Shown: positions 1-64,000 of the stretch, piece by piece
How the letters are laid out: every line of letters starts with the position of its first letter
Numbering within the stretch: the first letter of the stretch is position 1
NCBI RefSeq assembly: GCF_020616595.1
Contig: NZ_CP085278.1
Location: forward strand, 310,001 to 374,000
Length of the DNA: 64,000 bases
Reading direction: 5' to 3'
From: Lentilactobacillus laojiaonis
GTDB lineage: Bacteria > Bacillota > Bacilli > Lactobacillales > Lactobacillaceae
Notes under the pieces: model-generated
The model's input: only the letters and a program-made list of their open reading frames with translations
What the model was told of the DNA's origin: nothing
The model's database searches: none
Translations under genes and position numbers: made by a program

Positions 1-132
1 ACGTATAAGTACACGACTGCCTTGGATAACCTTAAAAAAATACAGACTGAAAAGCCAACTAGTATTGAAGCTAAAAACGACAATCAGTCTACAATGGATG
101 AATATAAAACTGATGCCCCAGAATTACAATAA
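1..132 (+). CDS. 3' end of an unidentified gene (partial)
   Basis: The first 43 codons of the window are open in frame 1 and end in TAA at 130-132, directly against a strong terminator hairpin, so this is the tail of a real gene that begins outside the window. The tail is hydrophilic, rich in Lys, Asn, Gln and Thr, and ends in ELQ. No motif is visible and I do not recognise the family. It reads in the same direction as the rRNA operon but is separated from it by the terminator. Confidence 0.6.
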   Translation, partial: TYKYTTALDNLKKIQTEKPTSIEAKNDNQSTMDEYKTDAPELQ

Positions 133-160
133 AACGCCTAACATATGTTAGGCGTTTTTT
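131..160 (+). terminator. Rho-independent terminator before the rRNA operon
   Basis: A perfect 12-bp inverted repeat (AAAACGCCTAAC, loop ATAT, GTTAGGCGTTTT) ends in a T-run at 155-160. It starts at the stop codon of the upstream partial gene and insulates that gene from the rRNA promoters. Confidence 0.9.
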
Positions 161-174
161 ATTTAAAAAAGTTG

Positions 175-203
175 TTGACGTATTACAATAACCCATGTAT
201 TAT
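175..203 (+). promoter_or_regulatory. rRNA promoter P1
   Basis: TTGACG (175-180), a 17-bp spacer and TATTAT (198-203). The -35 box is preceded by an A-run and GTTGTT. The 15-mer AAAAAAGTTGTTGAC (165-179) recurs at P2 and P3 and may act as an UP-like element. Confidence 0.75.
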
Positions 204-251
204 ATATTATGCTGCTTGATTGAAAGACAACTAGATAAATAAAAAAAGTTG

Positions 252-280
252 TTGACACAAGCAAGTGAGCTTGTTATGAT
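252..280 (+). promoter_or_regulatory. rRNA promoter P2
   Basis: TTGACA (252-257), 17 bp, TATGAT (275-280), with TGT just before the -10 box (extended -10). The same AAAAAAGTTGTTGAC block lies at 242-256. Bases 242-280 match 341-379 (P3) at 33 of 39 positions, so P2 and P3 are copies of one promoter. Confidence 0.85.
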
Positions 281-350
281 AGATAACGTTGCTTGAGAGA
301 GATTACTTAATTGGTTGAATTAATTAAGTTAATTAAATTAAAAAAAGTTG

Positions 351-379
351 TTGACGCAAGCAATTGAATCTGTTATTAT
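351..379 (+). promoter_or_regulatory. rRNA promoter P3
   Basis: TTGACG (351-356), 17 bp, TATTAT (374-379), with an extended -10 TGT. The predicted start near 386 coincides with the 5' arm of a 7-bp hairpin (GTTGTCA 386-392 with TGACAAC 413-419), so the transcript would begin with a stem-loop. Confidence 0.85.
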
Positions 380-385
380 TAAATA

Positions 386-565
386 GTTGTCAAAACGATA
401 ATAAATAAGTTATGACAACGAAGTAGATCTTTGAAAACTGAACAAAGTTTCGATTAAACAAATGTGCAGGGCGTCATAAATCATTTCGGTTTATGACCAA
501 AACATTTGCGAAGTCAATTCGCTAGTAAATAGAACAACAAAATGAGCTTACAAGCTTAATCATTT
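386..565 (+). promoter_or_regulatory. rRNA leader with boxA-like site and 16S processing stem
   Basis: The leader holds a 5' hairpin (386-419), a boxA-like antitermination sequence TCTTTGAAAACT (428-439), and a segment at 441-470 complementary to 2157-2182 downstream of 16S. That long duplex is the usual RNase III substrate that releases pre-16S rRNA. A further hairpin, GTCATAAA with TTTATGAC, lies at 472-498. The rest of 133-565 holds only the terminator and the three promoters. Confidence 0.75.
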
Positions 566-5272
<4,707 letters not shown>

Positions 5273-5354
5273 ATAGAGTTGATTTGGTGTTCTCAATGCA
5301 GAAAAATTAATATTAGCTAGTTTTGAGAGAACGAAGTTCTTTCTAGATATATAG
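5273..5354 (+). other. 23S-5S spacer with 3' arm of the 23S processing stem
   Basis: GGTGTTCTC (5286-5294) and CAGAAAAATTAATATT (5299-5314) are complementary to 2273-2281 and 2229-2244 upstream of 23S, forming the pre-23S processing stem. No gene is present. Confidence 0.75.
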
Positions 5355-5471
5355 TGTGGTGGCGATAGCCAGAAGGATACACCTGTTCCCATGCCGAACA
5401 CAGTAGTTAAGCTTCTGAACGCCGATAGTAGTTGGGGGATCGCCCCCTGCGAGGGTAGGAAGTTGCCATGC
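5355..5471 (+). rRNA. rrf: 5S ribosomal RNA
   Basis: 117-nt 5S gene starting TGTGGTGGCG and ending TTGCCATGC, with terminal strands that pair and the conserved CCGAAC loop. It lies 7 bp before the first tRNA gene and is surely co-transcribed with it. Confidence 0.95.
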
Positions 5472-5478
5472 TTCATAT

Positions 5479-5551
5479 GGAGGATTAGCTCAGCTGGGAG
5501 AGCATCTGCCTTACAAGCAGGAGGTCACAGGTTCGATCCCTGTATCCTCCA
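5479..5551 (+). tRNA. tRNA-Val (UAC)
   Basis: Cloverleaf with acceptor GGAGGAT/ATCCTCC, anticodon loop CTTACAA and T-loop TTCGATC. First of 19 tRNAs following 5S. 3'-CCA is not encoded. Confidence 0.95.
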
Positions 5552-5558
5552 TCCATAT

Positions 5559-5631
5559 GAGTCGTTAGCTCAGTTGGTAGAGCATCTGACTTTTAATCAG
5601 AGGGTCGGCAGTTCGAGCCTGCCACGACTCA
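5559..5631 (+). tRNA. tRNA-Lys (UUU)
   Basis: Acceptor GAGTCGT/ACGACTC, anticodon loop CTTTTAA. The U34 of this tRNA is a substrate of MnmA, whose gene lies at 43314-44438. CCA is not encoded. Confidence 0.95.
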
Positions 5632-5669
5632 TTAAAATTTAATATAATTGCGCATAGTATTTATATTAT

Positions 5670-5742
5670 GCCGACTTAGCTCAGCTGGCAGAGCACCTGT
5701 CTTGTAAACAGGGGGTCGGAAGTTCGAATCTTCTAGTCGGCA
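5670..5742 (+). tRNA. tRNA-Thr (UGU)
   Basis: Acceptor GCCGACT/AGTCGGC, anticodon loop CTTGTAA. CCA is not encoded. Confidence 0.95.
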
Positions 5743-5745
5743 TAT

Positions 5746-5817
5746 GCGGAAGTAGTTCAGTGGTAGAACATCACCTTGCCATGGTGGGGGTCGCGGGTTC
5801 GAATCCCGTCTTCCGCT
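5746..5817 (+). tRNA. tRNA-Gly (GCC)
   Basis: Acceptor GCGGAAG/CTTCCGC, anticodon loop CTTGCCA, discriminator T as usual for Gly. CCA is not encoded. Confidence 0.95.
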
Positions 5818-5828
5818 TTAACACCCTT

Positions 5829-5914
5829 GCCGGGGTGGCGGAATTGGCAGACGCACAGGACTTAAAATCCTGCGGTCAGTGATGACCGTACCGGTTCGAT
5901 CCCGGTCCTCGGCA
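5829..5914 (+). tRNA. tRNA-Leu (UAA)
   Basis: 86-nt type II tRNA with a long variable arm, acceptor GCCGGGG/CCTCGGC (one G-T pair) and anticodon loop CTTAAAA. CCA is not encoded. Confidence 0.95.
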
Positions 5915-5919
5915 TTTAT

Positions 5920-5993
5920 GCACCCATAGCGCAACTGGATAGAGTGTCTGACTACGAATCAGAAGGTTGTAGGTTCGACTCCTACTGGGTGCA
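5920..5993 (+). tRNA. tRNA-Arg (ACG)
   Basis: Acceptor GCACCCA/TGGGTGC, anticodon loop CTACGAA; A34 is expected to be deaminated to inosine. CCA is not encoded. Confidence 0.95.
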
Positions 5994-5997
5994 TTCT

Positions 5998-6071
5998 CGG
6001 GAAGTAGCTCAGCTTGGTAGAGCACCTGGTTTGGGACCAGGGGGTCGCAGGTTCGAATCCTGTCTTCCCGA
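5998..6071 (+). tRNA. tRNA-Pro (UGG)
   Basis: Acceptor CGGGAAG/CTTCCCG, anticodon loop TTTGGGA. CCA is not encoded. Confidence 0.95.
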
Positions 6072-6103
6072 TAGCATTTATTCAATGCTTGATGTAACTT
6101 AAT

Positions 6104-6177
6104 CGCGGTGTAGCTCAGCTGGCTAGAGCGTCCGGTTCATACCCGGGAGGTCGGGGGTTCGATCCCCTCTGCCGCGA
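6104..6177 (+). tRNA. tRNA-Met (CAU), probably elongator
   Basis: Anticodon CAT. Acceptor CGCGGTG/TGCCGCG pairs C1-G72, so the initiator C1-A72 mismatch is absent, and the anticodon stem lacks three consecutive G-C pairs. It resembles the Bacillus elongator tRNA-Met. Assignment among the three CAT tRNAs is by these features only. Confidence 0.85.
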
Positions 6178-6186
6178 TAGAGTCTT

Positions 6187-6260
6187 GGACCTTTAGCTCA
6201 GTTGGTTAGAGCAGACGGCTCATAACCGTCCGGTCGTAGGTTCGAATCCTACAAGGTCCA
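6187..6260 (+). tRNA. CAU tRNA, probably tRNA-Ile2 (lysidine-modified)
   Basis: Anticodon CAT with acceptor GGACCTT/AAGGTCC. C4-G69 and C5-G68 are pairs that TilS uses to pick tRNA-Ile2 over tRNA-Met, so this is likely the tRNA that reads AUA after lysidine modification. Elongator Met is the alternative. Confidence 0.75.
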
Positions 6261-6289
6261 TTGACTTACAAATGTAAGTGTGTTATACT
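6261..6289 (+). promoter_or_regulatory. Internal promoter of the tRNA cluster
   Basis: TTGACT (6261-6266), exactly 17 bp, TATACT (6284-6289), in the 57-bp gap between the Ile2 and Ser genes. It could transcribe the last ten tRNAs independently of rRNA. The spacer contains TACAAATGTA (6267-6276), which fits the CopY operator consensus TACAnnTGTA; that match may be chance. Confidence 0.7.
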
Positions 6290-6317
6290 ATAAATATACT
6301 TTTTACATTTATCATAT

Positions 6318-6407
6318 GGAGGATTACCCAAGTCTGGCTGAAGGGAACGGTCTTGAAAACCGTCAGGTGGGTCAAACCACGCGAGAGTTCGAATCTCTCA
6401 TCCTCCT
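6318..6407 (+). tRNA. tRNA-Ser (UGA)
   Basis: 90-nt type II tRNA, acceptor GGAGGAT/ATCCTCC, anticodon loop CTTGAAA. The base after the acceptor stem (position 73) is T, whereas Ser tRNAs usually have G, as the second Ser tRNA here does. Confidence 0.95.
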
Positions 6408-6414
6408 TTATTAT

Positions 6415-6488
<74 letters not shown>

Positions 6489-6492
6489 TTTT

Positions 6493-6567
6493 GGTCCGTT
6501 GGTCTAGTTGGTTTAGGACGCCTGCCTGTCACGCAGGAGATCACGAGTTCGAGTCTCGTACGGACCG
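6493..6567 (+). tRNA. tRNA-Asp (GUC), copy 1
   Basis: Acceptor GGTCCGT/ACGGACC, anticodon loop CTGTCAC, G73. Identical to copy 2 at 7104-7178. Confidence 0.95.
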
Positions 6568-6570
6568 GAT

Positions 6571-6643
6571 GGCTCGGTAGCTCAGTTGGTAGAGCAATGG
6601 ATTGAAGCTCCATGTGTCGGCAGTTCGATTCTGTCCCGCGCCA
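6571..6643 (+). tRNA. tRNA-Phe (GAA)
   Basis: Anticodon loop TTGAAGC. The acceptor strands GGCTCGG and CCGCGCC leave a T4-C69 mismatch in an otherwise paired stem; a G at position 4 or an A at 69 would restore it. The only Phe tRNA in the window. Confidence 0.92.
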
Positions 6644-6666
6644 CTTACAATTTAATATTTTATTAT

Positions 6667-6737
6667 GCGGGTGTAGTTTAGTGGTAAAACCACAGCCTTC
6701 CAAGCTGTTGTCGCGAGTTCGATTCTCGTCACCCGCT
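6667..6737 (+). tRNA. tRNA-Gly (UCC)
   Basis: Acceptor GCGGGTG/CACCCGC, anticodon loop CTTCCAA, T73. CCA is not encoded. Confidence 0.95.
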
Positions 6738-6746
6738 TTTTATTAT

Positions 6747-6820
<74 letters not shown>

Positions 6821-6822
6821 TT

Positions 6823-6910
6823 GGAGAAGTACTCAAGTGGCTGAAGAGGTGCCCCTGCTAAGGGTATAGGTCGCGTAAGCGGCGCGAGAGTTCGAATCTC
6901 TCCTTCTCCG
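6823..6910 (+). tRNA. tRNA-Ser (GCU)
   Basis: 88-nt type II tRNA, acceptor GGAGAAG/CTTCTCC, anticodon loop CTGCTAA, standard G73. Confidence 0.95.
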
Positions 6911-6932
6911 TTTTATTTAAAATAAATATAAT

Positions 6933-7004
6933 GACCCGTTGGTCAAGTGGTTAAGACACCGCCCTTTCACGGCGGTAACATGGGTTCGAATCCCGTACGG
7001 GTCA
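6933..7004 (+). tRNA. tRNA-Glu (UUC)
   Basis: Acceptor GACCCGT/ACGGGTC, anticodon loop CTTTCAC. U34 is an MnmA substrate. CCA is not encoded. Confidence 0.95.
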
Positions 7005-7025
7005 TCACTTAACTTAATATATTAT

Positions 7026-7099
<74 letters not shown>

Positions 7100-7103
7100 T
7101 TTT

Positions 7104-7178
7104 GGTCCGTTGGTCTAGTTGGTTTAGGACGCCTGCCTGTCACGCAGGAGATCACGAGTTCGAGTCTCGTACGGACCG
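7104..7178 (+). tRNA. tRNA-Asp (GUC), copy 2
   Basis: Same sequence as copy 1. Last tRNA of the cluster, 7 bp before the terminator. Confidence 0.95.
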
Positions 7179-7185
7179 TAAATTT

Positions 7186-7225
7186 AAAAAGGTTGTTGCT
7201 TAATTTAAAGCAACAACCTTTTTTG
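7186..7225 (+). terminator. Terminator of the rRNA-tRNA operon
   Basis: AAGGTTGTTGCTT and AAAGCAACAACCTT form a long stem with a small loop, followed by a run of six T. It ends the rrn-tRNA transcription unit before the ATPase gene. Confidence 0.9.
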
Positions 7226-7262
7226 CATTATAATGTTCAATAAATAAGAAGGAGGGGAAGAT

Positions 7263-9290
7263 ATGGATCACTCATCAATGAAAATGAATAATGATGAACA
7301 TAATGGGCATAGTAGTAACCATATGAAATCCATGAATAAAAAATTTTGGATTGCCTTAATTTTAACTATTCCTATTATTTTATTGGAGCCGCTTCATGGA
7401 TTTGAATTATTTAATAATAAACCGAACATTTTCTCTGAAATCATTGTACTTATATTGGGGTCGATTATATATTTTTATTGTGGGGAACCTTTTTTTCAAG
7501 GCGCTAAATCTGAATTTAAAAATAAGAAACCTGGTATGATGTCGTTAATAACGCTAGGTATTACGGTAGCATATTTTTATAGTATTTATGCCTTTTTAGC
7601 TAATAATGTATTAGAAATTACCTCTCATATTAATAATTTTTGGGGTGAATTAGCGACTTTAATTGATATTATGTTGTTAGGTCACTTAATAGAAATGAGG
7701 TCAATTAGTGCCTCAGGATCGGCCGTGGACGCATTGGCAAAATTATTACCAGATAATGCGGAATTAGTCGATAGTAAGGGTGGAACTAAAAGTATTCCTA
7801 TCAATCAAATAAAAGTTTCAGATGTATTGCGAGTTAAACCTGGTGAAAAAGTTCCTGCTGACGGATTAATTGTTAAGGGGGCTACTTCTATAAATGAATC
7901 ATTAGTGACTGGTGAATCTAAATTAATCAATAAAGGTATTAATGATAAAGTAATCGGTGGTTCAATTAATGGTAATGGTACTTTTGAATTAAAAGTAACT
8001 CAAAATAAGCAAAATAGTTATCTTAGCAAAGTAATGCATTTAATTGATAATGCTCAAGGTAGTAAGACTGTTACCCAGAATTTAGCTAATCGCATTGCTG
8101 GATATTTATTTTATGCAGCTTTAATTATTGCCATACTAGCATTTATATATTGGATTGCCACCAAAGGAATTAATTTTGCTTTACCAATTGCAGTCACAGT
8201 CTTAATTACTGCTTGTCCACACGCTTTAGGACTCGCAATTCCATTGGTTATTTCTAGATCAACCGGAATAGCTGCTAAAAATGGTCTTTTGATTAGAAAT
8301 CAAGATTCCTTAGAAAAATCTAACAAACTAAAATATGCTTTATTGGATAAAACAGGGACCTTAACTCAAGGGCAGTTTGTCTTAAACTATTACCATAGTT
8401 TTAATCCTCAATTTACTGATTTAGATATTTTATCAATTGCGGCCGGCTTAGAAAAACAATCTAATCATCCATTGGCTAAAGGAGTTTTAGCTAAAGCGAG
8501 TGAGCAATCTGTTGAAATACCAGATGTTAGTGATGTACAACAAAAAAGTGGTATTGGTTTAAGTGGAACGATTAATAATCAAAAATATCAATTGGTTTCT
8601 ATTAACTATGTAATTCAAAAAAGTATTGAGTATGATCCATCAGTTTTTAATGATGTTTCAAATCAGGGGAATTCGGTTAGTTTTCTAATCCAGAATAATC
8701 AAGTTATCGGAATGATTGGCGAGGGTGACCAGATTAAAGAAAATTCTCCAGAGTTAATTAGTTATTTAAAGCAAATGGGAATAAAACCGGTTATGCTAAC
8801 TGGTGATAATGCAAATGTTGCCCAATCGATTGCCAATAGACTTGGGATAACTGATTATCAAGCGGGATTATTACCTGAGGATAAAGAAAAGCTGGTAGTT
8901 AAATTCCAAGAACAAGGAGAAGTTCTTTTTATCGGAGATGGTGTAAATGACGCTCCTAGTTTAAGTCGTGCTAACCTTGGAATTGCCATTGGATCTGGTA
9001 CCGATATTGCCATTGGATCTGGTACCGATATTGCTATTGAATCAGCTGATGTAGTGTTAGTTAATAGTGATCCTAAGAGTGTAATTTCCTTGTTAAAATT
9101 AACTAAAAAAGCTCGAAATAAAATGGTACAAAATTTATGGTGGGGAGCAGGCTACAATATTGTGGCTTTACCATTAGCAGCCGGGATTTTAGCTCCAATT
9201 GGCATTATATTAAGCCCTATGGCTGGAGCTATTTTAATGTCAATAAGTACAATCATAGTGGCAGTTAATGCTATGACCTTAAAAATATAA
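7263..9290 (+). CDS. copB: Copper-translocating P-type ATPase, CopB type
   Basis: 675-aa P1B-type heavy-metal ATPase that exports copper (or silver) using ATP. The N terminus is rich in His and Met (first 28 residues) instead of having a CxxC metal-binding domain. Membrane segments follow; the ion-channel motif is CPH (Cys318), typical of CopB, the phosphorylation motif is DKTGT (Asp362), and the hinge is GDGVNDAP near 558-565. A strong GGAGG lies before the ATG at 7263. It stands alone between the tRNA terminator and its own terminator; no CopY regulator or CopZ chaperone is adjacent. Residues 574-589 are an 8-residue tandem duplication (IAIGSGTD twice) in the normally invariant motif after the hinge, which could affect folding. 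Metal specificity is inferred. Confidence 0.9.
   Translation: MDHSSMKMNNDEHNGHSSNHMKSMNKKFWIALILTIPIILLEPLHGFELFNNKPNIFSEIIVLILGSIIYFYCGEPFFQGAKSEFKNKKPGMMSLITLGITVAYFYSIYAFLANNVLEITSHINNFWGELATLIDIMLLGHLIEMRSISASGSAVDALAKLLPDNAELVDSKGGTKSIPINQIKVSDVLRVKPGEKVPADGLIVKGATSINESLVTGESKLINKGINDKVIGGSINGNGTFELKVTQNKQNSYLSKVMHLIDNAQGSKTVTQNLANRIAGYLFYAALIIAILAFIYWIATKGINFALPIAVTVLITACPHALGLAIPLVISRSTGIAAKNGLLIRNQDSLEKSNKLKYALLDKTGTLTQGQFVLNYYHSFNPQFTDLDILSIAAGLEKQSNHPLAKGVLAKASEQSVEIPDVSDVQQKSGIGLSGTINNQKYQLVSINYVIQKSIEYDPSVFNDVSNQGNSVSFLIQNNQVIGMIGEGDQIKENSPELISYLKQMGIKPVMLTGDNANVAQSIANRLGITDYQAGLLPEDKEKLVVKFQEQGEVLFIGDGVNDAPSLSRANLGIAIGSGTDIAIGSGTDIAIESADVVLVNSDPKSVISLLKLTKKARNKMVQNLWWGAGYNIVALPLAAGILAPIGIILSPMAGAILMSISTIIVAVNAMTLKI
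8982..9029 (+). repeat. In-frame 24-bp tandem duplication inside copB
   Basis: The 24-bp unit 8982-9005 is repeated without change at 9006-9029, adding eight residues (IAIGSGTD) to the P domain. Other P1B ATPases have this motif once. No synonymous differences separate the copies, so the event looks recent, or the array may be slippage-prone. Confidence 0.95.
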
Positions 9291-9295
9291 ATAAA

Positions 9296-9327
9296 AAAGC
9301 CTAGGATAAAAATCCTAAGCTTTTTTT
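9296..9327 (+). terminator. Terminator between convergent genes
   Basis: AAAGCCTAGGAT and ATCCTAAGCTTT form a stem with one mismatch, flanked by an A-run and a T-run, so it can stop transcription from both sides. It overlaps the last codons of the minus-strand gene at 9315. Confidence 0.8.
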
Positions 9328-9812
9328 GATACAATTGGTTTATAGCTAACCGAATCGAAATAAAAACTTTGTGAGTTTTTATAAGTGTTTTTCCACTTAT
9401 CAATTACATCATTTTTCCATACATCAAAATCACTAGGATTTTGCCAACTAGTTAGAATTACACGACGATTGATATCTTTTTGGTAATGCATAGAATAAAT
9501 AGTTTCCATACCGTATGGTAAATCAGTCATTAGTAGGTTGACTTTAGAGTCAAAAACCTGTTGTTGTTCTGGTCCTAAAAAAATTGTTGTAAAATTAATA
9601 AATAAATTTAAGTTTTGGTTACCAGTTTTGGCTAAAATATCAAAATTTACGGGAGAGCTAAAAACACTCTGTTCGTTGGTTTGATCTAGTAGCATAATTG
9701 TGTTAGGTTTGTTGGTAGCAGAATACATAATTAGTTTTCGATCGGGATACTTATTTTGAATATTTGATAAAATCGGCATACTGCCAAACGTTGTTGAGAT
9801 TTGATTAGTCAT
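9315..9812 (-). CDS. HmoB/TRAP-like ABM-fold protein
   Basis: 165 aa. The C-terminal part, RRVILTSWQNPSDFDVW (about 117-133), resembles the antibiotic-biosynthesis-monooxygenase (ABM) fold as in Bacillus HmoB (YhgC) and staphylococcal TRAP, proteins of nearly equal length with a similar N-terminal half. HmoB is a haem monooxygenase; whether this protein binds haem is not evident. The ATG is set by GGAGG 8 bp upstream. It is monocistronic and divergent from the MBL-fold gene at 9916. Family-level call only. Confidence 0.6.
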   Translation of the reverse strand: MTNQISTTFGSMPILSNIQNKYPDRKLIMYSATNKPNTIMLLDQTNEQSVFSSPVNFDILAKTGNQNLNLFINFTTIFLGPEQQQVFDSKVNLLMTDLPYGMETIYSMHYQKDINRRVILTSWQNPSDFDVWKNDVIDKWKNTYKNSQSFYFDSVSYKPIVSKKA

Positions 9813-9915
9813 TGTAAGATCCTCCCCATATGAATAAACTCTAACTGTTATTAATTATACGTGGAATAATTTAAATTATACAATGATATGTATCGTAATT
9901 AATTAAGGAGAAGAT

Positions 9916-10659
9916 ATGAAATTAACTATTTTAGGATATTTAGGTGGGTTTCCAAGTCATAACATTGGAACTAGTAGTTATTTATTAGAATCAGCTGATT
10001 TTAGTTTATTAATTGATTGTGGAAGTGGGGCGTTAATAAATTTAGAAAAACTCAAAGATCCTTTATCACTAGATGCAGTAATCTTATCGCACTATCATGC
10101 TGATCATATAGCTGATGTTGGTGTTTTACAATATTACTGGCAACTTCATCCAGAGCATTATAAATTAAAAGAGTTGCCAATTTATGGAAATACTGAGGAT
10201 ATGGACAATTTTAAAAAGTTGGATTGGCCCAAATCAACTCAAAAAATGGGGTTTAGTGCAGATGATTCTTTACAAATAGGACCATTTGAAATTAGTTTTT
10301 TAAAGACGCATCATCCAGTGCCAACATTTGCCATGCGAATTGTTGAAACAACTACCCAAAAGGTATTGGTATTTACGGCTGACACGGGTTATTTTGATCA
10401 ATTAGTTGATTTTTGTAAAGATGCCGATGTGTTAATGACGGACACTAATTTTGATAATAGCAATACTAGTGATGTCCGTTGGCACATGACTGCCGATGAA
10501 AGTGCTCATTTAGCTTTAGATAGTCATGCTAAAAGATTAATTTTAACTCATTTACCGGATGATCAACGACTTGCAAAAATTAAACAAGAAGTCGCTCAAG
10601 TTATTAATGATCAAATTAGGGTTCAGTTAGCTCAGGAAGGTTTACAAATTGACATTTAA
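9916..10659 (+). CDS. MBL-fold metallo-hydrolase (YhfI / RNase Z-like)
   Basis: 247 aa. The metallo-beta-lactamase metal motif is HYHADH (about 56-61, sequence LSHYHADHIADVG). Further ligands are in DTGY (near 155), a Thr-Asp pair near 175, and a late His in LTHL (near 214). This layout matches the Bacillus YhfI branch related to RNase Z. Substrate unknown; hydrolysis of a phosphodiester or cyclic nucleotide is the family expectation. Start ATG at 9916 has AAGGAG 8 bp upstream. Divergent from the ABM-fold gene; about 100 bp later the mecA promoter begins. Confidence 0.8.
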   Translation: MKLTILGYLGGFPSHNIGTSSYLLESADFSLLIDCGSGALINLEKLKDPLSLDAVILSHYHADHIADVGVLQYYWQLHPEHYKLKELPIYGNTEDMDNFKKLDWPKSTQKMGFSADDSLQIGPFEISFLKTHHPVPTFAMRIVETTTQKVLVFTADTGYFDQLVDFCKDADVLMTDTNFDNSNTSDVRWHMTADESAHLALDSHAKRLILTHLPDDQRLAKIKQEVAQVINDQIRVQLAQEGLQIDI

Positions 10660-10714
10660 ATGTAAAAAACTTGTAGTTGCCTAACACTAGACGTATCATT
10701 TAGATGAATAAACA

Positions 10715-10723
10715 TGTTACAAT
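10715..10723 (+). promoter_or_regulatory. Probable mecA promoter (extended -10)
   Basis: TGTTACAAT, an extended -10 element without a clear -35 box, about 45 bp upstream of the mecA start. Confidence 0.45.
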
Positions 10724-10769
10724 AATACAATAAATTAGCTTCCATTTTATGAAAAAGAGGTGGCAACGA

Positions 10770-11462
10770 ATGGAAATGAAACGAATTGATGAAAATACAA
10801 TTCGAGTAACAATTGGGGTTGAAGACCTAGACAAACATGGTATTACCGTATTAGATTTACTTGGTGATCATAAACAAGTTGAGTCATTCTTTTATAGTGT
10901 GTTGGATGAAGTAGATATCGAACATCAATTTGAGAATAATGATGCCGTTACTTTTCAAGTTTTACCTAGTAGAAATGGTCTAGAATTATTTATTAGTAAG
11001 GATAATAATATAATTCAAGGTTTAAACAGAATTAATGCTGAGGCCAACGAATATCAAGATCCCGAACAAACTGAAGAAAAATGGATTGATTATAAACCAG
11101 ATTCATTTACGGAGTATAAAGCTAGAGCTAAAAAAGAAAAACGAGAGAAAGAACGCCAAGCTTTTTCACCTAGTCTAAAAGTTGAAGTTTTTGAGTTTAG
11201 TGATTTTAATACTTTTGTAGATTTGGCTCAAATTCTTCACTTAGAAAACGGCTTATCAGATTTATACTTGTATAAAGGAAAATATTATCTAAAAATTGAA
11301 TTATATGGTAACGATGAAAAAGATAACTTAGTAAGTAATCAAATTGCCATTGCCAGTGAATATGGCAAAAAAACTAAAGTTACGGAAGATGTTTTATCAG
11401 AATATGGTGATTTATTAATGTCAACCAGTGCTTTAGAATTAGCTAGACACTACTTTAAATAA
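10770..11462 (+). CDS. mecA: Adaptor protein MecA
   Basis: 230 aa. MecA delivers substrates to ClpC(P); in Bacillus it targets ComK and modulates competence and stress responses. The N-terminal substrate-binding domain begins MEMKRIDENTIRVTIG, a family signature, an acidic/charged linker lies near residues 90-135, and the C-terminal ClpC-binding domain follows. I place the start at 10770 because AAGAGGTGG lies 7 bp upstream; an in-frame ATG at 10749 lies before that site. A terminator follows immediately, so mecA is monocistronic. It neighbours coiA and spxH, another Clp adaptor. Confidence 0.92.
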   Translation: MEMKRIDENTIRVTIGVEDLDKHGITVLDLLGDHKQVESFFYSVLDEVDIEHQFENNDAVTFQVLPSRNGLELFISKDNNIIQGLNRINAEANEYQDPEQTEEKWIDYKPDSFTEYKARAKKEKREKERQAFSPSLKVEVFEFSDFNTFVDLAQILHLENGLSDLYLYKGKYYLKIELYGNDEKDNLVSNQIAIASEYGKKTKVTEDVLSEYGDLLMSTSALELARHYFK

Positions 11463-11493
11463 AAGCTACTTTCAAAATTGAAAGTAGCTTTTT
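11461..11493 (+). terminator. mecA terminator
   Basis: AAAAGCTACTTTCAA and TTGAAAGTAGCTTTT form a perfect hairpin ending in T's, starting at the mecA stop. Confidence 0.9.
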
Positions 11494-11518
11494 ACGTAAT
11501 TACTTTTAAAAGGTGATT

Positions 11519-12637
11519 ATGATTTTAATTGCAAAGCAAGTTAAAGACCAGTGCTTAGTGGTAGCCAATCAAGCTAGTAAACATGAAAAATATATCTGTC
11601 CAAATTGTCAAGAAATAGTGACTTTAAGACAAGGAACGATTAAAATATCTCATTTTGCTCATCAAAAAGATTCTAATTGTACTAAACTAAGTGAAAATGA
11701 AAGTCGGGCACATTTATTAGGCAAGCTATTTATTTATCAATCATATGTTAAATTAGATAGCCATATAGCTCTAGAGGTGGTATTTAAAGATATCGAGCAA
11801 CGTGCTGATGTATGCTTACCTCAATGTAACCTAATTATTGAATACCAATGTAGTCCCATTAAATTTGATAAACTTTTAAAGCGGACTAAAGGATATCAAA
11901 AAATGGGCTATACGGTTTTGTGGTTATTAGGAGATCCATATGTTCGACAAAAAATTAATAAACACTTGCTAGCTAAGTTTGCTCATTTTAGTGAAAAACT
12001 AGGTATATATTTAATGTATTACGAGACTACCAGTCGTAAATTATATTTAAGATATAATATCATCGAAAAAAATTCTAAATTAATATACCAAGAAAAACGA
12101 TTTTTAAATATTAACGCTTTTTATCAATTTAAACAAAGTATGCATATCCATGAGTACTTAAATAGCCCTATGGAAATAAATCAATACTTAATTAATCTAC
12201 AAAGAAAAATCATTAGTGGCAGTGCAACGTATTTAAAAATTGTTGAGTTATGTTATCAACATGGTTACATAGTGGTGGGATGCCCTATGGTATGTCATGA
12301 TAACAAGGGAAGTTTTCCACTATTTAAAACTACTAATTTGGAATGGAAAATTTGGTTAATTTTAAAAATTTTTAATGGTAAGCAATTGATCTGGAGTAAA
12401 GAACAATTAAATGCATTATTTAGGCAGCTTATGGTTAATTTTAATTGCCAATTTATTCAAATTGATAACTATACGCGGTTAACACAATTATTGGTATTAG
12501 ATTTTTGGGACGACTTAATCCGAAATAAATATATCATTCGCATTAATGAGGGATATAAAATTATTAATTTTCCTAGATGGTATGCCGATTTAAATATTAA
12601 ACAAAAAACTTTATTATCTAAAAATAAAATTATATGA
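11519..12637 (+). CDS. coiA: Competence protein CoiA family
   Basis: 372 aa. CoiA is a predicted nuclease-fold protein needed for DNA recombination during transformation in streptococci. The N terminus has a zinc-ribbon-like CPNC (about 27-30) and the family signature ISHFAHQ. The core shows RADV followed by IIEYQCS (about 102-117), matching the PD-(D/E)xK-type nuclease layout. AAAGGTGAT, a near-perfect Shine-Dalgarno, fixes the ATG at 11519; an in-frame GTG at 11513 lies inside that site. pepF follows 35 bp downstream in the same unit. CoiA hints at competence capacity, but no other competence genes are in the window. Confidence 0.85.
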   Translation: MILIAKQVKDQCLVVANQASKHEKYICPNCQEIVTLRQGTIKISHFAHQKDSNCTKLSENESRAHLLGKLFIYQSYVKLDSHIALEVVFKDIEQRADVCLPQCNLIIEYQCSPIKFDKLLKRTKGYQKMGYTVLWLLGDPYVRQKINKHLLAKFAHFSEKLGIYLMYYETTSRKLYLRYNIIEKNSKLIYQEKRFLNINAFYQFKQSMHIHEYLNSPMEINQYLINLQRKIISGSATYLKIVELCYQHGYIVVGCPMVCHDNKGSFPLFKTTNLEWKIWLILKIFNGKQLIWSKEQLNALFRQLMVNFNCQFIQIDNYTRLTQLLVLDFWDDLIRNKYIIRINEGYKIINFPRWYADLNIKQKTLLSKNKII

Positions 12638-12672
12638 TATTTATTAATAAACTAATTGACTGGAGAATTGTT

Positions 12673-14478
12673 ATGGAAGAAAAAGTTTTACCAACTAGAG
12701 GTGAAGTCCCAGAAAGTCTAACTTGGGATTTAGCAACTATTTTTAAAAATGATGATGAATTTGAAACTGAATTTATGAATCTTCAACAAGCTTTTCCTAA
12801 ATTTATGGAGTTAAAAAGTAATTTAACTGCTAGTGCTGAATATTTATTACAGGCGGTTAAGGACTATATGGATTTAAATCGCCGCTTAGAAAGAGTGTAT
12901 GTTTATTCTGAGTTAAAAAATGATCAAGATACTAGTATTGATAAGTACCAATCAATGAAATCTAAAGTAGAAGCCTTGGTAGCGGATTTCGGTAGCCAAA
13001 CGGCTTGGATACAACCAGAAATTCTAAAAATATCTGCTAAGCAAATGCAAGAATTTTATAACCAAGCTCCTGAACTTAAAGATTATCAACGATTTTTTGA
13101 CCAAATATTTGAGAATCGAGATCATATTTTAGATGACAAGGTGGAACAAGTTTTAGCCGGAGCTAGCGATATTTTTAATTCAGGATCTAAAACTTTTGGA
13201 ATTTTAGATAATACCGATTTATCCTTCCCGTCAATTGAGAATGAAGACGGCCAAATGGTTAAATTATCTAGTGGAGTATACAGTGTGTTACTTGAATCAA
13301 GTGACCGCAGAGTTCGTCGTGAAGCGTTTGAAAAATTATACGAGGTATATGGCCAATTTCAACATACTTTGGCATCAACATTAACTTCTACGGTTAAGGA
13401 TCATAATTTTAATTCTAAGATACGTTCATATGACTCAGCGCTTACGGCGGCTCTAAATAATACAGAAATTCCTAGCGAAGTTTACCATAATTTAATTAAA
13501 GCGGTTAACAAAAATTTGCCTTTACTTCATCGTTATGTAAAATTACGTAAAAAAATCTTAGGTGTCCCAGAACTACATATGTATGATATGTATACCTCTT
13601 TATTGAAGGATCCGGCACCTAGTTATAAATTTAGTGAGTCTAAAGACCTTTCGTTAGAGGCTTTAAGAGTTTTAGGTTCAGACTACATTAAAAATGTTCA
13701 ATCTGAATTTGATGATCGTTGGATCGATGTAGTAGAAAACCAATATAAACGCAGTGGTGGTTATTCATCCGGTAGCTATGATACCAATCCGTTTATCTTA
13801 CTCAATTGGCATGATAATTTAGATAATCTATATACTTTAATTCATGAAACCGGTCATAGTATGCATAGCTTTTATTCGCATAATAATCAACCTTACCAAA
13901 CTGGCGATTATCCAATCTTTGTTGCCGAAATCGCCTCTACTACTAATGAAAATCTATTGACGGATTACCTATTAAAACTTCCTGATCCGGATAAATCAAT
14001 TCGCAAGTATGTGTTAAATTATTACCTAGATGAATTTAAGGGAACGGTCTTTAGACAAGCTCAATTTGCTGAGTTTGAAGAATTTATCCATGAACAGGAT
14101 GCTAAAGGAACTCCACTAACTGCTAATTTCTTAAATGATAAATATTTAGAGTTAAATCAAAAATATTATGGTAACGATGTGATTTCAGATGATCAAATTG
14201 CTTTAGAATGGTCCCGTATTCCACATTTCTATTATGATTTTTATGTTTATCAATATGCTACCGGATTTTCGGCAGCCACTACTTTAGCTGATAAAATTAT
14301 TAATGGTTCAGATCAAGATACTGAGAACTACTTGAATTTCTTAAAATCAGGGAGTTCTAAAAAACCAATTGATACTATGAAATTGGCTGGTATTGATATG
14401 ACTAAACCTGATTATCTACAAGTGGCGTTTGATATTTTTGAGCAACGCTTAAATGAATTTGAAAGTTTCTTTGAATAA
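12673..14478 (+). CDS. pepF: Oligoendopeptidase F (M3B metallopeptidase)
   Basis: 601 aa, the normal length for PepF, a cytoplasmic zinc peptidase that cleaves peptides of roughly 7-17 residues. The zinc motif is HETGH (within LIHETGHSMHS, near residue 390), with the downstream glutamate ligand region VAEIASTTNE. TGGAGA 6 bp upstream supports the ATG at 12673; an in-frame ATG at 12634 would overlap coiA. The coiA-pepF pair mirrors Bacillus yjbF-yjbG. It ends at a strong terminator facing the convergent spxH. Confidence 0.95.
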   Translation: MEEKVLPTRGEVPESLTWDLATIFKNDDEFETEFMNLQQAFPKFMELKSNLTASAEYLLQAVKDYMDLNRRLERVYVYSELKNDQDTSIDKYQSMKSKVEALVADFGSQTAWIQPEILKISAKQMQEFYNQAPELKDYQRFFDQIFENRDHILDDKVEQVLAGASDIFNSGSKTFGILDNTDLSFPSIENEDGQMVKLSSGVYSVLLESSDRRVRREAFEKLYEVYGQFQHTLASTLTSTVKDHNFNSKIRSYDSALTAALNNTEIPSEVYHNLIKAVNKNLPLLHRYVKLRKKILGVPELHMYDMYTSLLKDPAPSYKFSESKDLSLEALRVLGSDYIKNVQSEFDDRWIDVVENQYKRSGGYSSGSYDTNPFILLNWHDNLDNLYTLIHETGHSMHSFYSHNNQPYQTGDYPIFVAEIASTTNENLLTDYLLKLPDPDKSIRKYVLNYYLDEFKGTVFRQAQFAEFEEFIHEQDAKGTPLTANFLNDKYLELNQKYYGNDVISDDQIALEWSRIPHFYYDFYVYQYATGFSAATTLADKIINGSDQDTENYLNFLKSGSSKKPIDTMKLAGIDMTKPDYLQVAFDIFEQRLNEFESFFE

Positions 14479-14484
14479 AATAAA

Positions 14485-14514
14485 AAATCCGGTAGCTTTA
14501 GCTACCGGATTTTT
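14485..14514. terminator. Bidirectional terminator between pepF and spxH
   Basis: AAATCCGGTAGC and GCTACCGGATTT form a 12-bp GC-rich stem flanked by A's and T's, serving the convergent genes. Confidence 0.9.
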
Positions 14515-14516
14515 AT

Positions 14517-15092
14517 TTAGATTATATTAAAGTTATTATCATCATTTAAAAAATGGATTCCGTCATTATTATCACTAGTTGCCTTTTGTAAGAAATTTAA
14601 AAGACTCTGGTAATTAAAATCTTTGATTAAGGCACCGTGTTTTTCGTTGTTAGTATCATAAGCAATAATGGAAGGAACCGTGTAATTTTCAAATTGATGA
14701 GTGGCTTGTTGTTTTTTCTTGAATGTTTTGATAGTAAGTTGTGAACGACGATCTTCATCAAACATTTCTTTATCTAAACCAATTTCACCAACAATTCGAT
14801 TAACTAATTGATCAGAATAGGCTTGGTGATAAATTAAGAGGGCTTCTTGCATTTTTATTAGGAATGCTCGTTCATATTTTTTACCTTGAAAAGAAGCAGC
14901 AATAGTATCTAAAGCAATATTATAGTGCTGGTCTTTAACGTCATAGGCATTAATAGTTTTAATATTATTAATTGCAATAAAATTTAAATGCAGTTTGGTA
15001 GTTGTCTTTTTCGCAACTTTTAAAACAGTTTGTTCGGCTTTATAGCTTTCTAGACTTAAGGGATCGATAAATAGATTTATTTCTAAACTCAT
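14517..15092 (-). CDS. spxH: ClpXP adaptor SpxH/YjbH family (DsbA-like), cysteines lost
   Basis: 191 aa. In Bacillus and Staphylococcus YjbH/SpxH presents the oxidative-stress regulator Spx to ClpXP. The N-terminal thioredoxin-like strand reads FIDPLSLESY (residues 8-17), collinear with the DPLCPECW region of Bacillus YjbH as I recall it; Ser13 and Ser16 take the positions of both redox cysteines. It is also shorter than the Bacillus protein (about 275-300 aa). The start at 15092 has GGAGG 8 bp upstream; a longer in-frame start at 15182 has none. Synteny (mecA, coiA, pepF, yjbH, relQ, nadK) supports the call. Confidence 0.8.
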   Translation of the reverse strand: MSLEINLFIDPLSLESYKAEQTVLKVAKKTTTKLHLNFIAINNIKTINAYDVKDQHYNIALDTIAASFQGKKYERAFLIKMQEALLIYHQAYSDQLVNRIVGEIGLDKEMFDEDRRSQLTIKTFKKKQQATHQFENYTVPSIIAYDTNNEKHGALIKDFNYQSLLNFLQKATSDNNDGIHFLNDDNNFNII

Positions 15093-15290
15093 AAAAACCT
15101 CCGGGGAATATACACTTACACATAATTGTGTCTTTTTGCAAGACTTATTTATAAGTTTACTATAAATATAAAAATATGCCATAATTATGCTTGTGATTTT
15201 TTAACAAACTTATAAATTGGCTAGCCTAAGCAATTTAACGCGGATATTATGGTAAAATATTATTAGTAATATTTGATTGGAAGTGAAAAA

Positions 15291-15896
15291 ATGGTAGATG
15301 ATTGGGATGTATTTTTGATTCCATATAAACAAGCAGTGAGTGAATTAAAAGTAAAATTAAGAGGTATCCGTACTCAATTTTTAAAAATTGAAGGTCGAAG
15401 TCCAATTGAATTTGTAACTTCCAGAATTAAACCAATTGATAGTATTAAAGAAAAAATGGAACGTCGTCATATCAATGAAAATCGTTTAGAAGAGGACATG
15501 GAAGATATTGCCGGTCTTAGAATTATGTGTCAATTTGTAGAGGACATATACGAAGTAGTTGATATTTTAAGAGCTAGAAAAGATATTAATATTTTGGAAG
15601 AACGAGATTATGTTCATAATAAAAAACCTAGTGGCTATCGTTCATACCATATTGTATTTGAATATCCTGTTCAAATGATTGATGGCGAAAAAACCATTCT
15701 TGCAGAAATTCAAGTTAGAACCTTATCTATGAATTTTTGGGCAACAGTAGAACATTCGCTTAACTATAAATACCAAGGTGAATTTTCAGATGATCTTTCC
15801 AATCGATTAAAAAATTCTGCAGAGACCGCTTTTAAACTTGATGAAGAAATGTCTGAAATTCGTAATGAGTTGAAAGAAAATAAATCAGAAAAATAG
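15291..15896 (+). CDS. relQ: Small alarmone synthetase RelQ (YjbM)
   Basis: 201 aa, the size of single-domain (p)ppGpp synthetases. It makes the stringent-response alarmones pppGpp and ppGpp from GTP/GDP and ATP. Visible motifs are DIAGLRIMCQF (about 70-80), YVHNKKPSGYRSYH (about 109-122) and AEIQVRT...WATVEHSLNYKY (about 138-163); there is no hydrolase, TGS or ACT domain. The start at 15291 has GGAAGTG 7 bp upstream; an earlier ATG at 15273 lies before that site. First gene of a relQ-nadK-pseudouridine synthase-permease operon. Confidence 0.92.
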   Translation: MVDDWDVFLIPYKQAVSELKVKLRGIRTQFLKIEGRSPIEFVTSRIKPIDSIKEKMERRHINENRLEEDMEDIAGLRIMCQFVEDIYEVVDILRARKDINILEERDYVHNKKPSGYRSYHIVFEYPVQMIDGEKTILAEIQVRTLSMNFWATVEHSLNYKYQGEFSDDLSNRLKNSAETAFKLDEEMSEIRNELKENKSEK

Positions 15897-15911
15897 CAAG
15901 GAAGTTCTAAT

Positions 15912-16718
15912 ATGAGAGTAGCAATTTATAGTAATCCCGGCAAAGCTTCAATGCCTGTATCTTTATTACTTAAACAAAAAATTGAACAATCAAGCCAGTT
16001 AACATTAGATTTTTTAAATCCTGAGGTAGTAATTTCAGTGGGTGGTGATGGTACTTTATTATCAGCATTTCATCACTATATTGATATTAGTAATAAAATC
16101 CGATTAGTTGGGATTCATACCGGCCATCTAGGTTTTTATACGGATTGGCGAGATTATGAAGTTGATTCGTTAGTAGCTAGTTTAGAGAATGATGACGGTC
16201 AAAGCGAAACGTATCCATTATTAGATATTCGAGTTAAATATACAGACCATGGACCTGATGATCACACCTTAGCGTTAAATGAATCAACGCTTAAACAAAT
16301 TAGTGGTACTTTAATGGCAGAAGTTTATTTAAAAGGTGAGTTTTTTGAAAATTTTCGTGGGGATGGTCTCTGCATTTCCACTCCTAGTGGATCCACCGCT
16401 TATAATAAGTCTGTGGGCGGTGCCATTATTAACCCTCAAATTAGTGCAGTGCAGGTTTCAGAAATTTCATCAATTAATAACCGAGTATTTAGAACTTTAG
16501 GTTCACCAATTATTGTGCCACCTGATGAAACTATTCGAATTTTACCCGTTAATAAACATAAAACGGTGTTAACTTGTGATCAGCAAATGATATCTGGTCG
16601 TGAAATTGAATCAATTGAATATAAACTTTCAAAACAACGTTTAGCTTTCGCTAAATATCGACATACTCATTTTTGGGGACGAGTAAGTAATTCATTTATT
16701 GGAGAACCGAGGCAATGA
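15912..16718 (+). CDS. nadK: NAD kinase
   Basis: 268 aa. Phosphorylates NAD to NADP. The diagnostic GGDGT motif (in VVISVGGDGTLLSAF, residues 37-51) and the conserved ALNE (near 121) and STPSGSTAYNKSVGG (near 156-170) motifs are intact. GGAAG precedes the ATG. The last four bases overlap the start of the next gene (ATGA), indicating translational coupling. Confidence 0.96.
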   Translation: MRVAIYSNPGKASMPVSLLLKQKIEQSSQLTLDFLNPEVVISVGGDGTLLSAFHHYIDISNKIRLVGIHTGHLGFYTDWRDYEVDSLVASLENDDGQSETYPLLDIRVKYTDHGPDDHTLALNESTLKQISGTLMAEVYLKGEFFENFRGDGLCISTPSGSTAYNKSVGGAIINPQISAVQVSEISSINNRVFRTLGSPIIVPPDETIRILPVNKHKTVLTCDQQMISGREIESIEYKLSKQRLAFAKYRHTHFWGRVSNSFIGEPRQ

Positions 16719-17602
16719 CAGAATTTAATTGGGTAAATAAAAATGATTCTCCCATTCGAACAAGTACTTTTTTAATGAGCCATGGGGTAACTAGAACCTT
16801 GCTCAAAAAAGTAAAATATCACGGTGGAATTGTACTAGTTAATGGAATTGATCGCCACGTTAATTATCAGTTAACTAAGGGTGACTCAGTTAAAATGATT
16901 TTGCCTAAAGAACCTAGTAATGAACATGTTATTCCATCTGATACTGCTATTGAAATAGCCTACGAGGATGATAATTTTTTAGTAGTTAATAAACCTGCTA
17001 AAGTGGCGACAGTGCCATCGCATATTTATTCTACGGATTCATTAGCCAATCGAGTTAAAGGGTACTATTTAAAACAAAATTACGAAAATCTTCAAATCCA
17101 TGTAGTGACCAGGTTAGACCGAGATACTAGTGGGTTAGTAATTTTTGCCAAGCATCATTTGGCTCATTCGGTTTTAGATAAGCAACTAAAGGACCACCAA
17201 ATCAAAAAAACTTATTTAGCAATTGCTAGTGGAAAAATTGCCACGAATCACGGAGAAATTTATTTACCTATTGGGCGTGAAGAAAATTCATTCATTAAAC
17301 GAAAAATTGCTACTGATGGAAAAATGGCAGATACTGAATTTTGGAATTATTTGACATTAAATAATAGCACTTTGATTAAAGTCCGATTACATACGGGACG
17401 TACCCATCAAATCAGAGTACATATGCAAGCAATTGGACATCCTCTAATTGGAGATTGGTTGTATAATGAGCATAATCATCAAATGACTAGACAGGCATTA
17501 CATTGTTTTCAAATTAAATTTTATGATCCATTTAATGAAAAATGGATTGAATGTATTGCAAAATTACCGAATGATATGAAGTTATTTGTCCAAAATGATT
17601 AA
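16715..17602 (+). CDS. RluA/RluD-family pseudouridine synthase (YjbO-like)
   Basis: 295 aa. Converts uridine to pseudouridine in rRNA or tRNA. The catalytic motif is HVVTRLDRDTSGLVIFAK (about 129-146), with the catalytic Asp in RLDRDTSG; the C-terminal TGRTHQIRVHM motif is also present. The N-terminal 60 residues resemble a weak S4 domain. Overlap with nadK copies the Bacillus ppnK-yjbO arrangement. The target site cannot be read from sequence. Confidence 0.9.
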   Translation: MTEFNWVNKNDSPIRTSTFLMSHGVTRTLLKKVKYHGGIVLVNGIDRHVNYQLTKGDSVKMILPKEPSNEHVIPSDTAIEIAYEDDNFLVVNKPAKVATVPSHIYSTDSLANRVKGYYLKQNYENLQIHVVTRLDRDTSGLVIFAKHHLAHSVLDKQLKDHQIKKTYLAIASGKIATNHGEIYLPIGREENSFIKRKIATDGKMADTEFWNYLTLNNSTLIKVRLHTGRTHQIRVHMQAIGHPLIGDWLYNEHNHQMTRQALHCFQIKFYDPFNEKWIECIAKLPNDMKLFVQND

Positions 17603-17618
17603 TAGGTAAGGGGGAAAA

Positions 17619-18755
17619 ATGGTGGAGGACCACTCACATAATAGTCATTCCTGGTTTTGGAAATTACTAATTAATAGTAAAGTTATTAGTTTTCTGTGTA
17701 TAATCTTGCTAGTTTTATTAATAATTTTTGTCTACACTAAGATTGCTTTTGTATTTAATCCAGTTTGGCAAATTATTGGCTTACTATTGTTACCAATGAT
17801 TATTTCAGGAATTTTCTTCTATATGTTAAATCCATTAGTTAACATACTAACTAAAAAGTTTAAATGCCAGCGACTACTAGTAATTACCATCATTTTTATA
17901 ATATTGGCAATTTTGCTTTGTTGGGCGATTTTTTCAATTATTCCAATGATTAGTTACGAATGGAACGAGCTTTTAACCAATTGGCCGAGTTACTTAGATA
18001 AAATTGATAGAGTAATTAAAAGTTTATCTACTAAATCAGAGATTAATTCAATTAGTAAACGACTTAGTATTTTTAAAATAAAAAACCATAGTGGTACTGA
18101 TTATGTTAATCAAATTTTATTAGCAACCACTAATTCGTTTAATAATATATTAAGTAAATTAGCTTATATTGTAATTTCGTTAATTACGTCACCGCTAATT
18201 TTATTTTATTTATTAAAAGATAGTGGTCATTTTTCGGATTACGTGGCTCATTTTTTACCAACTAAAACTCGGCCCGAATTTAAGAAAATTATGCATCAGG
18301 TCAATACCCAAATGAGTAATTATATTCGTGGTAAGGTGTTAGTCGCCTTAGGAGCATTTGTGGTATATCTGATTGGATATTCCTTAATTGGTTTAAATTA
18401 TGCCTTGCTGGTTGGAGCAGTAGCGGGATTGCTAACCTTTGTACCATATGTAGGTTCCGTTATTGCATTGATTCCGGTTTTAATTATTAGTTACTTTACT
18501 TCCATAGGGATGGTAATTAAAGTCCTCATAGTCTATTTTGTGGAACAGTTTATTGAAGGACGGATTCTAACGCCTACTGTTATTGGCAATTCAATGAAAA
18601 TTTATCCGATTACGATCTTAGTAATTATTGTGGTAGGCGGTAAGCTTTGGGGATTAGCCGGAGTTATTTTAGCGGTTCCCGTATATGCAGCCATTAAGGT
18701 AATCGTGCAAGAAGTATTTTATTGGTATCAACAAAAGAGTGGTTTATATAAATAA
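17619..18755 (+). CDS. AI-2E family permease (YdiK/PerM type)
   Basis: 378 aa. Polytopic membrane protein with about eight hydrophobic segments: two at the N terminus (about 24-65), one near 85-110, a soluble middle (about 118-165), then a hydrophobic C-terminal half with the family-typical GLAGVILAVPVYAA near 345-358. Members are described as AI-2 exporters or Na+/H+ antiporters; function here is unassigned. GGTAAGGGGG precedes the ATG. Last gene of the relQ operon. Confidence 0.85.
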   Translation: MVEDHSHNSHSWFWKLLINSKVISFLCIILLVLLIIFVYTKIAFVFNPVWQIIGLLLLPMIISGIFFYMLNPLVNILTKKFKCQRLLVITIIFIILAILLCWAIFSIIPMISYEWNELLTNWPSYLDKIDRVIKSLSTKSEINSISKRLSIFKIKNHSGTDYVNQILLATTNSFNNILSKLAYIVISLITSPLILFYLLKDSGHFSDYVAHFLPTKTRPEFKKIMHQVNTQMSNYIRGKVLVALGAFVVYLIGYSLIGLNYALLVGAVAGLLTFVPYVGSVIALIPVLIISYFTSIGMVIKVLIVYFVEQFIEGRILTPTVIGNSMKIYPITILVIIVVGGKLWGLAGVILAVPVYAAIKVIVQEVFYWYQQKSGLYK

Positions 18756-18790
18756 AAGCAGGTAGCTATTAGCTACCTGCTTTTATTTTT
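18754..18790. terminator. Bidirectional terminator
   Basis: AAAAGCAGGTAGCT, loop ATT, AGCTACCTGCTTTT: a perfect stem with A's before and T's after, between convergent genes. Confidence 0.9.
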
Positions 18791-19289
18791 TATAACTATT
18801 GATTATGGCAATTACAATTGCAATTCCGGTTGCGGGATCTACTTGATCACTTATAACAACGGAATATTGATCCAGTTGTTGTAATCCTCGCTTAGCAACG
18901 ATTATTTTTTGGTTATCTTGCATAATTGAAAAATAATTTCCCTGGTTTTGTTCCGTAAAATGCAATTCATGATTATTAATCAAAACACTAAATCTTTGTT
19001 GAGGTTGATGATTTTGACGATTCTTTTTAATTTTGACTGTAGATTGATCATTGATAAAAATTTCATATTTGGCACTTAGTAAACTGGCTTCACTCCTAAT
19101 GTTTACATGGTTATTATCCAGTTTAAATTTAAAACTTTCTGGTAAGTTGATAAACCATCCTAAGAATATATTGAAGAAGTCCGTGAATCCATTAGTTTTG
19201 ACACCGGTAATCATTTGCTTTTGCTCATCATAGATTGCAAATTTCTTGGAAAAGGATGCATCAGTTACTAGAAAAAATTTTTTGGCCAT
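18783..19289 (-). CDS. LURP-one-related / YxjI-like protein
   Basis: 168 aa, no signal peptide or clear membrane span. The alternating beta-strand pattern (KKFFLVTDASFSKKFAIYDE at the start, repeated short strands, and a C-terminal hydrophobic AIVIAIINS) fits the tubby-like LURP-one-related fold of many lactobacillus YxjI proteins. No catalytic motif is visible. Monocistronic, convergent with the permease gene and divergent from rlmA. Function unknown. Confidence 0.6.
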   Translation of the reverse strand: MAKKFFLVTDASFSKKFAIYDEQKQMITGVKTNGFTDFFNIFLGWFINLPESFKFKLDNNHVNIRSEASLLSAKYEIFINDQSTVKIKKNRQNHQPQQRFSVLINNHELHFTEQNQGNYFSIMQDNQKIIVAKRGLQQLDQYSVVISDQVDPATGIAIVIAIINSYKK

Positions 19290-19395
19290 GATATTAGCTC
19301 CTCAATCATTTTACATTAATTATAAACTTTAATTTGGTAGTAATAAATACAAAAAGTCATGTGGTATAATGTATTGCGTTTGTGGAGGATAAAAA

Positions 19396-20244
19396 TTGAA
19401 AAAAATTGAATTAGCTCAAAACTTTATAACGGATAATTTAGACCTATTTAAATGTCCAATCTGTGGAAATGGTTTTGTAGAATTAGTTAACCATAGTATG
19501 GTCTGTGTTAATCAACATAACTTTGACATATCTAAAAAGGGAACGGTATATTTTTTACAGAAACAGTTTAAAGCGGAATATGATACTGCTATGTTAAATT
19601 CTCGTCGAAATATACTACAAGCAGGTTTATTTGATCCAATCATTGAATTTATTAATGATAAGTTAGATGATAAAGAAGAAACTATTTTAGATGTTGGTTG
19701 TGGGGAAGGGACTCCGTTAGCTAAGCTTTTAAACTTACGAAATAATCAAGATATTGGAATTGGATTTGATATTTCAAAAGATGGTATTAATTTAGCAACT
19801 AATCAGAATGCCAAAGCATTTTTTTGTGTAGCTGATCTAGCTCGATTACCCTTTACTGATCATAGTTTTTCCACCATCGTTGACTTATTTTCACCATCTG
19901 CCTACGAAGAATTCAATCGGGTAATTAAACCAGGGGGAAAACTAATTAAAATAGTTCCCAATTCAGATTATTTAAAGGAATTACGCGAATTACTGTACGA
20001 CGTTGATAATAGTAATCGACATTATTCTAATCAAAAGGTTGTAGATCTATTTGCTCAACATTATCCAGATTTTGAGCAAACGGAACTAAGTTACCAATTT
20101 AAAATCCCCATGGGATTACAGCATGATTTAATGATCATGACTCCCTTACATTGGGGAAAAGGGCAAAAAGAACTTCAACCCGAAGCCCTCAATCAATTAA
20201 CAAAAATCACTGTTTCAGTAACAGTATTAATTAAAAAATATTAA
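19396..20244 (+). CDS. rlmA: 23S rRNA (guanine-N1) methyltransferase RlmA
   Basis: 282 aa. Methylates N1 of a guanine in 23S helix 35 (G745 or G748 type). The N-terminal zinc finger has CPIC (20-23), Cys36 and the following CVNQHNFD; then comes the KKGTVYFLQK segment. The AdoMet-binding site is DVGCGEG (about 98-104). It starts with TTG at 19396, chosen because GGAGGA lies 7 bp upstream. First gene of an rlmA-trmL-ftsK run. RlmA(II) enzymes can affect tylosin susceptibility. Confidence 0.88.
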   Translation: MKKIELAQNFITDNLDLFKCPICGNGFVELVNHSMVCVNQHNFDISKKGTVYFLQKQFKAEYDTAMLNSRRNILQAGLFDPIIEFINDKLDDKEETILDVGCGEGTPLAKLLNLRNNQDIGIGFDISKDGINLATNQNAKAFFCVADLARLPFTDHSFSTIVDLFSPSAYEEFNRVIKPGGKLIKIVPNSDYLKELRELLYDVDNSNRHYSNQKVVDLFAQHYPDFEQTELSYQFKIPMGLQHDLMIMTPLHWGKGQKELQPEALNQLTKITVSVTVLIKKY

Positions 20245-20263
20245 GAACTATTTGGAGGATATT

Positions 20264-20776
20264 ATGACTAACCATATCGTTTTATTTGAACCCCTTATGC
20301 CTGCTAATACGGGTAACATTACAAGAACCTGTGCCGGAACTGACACAGTATTAGACTTAATCGAACCTTTAGGATTTAGCGTGGACGACAAGCACTTAAA
20401 ACGCGCTGGATTAGATTATTGGGATAAAGTTAAAATAAATTATCATAAAAATTTACCAGCCTTTTTAGAAACTGTTAAAGACCCTAAAAACTTATTCTTA
20501 GTTTCTAAATTCGCTAATCAAACATATAGTGATCCTGATTATACAGATACAGATCAAGAATATTACTTCTTATTTGGTAAAGAAACTACCGGATTACCTG
20601 AACCTTTTATGCGTAAAAATCCAGAAAAAGCAATTCGCATTCCTCAAGATGATGAACATATTCGAGCTTTAAACTTATCAAATAGTTGTGCCATTGTAAT
20701 TTATGAAGTTTTAAGACAGCAAAACTTTAATCAACTTGAAAAAACTCATCATTATGAACATGATAAGTTAAAATAA
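20264..20776 (+). CDS. trmL: tRNA (cytidine/uridine-34 2'-O)-methyltransferase TrmL
   Basis: 170 aa SPOUT-class methyltransferase. Motifs: N-terminal NHIVLFEPLMPANTGNITRTC, central FLFGKETTGLP (about 107-117) and C-terminal IRALNLSNSCAIVIYEVLR, all diagnostic of TrmL/CspR. It methylates the wobble ribose of certain Leu tRNAs. GGAGGA 4 bp upstream supports the ATG at 20264. It lies 19 bp after rlmA, pairing an rRNA and a tRNA methylase. Confidence 0.93.
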   Translation: MTNHIVLFEPLMPANTGNITRTCAGTDTVLDLIEPLGFSVDDKHLKRAGLDYWDKVKINYHKNLPAFLETVKDPKNLFLVSKFANQTYSDPDYTDTDQEYYFLFGKETTGLPEPFMRKNPEKAIRIPQDDEHIRALNLSNSCAIVIYEVLRQQNFNQLEKTHHYEHDKLK

Positions 20777-20810
20777 TTGATTAATTGGCAATTAGAACGG
20801 GGGGTTGTTT

Positions 20811-23063
20811 ATGCCAAAAAAAACCTCTAAAAGGACCCGTAAGAAAAAGCCTGTGTCGTTTTGGAGTACATATAAAGTAAATATAATTGGACTAGTCGTT
20901 TTTCTATTAGGAATATGTGGAATTTTGAAAGCCGGCATACTCGGAAATTTAACGATTAATACCGTACGACTGGTTGTTGGTAATTTATATTGGATTGGCC
21001 TCGTTTTACTAGTAATAGTTGGTGTATGGCTATTAGTTACAACTAGTTTACCTAACTTACCAGCTAGAATTACTATTGGATTGGCCTCCATTTTACTTGG
21101 AACTTTAGAGTGGTTAAGTTTGATTCAATATAAAGTAATGAATACTCCTGATAACTTAATTAATTCTACGTGGCAAAGAATTATTGGTGATTTTACTTCA
21201 CTTAATTTCAATTCTGATGTTGGTGGGGGTATGATCGGTGCTATAACCTTTACAGTGATTCATGCACTCTTGGGAAAACCCGGGGTCATATTAGTAATTG
21301 GGTTACTGATATTATCAGGAGTAACTTTAATTTTTAATATTAATTGGCGAACTGTCTTTAATTATTTGAATGATTCATTTAATAGTTTGGCTAAAGATAC
21401 TAGTGAAAAATTTCAAGTTAGTAAAGCGACTGAATCAGTTCCCGAACCATCTCGAGTTTTACCATCCGATAACTTAGATGTAGCTAAGGAGACGATTCCA
21501 GCATTTAAAGAAAAAGAATTAGATATTAGTGTTTCCACTCCTAAGTCTAAAACTCCGGCTTTAAAAGATGCTAAAGAAAATCCAACGACGGAAATAAAGC
21601 AAGAAGAACTACCAATCAATTTTACTAATGTTGATGATTCGGATTATCAATTACCTCCGATCAATTTATTAACGCAAATAGAAAATAAGGATCAAACTAA
21701 TGAATTAAAATTAATCGATAAAAATGCCAAAATTTTGCAGCAAACTTTGGATAGTTTTGGGGTTAAAGCTGAAATAAAGCATGTCAGTTTAGGACCATCG
21801 GTTACTAAATATGAATTACATCCCGCTATTGGCGTTAAGGTAAGCAAAATTGTTAATTTATCTGATGATATCGCATTAGCTTTAGCGGCTAAAGGAATTC
21901 GAATTGAAGCTCCAATTCCTGGAAAGTCTTTAATCGGTATTGAAGTTCCTAATCAAGAAATTGCAACGGTTTCTTTTAGGGATGTGATTGAAAATCAACC
22001 TGAACAGCACGGTAAATTATTGCAAGTTCCTCTAGGAAAAGATGTAAACGGCAATATTATTACGGCTGATTTATCGGAAATGCCTCATTTATTAATTGCC
22101 GGTTCCACTGGTAGTGGTAAATCAGTAGCAATTAATGGAATTATTACTAGCATCTTGATGAACGCTAAACCTAGTGAAGTTAAAATGATGTTAATTGATC
22201 CTAAAAAAGTAGAGTTAGGGGTTTATAATGGCATCCCGCACTTACTAAGTCCGGTGGTTTCTGAGCCTAAAAAAGCTGCTCGAGCCTTACAAAAGGTAGT
22301 TAGTGAAATGGAAAATCGTTATGAATTATTCGCTAAATACGGACAACGTAAAATTACAACCTATAATGAATTCGTTGTTAAACATAATCAGGAAAATGCT
22401 GATAAGCTTCAATTAATGCCTTACATTGTAGTTGTAGTTGACGAATTAGCTGATTTAATGATGACAGTCTCTAATGATGTGGAGGCAGCGATTATTCGAT
22501 TAGCACAAATGGGCCGAGCTGCAGGAATCCACATGATTTTAGCAACTCAGCGTCCATCTGTAGATGTTATTACCGGTTTAATTAAAGCAAATGTTCCGTC
22601 TAGAATAGCCTTTGCAGTTTCTAGTGGAATTGACTCACGAACTATTTTAGATTCTAATGGAGCTGAGAAATTGCTCGGTAAAGGTGATATGTTATTCTTA
22701 CCAATTGATAAGAATACTCCTACCCGAGTTCAAGGAGCTTTTATACCTGATCAAGATGTCCAAAAAGTCGTGGACTTTATTAAAAATGAACAAGCCGTTG
22801 AGTATGATGAAAATATGTTAGTTTCTGATGAAGAGATTCAAGAAGAAAGTAATAATGATAGTGATTCCGAAGATGAACTATTTGATGAAGTATTAAACTT
22901 TGTGGTTGATCAACAAAAGGCAAGTACTTCATTATTACAACGTCGATTTAGAATTGGATATAATCGAGCAGCTCGATTAATTGATGACTTAGAGCAACGT
23001 GGATATATTAGCCCCCAAGATGGTAGTCGTCCGAGAAAGGTTTATAAGCAAAAAAGTGAATAA
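20811..23063 (+). CDS. ftsK: DNA translocase FtsK/SpoIIIE
   Basis: 750 aa. Septal DNA pump that clears chromosome ends and activates dimer resolution. A basic N terminus and about four membrane segments (residues 20-180) are followed by a charged linker (about 190-290), the alpha/beta ATPase with Walker A GSTGSGKS (about 431-438) and Walker [13 protein letters not shown], and a C-terminal winged-helix gamma domain (about 685-750) that reads polar KOPS/SRS-type sequences. The start at 20811 has GGGGGG upstream. Full length. Confidence 0.95.
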
Positions 23064-23094
23064 AAAAAGCCTAGACAAGTATTTGCCTAGACTT
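23062..23094 (-). terminator. Terminator of the small minus-strand DUF4044 gene
   Basis: On the minus strand AGTCTAGGCAA pairs with TTGTCTAGGCT (two G-U pairs) and is followed by seven T's. On the plus strand the two wobbles become mismatches and there is no T-run, so it mainly serves the minus-strand gene. Confidence 0.75.
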
Positions 23095-23099
23095 AGTAG

Positions 23100-23216
23100 T
23101 TAATTCATTAATGAAACAACTGCTGATAAAACTAATGACGCAACTGTTGCAAAAATCATTAACCAAACAAAAATCATTGTGATCTTTTGAAAACGTGTTT
23201 TTTTCTTCTTAGCCAA
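23100..23216 (-). CDS. DUF4044 small membrane protein (38 aa)
   Basis: A 38-codon gene in the ftsK-mraZ gap. Translation starts MAKKKKTRFQKITM: a very basic N terminus, then one hydrophobic span (about residues 14-35), ending SLMN. This matches the DUF4044 small proteins of lactobacilli. The start is TTG at 23216; an AAAGTGGTG ribosome site lies about 7 bp upstream, and an upstream in-frame GTG would fall inside it. It has its own promoter (23252-23280) and terminator. Function unknown. Confidence 0.75.
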   Translation of the reverse strand: MAKKKKTRFQKITMIFVWLMIFATVASLVLSAVVSLMN

Positions 23217-23251
23217 TTTGTGCACCACTTTCTCAATTTGCTATGTAAAAT

Positions 23252-23280
23252 AGTTTAACGTTGATTTATTGTGTTTGCAA
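23252..23280 (-). promoter_or_regulatory. Candidate promoter of the DUF4044 gene
   Basis: On the minus strand TTGCAA, 17 bp, TAAACT, ending 35 bp before the TTG start codon. Confidence 0.45.
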
Positions 23281-23306
23281 CTTAATATGTGAGGTGAATT
23301 GATAAC

Positions 23307-23663
23307 TTGTCAAAAACTCTTATAATAATTATTCAGACAATTTTACTTGTATTGATTGGTTTTTTAGTTGCTTATATTAAAAAACGAGTTCAATTTAACT
23401 GGATAAAAAAAATAAGCATCGCTGATGTTATTGGCGTTTGCTTAGGGGTGTTAGCGCTGCATTATCTAATAACTCAAGATCTGTTTTTAGAATTAGTTTA
23501 TTTTATTTTATTTTGGGTGACTTTATTATTAGTGATATTGATATGGAAAATCTTTACCGTACCTAATTTAACATTTAAACGTACATTTATTAACTTTTGG
23601 CATTATACAATTGTTTATCTATTAATTGTTTGGATAATTATTTTTATTTTGAGCTTTATTTAA
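23307..23663 (+). CDS. DUF3397 family membrane protein
   Basis: 118 aa with about four hydrophobic segments (near residues 5-24, 38-55, 63-82 and 97-118) separated by short basic loops. DUF3397 proteins sit just upstream of mraZ in many lactobacilli, as here. The TTG at 23307 follows GAGGTG by 10 bp. A terminator separates it from mraZ, so it is not in the same transcript. Function unknown. Confidence 0.65.
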   Translation: MSKTLIIIIQTILLVLIGFLVAYIKKRVQFNWIKKISIADVIGVCLGVLALHYLITQDLFLELVYFILFWVTLLLVILIWKIFTVPNLTFKRTFINFWHYTIVYLLIVWIIIFILSFI

Positions 23664-23690
23664 GAAGACCATTTAAATGGTCTTCTTTTA
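23662..23690 (+). terminator. Terminator before mraZ
   Basis: AAGAAGACCATTT and AAATGGTCTTCTTT form a perfect hairpin ending in T's. Confidence 0.88.
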
Positions 23691-23713
23691 TTTTTAGATA
23701 AATTTGATGTTGT

Positions 23714-23754
23714 GTGGTTGGTAGTGGTTGATTGTGGTAGAATGTGAATATAAT
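23714..23754 (+). promoter_or_regulatory. mraZ promoter with candidate MraZ operator repeats
   Basis: GTGGTTG begins at 23714 and 23724, GTGGTAG at 23734 and a partial GTGAAT at 23744, so the repeats are exactly 10 bp apart and end against TATAAT (23749-23754). Known MraZ operators are short G-rich direct repeats in a 10-bp register upstream of mraZ, so this is a likely autoregulatory site of the dcw operon. TTGATT at 23728 is a possible but close (15-bp) -35 box. Confidence 0.7.
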
Positions 23755-23780
23755 ATTATTTAAACTGGGGGATGATAACG

Positions 23781-24206
23781 ATGTTTATGGGCGAATTTGA
23801 ACATTCACTTGATAGTAAGGGTCGTATTATCATTCCTGCTAAGTTTAGAACTATTTTAGGTAAAAATTTTATTATAACCAGAGGACTTGATGGCTGCTTA
23901 TTTGGATATCCTATTAATGAGTGGCAACAAGTTCAAAACAAAATTAACAATCTACCCATTGGTAAGAAGTCCTCGCGTTATTTTACTCGGTTCTTTTTTT
24001 CAGCAGCAACTGAATGTGAGATCGATAAGCAAGGACGAATTAACCTTCCTAATTCATTAATTAAATATGCCAAATTGGATAAAAAATGTGTCATCGTTGG
24101 AGTTTCTAATCGCTTTGAAATTTGGAGCGAACAATTATGGAAGGAATTTTCTTTAGATGCTGAAGAAAATTTTAATGAAATTGCAGAAAATATGATCGAT
24201 TTTTAA
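23781..24206 (+). CDS. mraZ: Transcriptional regulator MraZ
   Basis: 141 aa. MraZ has two AbrB-like swapped-hairpin domains and represses the dcw cluster. Both conserved motifs are visible: [20 protein letters not shown] (about 4-23) and [15 protein letters not shown] (about 76-90). GGGGGATGA upstream fixes the ATG at 23781. It heads the cluster and probably binds the phased repeats at 23714-23747. Confidence 0.95.
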
Positions 24207-24228
24207 TTAGTTTTTATGGAGGAAGACA

Positions 24229-25185
24229 ATGTCGGAATTTAACCATGTTACCGTTTTGCTTAATGAAGCTGTTGATGGACTCAATATTAAGCCAGATGGC
24301 ATATATGTTGATGCGACCCTTGGGGGTGGTGGCCATACTAAAAAAATATTAGAACAATTAACCACTGGCCATTTATATTCATTCGATCAAGATCAAGTTG
24401 CGATTGATTACAATCAAGAGCAGCTAAAGGATGCAATCGACAGTAACAAATTAACATTAATTCATAGTAATTTTAAAAATTTAACAGAAGAACTTAATAA
24501 ATTACATATTCAAACAATTGATGGAATTGTATATGATTTAGGGGTTTCATCACCACAATTTGATGATGGACAACGCGGATTTAGTTATCGATTTGATGCT
24601 CGTTTAGATATGCGTATGGATCAGTCAAATCCTTTAGATGCATGGGAAATCGTTAACCACTGGAAGTATGAGCAGTTGGTAAGAATTTTTTATCGATATG
24701 GTGAAGAAAAATTCTCTAAGAGAATTGCGCGCTCGATTGAACAAATTCGTGATCAAAAGCCAATTAACACTACGGGGGAATTGGCCGAAATTATTAAAGA
24801 TGCAATACCTATGGGAGCAAGAAGACATGGGGGTCATCCTGCTAAAAAGGTATTTCAAGCGATTCGAATAGCGGTTAATGATGAATTATCAGTTTTAGAA
24901 GAATCCTTAGAACAAGCGGTTAAGTTAGTGGGAGTAAACGGAAGAATTAGTGTAATTACTTTTCAATCCTTAGAAGATCGATTAGTTAAAACGATGTTTA
25001 AAGAAGTTACCAGTTTACCGGAATTACCACCTAATTTACCAATAGTTCCAAAAGAAATGGAACCAGATTTTAAAAATATTACACCAAAACCAATTTTGCC
25101 TAAAGAAAATGAACTTGAGGGGAATCATCGTTCTCATAGTGCAAAATTAAGAATTATTGAACGTATCAAAAGTGAGCAAAAATAA
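24229..25185 (+). CDS. rsmH: 16S rRNA (cytosine-1402-N4) methyltransferase RsmH
   Basis: 318 aa, standard length for RsmH (MraW). AdoMet-binding motif [13 protein letters not shown] (about 29-41), the catalytic-site [12 protein letters not shown] (about 102-113) and C-terminal [12 protein letters not shown] (about 302-313) are all present. TGGAGGA lies 8 bp before the ATG. Second gene of the dcw cluster, 22 bp after mraZ. Confidence 0.96.
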
Positions 25186-25200
25186 TGGGGGAACGTAACT

Positions 25201-25563
25201 ATGGCACAAAATAATTTAGCAAGAAATGTTGAATATGAAGAATATAAACAACCTACTTTGGTTGATGATGAGATTGGTAAGAAAAGTAAGATTAAATTAA
25301 GTAAACGAGACTTAGTGTTAATCGTTAGTGGATGTGTAATTTTAGTTGGATTAATGATTGGGGTAGTTTCAGCAAAAATTTCAGTAACTAATGCCCAACA
25401 TCGTTTACAGACGGTTGAAAATCAAGCAACCACAATTAAAAATGAAAATACCGATTTAAAACAACAAATTAGTGAACTCCAAGGCAGTGATCGATTAGAA
25501 ACGATTGCCAAAGAAAATGGAATGTCACTTAATAGCTCAAAAATAAGGAATGTAAATAAATGA
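25201..25563 (+). CDS. ftsL: Cell division protein FtsL
   Basis: 120 aa. Short cytoplasmic basic N terminus, one membrane helix (about 38-58) and an extracellular leucine-zipper-type coiled coil (about 60-105), the FtsL layout. It forms the FtsQ-L-B type complex that activates septal synthesis. Its stop overlaps the next start by 4 bp (ATGA), so it is translationally coupled to pbpB. Confidence 0.88.
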   Translation: MAQNNLARNVEYEEYKQPTLVDDEIGKKSKIKLSKRDLVLIVSGCVILVGLMIGVVSAKISVTNAQHRLQTVENQATTIKNENTDLKQQISELQGSDRLETIAKENGMSLNSSKIRNVNK

Positions 25564-27707
25564 GTGACAAAAATCATCAAACAGCACTAAAAAATCGTAA
25601 GATTGTGGGTATAATTATCTTTTTTGTGTTTAGTCTGGTTATTTTGTTAATGGCGTCTCACTACTCAGTTATTGCGGTTAGTAAGAATGTAAGAAACGTT
25701 AATTTAAGTAAAAAAACGCAACAACTTTATACTCAAACACAAACGTTAAAAGCTAAACGCGGGACCATTTATGATGCGAATAATACACCTATCTCTGAAG
25801 ATACTAGTACCTATTCTATGTATGCAGTTTTGAATAAAAATCAAAAGGATAGTGATGGTAAGCCTTTATACGTAGTTGATAAACACAAGACTGCTAAAAA
25901 GCTATCGCAGTATTTGAATCTCAGTGAAAAAAGTATTTATACCATTTTAAATCCTAAAAATAAAAATGCCTTCCAAGTGGAATTTGGTAGTGCAGGGAAA
26001 AATATCTCTACGATTGTTAAAAATAAAATTGAGAAATTACATTTACCAGGAATTAATTTTATTCAACAACAATCCCGTTTATATCCTAACGGAATTTTTG
26101 CTTCTAATTTAATTGGGGTTGCATTAAATGAAACTGATGAAAAAACTGGTGCAACTAAACTAGAAGGTCAAATGGGAATTGAAAAAGCATTTAACTCAGA
26201 ATTATCTGGTAAAGATGGTTATAAGAACGGAAAATATGATGTTTATGGCTATCAACTATCTGATAAGAGTCAAAAGACCGTTCCTGCCCAAAATGGTGAT
26301 AATATATATACAACGATTGATTATCGTTTACAAACACTATTAGAAAGCACGGTTTCTTCAGTTTATGCGCAAGCTAATCCTAGTTCAATGAATGCCGTAT
26401 TAATGAACGCTAAAACAGGTGAAATTTTAGCGGCTACTCAACGACCAACTTTTAATGCTAGTACCTTAAAAGGAATTGGCAGTTCATGGTCTAATAATTT
26501 AGTCGAAGATACCTACGAACCTGGATCTACCATGAAAATTTTTACTATGGCATCAGCAATTGATTCAAATAATTATAAGGGTAACGATTATTATAAATCT
26601 GGTACCTATTCGATAGATGGAAAAATTGTTCCTGATTGGAATACCAGTGGTTGGGGTTACATTACTTATGATAAAGGATTTGCTTTATCTAGTAACGTAG
26701 CAATGGCTCATTTGGAACAAAAAATGGGTGCCAAGACTTGGGAAGACTATATTAATAAATTCCATTTCTTACAGTCGACTAATAGTGGATTAGAAAATGA
26801 AGCTAGTGGGAGTATGCAATTTAATTATCCAATTGAAAGAGCAGATACTTCATTTGGACAAGGAATTGTTGTATCTCCAATGCAAATGATGCAGGCGCTA
26901 ACCTCAATTTCAAATGATGGTACGATGGTCAAACCTCATGTTATTTCCAAAATTGTTAATCCTAATACTGATCAAGTAGTCAAAAAGTATTCTACCCAAG
27001 TAATTGGACATCCGATTTCTGCTAAAACAGCTAAGGAAGTTCGTAAACACATGGAAGACGTAGTTTATAAAGATTATGGCATTGGATCAGATTATAAGAT
27101 TAAGGGCTATAAGATTGCTGCCAAAACTGGTACTGCGCAAGTAAGTAATGGTTCTGGAGGTTATGCTTCCGGAGATAACAGTTATCTTTATTCAGTAGCG
27201 GGGATGGCACCAGCTAAGGATCCAAAATTTGTTTTATATATTACAATGAAGCAACCTAAACTAACTGGTAGTAAGACAGCTACTCAATTGTTATCAGAAA
27301 TTTTTAAACCAGTTATGCAAAGAGCTTTAGAAGATAGTAATACTCCCAAATCAGAAACTAAGGTATCTATGCCATCAACTATTTATCAGTCAGTTGAAGA
27401 TGCTAAGTCATCAATGGCTAAAAAGGGATTAACTCCTGTGATCTTAGGTAATGGGAAGGTAGTTACTAAGCAATCAATTAAAGCAAATACGACAGTTAAT
27501 GGTAATACTCGAGTCTTACTGCTAACAAATGGAACTAAGATAACGATGCCAAGAATTATTGGTTGGTCTCAAGCCGAAGTTAAACAATTAGGTGAAATCC
27601 TAGGAATCAAGGTTAAAATTAATGGTTCCGGATATGTAGCTAGTCAAAGTATTAATTCTGGAGAAACAATTTCCAAAAATCAAAAACTAGTTGTTAATTT
27701 TGAATAA
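25560..27707 (+). CDS. pbpB: Septal penicillin-binding protein 2B (FtsI)
   Basis: 715 aa class B transpeptidase for septal peptidoglycan. One N-terminal membrane helix (about 14-36), the dimerisation domain (about 60-240), and the transpeptidase motifs STMK (Ser323), SSN (near 378) and KTG (Lys522). The C terminus carries about two PASTA repeats (from about 600). No class A glycosyltransferase domain. Overlaps ftsL and precedes mraY by 24 bp. Confidence 0.95.
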   Translation: MSDKNHQTALKNRKIVGIIIFFVFSLVILLMASHYSVIAVSKNVRNVNLSKKTQQLYTQTQTLKAKRGTIYDANNTPISEDTSTYSMYAVLNKNQKDSDGKPLYVVDKHKTAKKLSQYLNLSEKSIYTILNPKNKNAFQVEFGSAGKNISTIVKNKIEKLHLPGINFIQQQSRLYPNGIFASNLIGVALNETDEKTGATKLEGQMGIEKAFNSELSGKDGYKNGKYDVYGYQLSDKSQKTVPAQNGDNIYTTIDYRLQTLLESTVSSVYAQANPSSMNAVLMNAKTGEILAATQRPTFNASTLKGIGSSWSNNLVEDTYEPGSTMKIFTMASAIDSNNYKGNDYYKSGTYSIDGKIVPDWNTSGWGYITYDKGFALSSNVAMAHLEQKMGAKTWEDYINKFHFLQSTNSGLENEASGSMQFNYPIERADTSFGQGIVVSPMQMMQALTSISNDGTMVKPHVISKIVNPNTDQVVKKYSTQVIGHPISAKTAKEVRKHMEDVVYKDYGIGSDYKIKGYKIAAKTGTAQVSNGSGGYASGDNSYLYSVAGMAPAKDPKFVLYITMKQPKLTGSKTATQLLSEIFKPVMQRALEDSNTPKSETKVSMPSTIYQSVEDAKSSMAKKGLTPVILGNGKVVTKQSIKANTTVNGNTRVLLLTNGTKITMPRIIGWSQAEVKQLGEILGIKVKINGSGYVASQSINSGETISKNQKLVVNFE

Positions 27708-27731
27708 ATAAAAATAGGGACGGTTAAATAA

Positions 27732-28691
27732 ATGTTAAATTGGTTAATTCCGATGGTATGCAGTTTTTTAATTACCTTTCTGTTAATGCCATCGTTGATT
27801 AAATACTTTAGAAATAAAAAAGAAGGTCAAATGATCCGAGAAGAAGGTCCTTCGTGGCATGAAAAAAAATCTGGTACCCCAACTATGGGTGGAATGCTTT
27901 TCATCATAGCTATTACAGTCACAGATTTGATTTATGGACCAATTAAAGGTTTATTAAATCCCAGCTTATTAATTTTAATTTTTATTCTGGTTTTATATGG
28001 ATTATTAGGCATGTGGGACGATAGTATAAAATTATTTCACCGCCAAAATGAAGGTTTAAAAGCTTGGCAAAAATTTAGTGGCCAAGTTATAGGAGCTTTA
28101 GTATTTTCATTAGTTTATATGCACGAACAATTTCCATTGGCTTTAAAATTACCATTTGCTGGTAATTGGCATATTGGTTATTGGTATGTATTATTTATTA
28201 TTTTATGGCTAGTTGGCTTTTCCAATGCGGTTAATTTAACTGATGGGCTAGATGGATTAGTTTCCGGATTAGCTATTATTGCTTTTAGTGCTTATGCCAT
28301 AATTGCTCATGTCCAAGGACAGAGTTCGGTAGCATTATTTTGTCTTACAGTAGTTGGTTCTTTAATTGGTTTCATTATTTTCAATCACAAACCTGCCAAA
28401 ATTTTCATGGGTGACATGGGCTCACTAGCTTTGGGTGGTGCTTTAGCTGCCGTATCAATTTTAGTACACCATGAACTATCATTACTTTGGATTGGGATTG
28501 TCTTTGTACTTGAAACTGCAAGTGTTATGTTACAAGTTGCTTCTTTTAAACTTACTGGAAAAAGAATTTTTAAGATGTCACCTATTCACCACCACTTCGA
28601 AATGTTGGGTTGGAGTGAATGGAAAGTCGATATTGTTTTTTGGTCAGTTGGATTAGTTGCAGCAATTATCGGAATTTTTTCAATCATTTAA
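27732..28691 (+). CDS. mraY: Phospho-MurNAc-pentapeptide transferase MraY
   Basis: 319 aa, about ten membrane segments. Transfers phospho-MurNAc-pentapeptide from UDP to undecaprenyl phosphate, making lipid I. Conserved cytoplasmic motifs are present: PTMGG (51-55), MWDDSIKLF (about 94-102), NLTDGLDGL (about 168-176) and PIHHHFE (about 285-291). The start is preceded by AGGGACGG. A short terminator-like hairpin follows before murD. Confidence 0.96.
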
Positions 28692-28715
28692 AACTGGATT
28701 TTATCCAGTTTTTTG
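28691..28715 (+). terminator. Short intrinsic terminator or attenuator between mraY and murD
   Basis: AAACTGGAT, a 3-base loop, ATCCAGTTT and a T-run. The stem is only 9 bp, so it may be partial, leaving some read-through to murD. Confidence 0.6.
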
Positions 28716-28752
28716 TGTACATAGGAATCTTTAATAAAAGGGCGTGAAAGTA

Positions 28753-30132
28753 ATGAAAATGATAAAAAATTATGCAGATAAAAATGTTTTAGTGTTAGGT
28801 GCCGGAAAAAGTGGGGTTAACGCCGCAAAACTATTGGTTAAATTAGGGGCACATGTAACACTAAACGATTCAAAACAGTTGGCAGACTTACCGGAAGTAG
28901 CTGGTTTAGAAGATTTAGGAATTAAAGTAGTTACTGGAGGACACCCCGATACTTTATTCAGTAAACCAATTGATGTTCTTGTAAAAAATCCTGGAATATT
29001 TTATGAGAATCCCGTAGTTGAATATGCTACTAATAATCAAATACCAATTATTACAGAAGTTGAACTAGCTTATGAGATTTCTGAAGCTGAAATTATTGGT
29101 GTTACCGGAAGTAATGGTAAAACCACAACAACCACTATGATTGCTAAAATTTTAAATGAGGATCGTGAACAAGGAAAGGCCTACGTTGCTGGAAATATTG
29201 GAGTCCCAGCAACCCAAGTTGCTCAAATGGCAACTAAGGATGATACGATCGTAATGGAATTATCTAGCTTTATGTTAATGGGCATTAAGGACCTTCATCC
29301 ACATATTGCAGTATTAAATAATATTTTTTCAAATCATTTAGATTACCATCACACTCGCGAAAACTACGTAAAGGCTAAAATGGAAATTACTAAGAATCAA
29401 AATAGTAATGACTACTTTGTAGTCAACTTTGATCAAGCTGAATGGCGTGATTTAAGTGAACAATCACAAGCTAAAGTGGTTCCATTTGCTAGAAATTATG
29501 AAATAAGCACGGGAGCTTATGAAAAAAATGGAAAAATCTACTTTAACGATGAATTTATTATGAATTCATCAGATATTAAAGTACCCGGTAAACAAAATAT
29601 CGAAAATGCCTTAGCAGCCATTGCTGTTGCTAAAGTAGCTGGCAAATCTAACTTAGCAATTACCAATGTCTTAGAAACCTTTAGTGGTGTTAGACACCGT
29701 AATCAATTTGTTTTAGAATCTGAGGGTCGTCGTTATTACAATGATTCTAAAGCTACCGATATTGAAGCAACTCAAATTGCTTTGGAAGGCTTTGATCGAC
29801 CTGTAATCTTATTAGCTGGTGGTTTAGATCGTGGCTACAATTTTGATAAATTGATTCCACAATTTAAAGACCATGTGAAGGCCGCCGTTTTATTTGGTGA
29901 AACAGCTTCCTTGCTTAAAGAAACCTTAGAAAAAGCTGGGATTAACAATTTTAAAATTGTAAGGGATGTTACTGAAGCCGTTCCGGTAGCTTATAATTTT
30001 AGTGATGCGGGAGATATTATCTTACTATCACCAGCCAATGCGAGTTGGGATCAATATCCAAATTTTGAGGTCCGTGGTGATACCTTTATTACAGCTGTTG
30101 AAAAATTTACTAATGACAAGGGGGAAGCATAA
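28753..30132 (+). CDS. murD: UDP-MurNAc-L-alanine:D-glutamate ligase MurD
   Basis: 459 aa. Adds D-glutamate to UDP-MurNAc-L-Ala. N-terminal UDP-binding GAGKSG (near 17), central ATP loop [12 protein letters not shown] (near 117), and the Mur-ligase C-terminal domain with NDSKATD near 330. I chose ATG 28753 because AAAAGGG lies 10 bp upstream; a GTG at 28744 is too close to that site, and ATG 28759 is another option. Overlaps murG by one base. Confidence 0.95.
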
Positions 30133-31220
30133 TGCGCTTAATTGTATCGGGAGGCGGAACCGGGGGACATATTTATCCAGCCTTAGCTATTATTGAAGAT
30201 TTATTAAAACAAGAACCAGATTCAGAGGTTTTATACGTTGGTTCTAAGCGCGGATTAGAAAGTTCTATTGTACCAAAACAGGGAATTGATTTTATTCCTT
30301 TAGAAATTCAAGGATTTAAGCGTTCGCTATCTATGGATAATTTTAAAACCATTAAGCTTTTCATTAAGAGTGTTAAAGAGTCCAAAAATATTATCAAGAA
30401 TTTTAAACCAGATGTAGTAATTGGTACCGGTGGATATGTTTCGGGAGCTGTAGTCTACGCCGCTTCTAAAATGCATGTTCCTACGGTTATTCATGAGCAA
30501 AACAGTGTAGTAGGCTTAACTAACAAATTTTTAAGTCATTTTGTGGATAAAATTGCAATTGGATTTAATGAGGCTGCCGATCAATTTCCTAAAGAAAAAG
30601 TTGTATTTACAGGAAATCCACGTGCACAACAAGTGGCTAACATGCAAAGTGATTTTAAATGGTCAACTATTGGTCTAAGTGATGATATCCCAACTGTTTT
30701 AATTTTTGGAGGTAGTCAAGGAGCACCAGTAATTAATAAAGCGGTAGTAGATTCAATTAATGATTTTAATTCTAGAAATTACCAAGTCGTTTTTGTCACA
30801 GGTCAAAAACGCTATGATGGGGTAATGGAACAAATTGGTGATCAAACGGTAAATAGCAATATTAAAATATTGCCGTATATTGATAACATGCCATCCATCT
30901 TGCCTAAGGTTTCATTAATTGTGGGACGCTCAGGAGCAACTAGTATTGCAGAAATTACGGCCCTAGGAATTCCATCAATTTTGATTCCTAGTCCTTATGT
31001 AACTGCAGATCATCAAACTAAAAACACTATGAGTTTAGTTAATAATGATGCTGCTTTAATGATCAAAGAAGATGAATTAACTGGAACAACTTTAGTTGAA
31101 AAAGTCGATAGCTTAATGAACAATGATGCTCAACGAAACCAAATGGCTAAAAATTCACTTGAGTTGGGAGTACCAGATGCTGCTGATCGAGTAATTAATG
31201 TTTTTAGGTCATTAAAATAG
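30132..31220 (+). CDS. murG: Lipid II synthase MurG
   Basis: 362 aa GT28 glycosyltransferase that adds GlcNAc to lipid I on the inner membrane face. The N-terminal loop [14 protein letters not shown] (about 6-19), the second G-rich loop FGGSQGA (near 194) and the UDP-GlcNAc site with [11 protein letters not shown] (near 263) are intact. Start codon overlaps the murD stop, with GGGGGAA just upstream. Confidence 0.96.
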
Positions 31221-31241
31221 TTAGGTTTAATGGGTGAATTT

Positions 31242-32093
31242 ATGGCAAAAAAAGATTATGATGAGCTTTCGCCTTGGGAAAAAGCCCAGCAGCAAACTAA
31301 TAGAAAAAATAAATTATTAACCAAGAAAAGAAGAACGGGTACCCGTAAGCCGAAAACATATTTTAAAAAATTTCAATTTGATAACTTGCATCATATGAAA
31401 TGGATTTTGTCCTTCCTATCAATTATATTAGTGATTCTAATTTATTTAGTATCCCCACTTAGTAAGGTTAATGAGATAAAAATTACCGGAAATTATTTAA
31501 TATCCAATTCTCAGTTAAATAAAGCTATTGGTATTAAAACGGGTGACTCATTGTTAACTGTTTGGGGACATCAATCTAAAATTGAACAAACGGCCCATGA
31601 TAAAAATCCACGAATACGAAGTGTTCAAATTCATACCTATCATTTAAACAATTTAAATCTTAAAGTTAAGGAATATCCAACCATTGGTTATTTATATAAA
31701 GACGGTGGATATCAACAAATTCTAAGTAATGGAGTAATAATTTCAGACAAGGTATTAAATCCTAATGAAAATTATCCAGTTATTAAAAACTTTAAGGATT
31801 CTAAGCAAGTTAAGGCAATTATTAAACAATATAAAAATATCTCACCAAGTATTCGATCAAACATTTTAAGTATTTCCTTATCCAAAATACCAACCAATAG
31901 CGATCGAATCATATTAATGATGGGCGATGGAAATATTGTTTATGGGACAATCGGAACAATTAGTAAGAAGATGCAATACTATCCAAGTATTACCTCTAAG
32001 TTAAAAGTAGATAGCGTAATTGATATGCAGGTAGGTGCATATTCTTATCCAATTAAAAATAATTACCAAAATACCGCTGCCAATTCCAAATAA
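31242..32093 (+). CDS. divIB: Cell division protein FtsQ/DivIB
   Basis: 283 aa. Basic cytoplasmic N-terminal region (about 1-50), one membrane helix (about 55-76), then a POTRA domain starting SKVNEIKITGNYLISNSQL (about 79-97) and the FtsQ beta domain. TGGGTGA lies 5 bp before ATG 31242; an in-frame ATG at 31230 is possible and would add four residues. Scaffold of the divisome outside the membrane. Confidence 0.88.
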   Translation: MAKKDYDELSPWEKAQQQTNRKNKLLTKKRRTGTRKPKTYFKKFQFDNLHHMKWILSFLSIILVILIYLVSPLSKVNEIKITGNYLISNSQLNKAIGIKTGDSLLTVWGHQSKIEQTAHDKNPRIRSVQIHTYHLNNLNLKVKEYPTIGYLYKDGGYQQILSNGVIISDKVLNPNENYPVIKNFKDSKQVKAIIKQYKNISPSIRSNILSISLSKIPTNSDRIILMMGDGNIVYGTIGTISKKMQYYPSITSKLKVDSVIDMQVGAYSYPIKNNYQNTAANSK

Positions 32094-32195
32094 ACTTTTA
32101 TACGGTTAAATGATTGTGGTAAACTTGTAAGGTAAATTAAAAATTAGATAATTTTAAAACCAAGTTAATGAATTAATAGGGAGGGTTTTTCGTAT

Positions 32196-33515
32196 ATGGA
32201 TAATTCGGGTTTGTATGTGGGCCTTGATATCGGAACAACCTCAATAAAAGTAATTGTTGCCGAACGTGTGAAAAAGCAACTAAATGTTATTGGGATGGGT
32301 AATGAACGATCAAAAGGCCTAAGCCGTGGGGTTATTGTTGATATTGATCAAGCAGCTGAAGCAATTCGTGGTGCTGTTGACCAAGCTCAAGAAAAGGCTA
32401 GCATTGAAATTAAAGATGTAATTGTTGGGGTCCCATCTAATATGTTAAAAATCGAACCATGTACGGGTTTGATTAACTTAGATGAGCAACCTAGAGAAAT
32501 CAATGACTTAGATGTTAGAAACGTTGCTGCGGCAACTTTGGGTAACAATTTACCTAAAGAACGAGAAATCATCGACATTCAACCAGAAGAATTTATAGTT
32601 GATGGCTTTGATGATATAAAAGATCCTCGTGGTATGGTTGGCATGAGATTAGAAATGCGTGGACATTTAATTAGTGGCTCAAAGGGTGTTATGCATAACA
32701 TTCAAAAAGCAGTTCAAAAAGCTGGCTTAAATGTTCGTGGACTAGTATTAAATAATTTGGCAGAAGGCCATGAAATATTAAATGATGGCGAACAAGATTT
32801 TGGAACTATCTTAATTGATTTAGGTGGGGGCCAGACTTCTGCAGTAGTTATTCATGATCATCAATTGAAATATGCAACTACTGATCCAGAAGGTGGAGAT
32901 TATATTACTAAGGATATTTCGATTGTACTAAATACTTCAATGGAAAATGCTGAAAAATTAAAACGTGATTATGGTTATGCTGATTCTGAAAAAGCATCAA
33001 CTGAAAATGAATTTCCAGTTGATGTAGTAGGTCAAACAGAACCAGATATAATCGATGAAAAATATCTTTCTGAAATTATTGAAGCTCGTTTAGATCAAAT
33101 TTTATCAAGAATTAAAGATCGTTTAGATCAAATATCAGCTTTAGAATTACCAGGTGGAATTGTATTAACTGGTGGAGTAGCAGCTTTACCAGGTATTCTT
33201 GATTTAGCACAAAATAAATTTGATGTTAATACAAGAATCTATATTCCTGATGAAATGGGATTAAGACATCCATCATATTCAGCGGCTATTTCTGTAGTTA
33301 GTTACTATTCAAAACTTAGTGGTGTAGAACAATTAGTTAGAACGGCAATTGGGATTTCTACGATGTCTGATACCAAAGTAGCTAAAAAAGATGTCGCAGT
33401 ACATCAACAACGTGAAGTAACTGAAGTTACATCTTCAAAACGTACAAGTAAACCAAAAGAAAAGGCAAACCCTGGTGTAGCAATTAAGAAATTTATCAAA
33501 GATTTCTTTGATTAG
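32196..33515 (+). CDS. ftsA: Cell division protein FtsA
   Basis: 439 aa actin-fold ATPase that tethers FtsZ to the membrane. Phosphate motifs VGLDIGTTSIKV (about 8-19) and LIDLGGGQTS (near 207), the 1C subdomain, and a C-terminal amphipathic helix (GVAIKKFIKDFFD) that is the membrane anchor. AGGGAGGG precedes the ATG. A roughly 100-bp gap before it, with no terminator, may hold an ftsAZ promoter. Confidence 0.96.
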   Translation: MDNSGLYVGLDIGTTSIKVIVAERVKKQLNVIGMGNERSKGLSRGVIVDIDQAAEAIRGAVDQAQEKASIEIKDVIVGVPSNMLKIEPCTGLINLDEQPREINDLDVRNVAAATLGNNLPKEREIIDIQPEEFIVDGFDDIKDPRGMVGMRLEMRGHLISGSKGVMHNIQKAVQKAGLNVRGLVLNNLAEGHEILNDGEQDFGTILIDLGGGQTSAVVIHDHQLKYATTDPEGGDYITKDISIVLNTSMENAEKLKRDYGYADSEKASTENEFPVDVVGQTEPDIIDEKYLSEIIEARLDQILSRIKDRLDQISALELPGGIVLTGGVAALPGILDLAQNKFDVNTRIYIPDEMGLRHPSYSAAISVVSYYSKLSGVEQLVRTAIGISTMSDTKVAKKDVAVHQQREVTEVTSSKRTSKPKEKANPGVAIKKFIKDFFD

Positions 33516-33538
33516 ACACCTAACGGAGGAAAGATAAT

Positions 33539-34768
33539 ATGCAATATTCATTAGATTCTGATCAAAATAATGGTGCAAAAATTAAAGTTATTGGTGTTGG
33601 TGGCGGAGGTAGTAATGCCGTCAATCAAATGATAAGTGGAGACGTAAAAGGTGTCGAATTTATCGTTGCTAATACTGATGTTCAAGCACTTGAAAACTCT
33701 AAAGCTGAAACAAAAATTCAACTTGGACCTAAATTAACTCGTGGTTTAGGAGCTGGTTCTAACCCTGAAGTTGGTGAAAAAGCTGCTGAAGAAAGTGAAG
33801 AAGCCATTGCTGAAGCACTTGATGGCGCTGATATGGTGTTTGTCACTGCTGGTATGGGTGGTGGAACTGGTAACGGTGCTGCTCCTGTTGTAGCCAAGAT
33901 TGCTAAAGATCAAGGTGCTTTAACAGTTGGGGTGGTTACACGTCCATTTAGTTTTGAAGGACCTAAACGTTCTAAATTTGCTGATGAAGGTGTCGCTCAA
34001 CTTAAAGCAAATGTTGATACTTTAATCGTTATTGCAAATAATCGCTTACTTGAAATGGTTGATAAAAAGACTCCTATGATGGAAGCTTTTAAGGAAGCTG
34101 ATAACGTATTAAAACAAGGTGTTCAAGGTATTTCTGACTTAATTACTAGCCCAGGATACGTTAACTTGGATTTTGCTGATGTTAAAACCACTATGGTTGA
34201 CAAAGGTTCAGCTCTAATGGGAGTTGGATATGGCAGTGGTGAAACTCGTACTGCTGACGCAACTAAGAAAGCTATTTCTTCACCATTACTTGAAGTATCA
34301 ATTGATGGTGCCGAAGAAGTCCTATTAAACATCACTGGTGGACCAGACTTATCATTATTTGAAGCTCAAGATGCTTCTGATATTGTTTCACAAGCTGCTA
34401 CTAACGATGTTAATATCATCTTTGGTACTTCAATTGATGAAACTCTCGGTGATGAAGTTCGAGTTACTGTAATTGCAACTGGAATTGATAATAGAAAAAA
34501 TAATGATCGTACCATGAGCCGTCGAACTAGTTCACGTATGATGAATAATGCTGAATCACAAGCAAATAATAACGACCACTCATTGGATAGTTGGGATATT
34601 CATAAAGAATCAAATCGTCCTAATTTTTCAGATAACGACCAATTTAACAATGTTGAAAAAAAGGATTTTGATCCTTTTAAAGATGGTAATGAGGTTAGCG
34701 GAAACAATGATAATGATGGTGGTTACGAAGATGATGTACCTCCATTTTTCAAACACCGTCGTGGATAA
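33539..34768 (+). CDS. ftsZ: Cell division GTPase FtsZ
   Basis: 409 aa tubulin homologue forming the Z-ring. The tubulin signature reads GGGTGNG (residues 107-113), with Asn112 where Thr or Ser is usual. The T7 synergy loop NLDFADVKT and the C-terminal peptide [12 protein letters not shown] (FtsA-binding) are present, joined by a hydrophilic Asn/Asp-rich linker (about 325-395). GGAGG precedes the start. The next gene is the YggT gene, not sepF. Confidence 0.97.
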
Positions 34769-34783
34769 TTAAGGAGTTCAAAA

Positions 34784-35059
34784 ATGATAGGGATTATATC
34801 TTTTATTTTATGGCTATTAAATAAAGTAATTGACCTATATATTTTAGCAATTTTAGCATTTGCTTTAATGAGCTGGTTTCCTGGAGCATATAACACCCCA
34901 ATAGGAAGATTTTTAGGCAAAATTGTTTATCCATTTGAAAACTTATTTAGCTTTGCTACAGTTGGATCAGTTAGTTTTTCGCCCATTATTGCGGTTCTTG
35001 TATTAAGTGTGGCACAAAACTTTATTAACTATTTGGGTAATATGCTAATAGGTTACTAA
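34784..35059 (+). CDS. YggT family membrane protein (YlmG)
   Basis: 91 aa with two hydrophobic hairpins (about 3-32 and 62-88) and the family-typical SWFPGAYNTPIGRFL (about 29-43). YggT/YlmG proteins in dcw clusters affect nucleoid or division organisation and membrane protein handling, but the mechanism is unclear. AAGGAG precedes the ATG, 15 bp after ftsZ. Confidence 0.88.
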   Translation: MIGIISFILWLLNKVIDLYILAILAFALMSWFPGAYNTPIGRFLGKIVYPFENLFSFATVGSVSFSPIIAVLVLSVAQNFINYLGNMLIGY

Positions 35060-35072
35060 AAGAGGTATTCAG

Positions 35073-35861
35073 ATGTTAGATTCAAATATTGAACAACATT
35101 ATCGTCCCAATGAACTTGGTTTCGTTCAGTCGATTGATGAATTAGTTAATCGTGTGGAAAATGAGTATCGACCAATCTTGACGGATTTTTTAAATCCCCG
35201 AGAACAATTTATTGCCCAAACCATTGTTAATCGCTATGATGACATAAAAATTAAATTATCAGGTGGCTATCTAGATAGTGAAGCTAAGCGAGCTTTAATT
35301 TATCCCGATTATTTTGAACCACAGGACAGTGATTTTAACTTATCGTTGGTTGAAGTTAATTATCCAGTCAAATTTTCAAAATTAGCACATGGTAAAATAT
35401 TAGGTACTTTGTTAGGTAGTGGTATTAAACGGCAAGTGGTTGGTGACATAATTACCAATGGTAATGAATGGCAATTAATTTGCGAAACTGAAATTGTAAA
35501 CTATTTAGCATTGCAAATTGATAGAATCGGTAAGATTAAAGTTAGTCTAAAAGTAATTGATTTTAACCAAATATTGATACCAAACGTTGATGGAAAAATC
35601 ATTAATACCACAATTACTTCTCAAAGACTTGATGTTCTAATATCAGATGGTTTTAATCTTTCTCGACAACATTCTAAGGAACTAGTAGAAAATAATCGAG
35701 TAAAAGTTAATTGGTCTGAAATTGTAAAGCCAGATTATGAGATTCAAGTTAATGATGTAATTTCTATTCGAAAATATGGTCGTTTAGTAGTTAAAAACAT
35801 ATTTGGTAAAACTAAAAAAGACAAATTAAAAGTTGAATTGCAAGTAATAACTAGTAAGTAG
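35073..35861 (+). CDS. ylmH: S4-domain RNA-binding protein YlmH
   Basis: 262 aa. N-terminal alpha/beta region (about 1-180) plus a C-terminal S4 RNA-binding domain (about 185-260, QRLDVLISDGFNLSRQHSKEL). YlmH homologues bind ribosomes and have been linked to ribosome rescue or quality control. Always between ylmG and divIVA in lactic acid bacteria, as here; AGAGG precedes the ATG. Confidence 0.9.
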   Translation: MLDSNIEQHYRPNELGFVQSIDELVNRVENEYRPILTDFLNPREQFIAQTIVNRYDDIKIKLSGGYLDSEAKRALIYPDYFEPQDSDFNLSLVEVNYPVKFSKLAHGKILGTLLGSGIKRQVVGDIITNGNEWQLICETEIVNYLALQIDRIGKIKVSLKVIDFNQILIPNVDGKIINTTITSQRLDVLISDGFNLSRQHSKELVENNRVKVNWSEIVKPDYEIQVNDVISIRKYGRLVVKNIFGKTKKDKLKVELQVITSK

Positions 35862-35884
35862 TAAATGATAGGAGAAGAATTGAC

Positions 35885-36526
35885 ATGGTATTAAGTCCAC
35901 AAGATATTCATAATAAGAAATTTACCCAAAAAATGCGTGGTTATAATATTGATGAAGTTAATGAATTTTTAGATCAAATTATTAAAGATTATCAAATTGT
36001 TTTGCAAGAAAATAAGGATTTGAGTTCTAAATTACATGAATCAGAAGATAAACTAAAATACTTTAATGATTTAAAAGACTCTTTAAATCAATCAATTTTA
36101 GTTGCTCAAGAAGCTGCTGATAAAGTTAAATCAAATTCTCAAAAAGAAGCCGATATTATTATTCGTGAGGCTAATAAGGAATCTGCTGATATCATTAATA
36201 GTGCCAACGAAAAGGCTAAAAAGATGATCGATGAAACTTCTAAGAAGTCTAAGAAATTAGCCATTGAAACTGATGATTTAAGAAAAAATACTCGTGTATT
36301 TAGACAACGCCTTCAAGTTATGCTTGAAAGTCAGTTAGAAGTGATTAAAGGTTCTGATTGGGATGAATTATTGGATGATAATTCAACCATCAGTTATTCA
36401 GAAATTGAAAAGATTGTTGGCGATCTTGACAATTCTAATAACGATAGCGTAAAATCAAAAAAAGAATCAAAGAAGCCGGAAAAAAATCTTGAAGCAGTAG
36501 TGATTTATCCGGAAGGTCAAAAATAA
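35885..36526 (+). CDS. divIVA: Septum-site/polarity protein DivIVA
   Basis: 213 aa. The N-terminal membrane-curvature domain (VLSPQDIHNKKFTQKMRGYN, residues 2-21, then DEVNEFLDQIIKDY) is followed by a long coiled coil (about 40-150) and a charged tail. It marks new poles and recruits division and wall-growth factors. GGAGAAG precedes the start. Last gene of the ftsA-divIVA run; the T-box leader follows. Confidence 0.95.
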   Translation: MVLSPQDIHNKKFTQKMRGYNIDEVNEFLDQIIKDYQIVLQENKDLSSKLHESEDKLKYFNDLKDSLNQSILVAQEAADKVKSNSQKEADIIIREANKESADIINSANEKAKKMIDETSKKSKKLAIETDDLRKNTRVFRQRLQVMLESQLEVIKGSDWDELLDDNSTISYSEIEKIVGDLDNSNNDSVKSKKESKKPEKNLEAVVIYPEGQK

Positions 36527-36540
36527 AATATCTAATTGAT

Positions 36541-36719
36541 ATGAGAACAAGAATTATTAATTAATACTTTAGCGAGTCAATGATGGTGAAAGATTGACAG
36601 TCCCTTAATTTATGATTTATCATCTCATTTTTAATCAATAACAATTTGAGAGAATTTTAATTAATTCTGAAAATGGGTGGTACCACGAAGATTTCGTCCC
36701 TGGGATGAGATCTTTTTTT
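36541..36719 (+). promoter_or_regulatory. T-box riboswitch controlling ileS (isoleucine)
   Basis: The T-box core GGGTGGTACCACG lies at 36675-36687, followed by a terminator stem (AAGATTTCGTCCC with GGGATGAGATCTT, 36688-36713) and a T-run to 36719. The Stem I base pairs TGAGA (36542-36546) with TCTCA (36623-36627), and tandem ATC codons (36619-36624) stand at the expected specifier position. Uncharged tRNA-Ile should favour the antiterminator and allow ileS transcription. Confidence 0.9.
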
Positions 36720-36753
36720 GTTTCAATTAATAAATATTTAAAAGGAGAACTTT

Positions 36754-39555
36754 ATGCGAGTAAAAGATACCCTAAGCTTAGGTAAAACTAAGTTTAAAAT
36801 GCGCGGTAATTTACCAGTTAAAGAAGTTGATCGCCAAAAACAATGGTCAGATAATGAATTGTATCAACAAAGACAAAAATTAAACGAAGGTAAACCAACT
36901 TTTGTTTTACATGATGGTCCACCATATGCTAATGGGGATATCCACATGGGTCACGCCATGAACAAGATTTCTAAAGATATTATTGTACGTTTCAAATCAA
37001 TGAATGGTTTTAGATCACCATTTGTTCCTGGATGGGATACTCATGGACTACCAATTGAACAACAATTGAAAAAAGCGGGATATGACCGCAAAACTATGAC
37101 TACCAATGAGTTTAGAAAATTATGTCATCAATACGCACTTGATCAAGTTGATAAGCAAAAAGCTGAATTTAAACGTTTGGGAATTTCAGCTGATTGGGAT
37201 AACCCTTATTTAACTTTATTACCAGAATTTGAAGCTGCTGAAGTTCGTGTTTTTGGTGCAATGGCTAATCGTGGACTAATCTATAAAGGTAAGAAACCAG
37301 TTTATTGGTCATGGTCTTCTGAATCTGCACTGGCAGAAGCTGAAATTGAATATCATGATGTAACTTCTCCTTCAGCATTTTATGGTGAAAAAGTTATTGA
37401 TGGTAAGGGTATCTTAGATGAAAATGATACTTACATGGTAGTTTGGACAACTACTCCATGGACTATTCCAGCTTCAGAAGGAATTACTATTGGGGCCGAC
37501 TTCGATTACTCAGTAGTTAAACCTAAAAACGATGACCGTAAATTTGTTGTAGCCACTGACTTATTAAGTAATGCTACTGAAATGTTTGGTTGGGAAGATG
37601 TAGAAACTTTAAAAGTTGTTAAAGGCTCTGATCTTGAAAATGTAATTGCTCAACATCCGTTTTATGCTGATCGTAAATTAGTTACAATGCTTGGCGATTT
37701 CGTTACCTTAGAATCAGGTACTGGTTTAGTTCATACCGCTCCTGGTTTAGGGGAAGATGATTTTATGGTTGGTCAACAATATGGATTAGACATTTTGGTA
37801 CCCGTAGATGAAAAAGGTTACATGACCGATGAAGCCGGTAAAGATTTTGCTGGAGTATTTTATGAAGATGCAAACCAAATTGCTCTAGATAAATTAAAAG
37901 CCGCTAATGCTTTACTTTACTACATGCCATATGAACATAGTTATCCATTTGATTGGCGTACTAAAAAACCAGTTATCTATCGTGCAACTCCTCAATGGTT
38001 TGCTTCAGTAGATAAAATTCGCCAACCAATTTTAGATGCCTTATCAGACGTTAGTTTTTCACCTGAATGGGGTAAAAAACGTCTTTCAAACATGATTAAA
38101 GATCGTGGTGATTGGGTAATTTCTCGTCAACGTGTATGGGGAGTGCCACTACCAATCTTTTATGGTGAAGATGGTGAAGCTATTATTACACCAGAAACCA
38201 TTGAACATGTAGCTGATTTATTTGGTAAATATGGTTCAGATATTTGGTTTGAAAAAGAAGCTAAAGATCTATTACCAGCTAACTTTACTAGTCCTCATTC
38301 ACCAAATGGAATCTTTACTAAAGAAACTGACATTATGGATGTTTGGTTTGATTCCGGTACTTCTCACCAAGGAGTGTTGGCTGAACGTCCTAACCTAACA
38401 TATCCAGCTGATTTAGTATTAGAAGGTTCTGATCAATACCGTGGCTGGTTTAACTCTAGTTTAATTACTAGTGTGGCAGTTTCTGATCATGCTCCTTATA
38501 AATCAGTAGTATCACAAGGATTTACTTTAGATAAAAATGGTCACAAAATGAGTAAATCACTTGGTAATACTATTTCTCCAGAAGAAATCATTAGTAAAAT
38601 GGGTGCAGAAATTGTCCGTTTATGGGTAACTTCAGTAGATACTTCTGCCGATGTACGTGTTTCAGTGGATAATTTTGTAACTAATTCAGATGCATATAAG
38701 AAAATCAGAAATACTATGCGTTACCTATTAGCCAATACTTCTGATTACAATGTTGAAAATGATAAGGTTGCTTTTGATCAATTAGAAACTGTCGATCAGT
38801 ACATGATGGTCAAATTAAACCAATTCATTTCTGAAGTAACTGATGATTACAATAAATATGATTTCTTAGCCCTTAACAAAAAGTTAATGGAATTTATTGC
38901 TGGTGATTTATCAGCCTTTTATCTAGATTTCGCTAAGGATATTTTATACGTTGATAAGAGTAACGGTCACAAACGTCGCTCAATGCAAACGGTTATGTAT
39001 GAAATTTTAGTTGTCTTAGCTAAATTAATGACTCCAATCTTGCCACATACTACCGAAGAAATTTGGGAATACTTGCAAGAACCTGAACAATTTGTTCAAT
39101 TAGCTGAAATGCCTAAAGTACAACATTTTGAAAATGAAACTACTATTTTAGCTAACTGGAGTAATTTCATGGATGTACGTAGCAACGTGCTAAAAGCCCT
39201 TGAAGAAGCTAGAAATAATAAATTAATCGGTAAGTCATCTGAAGCAAGTCTAACGATTTATGCAGACGAAGCTACAATTAAATTATTAGAATCACTTCAT
39301 ACTGATTTACCAACAGTGTTAATGGTATCTCAATTTAGTCTTTTAGATCTTGAAGATGCTGGTAAAACTAGTGTTGATTTTGATAATATGAAAATTTTAG
39401 TTGAACATGCTAATGGTGAAACTTGTGAACGTTGTCGATTAATTCGTGAAGATGTTGGTTCAGATAGTGCTTATCCAACCTTCTGTGCACGATGTGCAGC
39501 AGTGGTTCGAAGTGAATATCCAGAAACAGCTACTGAAGGTTTTGATGAACAATAA
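36754..39555 (+). CDS. ileS: Isoleucyl-tRNA synthetase
   Basis: 933 aa class I synthetase. HIGH-type motif HMGH (about 65-68, in [12 protein letters not shown]), KMSKS motif in [10 protein letters not shown] (about 599-608), the CP1 editing domain between them, and a C-terminal zinc site with CERC (about 889-892) and CARC (about 909-912). This is the bacterial type I, mupirocin-sensitive-like form. AAAGGAG lies 8 bp before the ATG. Regulated by the upstream T-box. Confidence 0.97.
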
Positions 39556-39563
39556 ATAATAAA

Positions 39564-39598
39564 AGCTCTCATAGATTTTTGATCTGTGGGAGTTTTTA
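39564..39598 (+). terminator. ileS terminator
   Basis: AGCTCTCATAGAT and GATCTGTGGGAGTTT form a stem with G-T pairs followed by T's, starting 9 bp after the stop. Confidence 0.8.
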
Positions 39599-39618
39599 AT
39601 TATAAAAGGAGATACAAA

Positions 39619-39825
39619 ATGTTAACAGGAACTATAAAAAGTTATAATGCTAAAAATGCTTTTGGATTTATCATCCAAGATGATGGTAATGAAGATTTAT
39701 TCTTTTTTAAAACGGCGTTTAGCAAAATAGACAATTCAAAAATTGAAGTTGGTCAAAAAATTTCTTATGTAGTAGCTCAAGGTAAAAAAGGTCCTCAAGC
39801 AGCTAAAGCAGAAATAATTGATTAA
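39619..39825 (+). CDS. Cold-shock domain protein, divergent
   Basis: 68 aa, the length of CspA-family proteins (nucleic-acid chaperones). The five-strand OB fold is recognisable, but the RNA motifs differ: RNP1 reads NAFGFI where KGFGFI is usual, and RNP2 reads DLFFFK where D(V/I)FVHF is usual. The start at 39619 has AAAGGAGA 7 bp upstream. Alone after the ileS terminator. Confidence 0.85.
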   Translation: MLTGTIKSYNAKNAFGFIIQDDGNEDLFFFKTAFSKIDNSKIEVGQKISYVVAQGKKGPQAAKAEIID

Positions 39826-39851
39826 GAAAATCGTACTTCTCCAGTCAAAAA

Positions 39852-39880
39852 TTGCATTTGCTAGGATTAATCGGTACAAT
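39852..39880 (+). promoter_or_regulatory. nudF operon promoter
   Basis: TTGCAT, 17 bp, TACAAT, ending 30 bp before the nudF ATG. Confidence 0.6.
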
Positions 39881-39910
39881 TAAAATAAATTTATTGATTA
39901 AGGTGATTAA

Positions 39911-40453
39911 ATGGACTTTGAAGAACATGTCATAGATAGAAAACCAATTTATGATGGTGCGATTATTAATGTTGAAAATCAAACAGTGAAATTGCCTAAT
40001 GGACAAGTTTCTCATCGAGATGTAGTTCATCACGCTAATGCAGTCGGAATTTTAGTAATTACTAGTGATAACAAAATTGTTTTAGAAAAGCAGTGGCGGG
40101 CACCAATTGCTAAAACGACCATTGAAATTCCAGCGGGGAAATTAGATGATCGTGACAATTCTTATGAAGATGCAGTAATTAGAGAGTTAAATGAAGAAAT
40201 TCGTGTAATTCCAAAAAAAGTACAAGAAATTACCGGTTTTTATACAACTGCCGGATTTAGTGACGAGTATATGAAATTATATTTGGCAACTGATCTTACT
40301 TCAGTTAATCAAGAATTACCGAGGGATGCAGGTGAATTTCTAGAAATTCAAGAAAAGACATTGCCAGAAGCTTTGGATATGATTAAATCAGGTGAAATTG
40401 ATGATGCCAAAACCATTATGGCAATTTGGTATTGGCAATTAACTCAAAGGTAG
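39911..40453 (+). CDS. nudF: ADP-ribose pyrophosphatase (NUDIX)
   Basis: 180 aa. Hydrolyses ADP-ribose to AMP and ribose 5-phosphate. The region IPAGKLDDRD...EDAVIRELNEE (about 75-97) is the NUDIX box; RELNEE is intact, but Asp stands for the first Glu and Arg for the last Gly of the consensus. The N-terminal VEKQWRAPI-like segment (VLEKQWRAPI) is typical of ADPRases. First gene of a nudF-unknown-mtnN operon. Confidence 0.88.
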   Translation: MDFEEHVIDRKPIYDGAIINVENQTVKLPNGQVSHRDVVHHANAVGILVITSDNKIVLEKQWRAPIAKTTIEIPAGKLDDRDNSYEDAVIRELNEEIRVIPKKVQEITGFYTTAGFSDEYMKLYLATDLTSVNQELPRDAGEFLEIQEKTLPEALDMIKSGEIDDAKTIMAIWYWQLTQR

Positions 40454-40461
40454 GTCTTAGT

Positions 40462-40752
40462 GTGAATGATAAGGATGGCAAACCATTAACTAGAGAAGCA
40501 TATCGTAAAAAAATTTCTCAATCAGATGATAAAGATTTTTTAGAGCGTGATAAAAAGCGAGTACAAGTAGAGCAGGAGTACGCTAAGGAACATGGAGAAC
40601 AAAGGCGTAGCTGGCTTAGGGAAAACCCCGAAGATAAATTTAATTTTAAAAGTAAAAAATGGAAAACAACTAATTCAAAGCTAAATGCCATGTTAGTAAT
40701 TTTGACGGTTTTGATTATTATTGTATATTTAGTATTGTTTTTCGTGAATTAA
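40462..40752 (+). CDS. Unknown protein with a C-terminal membrane anchor
   Basis: 96 aa. The first 70 residues are very charged (many Lys, Glu, Arg, Asp), and the last 22 form one hydrophobic helix, so it is a tail-anchored protein with its body in the cytoplasm. The GTG at 40462 is chosen because AAGGTAGG lies 8 bp upstream; the reading frame extends further up into nudF without a ribosome site. It lies between nudF and mtnN. I do not recognise the family. Confidence 0.7.
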   Translation: MNDKDGKPLTREAYRKKISQSDDKDFLERDKKRVQVEQEYAKEHGEQRRSWLRENPEDKFNFKSKKWKTTNSKLNAMLVILTVLIIIVYLVLFFVN

Positions 40753-40767
40753 ACAAAGGAGCATTAT

Positions 40768-41460
40768 ATGACATACGGAATAATTTGTGCAATGGATGAA
40801 GAAATTGCAATTTTAAAGGATAATTTAAAAAATCAATCAGTTAAGACAATTGGTAAAATGGAATTTTATCAAGGAACTTTGTCTAACAATAAAGTAGTAC
40901 TAGTTAAATCTGGAATTGGTAAAGTTCAAGCAGGAATTACTGCTTCAACTTTAATCAATGATTTTGAAGTAGATGCTTTAATTAATTCTGGATCAGCAGG
41001 TGGAATTGGCGAAGGTTTATCTATTGGTGATGTAGTAGTTTCAACCGAAACTGCTTATCATGACGTTGATGTTACGGCAGCTGGTTATGAAATTGGTCAA
41101 TTACCAGGTTGCCCAGCAAGATTCCCAGCTGCTAGAGAATTAGAAGAACAAATTATTGATGCGGCTAAGGATAGTGGTTTAAATACCCAACCAGGTTTAA
41201 TTGTTACTGGAGATCAATTTATTGCAGATTCTAAAGTAATTGAACAAATTAAAACTAATTTCCCAGATGCCCAATGTTCTGAAATGGAAGGAGCAGCGGT
41301 TGGCCAAGTTGCCTATAACAATGATGTACCGTATGTAGTTATCCGTGCTATGTCAGATGTTGGAGATGAAGATGCTGATAGTAACTTTGATGAATTCATC
41401 ATCGAAGCCGGCAAACGCTCTGCTCAAATGCTACTAAACTTTTTTGAAAAAGCTGAATAA
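40768..41460 (+). CDS. mtnN: 5'-methylthioadenosine/S-adenosylhomocysteine nucleosidase
   Basis: 230 aa, standard size. Cleaves MTA and SAH, recycling AdoMet by-products and producing the LuxS substrate. Motifs: N-terminal GIICAMDEEI, NSGSAGGIG (about 73-81), MEGAAVGQVAY (about 174-184) and the catalytic Asp in IRAMSDVGD (about 193-201). AAAGGAG precedes the ATG. Ends at a terminator. Confidence 0.95.
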   Translation: MTYGIICAMDEEIAILKDNLKNQSVKTIGKMEFYQGTLSNNKVVLVKSGIGKVQAGITASTLINDFEVDALINSGSAGGIGEGLSIGDVVVSTETAYHDVDVTAAGYEIGQLPGCPARFPAARELEEQIIDAAKDSGLNTQPGLIVTGDQFIADSKVIEQIKTNFPDAQCSEMEGAAVGQVAYNNDVPYVVIRAMSDVGDEDADSNFDEFIIEAGKRSAQMLLNFFEKAE

Positions 41461-41470
41461 TTAATCTATA

Positions 41471-41507
41471 AAATAAGTGAGTAACTAAGGTTACTCACTT
41501 ATTTTTT
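41471..41507 (+). terminator. nudF-mtnN operon terminator
   Basis: AAATAAGTGAGTAAC, loop TAAG, GTTACTCACTTATTT and further T's: a perfect 15-bp stem. Confidence 0.92.
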
Positions 41508-41551
41508 GTAATTAGGCAATCTGGTAATATAAATAAAAATGCGTTATTATG

Positions 41552-41595
41552 TATAATACTGGGTAAGTGCGACCTTCAAATCGAGATGCTACCAG
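41552..41595 (+). promoter_or_regulatory. Conserved thiolation-gene element, copy 1 (before cysteine desulfurase)
   Basis: TATAAT (41552-41557) is followed by an opening arm CTGG(G)TA (41559-41565), the 20-nt core TGCGACCTTCAAATCGAGAT (41568-41587) and a closing arm TACCAG (41590-41595). CGA and TCG inside the core form an inner dyad around CCTTCAAA. The core is identical to the copy before mnmA, and the arms differ there yet still pair. It could be a 5'-leader RNA or an operator; transcription from this TATAAT would start inside the opening arm. Confidence 0.8.
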
Positions 41596-41642
41596 AAATA
41601 TATTTTGAATAATAATTTTGATTATAGAAGGGTAAGAAGTTT

Positions 41643-42794
41643 ATGGTAGATGAAATCTATTTAGATAATGCAGCAACGACAAAAATTGATGGTGAAGTTT
41701 ACGATTTTATGACCGAAAAATATAAAACCGTTTATGGAAATGCATCTACACTCTATGGTTTAGGTAGAGAAGCCAAATCACTATTAGAGAATTCACGAAG
41801 CATCATTGCTAATAGCATTAATGCAGATGATGATGAAATTATCTTTACTAGTGGTGGCAGTGAAAGTGATAATACAGCTATTATGCAAACGGCGATAGCT
41901 AGAAGCGATTTAGGTAAACACATTATTACTACTGAAATTGAACACGAAGCAGTTTTACAACCACTAAAATTTTTGGAACAAATGGGTTACGAAGTTACCT
42001 ATTTATCAGTTGATGAATTTGGTAATATTTCACTTGATGATTTTAAAAAGGTACTAAGGGACGATACGATCTTAGTAACAATTATGAGTGGCAATAATGA
42101 AGTTGGTTCAATTATGCCCATTCATGAAATTGGTGAAATTTTAAAAGACCATCAAGCTTGGTTCCATACTGATGCGGTCCAAGCTTATGGACTTTTGGAC
42201 ATAGATGTTCAAAGAGATCATATTGATATGTTATCAACTTCAGCACACAAGATTAATGGTCCCAAAGCAGTAGGATTTTTATATAAAAAAGAAGGAATTA
42301 ATTTTCCTAGTCTTATTAAGGGTGGTCAGCAAGAAGAAAAACGTCGTGCGGGTACGGAAAATGTACCGGCAATTGCTGGGTTTGCGAAAGCTGTTACTTT
42401 AATTACTAACGAAGAAAAACAAACTCGTCAAACTAAATATTTTGAATTTAAAAATTATATAGTTAACGAATTAAAAAAACGCGATATCGATTTTGAAATT
42501 AATGGTAAAATTGAAGAAAATAACCTAAATCATATTTTAAACATTTGGTTTAAGGGAATTTCAACCTATGTATTACAAACTAATTTAGATTTAGATAAAG
42601 TAGCCGTATCTGGTGGATCTGCATGTACTGCTGGAAGTATTGAACCATCTCATGTATTAACAGCCATGTTTGGAGAAGCTAGTCCTCGTATTGCTGAATC
42701 AATTCGAATTAGTTTTGGTAAATACACTACTCGCGATGACTTAGATCGATTGATTAATTCATTAGATAAGACCATCAAACGTCTTAAAAAATAA
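41643..42794 (+). CDS. Cysteine desulfurase (NifS/IscS class, YrvO-like)
   Basis: 383 aa PLP enzyme that releases sulfur from cysteine as a persulfide. The PLP lysine is in SAHKINGPKAVG (Lys203), and the persulfide cysteine in SGGSACTAGS (Cys328); the N-terminal IYLDNAATTK is typical. With DUF1831 and mnmA downstream it is most likely the dedicated sulfur donor for tRNA 2-thiouridine, like Bacillus YrvO, and not part of an Fe-S (suf) operon. GAAGGG lies upstream of the ATG. Preceded by the conserved element. Confidence 0.9.
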   Translation: MVDEIYLDNAATTKIDGEVYDFMTEKYKTVYGNASTLYGLGREAKSLLENSRSIIANSINADDDEIIFTSGGSESDNTAIMQTAIARSDLGKHIITTEIEHEAVLQPLKFLEQMGYEVTYLSVDEFGNISLDDFKKVLRDDTILVTIMSGNNEVGSIMPIHEIGEILKDHQAWFHTDAVQAYGLLDIDVQRDHIDMLSTSAHKINGPKAVGFLYKKEGINFPSLIKGGQQEEKRRAGTENVPAIAGFAKAVTLITNEEKQTRQTKYFEFKNYIVNELKKRDIDFEINGKIEENNLNHILNIWFKGISTYVLQTNLDLDKVAVSGGSACTAGSIEPSHVLTAMFGEASPRIAESIRISFGKYTTRDDLDRLINSLDKTIKRLKK

Positions 42795-42811
42795 AATTTG
42801 AAGGTGATTAT

Positions 42812-43156
42812 ATGGCATTTGGTAAAATAGTTACTGTAACGGGTGATCAAAATACCTATGAAATTAGCCCTAAAATAAAAAAATATGCTTTAATGGATGT
42901 GGGATTCCAAAAGACTAAAACGGGTAATTTTAGCTTGGAACGTAATTTAGACCCAACTTCACCATATCAAGCTAACAGTCCTAAGGTTAAAATTATGGTT
43001 AATCAAGATTTAACAGGCTTTAAATTAGCTGTTACTACAGCTAATGGCTTACAAAGCATGAATATTTTTTCGGATCCTAAAAAAGCCGGAATGGTGCAAC
43101 AATATGAATACATTATTAAAAATTTAATCGATCGAGATATTTTAATAGTTAAGTAA
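42812..43156 (+). CDS. DUF1831 family protein
   Basis: 114 aa, no membrane segment or catalytic motif. Matches DUF1831 (LP2179-like) proteins, which in lactobacilli sit between a cysteine desulfurase gene and mnmA. The context suggests a role in 2-thiouridine synthesis, perhaps in sulfur relay, though it has no cysteine to carry sulfur. AAGGTGAT precedes the ATG, 18 bp after the desulfurase gene. Confidence 0.8.
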   Translation: MAFGKIVTVTGDQNTYEISPKIKKYALMDVGFQKTKTGNFSLERNLDPTSPYQANSPKVKIMVNQDLTGFKLAVTTANGLQSMNIFSDPKKAGMVQQYEYIIKNLIDRDILIVK

Positions 43157-43159
43157 TTT

Positions 43160-43200
43160 TAAGAGAGTGATTTTATAGCGAAAGTCACTCTCTTATTTTT
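43160..43200 (+). terminator. Terminator after DUF1831
   Basis: AAGAGAGTGA and TCACTCTCTT pair, with an internal TTT/AAA extension and a T-run. It separates mnmA from the desulfurase operon, so mnmA needs its own promoter. Confidence 0.85.
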
Positions 43201-43243
43201 TGTAACCAGAAGCTATGGAAATCCTTATAGAAATGAGTTATCA

Positions 43244-43287
43244 TATAGATTACTGGAAAATGCGACCTTCAAATCGAGATTCTCCAG
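43244..43287 (+). promoter_or_regulatory. Conserved thiolation-gene element, copy 2 (before mnmA)
   Basis: TATAGAT (43244-43250), TACTGG, opening arm CTGGA (43253-43257), the identical 20-nt core (43261-43280) and closing arm TCCAG (43283-43287). It ends 26 bp before the mnmA ATG and close to its GGTGAT ribosome site. The G-to-A change in the opening arm is matched by a C-to-T change in the closing arm relative to copy 1. Confidence 0.8.
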
Positions 43288-43298
43288 AATCTAATTGA

Positions 43299-44438
<1,140 letters not shown>

Positions 44439-44440
44439 TA

Positions 44441-44473
44441 AAAAAAGACTAACGATTTTCGTTAGTCTTTTTT
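44441..44473 (+). terminator. mnmA terminator
   Basis: AAAAAGACTAACGA and TCGTTAGTCTTTTT form a perfect hairpin with a T-run. Confidence 0.9.
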
Positions 44474-44476
44474 ACT

Positions 44477-44505
44477 TTGAATTTCTAATTAGATACTGGC
44501 ATAAT
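44477..44505 (+). promoter_or_regulatory. Promoter of the phosphatase-TPR-recD2 operon
   Basis: TTGAAT, 17 bp, CATAAT, about 30 bp before the start at 44537. Confidence 0.55.
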
Positions 44506-44536
44506 AGATTAGATAAAAGAAGTGAGGTAATTAGAA

Positions 44537-45196
44537 ATGGTAAAATTATATTTTATTCGACATGGTAAAACTGAATGGAACCTGGAAAGCCGTTATCAAG
44601 GAGCAGGTGGAGATTCCGAACTGTTACCGTCTAGTTACCAAGAAATTGAACAATTAGGTGAATTCTTACAAAACATCAAGTTTGAACATATCTATGCGAG
44701 TCCTATTAAGCGAGCTAAAGTTACTGCTGAAAAGCTAGCTAGCTATTTATCTAGTGAACCACCCATTACTTATATGCAAGATTTAGAAGAATTTCATTTG
44801 GGTAAAATGGAAGGCATGCGGTTTACAGATGTGAAGAAACAGTTTCCTGATGAATTTGATAACTTTAGAAATCATCCTGATTTATATGATAATTCAGCAA
44901 TTGGCGGAGAAAATTTTAATGATGTTATTCAACGAATGACTCCGGCTATTAAAGATATTGTTAAAAATAGTACTCCAGATGCCAATGTTATTATTGTAAG
45001 TCATGGAGCCGCCTTAAATGCAGAAATTAACTCATTATTAGGAGTTCCTCTAAGTGATTTGAGAAAACGCGGGGGTCTTTCTAATACCAGTACTACGATT
45101 TTAGAAACTATAAATGGTGGGGAAACTTTTAAACTGTCATTATGGAATGATGTTAGTTATTTAAAACGAACGAAAGATGAAACGGACACAATTTAG
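44537..45196 (+). CDS. Histidine phosphatase family protein (phosphoglycerate mutase-like)
   Basis: 219 aa. The RHG catalytic motif is FIRHGKTEWN (about 5-14), and the second His is in VSHGAAL (near 156). Such GpmB/PhoE-like proteins are mostly phosphatases of small sugars or nucleotides; calling it a glycolytic mutase would be unsafe. GTGAGG precedes the ATG. First of a three-gene operon with a TPR protein and RecD2. Confidence 0.88.
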   Translation: MVKLYFIRHGKTEWNLESRYQGAGGDSELLPSSYQEIEQLGEFLQNIKFEHIYASPIKRAKVTAEKLASYLSSEPPITYMQDLEEFHLGKMEGMRFTDVKKQFPDEFDNFRNHPDLYDNSAIGGENFNDVIQRMTPAIKDIVKNSTPDANVIIVSHGAALNAEINSLLGVPLSDLRKRGGLSNTSTTILETINGGETFKLSLWNDVSYLKRTKDETDTI

Positions 45197-45205
45197 GAAG
45201 AAAAA

Positions 45206-45919
45206 ATGACGAATAAAAATCAAATTAAAAATAATCATGAAAAATATATGCAGCAACGCGATCAAGAGGAACAAAAAGTAACTGAAGCAGTTCATAAATT
45301 AGTTTTACAAATTGATAAGGATCCGGATAATTATTTACACTATTATGAATTAGCTACTTTATTGTTGGATTTAAAAAATTATGAACAAGCCGAAGAACTT
45401 TTATTAAAGGCTTTAGGCTTATTTGGTAATCAAGATAAATTAGTTCATGATAAACTAGTCTATGGCTTAGGAAACGTATATTATGCCGCTGATGAATACG
45501 ATAAAGCCATTGCACAATTTCAGTTAATTAATGATGAAAATCTAAAAACCGATGCCTTTATGATGATTGCGCAAAGTTATATGGCTAAAGGTGATAGTAA
45601 TCGCGCATTAGTCTTTGCTCTATATGTTCAAGGTAAACGCCCCAAAGATATTGAAACTAATTTATTAGTGGCTGATAATTTATTGGCTAGTGGTAATTTT
45701 AGCCAAGCCGGCAACTTTTATGACCAAGTTATATCAGTTGATAAAACTAATGGGATGGCTAACTTTAATCGAGGACTTGTGGCAATGGTTAACGGTGAAC
45801 CTTACAACCACTATTTTGAAATTGCTAAGCAATCTGATCCCCAGTACTTTAAAAATAGCCAACAAAAATTGGCTGATATTGAAACATTTATTAAAACTAA
45901 CGAACACAAAGATAATTAG
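45206..45919 (+). CDS. TPR-repeat protein
   Basis: 237 aa. Repeated helix pairs with TPR-like pattern (for example YLHYYELATLLLDLKNYEQAEELLLKA split over about 44-71, KLVYGLGNVYYAADEYDKAI about 90-109, and further units at 125-190). No signal peptide, so cytoplasmic scaffold. It lies 9 bp after the phosphatase gene and 11 bp before recD2; this trio is common in lactobacilli. Partner unknown. Confidence 0.85.
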   Translation: MTNKNQIKNNHEKYMQQRDQEEQKVTEAVHKLVLQIDKDPDNYLHYYELATLLLDLKNYEQAEELLLKALGLFGNQDKLVHDKLVYGLGNVYYAADEYDKAIAQFQLINDENLKTDAFMMIAQSYMAKGDSNRALVFALYVQGKRPKDIETNLLVADNLLASGNFSQAGNFYDQVISVDKTNGMANFNRGLVAMVNGEPYNHYFEIAKQSDPQYFKNSQQKLADIETFIKTNEHKDN

Positions 45920-45930
45920 GAGATATTAAA

Positions 45931-48378
45931 TTGGCTAATCAAGAATCTTTATTTGACTTAGATAATTCTAATAATGAATCGCCATACATTGATGGCCAAG
46001 CTAAAGCAATTTTTTTTAGTAGTCCAGATAGTTTCTATAAGGTAATTTTAGTGGCTGTCTCAGATACTAATTTGGATTGGAACGAAGATGAAATTGTGGT
46101 CACCGGAAATTTTGGCGAAATTTTAGAAGATAGTAGTTACCATTTTGATGGTAAATTAGTCCAACATCCAAGATACGGTTACCAATTTCAAGCGACTAAT
46201 TATAAATCTCAAATGGTTACTACTGAAGAAGGAGTAATTAAATATCTTTCTGGAGATCATTTTCCCGGAATTGGCAAACAAACGGCTAAAAAAATTGTTG
46301 ATGGTTTAGGTGAAGATGCCTTAATGATTATTAATGATGATGCAAGTGTATTGTCACAATTGGGGCTAAGTAAAAAGCAACAAAAAGTTATTATTGATAA
46401 CTTAAATATGAATGATAGTGTAGAAGAAATTATTATTGGACTAAATTCCTATGGTTTCTCCAATCTTTTAGCATCCAACATTTATCAAAAATACCAAGCA
46501 GATACAATTACTATTATCCAACAAAATCCTTATAAATTAGTTGAGGATATTGATGGAATTAGCTTTAAAAAAGCTGATAGTATTGCTAGAAACTTGGGAT
46601 TTAAATTTGATGATCCTAAAAGAATACAGGCTGGAATTTTGTATGCCATTGATACTTTATGCTCCCAAAATGGAGATATTTATACGACTACCGGTCCCTT
46701 AACTACGTTAGTTACTAAATTGCTAGATGTGGTTGGTGAAATACCTCTTAGTGGTGAAAAATTAGCCGAACAACTAACCTTGCTAGTTAAAGAAGGTAAA
46801 GTAGCCATTGAAGACGATCATATTTATCCAGATAACTTATTTAAAGATGAGTGGCAGATTGCTGAACATATTAATCGTTTAATTGTAAATCAGGAACAAA
46901 AGCAACATGATCGCGAAGCAATTTTAAAAAAGATGCGAGTTATCGAAAAGCAAAACGGAATCGTCTATGATGATTCACAAACTGAAGCAATCATAAGCGC
47001 CATTAACTCACCAATTTTTGCTCTAACTGGTGGTCCTGGGACGGGTAAAACTACCATTATTAATGGAATAGTTAATACGTATGCTAAATTAAATGATTAT
47101 TCTTTAGACATTAATGCTTATAAAGATACTCCATTTCCGATTGTATTGGCCGCGCCTACCGGCCGAGCAGCTAAAAATATGGCTGATTCAACCGGCTTAC
47201 CGGCTAGTACCATTCATCGACTTTTGGGCTTGAATGGTCACGGTAGTGAAAATGATGAAACTAGTTCTAATCGTGATCTAAATGGAAAATTAATGATCAT
47301 TGATGAGATGTCAATGGTGGATACCTCGTTATTTAAAGCCTTGATCCAAGCAGTTCCTAATCAAATGCAAGTGATTTTGGTAGGGGATCAAGATCAATTA
47401 CCTTCAGTAGGACCAGGTCAAGTTTTTCATGATCTACTGGCTTCTAGTAAAATTCCAGTTCAACAATTAAGTACTATCCACCGACAAGAAGCCCAGTCAA
47501 CTATTGTTCAGTTGGCCCATGCCATTCATGATGATCATTTACCAGCTGATTTTACAGTTAACCAACCAGATCGTTCTTTTATTCCCTGTCATGAAAGCCA
47601 AATCCCCGGGGTGATTAACCAAATTGTTTCTAGAGCCCAACAAAAAAACTTTAACGAAATGGATGTTCAAGTGCTTTCACCGATGTATAAAGGAGGCGCC
47701 GGAATTGATGAGTTAAATCAGGTTTCCCAAAACATTTGGTTAAAAGATAAAACGGTTAATAAAGAAGTAACCATTAGAAACCATACTTATCATATAGGGG
47801 ATAAGGTTTTACAATTAATTAATACTCCAGATAAGAATGTTTTTAATGGTGATATTGGAGTAATTGTCGGAATGGAAATTCCTAAAAAACAGTCAAAAGT
47901 AACTCAAATTACCATTGATTTTGATGAGACCGAAGTTACCTATTCTAAAAATGAATGGAATCAATTTACTTTGGCTTACTGCACTTCAATTCATAAGGCT
48001 CAGGGTAGTGAATTTAAAATGGTAATTTTACCATTAGTTATGAAGCATTCCCGGATGTTACAAAAAAATCTTTTATATACCGCTATAACTAGGGCTAAAG
48101 ATTTTTTGATAATGATTGGGGAATTAGAAGCTTATCAAACTTGTGTTAATACGGCGGCTATAAATCGTAAAACAACTTTAATTCAAAGACTAAAGTCGGT
48201 TATTCATGCTAAGGATTATGCAAATATTTTTGTAAAACCACAAGCTAAAGAAGAATCGAAAAACGTAATCGAGCAACAACCCATAAAACCAGATGTATTA
48301 TCAGAAAAATTGATTCTTAGTAATCAAATTGATCCAATGATTGGGATGGATAATCTAAGTCCCAATGATTTTGCATAA
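45931..48378 (+). CDS. recD2: RecD2 family ATP-dependent DNA helicase
   Basis: 815 aa SF1B 5'-3' helicase acting without RecBC. N-terminal OB-like and helix-hairpin-helix region (about 1-330), Walker A GGPGTGKTT (Lys373), Walker B MIIDEMSMVD, GDQDQLPSVG, and C-terminal motif VI TAITRAKD. Start codon is TTG at 45931 with TAGGAGAT 7 bp upstream. Linked in other bacteria to mismatch repair and replication-fork stability. Confidence 0.93.
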   Translation: MANQESLFDLDNSNNESPYIDGQAKAIFFSSPDSFYKVILVAVSDTNLDWNEDEIVVTGNFGEILEDSSYHFDGKLVQHPRYGYQFQATNYKSQMVTTEEGVIKYLSGDHFPGIGKQTAKKIVDGLGEDALMIINDDASVLSQLGLSKKQQKVIIDNLNMNDSVEEIIIGLNSYGFSNLLASNIYQKYQADTITIIQQNPYKLVEDIDGISFKKADSIARNLGFKFDDPKRIQAGILYAIDTLCSQNGDIYTTTGPLTTLVTKLLDVVGEIPLSGEKLAEQLTLLVKEGKVAIEDDHIYPDNLFKDEWQIAEHINRLIVNQEQKQHDREAILKKMRVIEKQNGIVYDDSQTEAIISAINSPIFALTGGPGTGKTTIINGIVNTYAKLNDYSLDINAYKDTPFPIVLAAPTGRAAKNMADSTGLPASTIHRLLGLNGHGSENDETSSNRDLNGKLMIIDEMSMVDTSLFKALIQAVPNQMQVILVGDQDQLPSVGPGQVFHDLLASSKIPVQQLSTIHRQEAQSTIVQLAHAIHDDHLPADFTVNQPDRSFIPCHESQIPGVINQIVSRAQQKNFNEMDVQVLSPMYKGGAGIDELNQVSQNIWLKDKTVNKEVTIRNHTYHIGDKVLQLINTPDKNVFNGDIGVIVGMEIPKKQSKVTQITIDFDETEVTYSKNEWNQFTLAYCTSIHKAQGSEFKMVILPLVMKHSRMLQKNLLYTAITRAKDFLIMIGELEAYQTCVNTAAINRKTTLIQRLKSVIHAKDYANIFVKPQAKEESKNVIEQQPIKPDVLSEKLILSNQIDPMIGMDNLSPNDFA

Positions 48379-48403
48379 TTTTTAACAGTAATTCATAAAA
48401 TAA

Positions 48404-48432
48404 TTGATAAATTGTGGTATTATTTTTATAAA
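48404..48432 (+). promoter_or_regulatory. prs promoter
   Basis: TTGATA, 17 bp, TATAAA, 21 bp before the prs start. Confidence 0.6.
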
Positions 48433-48453
48433 TAAAGAAATTTGGAGGAACGT

Positions 48454-49419
48454 ATGACCGAGTTGAAGTCTAAACCAAAAATTAAAATCTTTTCATTAAA
48501 TTCCAATCAACCATTAGCTGAGGAAATCAGTAAGGAAGTTGGAGTTGAACTCGGAAAAGCAACCGTTAAAAGATTTAGTGATGATGAAATTAAAATTAGT
48601 ATTGATGAAAGTATCCGTGGGGACGAAGTATATGTAATTCAATCAGTTTCCGACCCAGTAAATACTAACTTAATGCAGTTACTTATTATGGTAGATGCTT
48701 TAAGAAGAGCTAGTGCTGGCTCTATCAATGTAGTAATTCCATATTACGGATATTCTAGATCTGATCGTAAAGCTCGTTCTAGAGAGCCAATTACTGCCAA
48801 ATTAATTGCTTCATTTTTAGAAATGGATGGAGTTGATCGAGTAATTGCCCTAGATTTACATGCTGATCAAATTCAGGGATTCTTTGATATTCCAGTCGAT
48901 CATTTAAAAGCCGATACTTTATTAGCTAACTACTTTATTGAAAATGGAATTACTGAAGATTTAGTAGTAGTTTCACCGGACCATGCCAGTGTTTCTAGAG
49001 CTAGAAGATTTGCTGAATTATTGCACGCACCAATTGCAATTATTGATAATCGTGATCCAGAAAATATCAATACCATTCCGGAAACAGTGATTGGTAACGT
49101 AAAAAATAAACGTGCAATTATTATTGATGACTTAATTGATACGGCTATCAAAACACAAATTTCGGCCGAAACTCTTAAAGATGCTGGTGCCACTGAAATT
49201 TATAATGTAGCTACTCATGCAGTATTTTCAGGAGATGCAGCTCAAAGACTAGAAAATTCACCAATTAAGAAAACTATCGTTACTAATTCAATTGACATTC
49301 CTGAAGACAAACGTTTCTCTAAATTAGAAATTGTGTCAGTAGGTAAATTGTTTGGAACAGCTATTACTTTGATCCATAATCAAGAATCAGTTGGTAAACT
49401 ATTCGGTCACGACGAATAG
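48454..49419 (+). CDS. prs: Ribose-phosphate pyrophosphokinase, divergent paralogue
   Basis: 321 aa. Prs makes PRPP from ribose 5-phosphate and ATP. The overall fold motifs are present: the [18 protein letters not shown] region, [21 protein letters not shown] (split near 88-108) and [11 protein letters not shown]. Two functional loops deviate: the flexible loop reads DNRDP where DKRRP is usual, and the PRPP loop reads IDTAIKT where IDT(A/G)GT is usual. Lactobacilli often have two prs genes; this looks like the second, divergent one. GGAGGA fixes ATG 48454. In a unit with an aldo/keto reductase. Confidence 0.85.
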
Positions 49420-49452
49420 ATTAAAAATAAGTTTTTGAAGGGGATAAATATT

Positions 49453-50442
49453 ATGTATAAAGCTAATGATAATCGATATGAGAATGCAACTATAAGAAGA
49501 GCGGGAAATTCGGGACTACAACTACCAGCACTTTCTTTTGGTATGTGGCATAGTTTTGGAGATACTGCTAATTTCGCTGATAGCGAAAAAGTTATGTTAA
49601 AGGCTTTTGATTCCGGAATTTTTAGTTTTGACTTGGCAAATAACTATGGTCCATCTACTGGGGCAGCTGAAAGAATGTTTGGTGAAGTTTACAATGCTGA
49701 TCTTAAACCATACCGTGATGAATTAGTGATTACTACTAAAGCTGGGTTTAATATGTGGCCTGGACCCTATGGACAATTTTCATCCAAGAAAACTTTAGTT
49801 AATGCTTTAGACATTAGTCTTAAACGTATGGGATTAGATTATGTTGATATTTATTACAGTCATCGTTTTGATCCAAATACTAGTTTGGAAGAAACTGCCG
49901 CTGCATTAGATGGTATCGTGCGTTCAGGTAAAGCATTATATGTAGGTATTTCAAACTATGATGCTAAACAAACTGAAGAAATTATCAAGTACTTTAAAGA
50001 CATGCATACTCCATTTGTCGTTAACCAAGCTTCTTACAACCTATTGAATCAAGAAGTAAAAGACGATGGCTTATTAGATGTTTTAAAGGAAAATAACGAT
50101 GCTTTAGTGGCCTATGGTCCATTAGCTGAAGGAATTTTAACCAACAAATATCTAAATGGTATTCCAGATGATGTAAAACTACATTGGAGTAATTCATTTG
50201 TCTTGAATCATGGCTCGGATCAAATTGTCTCAAAATTAAATGAATTAAATGAATTAGCTAAAAATCGTAACCAAACTTTAGCTCAAATGAGTTTGGCTTG
50301 GTTACTTAGTGACCCAACTGTAGTTAGTGTAGTAACTGGGGCTTCAACGGTTGATCATTTAGAGGATAATTTGAAGGCATTAGATAACTTGAACTTTACT
50401 CAAGATGAACTTGATAAAATTAATGATATTGTGAAAAAATAA
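49453..50442 (+). CDS. Aldo/keto reductase (YghZ-like)
   Basis: 329 aa NADPH-dependent reductase with a TIM-barrel fold. Catalytic-type residues lie in DLANNYGPS (near 60-68), KAGFNMWPGPYG (near 97-108) and YSHRFD (near 136-141); the C-terminal VVTGASTVDHLEDNLKAL binds cofactor. Closest to YghZ-type enzymes that reduce glyceraldehyde 3-phosphate or methylglyoxal. GAAGGGG precedes ATG 49453, 34 bp after prs. Ends at a terminator. Confidence 0.88.
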   Translation: MYKANDNRYENATIRRAGNSGLQLPALSFGMWHSFGDTANFADSEKVMLKAFDSGIFSFDLANNYGPSTGAAERMFGEVYNADLKPYRDELVITTKAGFNMWPGPYGQFSSKKTLVNALDISLKRMGLDYVDIYYSHRFDPNTSLEETAAALDGIVRSGKALYVGISNYDAKQTEEIIKYFKDMHTPFVVNQASYNLLNQEVKDDGLLDVLKENNDALVAYGPLAEGILTNKYLNGIPDDVKLHWSNSFVLNHGSDQIVSKLNELNELAKNRNQTLAQMSLAWLLSDPTVVSVVTGASTVDHLEDNLKALDNLNFTQDELDKINDIVKK

Positions 50443-50487
50443 AAAAACATTAGTTAACATGAAAATTATGTTAACTAATGTTTTTTT
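50441..50487 (+). terminator. prs-reductase terminator
   Basis: A perfect 20-bp stem (arms 50441-50460 and 50468-50487, core ACATTAGTTAACAT) with a 7-base loop and a T-run. Confidence 0.93.
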
Positions 50488-50533
50488 ATTTGTTATACTT
50501 ATATTGTTATTAGTAATCAAATAGGAGAATCTA

Positions 50534-51544
50534 ATGAATAAAAAAGTGACCATTACTGATTTAGCGCGAAAAGCGGGAGTTTCAGTAACGACAGTTTCTC
50601 AAATTTTAAACGGTAAGGAAAAACGTTTTAGTGATAAGACCGTTGAAAAAGTTAAGCAATTACAGCGTGATATGGGGTACGTCCCAGATTACAATGCTCA
50701 AAGTTTAATAAAGAAAAACGGAAGGACCATTGGAATTATTGTTCCGGATGTTGGAAATCCCTACTATGCCAAATTCTTAAAAGGCGTGCAGGCATCAGCT
50801 ATCAGAAATAATTATATGCCGTTGATATTTGGTACCAATAATAATTTAGATGTAGAGACTCAGTATTTAACAGAGTCGATTCGTAGAGCAGCTGATGGGA
50901 TGATCATCACAGCTGCACTTTCAGATCTAGATTATATAGATAACCTTTTAAATCAAAACGATTTACCATATTTATTAGTTAATCAAGATCCCCTATTAGT
51001 TGGTGATCAAATTGACGTAATGGATACGGAAGGTGGTAATTTAGCAGCAGAAAAATTAGTTAAAAGTGGGCATACTAAGATTGCCTTAGTTACCGTAAAA
51101 GATCCTGCAGCTAATGTAGTTAATCGAGAATCTGGATTTAAAAATGGATTATTGAAATATGGAATTGAAATAAGTCCTGAAAACATTATTGAAGCAGAAT
51201 TATCTAAAGAGGGTGGCTACGAAATAGCTAAGGATTTACTTGACTTAGATATAACTGCTGTATTTACAATTAATGATGAATTGGCATTAGGAATATATCG
51301 TGGTCTAAAAGAAGCGGGTAAAAAAATTCCGGATGATATATCAGTTATTGGATATGATGATATTGATTTGGCAACCTATATGTCGCCAAAATTAACGACG
51401 GTACATCAACCTTCGTTTGAACTGGGTTTAAAAGCCACAGACTTAATTATTAAAAGAATTAATAATAAAAATTTACGACCACAGAAAGTTATTTTACCAG
51501 TAACTTTAATGGATCGTGATAGTGTAAAAAACATTGTGAAATAA
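50534..51544 (+). CDS. rbsR: LacI-family ribose operon regulator
   Basis: 336 aa. N-terminal helix-turn-helix and hinge (VTITDLARKAGVSVTTVSQI, residues 4-23), then a periplasmic-binding-protein-like effector domain (about 60-336). Position directly before rbsK and rbsD points to ribose as effector. GGAGA lies 6 bp before the ATG. Confidence 0.88.
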   Translation: MNKKVTITDLARKAGVSVTTVSQILNGKEKRFSDKTVEKVKQLQRDMGYVPDYNAQSLIKKNGRTIGIIVPDVGNPYYAKFLKGVQASAIRNNYMPLIFGTNNNLDVETQYLTESIRRAADGMIITAALSDLDYIDNLLNQNDLPYLLVNQDPLLVGDQIDVMDTEGGNLAAEKLVKSGHTKIALVTVKDPAANVVNRESGFKNGLLKYGIEISPENIIEAELSKEGGYEIAKDLLDLDITAVFTINDELALGIYRGLKEAGKKIPDDISVIGYDDIDLATYMSPKLTTVHQPSFELGLKATDLIIKRINNKNLRPQKVILPVTLMDRDSVKNIVK

Positions 51545-51601
51545 TTTTTTTGGCGTTGTTTATTATGACTATCTTTGATATTATGTTGAGTGTAAGGTTT
51601 T

Positions 51602-51614
51602 AATTGAATCAATT
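51602..51614 (+). promoter_or_regulatory. Candidate operator before rbsK
   Basis: AATTGA-A-TCAATT, a perfect 13-bp dyad 24 bp before the rbsK start. It lacks the central CG common in LacI-family operators, so it is only a candidate. Confidence 0.3.
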
Positions 51615-51637
51615 TATAAACATTAAGGAGTTTATTT

Positions 51638-52558
51638 ATGACAAATAAAGTTGTGGTTTTAGGAAGCCTAAACGTTGATACAACATTACATGTAGAAGAA
51701 ATGCCAAAACCTGGTGAAACCATTACAGCGAAAAGCAAAACAAATTCAGCTGGTGGTAAGGGAGCTAATCAAGCCATTGCTTCAGTACGTTCAGGTGCAA
51801 CAACTAGTTTTATTGGTCAAGTTGGTAATGATCAGGCCGGACAGTTAATGATTAAAACATTAAAAGATAATAATGTTAATACCGATCATATTAATATTGT
51901 TGATGATGAAGGAACTGGGTCAGCTGTTATCTTATTAAATGAAGTAGGACAAAATAGTATTATGGTATATGGTGGCGCTAACCAATCAATGACGATTGAT
52001 TGTGTAAACCAAGCTGATGAACTATTAAAAGATACCGATTTTGTTATTGCCCAATTTGAAACTCCACAAGAGGTAACTTTAGAAGTATTTAAGAAAGCAA
52101 AAGCAGCCGGAGCAGTTACGATTTTAAATCCAGCACCTGCCGCAAAAATTATCCCAGAAATCTTATCAGTAACGGATTTAATTATTCCTAATGAAACTGA
52201 AAGTGCTACCCTTACAGGAATTGAAGTTCTAGATGAAAACACCATGAGTTTAAATGCTAAGAAATTTAAAGAAATGGGTGCAAGTAATTTAATCATTACT
52301 GTAGGTGACCGAGGTGCTTTCTTCTCAACTGATGAAGAAGAAGGATTTGTTCCAGCATTTAAAGTTAAAGCGGTTGATACAACTGCTGCTGGTGATACCT
52401 TTATTGGTGCATTAACCTCACAATTAAATAAAGATTTATCAAACATAAAAGATGCATTAATTTATGCACAAAAAGCTTCATCAATTACAGTTCAAGGATT
52501 GGGGGCTTTACCATCCATTCCAACCAAAGAACAAATTATGAATAATATTAACGAGTAA
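51638..52558 (+). CDS. rbsK: Ribokinase
   Basis: 306 aa PfkB-family sugar kinase that phosphorylates ribose. GGKGANQAIA (about 39-48) binds ribose, and DTTAAGDTFIGAL (about 247-259) carries the anion hole and catalytic Asp. AAGGAG precedes the ATG. Followed by rbsD; no ribose transporter gene is adjacent. Confidence 0.94.
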   Translation: MTNKVVVLGSLNVDTTLHVEEMPKPGETITAKSKTNSAGGKGANQAIASVRSGATTSFIGQVGNDQAGQLMIKTLKDNNVNTDHINIVDDEGTGSAVILLNEVGQNSIMVYGGANQSMTIDCVNQADELLKDTDFVIAQFETPQEVTLEVFKKAKAAGAVTILNPAPAAKIIPEILSVTDLIIPNETESATLTGIEVLDENTMSLNAKKFKEMGASNLIITVGDRGAFFSTDEEEGFVPAFKVKAVDTTAAGDTFIGALTSQLNKDLSNIKDALIYAQKASSITVQGLGALPSIPTKEQIMNNINE

Positions 52559-52571
52559 TAGGAGAATTTAA

Positions 52572-52967
52572 ATGAAAAAATCCGGCGTAATTAATTCTGA
52601 AATCGCTAGTGAAATTGCAAATATGGGTCATATGGATTGGCTATCAATTGGAGATGCTGGTATGCCAGTACCAATGGGAACTAAAAAAATTGATTTAGCA
52701 GTTTCTGAGCAACTACCAAGTTTTACCGAAGTTTTATCTAACGTGTTAACTGAATTAAAGGTACAAAAAATTTATTTAGCTAATGAAATTAAAACTGATA
52801 ATCCTGATCAGTTACAAGCAATTAAAGATATTATGCCAGACGTAGAAATAGAATTTGTACCTCATACTCAATTAAAAGCAGATTTAGCAAAAACACATGC
52901 CTTTATTCGTACTGGTGAAATGTCTGCATTTTCTAATATCATTTTAGAAAGTGGCGTAACTTTTTAG
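52572..52967 (+). CDS. rbsD: D-ribose pyranase
   Basis: 131 aa, standard length. Interconverts ribose pyranose and furanose so RbsK can use it. N-terminal [17 protein letters not shown] (about 18-34) with the catalytic His-Asp, and the C-terminal [14 protein letters not shown], are typical. TAGGAG precedes the ATG, 13 bp after rbsK. Confidence 0.94.
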
Positions 52968-52987
52968 AATTGAATTTTTAAATACGG

Positions 52988-53016
52988 TTAACAAACAGTA
53001 TTAAGAGTGTTATATT
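52988..53016 (+). promoter_or_regulatory. Promoter of the small gene at 53060
   Basis: TTAACA, 17 bp, TATATT, 43 bp before the start codon. Confidence 0.6.
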
Positions 53017-53059
53017 GCTTGTATAGAAAAAAGCCAGATGATTTATAGAGGTGGAAACA

Positions 53060-53269
53060 ATGAGCAATAAAGAAGAAATTATTAATGAATACAATGAAGC
53101 TGCTGCTAAATTAGATGAATTACGTAAAAAAGAAGTAATCACACCCAAACCAGATAATAATAAAACTGAAGTATTTTTTCCACAATTTAGTGGGGAAATG
53201 GGAGATCTAGTAGTTGAATGTAAAAGATTAGCAGATATTTTAGCAGCTGTAGAAGCTTCAGAAGATTAA
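53060..53269 (+). CDS. Small unknown acidic protein
   Basis: 69 aa, no membrane segment. Helical N terminus (about 1-25, Glu/Lys-rich), a proline-containing middle (TPKPDNNKT) and a second helix (about 48-66). AGAGGTGG lies 6 bp before ATG 53060, and the gene has its own promoter and terminator, so it is a real monocistronic gene. Family not recognised. Confidence 0.75.
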   Translation: MSNKEEIINEYNEAAAKLDELRKKEVITPKPDNNKTEVFFPQFSGEMGDLVVECKRLADILAAVEASED

Positions 53270-53270
53270 A

Positions 53271-53307
53271 AAGGAGGACTATGCCAGTAGGCGTAGTCCT
53301 CTTTTTT
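53271..53307. terminator. Terminator between convergent genes
   Basis: AAGGAGGACTATGCC, loop AGTA, GGCGTAGTCCTCTTTT: a long stem (one G-T pair) with a T-run on the plus side. Confidence 0.9.
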
Positions 53308-54235
53308 AGAAGTTATTAGAGATAAGGGCATTATGCACAATTTGATTGATTAGACTTCTACCGTTCAATTGTTCAATCCACTTATGTGGAAAATATACAG
53401 GACTGTATAACACGGAACCAATCATAGAGGTTAGAGTTGTAATAACAGTATGGTCACCAAAATTAATTGCTCGTTTAACTGCTATAAGATATTTATCGGA
53501 GTTAAAAATACACCAAAAAACAGCATTTAAAGTATCAATTGCATTATCAGATGCATTAACTTGCTCATAGGGAAGTTTAAAGAAGGCATCATCCCTAAGA
53601 TGTTCAAAACAGTGGGTTAACGTATTAAAAATTGGCTTAGTTTTATAATAGTTAAGTGCTTCGTTAATTCCACGCTTGATTGACTGCTTGGTTGGATCAA
53701 TGAATAACTTAGCAACTACATTAATGTAGATACCAGCAGTTATTGAACTAAGTGGGTTGCAATGAGTTACCTTAGTAAAACTATGAATAGTCTCAGCAAC
53801 TTCATCATTATATGCATATTTATCTTGATACTTATTAATTAGAAAGAACGCTATGGGAGTGATTCTAATTAATCCACTATTGTCGTTTACATCACCGCCA
53901 CACTTTAAGGGGTCTACACCATGGTTAAATTTATTAATAGAACTTCTAATAGTATCATCCACTTGAAATGTCTTACCAAAGGGAGTATAGTCGCCAAATT
54001 TCAGCCAATTAGTATATCTTAGCATTAAGTCATTTAGTGAGAACCCGTAAGCCAGACTAGATAACGATGCTAGTTTTAAAGACGTTTCTTTTGACCAACT
54101 TCCGATTACTAAATCATCATTTAAACCGGTAATTGAATTAGGATTAGTATGATCTATTTTACTAGAAAATTCCAATGATTCGCCAATTGCTGATGCAAGT
54201 GTGGGTTGAAGTAATAGGTATTTTGTAGAAAGCAT
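53306..54235 (-). CDS. ADP-ribosylglycohydrolase-fold protein, metal motifs lost
   Basis: 309 aa, all-helical DraG/ADP-ribosylglycohydrolase-like. Landmarks align with the family (start TLASAIGESLEF; NDNSGLIRITPIAF for NG(S/A)xMRxxP; THCNP near the middle), but the metal-binding motifs are altered: WSKETS (47-52) where W(S/T)DDT is usual, and GDHTVI (260-265) where GGDTDT is usual. It may therefore lack di-magnesium hydrolase activity and act only as a binding protein. ATG 54235 has AGAGG 8 bp upstream. It follows the lipid kinase gene on the minus strand. Confidence 0.7.
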   Translation of the reverse strand: MLSTKYLLLQPTLASAIGESLEFSSKIDHTNPNSITGLNDDLVIGSWSKETSLKLASLSSLAYGFSLNDLMLRYTNWLKFGDYTPFGKTFQVDDTIRSSINKFNHGVDPLKCGGDVNDNSGLIRITPIAFFLINKYQDKYAYNDEVAETIHSFTKVTHCNPLSSITAGIYINVVAKLFIDPTKQSIKRGINEALNYYKTKPIFNTLTHCFEHLRDDAFFKLPYEQVNASDNAIDTLNAVFWCIFNSDKYLIAVKRAINFGDHTVITTLTSMIGSVLYSPVYFPHKWIEQLNGRSLINQIVHNALISNNF

Positions 54236-54260
54236 TTTTAACCTCTATGTTATTAAGTAG

Positions 54261-55214
54261 TTATTCAATCCAAAATGGATAATGAGTAGTAGTAAAAGTT
54301 AAATTTAATGATTGATTACTTTGATCCTCACCATCAATTTGAATTGTTTGTGGTAATTTAGTTTTAACATTGACTTTAGAACTATGAAAGTGATTTACAA
54401 ACTTAGCATTTAGATGCTTTCCAAAGGGAATGGTAAGTAGTAAGTAAATCAGTTGCCAAAATTTTGGTTTTTCAATAATAATCATATCTAAGTTGTTATC
54501 AGTTATAGAAGCAGGGGGAAGAATCTTAACTCCGCCGCCAAAATAAGGGTGATTAGAAATAGTTGCTAAATAAGCATTATTAAAGTGATGGGTATGATTA
54601 TCCACCGAAATGTCAATTTCAAACGATTTAAATTGTTTGAAAACTTTTAAAGTATTTAGAATATAACTAAATTTATTGGTTCTTTTATTAGATTTTACCT
54701 TAGAATGATTGGTAACTTTTACAATACTAGCATCAAAACCAATTCCAAAATTATTTAAAAAATACCCAGTAGAATTATCAAAATGGTTAGTGTAGGATCC
54801 GATAGTAATCAATTTCTCAGATTTACAGTTTAAAATATTAGTTAATGCGGTTAACCATTTATTGGGGATTCCTGCGCCTCTGGCGAAATCATTCCCAGTA
54901 CCCAATGGAATATAGGATAGGGGAACCGGTACACCATTCGGATTTTCCCGATAATAATTAACGCAACCATTAAGAACTTCATGCAGGGTGCCATCGCCAC
55001 CGATAGCTAAAATTATAGGGCGAAAATTCAACTTTTCTGGTAATGCTGTAATTATTTCGCGAGCCAATTCAGTGGCATGCTGAGGATACTGGGTAGAATA
55101 AACTACGTAATTTATTTTTTTGCTATCTAGAATTTCTTTGATATCCTGCCAAGTTACCTTGACTCTTCCAGATCCAGCGTATTCATTTAGTATTATAAAG
55201 TATTTGTTTAACAA
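54261..55214 (-). CDS. Diacylglycerol/lipid kinase family protein (DgkB/YegS-like)
   Basis: 317 aa. Catalytic motif GGDGTLHEVLNG (about 76-87) and PLGTGNDFARG (about 105-115) define the DAGK catalytic domain; the C-terminal beta sandwich is present. DgkB returns diacylglycerol to phospholipid synthesis during lipoteichoic acid turnover; the exact substrate is not certain. Starts with TTG at 55214, chosen for GGAGG 8 bp upstream. Between rnjA and the ADP-ribosylglycohydrolase-like gene. Confidence 0.85.
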   Translation of the reverse strand: MLNKYFIILNEYAGSGRVKVTWQDIKEILDSKKINYVVYSTQYPQHATELAREIITALPEKLNFRPIILAIGGDGTLHEVLNGCVNYYRENPNGVPVPLSYIPLGTGNDFARGAGIPNKWLTALTNILNCKSEKLITIGSYTNHFDNSTGYFLNNFGIGFDASIVKVTNHSKVKSNKRTNKFSYILNTLKVFKQFKSFEIDISVDNHTHHFNNAYLATISNHPYFGGGVKILPPASITDNNLDMIIIEKPKFWQLIYLLLTIPFGKHLNAKFVNHFHSSKVNVKTKLPQTIQIDGEDQSNQSLNLTFTTTHYPFWIE

Positions 55215-55231
55215 AATATACCTCCAGATAT

Positions 55232-55267
55232 AAAAAAAGGACTATGAAATTTAATTCATAGTTCTTT
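55232..55267 (-). terminator. rnjA terminator
   Basis: On the minus strand GAACTATGAA and TTCATAGTCC form a stem (one G-T pair) followed by seven T's, just after the rnjA stop. Confidence 0.85.
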
Positions 55268-55272
55268 GAAAA

Positions 55273-56970
55273 CTACCCTTTATGATTGCTGCTGTCGTTC
55301 ATAATCAGCATTGGCAAAATTACAGGGTGGCGTTCAGTTTTATTATATAAAAATTCTTGTAAGTCATCGATAATTGCAGTACGAATTGATGATTCCGTGA
55401 CTTTTTTATTGCGCATGGCTTTACGTATAGTCTTAAATACTAATCGACGGCCTTCATCCAATAATTCACCAGATTCTCGCATGTATACAAAACCTCTAGA
55501 TAAAATATCAGGTCCAGATTGAATTTCTTGATTATTAAGATTAATAGTGGCTACTACAACTACAATTCCTTCTTCGGACAATAATTGACGGTCACGTAAA
55601 ACTACGTTACCAATATCTCCAATTCCATTACCATCAATGTAAACATCGCCAGCTTGGAAATGTCCTGCTACTCGGGCAGTATCCTTAGAAAGTGCTAAAA
55701 CATCACCGTTTTGCATAATAAAACTATTTTCTAGAGGTACACCACATTGGGCAGCTAATTCAGTATGAATTTTAAGCATTCGATATTCACCATGAATTGG
55801 CATAAAGAACTTAGGTTTCATTAATCTAAGCATTAGTTTTTGTTCTTCTTGTCCACCGTGTCCAGAAGTATGGATATTATTAACTTTACCATGAATAACT
55901 GTAGCTCCAGCTTCTTCTAGTTTATTAATAACACTATTTACACTAGTGGTATTTCCTGGAATTGGGTTACTTGAAAAGATAACAGTATCACCAGGTTGGA
56001 TAGAAATTTGACGGTGAGTTCCATTAGCGATTCTTGATAAGGCAGCCATTGGTTCACCTTGCGAACCAGTACATAAAATCATCGTTTTATTAGCCGGAAG
56101 TGATTGTAATTGAGAGCTATCAACAAAAGCATCCTCAGGAATATCTAGATATCCTAGTTCACGACCATTTACAATGGCAGCTTCCATACTACGACCAAAT
56201 ACTGCGATTTTACGGTGATGTGCTAAAGCATTTTCGCACGCAGTTTTAATACGTGATATATTTGATGCGAAGGTAGCGAAGATAATTCGTTCTTCAACCT
56301 TATCAAAAATTCTTTCAATAGAATTAGCAACCCATTTTTCAGATTTAGTCCATACCGGGCGTTCAGCATTAGTACTGTCAGACATTAAACATAAAACACC
56401 TTCAGCACCTAGTTTAGCCATAGCCTGTAAATCTGGTGGGGTATTAGTAACTGGAGTTAAATCAAATTTAAAGTCCCCAGTTTCTACAATTACACCAACC
56501 GGAGTATGCACAGCAATTCCTAATGTATCAGGGATTGAGTGAGTAGTTCTGAAAAACGAGACCTTTGTTTTTCTAAATTTAAGAACGGTACTTTCATTAA
56601 TTTCGTGTAATTCAACCGAATTTAATAAACCATGTTCTTCTAATTTATTTTTTATAAGTGCAATGGCTAATGGCCCAGCATAAATTGGAACGTTCAAGGC
56701 TTTAATTAGGTAAGGGACACCACCGATATGATCTTCGTGTCCGTGAGTGATTACTAAAGCTTTGATTTTATCCTTGTTATCAACGATATATTGATAATCT
56801 GGAATTACGTAGTCTACACCTAATAATTCATCTTCTGGAAACTTAATACCAGCATCGATTAAAATAATTTCATCTTGAAATTGAATACCATAAGTGTTTT
56901 TACCAATTTCTCCTAAACCACCAACGCCATAGATTGCAGCTTCATTATTCTTGACGTTTAGTTTTTTCAT
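55273..56970 (-). CDS. rnjA: Ribonuclease J1
   Basis: 565 aa. Metallo-beta-lactamase/beta-CASP nuclease with 5'-3' exo- and endonuclease activity, central to mRNA decay and rRNA maturation. Zinc motif HGHEDHIGG (about 75-83), later ligands in ETGDFKFD (near 161-168) and SGHGGQEE (near 366-373). Its start codon at 56970 touches the stop of rpoY, so the two are translationally coupled, the usual Firmicutes arrangement. Confidence 0.96.
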   Translation of the reverse strand: MKKLNVKNNEAAIYGVGGLGEIGKNTYGIQFQDEIILIDAGIKFPEDELLGVDYVIPDYQYIVDNKDKIKALVITHGHEDHIGGVPYLIKALNVPIYAGPLAIALIKNKLEEHGLLNSVELHEINESTVLKFRKTKVSFFRTTHSIPDTLGIAVHTPVGVIVETGDFKFDLTPVTNTPPDLQAMAKLGAEGVLCLMSDSTNAERPVWTKSEKWVANSIERIFDKVEERIIFATFASNISRIKTACENALAHHRKIAVFGRSMEAAIVNGRELGYLDIPEDAFVDSSQLQSLPANKTMILCTGSQGEPMAALSRIANGTHRQISIQPGDTVIFSSNPIPGNTTSVNSVINKLEEAGATVIHGKVNNIHTSGHGGQEEQKLMLRLMKPKFFMPIHGEYRMLKIHTELAAQCGVPLENSFIMQNGDVLALSKDTARVAGHFQAGDVYIDGNGIGDIGNVVLRDRQLLSEEGIVVVVATINLNNQEIQSGPDILSRGFVYMRESGELLDEGRRLVFKTIRKAMRNKKVTESSIRTAIIDDLQEFLYNKTERHPVILPMLIMNDSSNHKG

Positions 56971-57188
56971 TATTTATTAAACTCCGTTATTTTAAAATCA
57001 GGATTTTTTTGCTCGTATTCTAGATGGTTACCTTCTAGTGGTTCGATAAATTCAATATTGTAGTCATGGTTCTTACGGATAATTTCGCGAGCCTCAACTT
57101 CACTGTTAGCTTCCATGTAAAGAGATTGAGTAGTTTCGCGACGTGGGGTTTGTTTCATATTTGGTTGATATAAAACTTTATAAATCAT
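56970..57188 (-). CDS. rpoY: RNA polymerase epsilon subunit RpoY
   Basis: 72 aa (YkzG/DUF1447). Small RNA polymerase accessory protein of Firmicutes, resembling phage Gp2. The sequence MIYKVLYQPNMKQTPRRETT is characteristic. AAGGAG lies 9 bp before the ATG. Always upstream of and coupled to rnjA, linking transcription and decay. Confidence 0.93.
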   Translation of the reverse strand: MIYKVLYQPNMKQTPRRETTQSLYMEANSEVEAREIIRKNHDYNIEFIEPLEGNHLEYEQKNPDFKITEFNK

Positions 57189-57374
57189 AAAATAAATACT
57201 CCTTTTAATTAATTTTTTTAGAAATTGTTATTCCAATTTCATTACGAACAAGTGGTTGTTAGCAAACAACTAATAAAAGTAGTTTACCATAATATAAAAA
57301 ATAAGTATATAAAGTTACTATATTATGGAATAAAACTAATAAATGATAAAATTTATTTAAAGAAGGTGAGATGT

Positions 57375-57848
57375 ATGAATCTAATTTTTGAAATGTTGAT
57401 TGGATTTTTATTAGCATTCATACTTTTTAAGTTGTTTAATTATTTTATAATTAAGCTTCCAGAAAGACGGCGTAAATTAATTGCTACAGAAATTGTAAAA
57501 CTAGCAGTTAATAAAACATTGGTAAAGTTAAATCAAAATGATATGGTGACAATAACTCAATCTCAGTTAAATGACTCGATGGTTGCGGATGCTTGGGGAA
57601 AGGGAATGCTGGTTTTTGAGTTTGTTATTCCGGAGAATAACATTAATATAGAAATGGAAGAATTTAAGACTATGTTGGATGATGGCTTATCGGAATATAG
57701 CGCTACTAGTTTAATGAATATTGGCAGTCAGTCAATATTCAAAGTTACGGATACATGGCAAAGAGAAGGATTGATTCATTTTGACGTAGCTTATTTAAAT
57801 AATCGAAAGACCATTGAATATGTAGAAGACTTAAATAAATTAAAATAA
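57375..57848 (+). CDS. Unknown membrane-anchored protein
   Basis: 157 aa. One N-terminal membrane helix (about 2-26), the basic stop KLPERRRK, then a soluble alpha/beta domain with the tail probably in the cytoplasm. AAGGTGAG lies 5 bp before ATG 57375; the frame stays open further upstream without any ribosome site. It lies alone between divergent rpoY and convergent def. Family not recognised. Confidence 0.7.
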   Translation: MNLIFEMLIGFLLAFILFKLFNYFIIKLPERRRKLIATEIVKLAVNKTLVKLNQNDMVTITQSQLNDSMVADAWGKGMLVFEFVIPENNINIEMEEFKTMLDDGLSEYSATSLMNIGSQSIFKVTDTWQREGLIHFDVAYLNNRKTIEYVEDLNKLK

Positions 57849-57880
57849 AAAAGCGAATGAATTAATTCATTCGCTTTTTA
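57847..57880. terminator. Bidirectional terminator
   Basis: AAAAAAGCGAATGAATT and AATTCATTCGCTTTTT form a perfect hairpin between convergent genes. Confidence 0.92.
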
Positions 57881-58441
57881 TTAATAAATAAAGATTTCAT
57901 CATCAGTTCTACTAAATGGATCGTCTTTATCAATATGGTCATAAAATAGAGTACCATGTAGGTGATCAATTTCATGTTGGCAAACAATTGCTGGATAATT
58001 TTTTAATCTAATTTTGTGATCTTTACCATCGACATCAGTATATTTTAAAGTTATTCTAGCTGATCGTGGTACGTAACCAGGAATATCTTTATCAACAGAT
58101 AAACAGCCTTCTCCTTCAGTAAGGGCACCTTTTTGAACGGAATTTGAAACGATTACGGGGTTGATAATAACGTCTTTAAAAACTGGTTCATCGTTTTCAT
58201 CTTCAGCAGGTACCAATACTGAGGCCATCATTTTTGATACACCAACTTGAGGAGCAGCTAAACCAACTCCGGCTCTAAGATTATATTTTTCACATAATTC
58301 GGGATCTTGACTAACTACCAAGTATTCCATTAAATCTTCTGCTAATTTTTTATCTTCATCGCTAAGTGGAAATTGAACATTTTCTGCTCGCTTTCTTAAG
58401 ACGGGATCGCCATCTCTAACAATATCTTTCATTAAAAACAC
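57881..58441 (-). CDS. def: Peptide deformylase
   Basis: 186 aa, type II (Gram-positive) size with the insertion before motif 2. Removes the formyl group from nascent proteins. Motifs [10 protein letters not shown] (about 59-68), EGCLSV (about 110-115) and QHEIDH (about 154-159) hold the metal ligands. I choose GTG at 58441 because GGAGG lies 8-9 bp upstream; the ATG at 58432 is too far from that site (about 18 bp), and the ATG at 58456 is inside it. Confidence 0.93.
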
Positions 58442-58607
58442 AAAAATTTCCTCCAAACTTCTTTGTAATCATTTTATCTTAATTATATAAAAAATACTAA
58501 TCCAAAAGATTAAAATATTTATATATCACTAATTTAGCTACCTATTATTAATATTAGCTTTTTTAGTTTATAATTAAAATTAATAAAAGACAAATGAGGT
58601 ATTCAAA

Positions 58608-58883
58608 TTGAATGAGAATTATCAATATCCAATAATGAGTGATTGGAATATCGATGAAATAAATACAGTAATTAAATTTTTCCAACAAGTGGAATTAGCT
58701 TATGAGAACAAAGATGGTGTGCTAGCTAGTGCAGTTAAATCAGCATATAACGATTACCGGCAAGTCGTACCTAGTAAGATGGAGCAAAAGCAATTGGAAA
58801 AACAGTTTAAAAATGAATCTTCGTATGAACCATATCAGGTCATCAAATTAGCACAACAGGGTAATAAGATGGTTAAACTATAG
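58608..58883 (+). CDS. UPF0223 family protein (YktA)
   Basis: 91 aa, small helical cytoplasmic protein; YPIMSDWNIDEINTVIKFFQ (residues 6-25) is the family signature. Begins with TTG at 58608 (TGAGGT 7 bp upstream). Followed after 13 bp by the inositol-monophosphatase-family gene, an order conserved in lactobacilli. Function unknown. Confidence 0.85.
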   Translation: MNENYQYPIMSDWNIDEINTVIKFFQQVELAYENKDGVLASAVKSAYNDYRQVVPSKMEQKQLEKQFKNESSYEPYQVIKLAQQGNKMVKL

Positions 58884-58896
58884 GAGTTGACTTAAT

Positions 58897-59667
58897 TTGG
58901 ATTTAAAACTAGTTGATGTTGAAGTAAAAAAATGGCTAAAAGAAGCGCGTAGTAACGTGCTTAGTCAAATGCACCAAAAAATTGTTGTGAATACTAAAAC
59001 CAGTAACAAAGATTTAGTAACTAATATTGATAAACAAAATGAAAATTTTTTAGTAAATAAAATTAGAGAATTTGACCCAGATGCAAAGATTATGGGAGAA
59101 GAAGGTTTTGGTGACCACGTGACTAGTTTAGATGGTCATGTGTGGATAGTTGATCCGATTGATGGGACCATGAATTTTGTAAAACAAGGAAATCACTTTG
59201 CCATGATGATTTCATTATATATTGATGGAAATGCCGAACTTGGATATATATATAATGTAATGAAAGATGAATTAATTTCTGGCGGTCGTAGCATAGGAGT
59301 ATTTAATAATGATAAGTTACTGGCTCCACCAGTTGATACGCATCTAAGTGAAGGGTTAGTTGGGTTAAGTGGTCCTTTAGTACTCAACGATGTTTTTAAA
59401 ATGCAAGCAATTGCTAAACAATCATTAGGTATGCGAATATATGGAAGCGCTGGTTTAGATATAATTTCAGTAATTAAAGGCGAATTGGTAGGCTATATTT
59501 CTTACTTAAAGCCTTGGGACATTGCTGCTGGATTAGCTTGTGGTCAACCGTTAGGACTAATAATAACTAATATTGACGGTGAACCCATAGATATGATATC
59601 ATCGAATCTAGTGTTAATTTCAACTAAAAATACACATCGCGATATTCTTTCAATTTTGAAAGGATAA
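58897..59667 (+). CDS. Inositol monophosphatase family protein
   Basis: 256 aa. Lithium-sensitive Mg-dependent phosphatase fold. Metal motifs: DLVTNIDKQNE (about 39-49), GEEGFGD (near 67), DPIDGTMNFV (about 87-96) and PWDIAAG (about 207-213). Substrate may be inositol phosphate, 3'-phosphoadenosine 5'-phosphate or a sugar phosphate. Start is TTG at 58897 with TAGGAG 10 bp upstream. Confidence 0.9.
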   Translation: MDLKLVDVEVKKWLKEARSNVLSQMHQKIVVNTKTSNKDLVTNIDKQNENFLVNKIREFDPDAKIMGEEGFGDHVTSLDGHVWIVDPIDGTMNFVKQGNHFAMMISLYIDGNAELGYIYNVMKDELISGGRSIGVFNNDKLLAPPVDTHLSEGLVGLSGPLVLNDVFKMQAIAKQSLGMRIYGSAGLDIISVIKGELVGYISYLKPWDIAAGLACGQPLGLIITNIDGEPIDMISSNLVLISTKNTHRDILSILKG

Positions 59668-59670
59668 TCA

Positions 59671-59697
59671 AGCTGTGGCCACGGTCACAGTTTTTTT
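59671..59697 (+). terminator. Terminator before typA
   Basis: CTGTGGCC and GGTCACAG form a short GC-rich stem followed by seven T's. Confidence 0.8.
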
Positions 59698-59760
59698 ATG
59701 TGGTAGTTCTATTTAACGAATAAAAAAAGTGAATTTTAAAACCGAAAGGAAGCAGACAAC

Positions 59761-61599
59761 TTGAAAACAAGAGATGACATCCGTAACATTGCCATTATTG
59801 CTCACGTTGACCACGGTAAAACTACTTTGGTTAATGAATTATTAAAACAATCTGATACATTAGATGAACACGTACAAATCGAAGACCGTGCCCTAGATTC
59901 TAATGATTTAGAAAAAGAACGTGGTATTACCATTCTTTCAAAGAATACTGCTGTTCGATATGGCGAAAAACAAATTAATATTTTAGATACCCCAGGACAT
60001 GCCGATTTTGGTGGTGAAGTTGAACGTATCATGCGAATGGTTGACGGTGTTTTACTTGTCGTTGATGCTTTCGAAGGAACTATGCCTCAAACTCGTTTTG
60101 TTTTGAAAAAGGCTTTAGATCAACACTTAACTCCAATCGTAGTTATTAATAAAGTTGACCGTCCTGGCTCAAGACCTGAAGAAGTAGTTGATGAAGTTCT
60201 TGATTTATTTATTGAATTAGGTGCTGATGAAGATCAACTAGATTTCCCAGTTATTTACGCTTCAGCAATGAACGGAACTTCTAGTTATGATTCTGATTTA
60301 AGTACTCAAGAACATACTATGAAACCAATTTTTGATACAATTGTTGATAAAATTCCTGCACCAATTGATAATTCTGACGAACCATTACAATTCCAAGTTG
60401 CTATGCTTGATTATAATGATTTCGTTGGTCGTATCGGTATTGGTCGTATATTTAGAGGAACTATTAAAGTTGGAGATAGCGTTAGCGTATTGAAACTTGA
60501 TGGCTCAACTCAAAACTTCCGTGTAACTAAACTTATGGGATTCTTTGGATTAAAGAAAGAAGATATTCAAGAAGCTAAAGCCGGAGATTTAATTGCCTTA
60601 TCAGGTATGGATGAAATTAGTGTTGGTGAAACTGTTACTGATCCATCTAACCCAGAAGGTTTACCAATTCTTCGTATTGATGAACCAACCTTACAAATGA
60701 CTTTTGGTACTAATACTTCACCGTTTGCTGGTCAAGATGGTAAATTTGTTACCGCTAGACAATTAAGCGAACGTTTGAAACGTGAATTACACACTGATGT
60801 TTCATTACGTGTTGAAGATACTGATATTCCTGGTTCTTGGATCGTTTCTGGTCGTGGGGAACTACATCTTTCAATCTTAATTGAAACTCTTCGTCGTGAA
60901 GGCTTTGAATTACAAGCTTCACGTCCTGAAGTTATTTATAAAGATATTGATGGAGTTTTATCAGAACCTTTTGAATCTGTTCAAATTGATACTCCAGATG
61001 AATATACTGGTTCAATTATTGATACTCTTGCACAACGTAAAGCTGAAATGCAAAACATGGAAAGTGTTGGTAATGGTCAAACTCGTTTAACCTTCCTAGC
61101 ACCATCACGTGGTTTAATTGGTTATTCTGCTGAATTCTTATCAATTACTCGTGGATACGGAATCATGAACCATACTTTTGAAAAATACATGCCAGTTATT
61201 AAAAACTGGAATCCAGGACGTAAAAAAGGTACTTTAGTATCTATGAACGCTGGTAAATCAACTACCTATGCTATGATGGGTCTTGAAAGTCGTGGTACTT
61301 TACTTATCGATCCAGGTACTGATGTTTATGAAGGTATGATTGTTGGTGAAAATAGTCGTGAAAATGACATTTCAGTTAATATTACTAAGGGTAAAAACCT
61401 TACTAACGTTCGTGCTTCTGGTTCAGATGATATGGCTAGAATCAAGACACCTACTCATTTCTCACTTGAAGAATCACTTGAATTCATTAATGAAGATGAA
61501 TTGTGTGAAATTACTCCACACTTTGTTCGTCTTCGTAAGAAAACACTTGATACTAATACTCGTGAAAAAGAAGCCAAACGCCGTCGTCATAACGGATAA
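59761..61599 (+). CDS. typA: Ribosome-associated GTPase TypA/BipA
   Basis: 612 aa translational GTPase related to EF-G, used in ribosome assembly and stress adaptation. G1 AHVDHGKTT (about 14-22), G3 DTPGHADFGG, G4 NKVDRPGSRP, then domain II, III, V-like and the BipA-specific C-terminal domain ending in a basic tail. Start codon TTG at 59761; AAAGGAAG lies about 9 bp upstream. Monocistronic between terminators. Confidence 0.96.
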   Translation: MKTRDDIRNIAIIAHVDHGKTTLVNELLKQSDTLDEHVQIEDRALDSNDLEKERGITILSKNTAVRYGEKQINILDTPGHADFGGEVERIMRMVDGVLLVVDAFEGTMPQTRFVLKKALDQHLTPIVVINKVDRPGSRPEEVVDEVLDLFIELGADEDQLDFPVIYASAMNGTSSYDSDLSTQEHTMKPIFDTIVDKIPAPIDNSDEPLQFQVAMLDYNDFVGRIGIGRIFRGTIKVGDSVSVLKLDGSTQNFRVTKLMGFFGLKKEDIQEAKAGDLIALSGMDEISVGETVTDPSNPEGLPILRIDEPTLQMTFGTNTSPFAGQDGKFVTARQLSERLKRELHTDVSLRVEDTDIPGSWIVSGRGELHLSILIETLRREGFELQASRPEVIYKDIDGVLSEPFESVQIDTPDEYTGSIIDTLAQRKAEMQNMESVGNGQTRLTFLAPSRGLIGYSAEFLSITRGYGIMNHTFEKYMPVIKNWNPGRKKGTLVSMNAGKSTTYAMMGLESRGTLLIDPGTDVYEGMIVGENSRENDISVNITKGKNLTNVRASGSDDMARIKTPTHFSLEESLEFINEDELCEITPHFVRLRKKTLDTNTREKEAKRRRHNG

Positions 61600-61605
61600 T
61601 AAATT

Positions 61606-61642
61606 AAAAAAGCAAAGAACTTTTAAAAGTTCTTTGCTTTTT
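61606..61642 (+). terminator. typA terminator
   Basis: AAAAAGCAAAGAACTTTT and AAAAGTTCTTTGCTTTTT: a perfect long hairpin. Confidence 0.93.
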
Positions 61643-61661
61643 ATTTTGTGCAATTTTGCTA

Positions 61662-61670
61662 TGATATAAT
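61662..61670 (+). promoter_or_regulatory. ftsW promoter (extended -10)
   Basis: TGATATAAT, a perfect extended -10 element without a clear -35 box, 40 bp before the ftsW start. Confidence 0.6.
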
Positions 61671-61710
61671 GAATTATCTAGTGTTTAATTTAATTTTAGG
61701 AGTTATTGGA

Positions 61711-62862
61711 ATGACGCGATTAAAAAATATTGATTATTTAATATTTATTCCATACATAGTGTTATGTACAATTGGAATAATCATGGTATATTCAGCGAGT
61801 GCAAATATCGGAACACAAAACGGTGGGTCTCCCACTAGTTACTTAATTAAACAAAGTATGTTTGTGGTAGTAAGTTTAGTAATTGTTTTTATAATGACTA
61901 GGATAAAGCTATCTAAATTACAAAATATGGTTGCACTAAATCTAGGTTGGGGTTTGTTTTTAGCTGTGTTAATTGGATTGAGAGTTGTTGGTAAATCAAT
62001 TAATGGGGCTGCGGGATGGATCCAACTGGGACCAATTAATATTCAGCCGGCTGAATTTATAAAGTACTTTATTATCATATATTTAGCAGATGTAATTTCT
62101 CGAAATGAAGACGAAATTTTGGAATATGGGAAAATATTTAGTTTGCGTAACAATCCTATTATAAAAACCTATTGCCAAGTAATTATATTAATACTATTAA
62201 TCCTTATTCAACCGGATACGGGTAATGCGACAATATGTTTTATAATTGCCTTAACTATGATTTTAGCAAACGGGGTATCGTGGAAAAAATCTGCGACAAT
62301 TATTGGCTTAGGCATTTCAGCGATTGCATTTGGATTGTTTATTGTATCTAGTTCTAATTTAAGTAAAAGTAATTGGTATGGACTACAGCGAATTGTCTCA
62401 TTTTCTAATCCATTTAAATTTGAGAATGGGTCTGGACAACAACTAATTAACTCTTATTATGCTATTAGTAATGGTGGAATTTTTGGTAAGGGATTAGGTA
62501 ATAGTATTCAAAAAACTGGATATTTGCCAGAGCCCAACACTGATTTTATTATTTCAATTATGAGTGAAGAATTAGGAATGATATTTGTTCTTATTGTCTT
62601 AGCTTTAATGGCTATATTAATCTTAAGAATTTTATTGTTGGGAATTCGAAATACTAGTACGTATCAAAGCCTAATTTGTTATGGAGTTGCTGCTTATTTA
62701 ACTATCCAAGTATTTTTTAATTTTGGTGGGGTAATTGGCTTAATTCCAATTACCGGGGTTACTTTTCCGTTCATTAGTTATGGAGGATCAAGTATTATCA
62801 CCCTTTCATTAAGTATTGGAACGGTGTTAAATATTAGCCGAAGACAAAAACGACAGTCTTAA
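61711..62862 (+). CDS. ftsW: Peptidoglycan polymerase FtsW (SEDS family)
   Basis: 383 aa, about ten membrane segments. SEDS glycosyltransferase working with the class B PBP at the septum. Family motifs: MVYSAS (near 25), NGAAGWIQLGPINIQPAEF split over about 96-114, the large extracellular loop with LPEPNTDFI near 270, and FISYGGSSII near 352. RodA is the alternative, but the position beside ylbG-rsmD-coaD fits FtsW. AGGAG is 8 bp before ATG 61711; longer starts lack a ribosome site. Confidence 0.88.
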   Translation: MTRLKNIDYLIFIPYIVLCTIGIIMVYSASANIGTQNGGSPTSYLIKQSMFVVVSLVIVFIMTRIKLSKLQNMVALNLGWGLFLAVLIGLRVVGKSINGAAGWIQLGPINIQPAEFIKYFIIIYLADVISRNEDEILEYGKIFSLRNNPIIKTYCQVIILILLILIQPDTGNATICFIIALTMILANGVSWKKSATIIGLGISAIAFGLFIVSSSNLSKSNWYGLQRIVSFSNPFKFENGSGQQLINSYYAISNGGIFGKGLGNSIQKTGYLPEPNTDFIISIMSEELGMIFVLIVLALMAILILRILLLGIRNTSTYQSLICYGVAAYLTIQVFFNFGGVIGLIPITGVTFPFISYGGSSIITLSLSIGTVLNISRRQKRQS

Positions 62863-62884
62863 TTAAGCTAGTAAAGGAGAAATC

Positions 62885-63169
62885 ATGGATTTGAAGATAC
62901 GTGACAAACAGGGTTTAATTGTATATTTATACTCAATTAAACAAGTTAAAAATTTAAAGAATTTTGGCTCAGTAACGTATGTTTCTAAAAAGATGCGTTA
63001 TGCAATGTTGTATATAGACCAAGATGAGAAAACCGAAGAAACCATTAAAAATATATCAAGTCAGAGATATGTAAAACATGTGGTTATATCAAAAATTAAT
63101 ACTTTAGAAGATAAAATATTAGCTTTAAATACTGAAGAATCTATATTTAAAGTTGATCTAGAAGATTGA
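62885..63169 (+). CDS. ylbG: YlbG family protein (DUF2129)
   Basis: 94 aa, small alpha/beta cytoplasmic protein. YlbG always precedes rsmD in Bacilli, as here (12-bp gap), but its function is unknown; a role in RNA or ribosome metabolism is possible from context. AAAGGAG is 7 bp before the ATG. Confidence 0.88.
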   Translation: MDLKIRDKQGLIVYLYSIKQVKNLKNFGSVTYVSKKMRYAMLYIDQDEKTEETIKNISSQRYVKHVVISKINTLEDKILALNTEESIFKVDLED

Positions 63170-63181
63170 TGAGGTTAAGAA

Positions 63182-63745
63182 ATGCGAATAGTTTCAGGAG
63201 AATTTGGTGGAATAAGATTAGATTCGGTAAAGAGTAATTTAACTCGACCAACAACTGATAAAGTTAAAGAATCATTGTTTAGTATGATTGGACCATATTT
63301 TGACGGTGGCGTTTTCTTAGATATGTATGCAGGATCAGGAGCAGTAGGCATTGAAGCAGTATCTAGGGGAATGGATAAAGCAGTATTAATTGATCGTCAA
63401 TTTCAGGCGATTAAGACAATTAATAGTAATATTGAAAAAACCCATAATACTGATAAATTTATGGTTATGAAGGGTGATTCTAAACGAGTTTTACAAAAAT
63501 TAAGTGGTGAATTGAAATTTGATATGGTATTTTTAGATCCACCGTATAAGGATCAAAGAATGTTAAAAGATATTGATGAATTAATTAATTTAAGTCTATT
63601 AAATTCATCGGCTACGATTGTATGTGAAACTGATAATACCGTTGAATTACCAAGTGAATATTTAAATTGTAAACTGATTAAATTTAAAGAATATGGGTTA
63701 ACCAATTTATTTATCTATCGATATGAAGGTGAGTTAAATGACTAA
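63182..63745 (+). CDS. rsmD: 16S rRNA (guanine-966-N2) methyltransferase RsmD
   Basis: 187 aa. N-terminal RIVSGEFGGIRL and RPTTDKVKESLFSMI, AdoMet motif DMYAGSGAVGIEA (about 48-60), and the catalytic DPPY (FLDPPYKD, near 119-126). Overlaps coaD by 8 bp, the conserved rsmD-coaD coupling. Confidence 0.95.
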   Translation: MRIVSGEFGGIRLDSVKSNLTRPTTDKVKESLFSMIGPYFDGGVFLDMYAGSGAVGIEAVSRGMDKAVLIDRQFQAIKTINSNIEKTHNTDKFMVMKGDSKRVLQKLSGELKFDMVFLDPPYKDQRMLKDIDELINLSLLNSSATIVCETDNTVELPSEYLNCKLIKFKEYGLTNLFIYRYEGELND

Positions 63746-64000
63746 GGTATTATATGCCGGAAGTTTTGATCCGATTACTAATGGCCATTTGGAAGTGATT
63801 AAGGAAGCCAGTTCAATATTTGAATTGGTATATATTTCAGTGGGTAACAATACGAAAAAACAATACACTTTTTCGATAAACGATCGTAGAAATTTTATTG
63901 AAGATGCTGTCAAAAATTTACCCAATGTAAAAATTATTACTGAAGATAAATTGACTGCACAGTTGGCCAATGAACTTCAAGTAGATGCCTTATTAAGAGG
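63738..64000 (+). CDS. coaD: Phosphopantetheine adenylyltransferase (partial, runs off the window)
   Basis: The first 87 codons are present. CoaD makes dephospho-CoA. The nucleotidyltransferase motif is YAGSFDPITNGHLEVI (residues 6-21, with TNGH as the HxGH-type motif); LRG at the window end belongs to the substrate site. GGTGAG precedes the ATG inside rsmD. Truncated only by the window end. Confidence 0.93.
   Translation, partial: MTKVLYAGSFDPITNGHLEVIKEASSIFELVYISVGNNTKKQYTFSINDRRNFIEDAVKNLPNVKIITEDKLTAQLANELQVDALLR

Follow-up and report, generated by a model that had tools for sequence, protein, structure and literature searches.

A conserved RNA leader of mnmA in Lactobacillales and its second copy before iscS in Lentilactobacillus laojiaonis

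Results

The window analysed here is a stretch of 64,000 nt (64 kb) from the genome of Lentilactobacillus laojiaonis. It encodes a cysteine desulfurase (iscS), a DUF1831 protein and the tRNA-thiolating enzyme MnmA, in that order, and both iscS and mnmA are preceded by a terminator-like site, a -10 box and a hairpin. The features of this region, all on the forward strand, are as follows.

41470..41505, +, terminator-like site between the gene at 40768-41460 (presumably mtnN) and iscS
41545..41550, +, TATTAT, the iscS -10 box, with ACTGG 7 nt downstream, read from the sequence
41558..41595, +, hairpin copy before iscS, with P2 strands CGA (41570-41572) and TCG (41581-41583) around the loop CCTTCAAA (41573-41580); outer arms altered, pairing retained
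41627..41631, +, GAAGG in the SD of iscS, complementary to CCTTC of the loop (pairing compared with shuffles)
41643..42794, +, iscS, a yrvO-like cysteine desulfurase gene (PF00266; NF002806, 313 bits, cut-off 304)
42812..43156, +, gene for a DUF1831 protein (PF08866, 142 bits)
43160..43195, +, terminator-like site that separates the DUF1831 gene from mnmA
43239..43244, +, TATCAT, the mnmA -10 box, with ACTGG 7 nt downstream, read from the sequence
43252..43287, +, hairpin at the 5' end of the mnmA leader, state A (from covariance models and counts of pairs)
43253-43257 with 43283-43287, +, P1 of that hairpin, CTGGA with TCCAG
43263-43265 with 43274-43276, +, P2 of that hairpin, CGA with TCG
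43266-43273, +, loop of that hairpin, CCTTCAAA
43265..43271, +, ACCTTCA, anti-SD strand of the predicted helix P4 of state B (folding of 194 and 190 leaders)
43277..43292, +, P3, an alternative hairpin predicted by folding, with arms AGATTC (43277-43282) and GAATCT (43287-43292)
43301..43307, +, TGATGGT, 3' strand of the predicted P4, overlapping the SD GATGGTGA at 43302-43309 (GATGG counts)
43314..44438, +, mnmA (NF001138, 483 bits, cut-off 284)

The hairpins share a 20-nt core, TGCGACCTTCAAATCGAGAT, which is identical at 41568-41587, before iscS, and at 43261-43280, before mnmA. With up to three mismatches allowed, the core occurs at these two sites in the window, where chance would give 0.01, and nowhere else in the whole 1.24-Mb genome. 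A covariance model made from mnmA leaders alone recovered the copy at iscS with a score of 24.5 bits (E 0.0069 in 508 kb), and each copy lies 7 nt 3' of its -10 box. A first-pass annotation of this DNA had drawn attention to the shared core with TATA and TACTGG before it, and to arms that differ between the copies (CTGG(G)TA/TACCAG against CTGGA/TCCAG) around an inner CGACCTTCAAATCG; when the sequence was read again, all of these were present as described.

The leader precedes mnmA in all 24 Lentilactobacillus genomes, this one included, and is the same in each from ACTGG to the start codon. A family model built from ten genus leaders, the iscS copy left out, matched 261 of 397 Lactobacillaceae genomes at E 0.1 or better, in 29 of 40 genera; the weakest of these matches are probably chance, and none of four weak ones that we inspected lay at mnmA. 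A wider model, built from 92 sequences with the iscS copy among them, matched 192 of 395 Lactobacillales genomes at E 0.01 (51 of 80 genera), and a pattern scan of named genomes returned at least 118 stretches, with Enterococcus, Vagococcus, Tetragenococcus, Desemzia, Isobaculum, Lacticigenium and many Lactobacillaceae among the matches listed. The element stood directly 5' of mnmA in 40 of 40 fetched loci of one set and in 78 of 80 of a second, where the remaining two end at the locus edge. Short-pattern matches away from mnmA in the search of the order (9 of 30 in the loci inspected) were taken as chance. The exact 20-mer was abandoned as a marker in relatives: at up to three mismatches it was found in 57 of 397 genomes, and among the matches listed all but those of this genome have three, most of them chance-like. 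Judged by sequence comparison, the element persists in relatives with altered stem letters, and the mnmA copy is an old one.

Thirty genomes were picked for their lack of a good model match, and mnmA was identified in 23 of them (E 1e-80). The hairpin is still present at 9 of these 23 loci, in tandem at three; the other 14 have no hairpin, and by eye mnmA there seems to lie close behind the preceding gene. The three tandem loci all belong to family f4, and we call them Streptococcus-like on the basis of Rfam matches to Streptococcus sRNAs beside mnmA. One Streptococcus-like leader (L366, also L414) keeps the first CCUUCAA-type hairpin and carries a short GAAA-loop hairpin in place of the second. 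Seven of the thirty genomes had no mnmA at E 1e-80 (G018, G016, G029, G039, G001, G006 and G007); these may have given up s2U34 synthesis or may carry an mnmA that has diverged strongly. In two genus genomes mnmA is in two and three pieces with stops (G364:C126 and G380:C6), possibly through assembly errors. Outside Lactobacillales, a strict stem-loop pattern that would miss divergent forms occurred in 6 of 183 genomes, in none of them before mnmA. Plasmid records held no near match to the mnmA region, and the exact 20-mer was not found in viral contigs.

Comparison of the leaders indicates that the hairpin is kept as a structure. Leaders were aligned to the covariance model and pairs counted over 80 distinct rows. 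Paired cells make up 99% for the outer stem, 98% for the inner stem and only 62% for the middle helix; for the whole hairpin the figure is 90%, compared with 20-40% when the pairing is slid. At one P1 pair the rows have G-C (41), A-U (29) or G-U (9) and never a mispair. P2 was scanned separately by taking each CCTTC before mnmA with at least three adjacent pairs, so that its pairing and the constancy of CCTTC are given by construction and the informative part is the two-sided changes. After removal of an accidental match 114 nt upstream of its gene (L377), which took the set from 87 to 86 distinct hairpins, the second P2 pair is G-C in 80 and A-U in 6, and the third, usually C-G, is G-C in three and A-U in one. 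CGA/UCG becomes CAA/UUG in two leaders (L316 and L323) and AUCAAA/UUUGAU in a third (L319), and ACGAA/UUCGU in other leaders may represent one added pair. Of the 87 hairpins, 29 have a 7-nt loop, which reads CCUUCAA in 24, and 58 have an 8-nt loop; in 86 of 87 loops CCTTC is followed by A. No covariation was found within Lentilactobacillus, where the leaders are too conserved for it. Some divergent leaders have by eye lost P1 and AGAAUCU and retain P2.

Stems that covary and use G-U pairs argue that the element acts as RNA. Compensatory pairing and a fixed association with one gene across species are the marks of a cis-acting leader; both were found here, and the mnmA element is a real cis-acting RNA element in Lactobacillales. 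The first-pass annotation had proposed either an RNA leader, folded into a hairpin whose loop is conserved and whose arms change in a compensatory way, or a DNA operator. Stem covariation and the presence of the element before mnmA across much of Lactobacillales bear out the first proposal; stem pairs maintained through G-U (A-U 37 and G-U 33 at one pair) and a start at the expected transcription start count against the second. Among 156 distinct segments upstream of mnmA leaders, 129 have the hairpin 7 nt past the best -10-like hexamer. An upstream reading frame was considered and dropped, since by eye its frames shift among relatives.

The downstream half of the leader, with a constant SD region and an alternative fold, is an addition to what the first pass described. 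A script found GATGG in the SD region of 171 of 175 distinct hairpin leaders; of 14 mnmA loci that lack the hairpin, none has it. The former count is inflated because some loci were fetched with a pattern that contained GATGG. More generally, many loci were fetched by patterns or models that require the loop or the SD, which inflates the counts for both. In the genus set, which was fetched by protein, GATGG is present in 24 of 24 leaders. One locus (L380) has a later SD-like GCAGG and retains GATGG upstream of it, and in two cases with a different SD, the iscS copy and L361, it reads GAAGG, which is complementary to CCUUC as well.

Folding of 194 leaders with RNAfold predicts two mutually exclusive structures, with a mean SD pairing probability of 0.68 and P2 above 0.5 in 29%. 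State A is the hairpin, with P1, P2, the loop (CCUUCAA) and a free SD. The predicted state B hides the SD in helix P4, made of ACCUUCA and UGAUGGU with a constant U-U mismatch inside it, usually over AGAUUC/GAAUCU (P3). When each state was forced in 190 distinct leaders the mean energies were -11.0 kcal/mol for A and -11.5 kcal/mol for B, the mean of E(A)-E(B) being 0.5, and the gap was within 3 kcal/mol in 79%. The mnmA leader of this genome favours A (-15.1 against -11.0 kcal/mol), as does, more strongly, a Streptococcus-like tandem leader (-17.9 against -10.1 kcal/mol). By pair count state B is paired in 91%, compared with 17-60% when slid.

Other measures count against state B. P4 lacks covariation in the leader alignment, as both of its strands are nearly invariant, and the RNAalifold consensus contains the hairpin only. 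The duplex of loop and SD is no better for mnmA than elsewhere (median -3.8 for 134 mnmA and 348 other ORFs). Against shuffles, the duplex of the core with the SD region gave p 0.12 for the mnmA of this genome and a median p of 0.08 over 190 leaders (mean z -1.41), and the inner region gave a mean z of -0.92 (n=139). P3 is missing from some divergent leaders, and in several leaders of family f5 the inner region has no fold at all. Given near-equal energies on the one hand, and on the other no covariation, a hairpin-only consensus and a duplex no stronger than in other ORFs or shuffles, we grade state B as likely. A pseudoknot of loop UUCA with a downstream UGAA was dropped in favour of the nested fold; UGAA varies to AGAA in other species.

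The iscS copy has a very different distribution. The element precedes iscS in one of 24 genus genomes, the present one, and in the other 23 the 170 nt before iscS are different and seem to be the tail of the gene upstream. Of the other Lactobacillales genomes matched at E 0.01, none has a second match, and a repeated search of 38 other genomes at E up to 2 gave weak second matches, at E 0.048 or worse. The regulon of desulfurase and mnmA put forward in the first pass is upheld for this genome, where both genes carry the element, and does not extend further: the iscS copy is present in 1 of 24 genus genomes and the mnmA copy in 24 of 24. Absence of the core in close relatives, named at that stage as evidence against the proposal, was found for iscS and not for mnmA. 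The iscS copy is not supported as a general regulon member, the joint element having been found in this genome only.

The first pass had also described the rest of the intergenic DNA as dissimilar. The two upstream regions in fact align collinearly (score 103): the match starts just past the terminator, takes in the -10 box and runs on to 26-30 nt beyond the hairpin. Compared with mononucleotide shuffles, the flanks alone gave p 0.0095 for the last 20 nt upstream, 0.0145 for 45 nt upstream and 0.0355 downstream, which is modest support, all in one direction. Collinearity past both ends of the hairpin, together with absence before iscS in the 23 relatives, suggests as the simplest origin a probable duplication of the mnmA promoter and leader to a site before iscS. 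The old SD region of this copy probably decayed, with GAAGG arising downstream as a new SD. Pairing of the core with the 44 nt that lead up to the iscS start codon is calculated at -13.1 kcal/mol, with p 0.0075 when compared with shuffles, and the iscS leader favours B (-13.6 against -7.2 kcal/mol for A). A loop-complementary GAAGG at iscS is possibly chance, since GAAGG also lies upstream of 4 of the 46 window ORFs of 150 aa or more. The copy amounts to a natural experiment, in which the core has stayed identical to the letter, the arms have changed with pairing kept and a new loop-complementary SD lies downstream.

A second cysteine desulfurase gene (G000:C1:784746-785861, minus strand) has a hairpin leader of its own, UUGG[AGUCGAA]CCAA, found in 6 of 6 fetched genus loci (L086-L091). 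At one of these (L087) the ORF that follows is, we assume, ThiI-like. GGAGTCGAACC of this leader is the reverse complement of a tRNA T-arm, and a search of the family at one mismatch returned matches mixed with apparent tRNA genes.

Searches against Rfam 15 placed no family over the hairpin at gathering score; at E up to 10 there were sub-threshold matches only, none of them over the hairpins, and no T-box model matched in these searches. The first-pass annotation knew of no published motif of this kind, and our search of the literature, in which subscription journals lay mostly outside coverage, likewise found no description of an mnmA leader; as far as that search reaches, the leader is undescribed.

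Discussion

To our knowledge, little is known of how bacteria control the levels of the enzymes that thiolate the tRNA wobble position, and a widely conserved RNA element before mnmA makes such control directly testable. On balance we think it probable that the element is a cis-acting leader, conserved across much of Lactobacillales, that controls mnmA translation by switching between states A and B. The mRNA would begin with the hairpin of state A, leaving the SD accessible; in state B the loop strand ACCUUCA would instead take up UGAUGGU and mask it. If both states form in the cell, B would be the off state and a signal would tip the balance between them, so that a factor favouring one state would set MnmA output. 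As a first guess, that signal might be MnmA itself or how far its tRNAs are thiolated. Were the U-U mismatch replaced by a full pair, mnmA might be locked off, possibly the reason why the mismatch is kept. The desulfurase encoded by iscS probably feeds MnmA, and with the leader copied before its gene iscS and mnmA would answer to the same signal.

Of the alternatives, the one that survives best is that MnmA binds its own leader hairpin as a mimic of the anticodon arm of tRNA Lys, Glu or Gln and blocks ribosome loading, state B then being incidental; we consider this unlikely. It would account for the position of the element, which precedes mnmA in the loci checked and here also the desulfurase gene, and the two tandem hairpins of Streptococcus-like genomes are what a binding site might have. 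The 7-nt loops carry UU at positions 34-35, like tRNA-Lys and tRNA-Glu, and over 13 nt the tRNA-Lys arm was the best of the 19 tRNAs in the window, tRNA-Gln not among them, with 9 of 13 matches against 8 for the next. However, Lys, Glu, Val and Gly tRNAs all score 5 of 7 over the loop, and as those for Val and Gly are not MnmA substrates the likeness is suggestive and not significant. Most loops have 8 nt, U33 is replaced by C, and the constant GAUGG would be left unexplained.

A riboswitch for a metabolite, for example a sulfur compound, with the hairpin as its aptamer, seems to us quite unlikely. A conserved loop coupled to a predicted SD-hiding fold is what such an element would show, but the constant part is small, with one loop and no larger pocket, and the divergent leaders noted above keep P2 without P1 or AGAAUCU. 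More speculatively, the loop could act as a decoy anticodon in the mnmA mRNA, bound or even 2-thiolated by MnmA. The enzyme would in this way measure its unfilled tRNA workload, the outcome would set the choice between the hairpin and the SD-hiding fold, and the sensor would have been copied to the gene of the sulfur donor in this reduced genome. We put this forward as a long shot.

A constitutive stabiliser of the mRNA 5' end, or an RNA thermometer without a ligand, could also be built from a 5'-terminal hairpin and two predicted states of near-equal energy. Stabilisation has no need of a constant loop sequence, and fourU thermometers pair the SD through UUUU, whereas here it pairs through CCUUC, which leaves this explanation very improbable. 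An operator in DNA, bound by a transcription factor over the start site, is scarcely credible, for despite its location at the expected start and its partial dyad the element has G-U pairs, conservation centred on the loop and a constant SD away from the promoter.

Several known systems resemble the leader in part. Translational riboswitches such as the preQ1 and SAM-II types hide the SD, and the mnmA leader shares with them a short 5' leader and two exclusive folds with the SD in one of them, here by prediction; it differs in its loop-based anti-SD and in having no known ligand and no Rfam match at gathering score. The thrS operator of E. coli provides autogenous control through imitation of an anticodon arm and is likewise a hairpin with a tRNA-like loop before the gene of an enzyme that acts on tRNA, but the likeness of the mnmA loop to the Lys and Glu arms is weak and binding is putative. 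Two Streptococcus sRNAs adjoin mnmA in Streptococcus-like loci, SpF03 (RF02426) upstream of the hairpins (L363) and Spd-sr37 (RF02419) downstream of mnmA (L356, L363 and L366), and neither covers the leader. RNA motifs of Lactobacillales, including asd, Lacto-rpoB, Lacto-usp and the L17 downstream element, have been reported (PMC2864571), which are likewise restricted to the order and were found by comparison; the main text of that report does not contain mnmA, trmU or thiouridyl. In B. subtilis a dedicated desulfurase, YrvO, is enough together with MnmA to produce s2U, and their genes lie together, as they do here (PMC5372745). Since those two proteins alone make s2U, joint control of desulfurase and mnmA would be sensible, and where B. 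subtilis has yrvO-mnmA, the present genome has separate promoters with the same leader on both genes.
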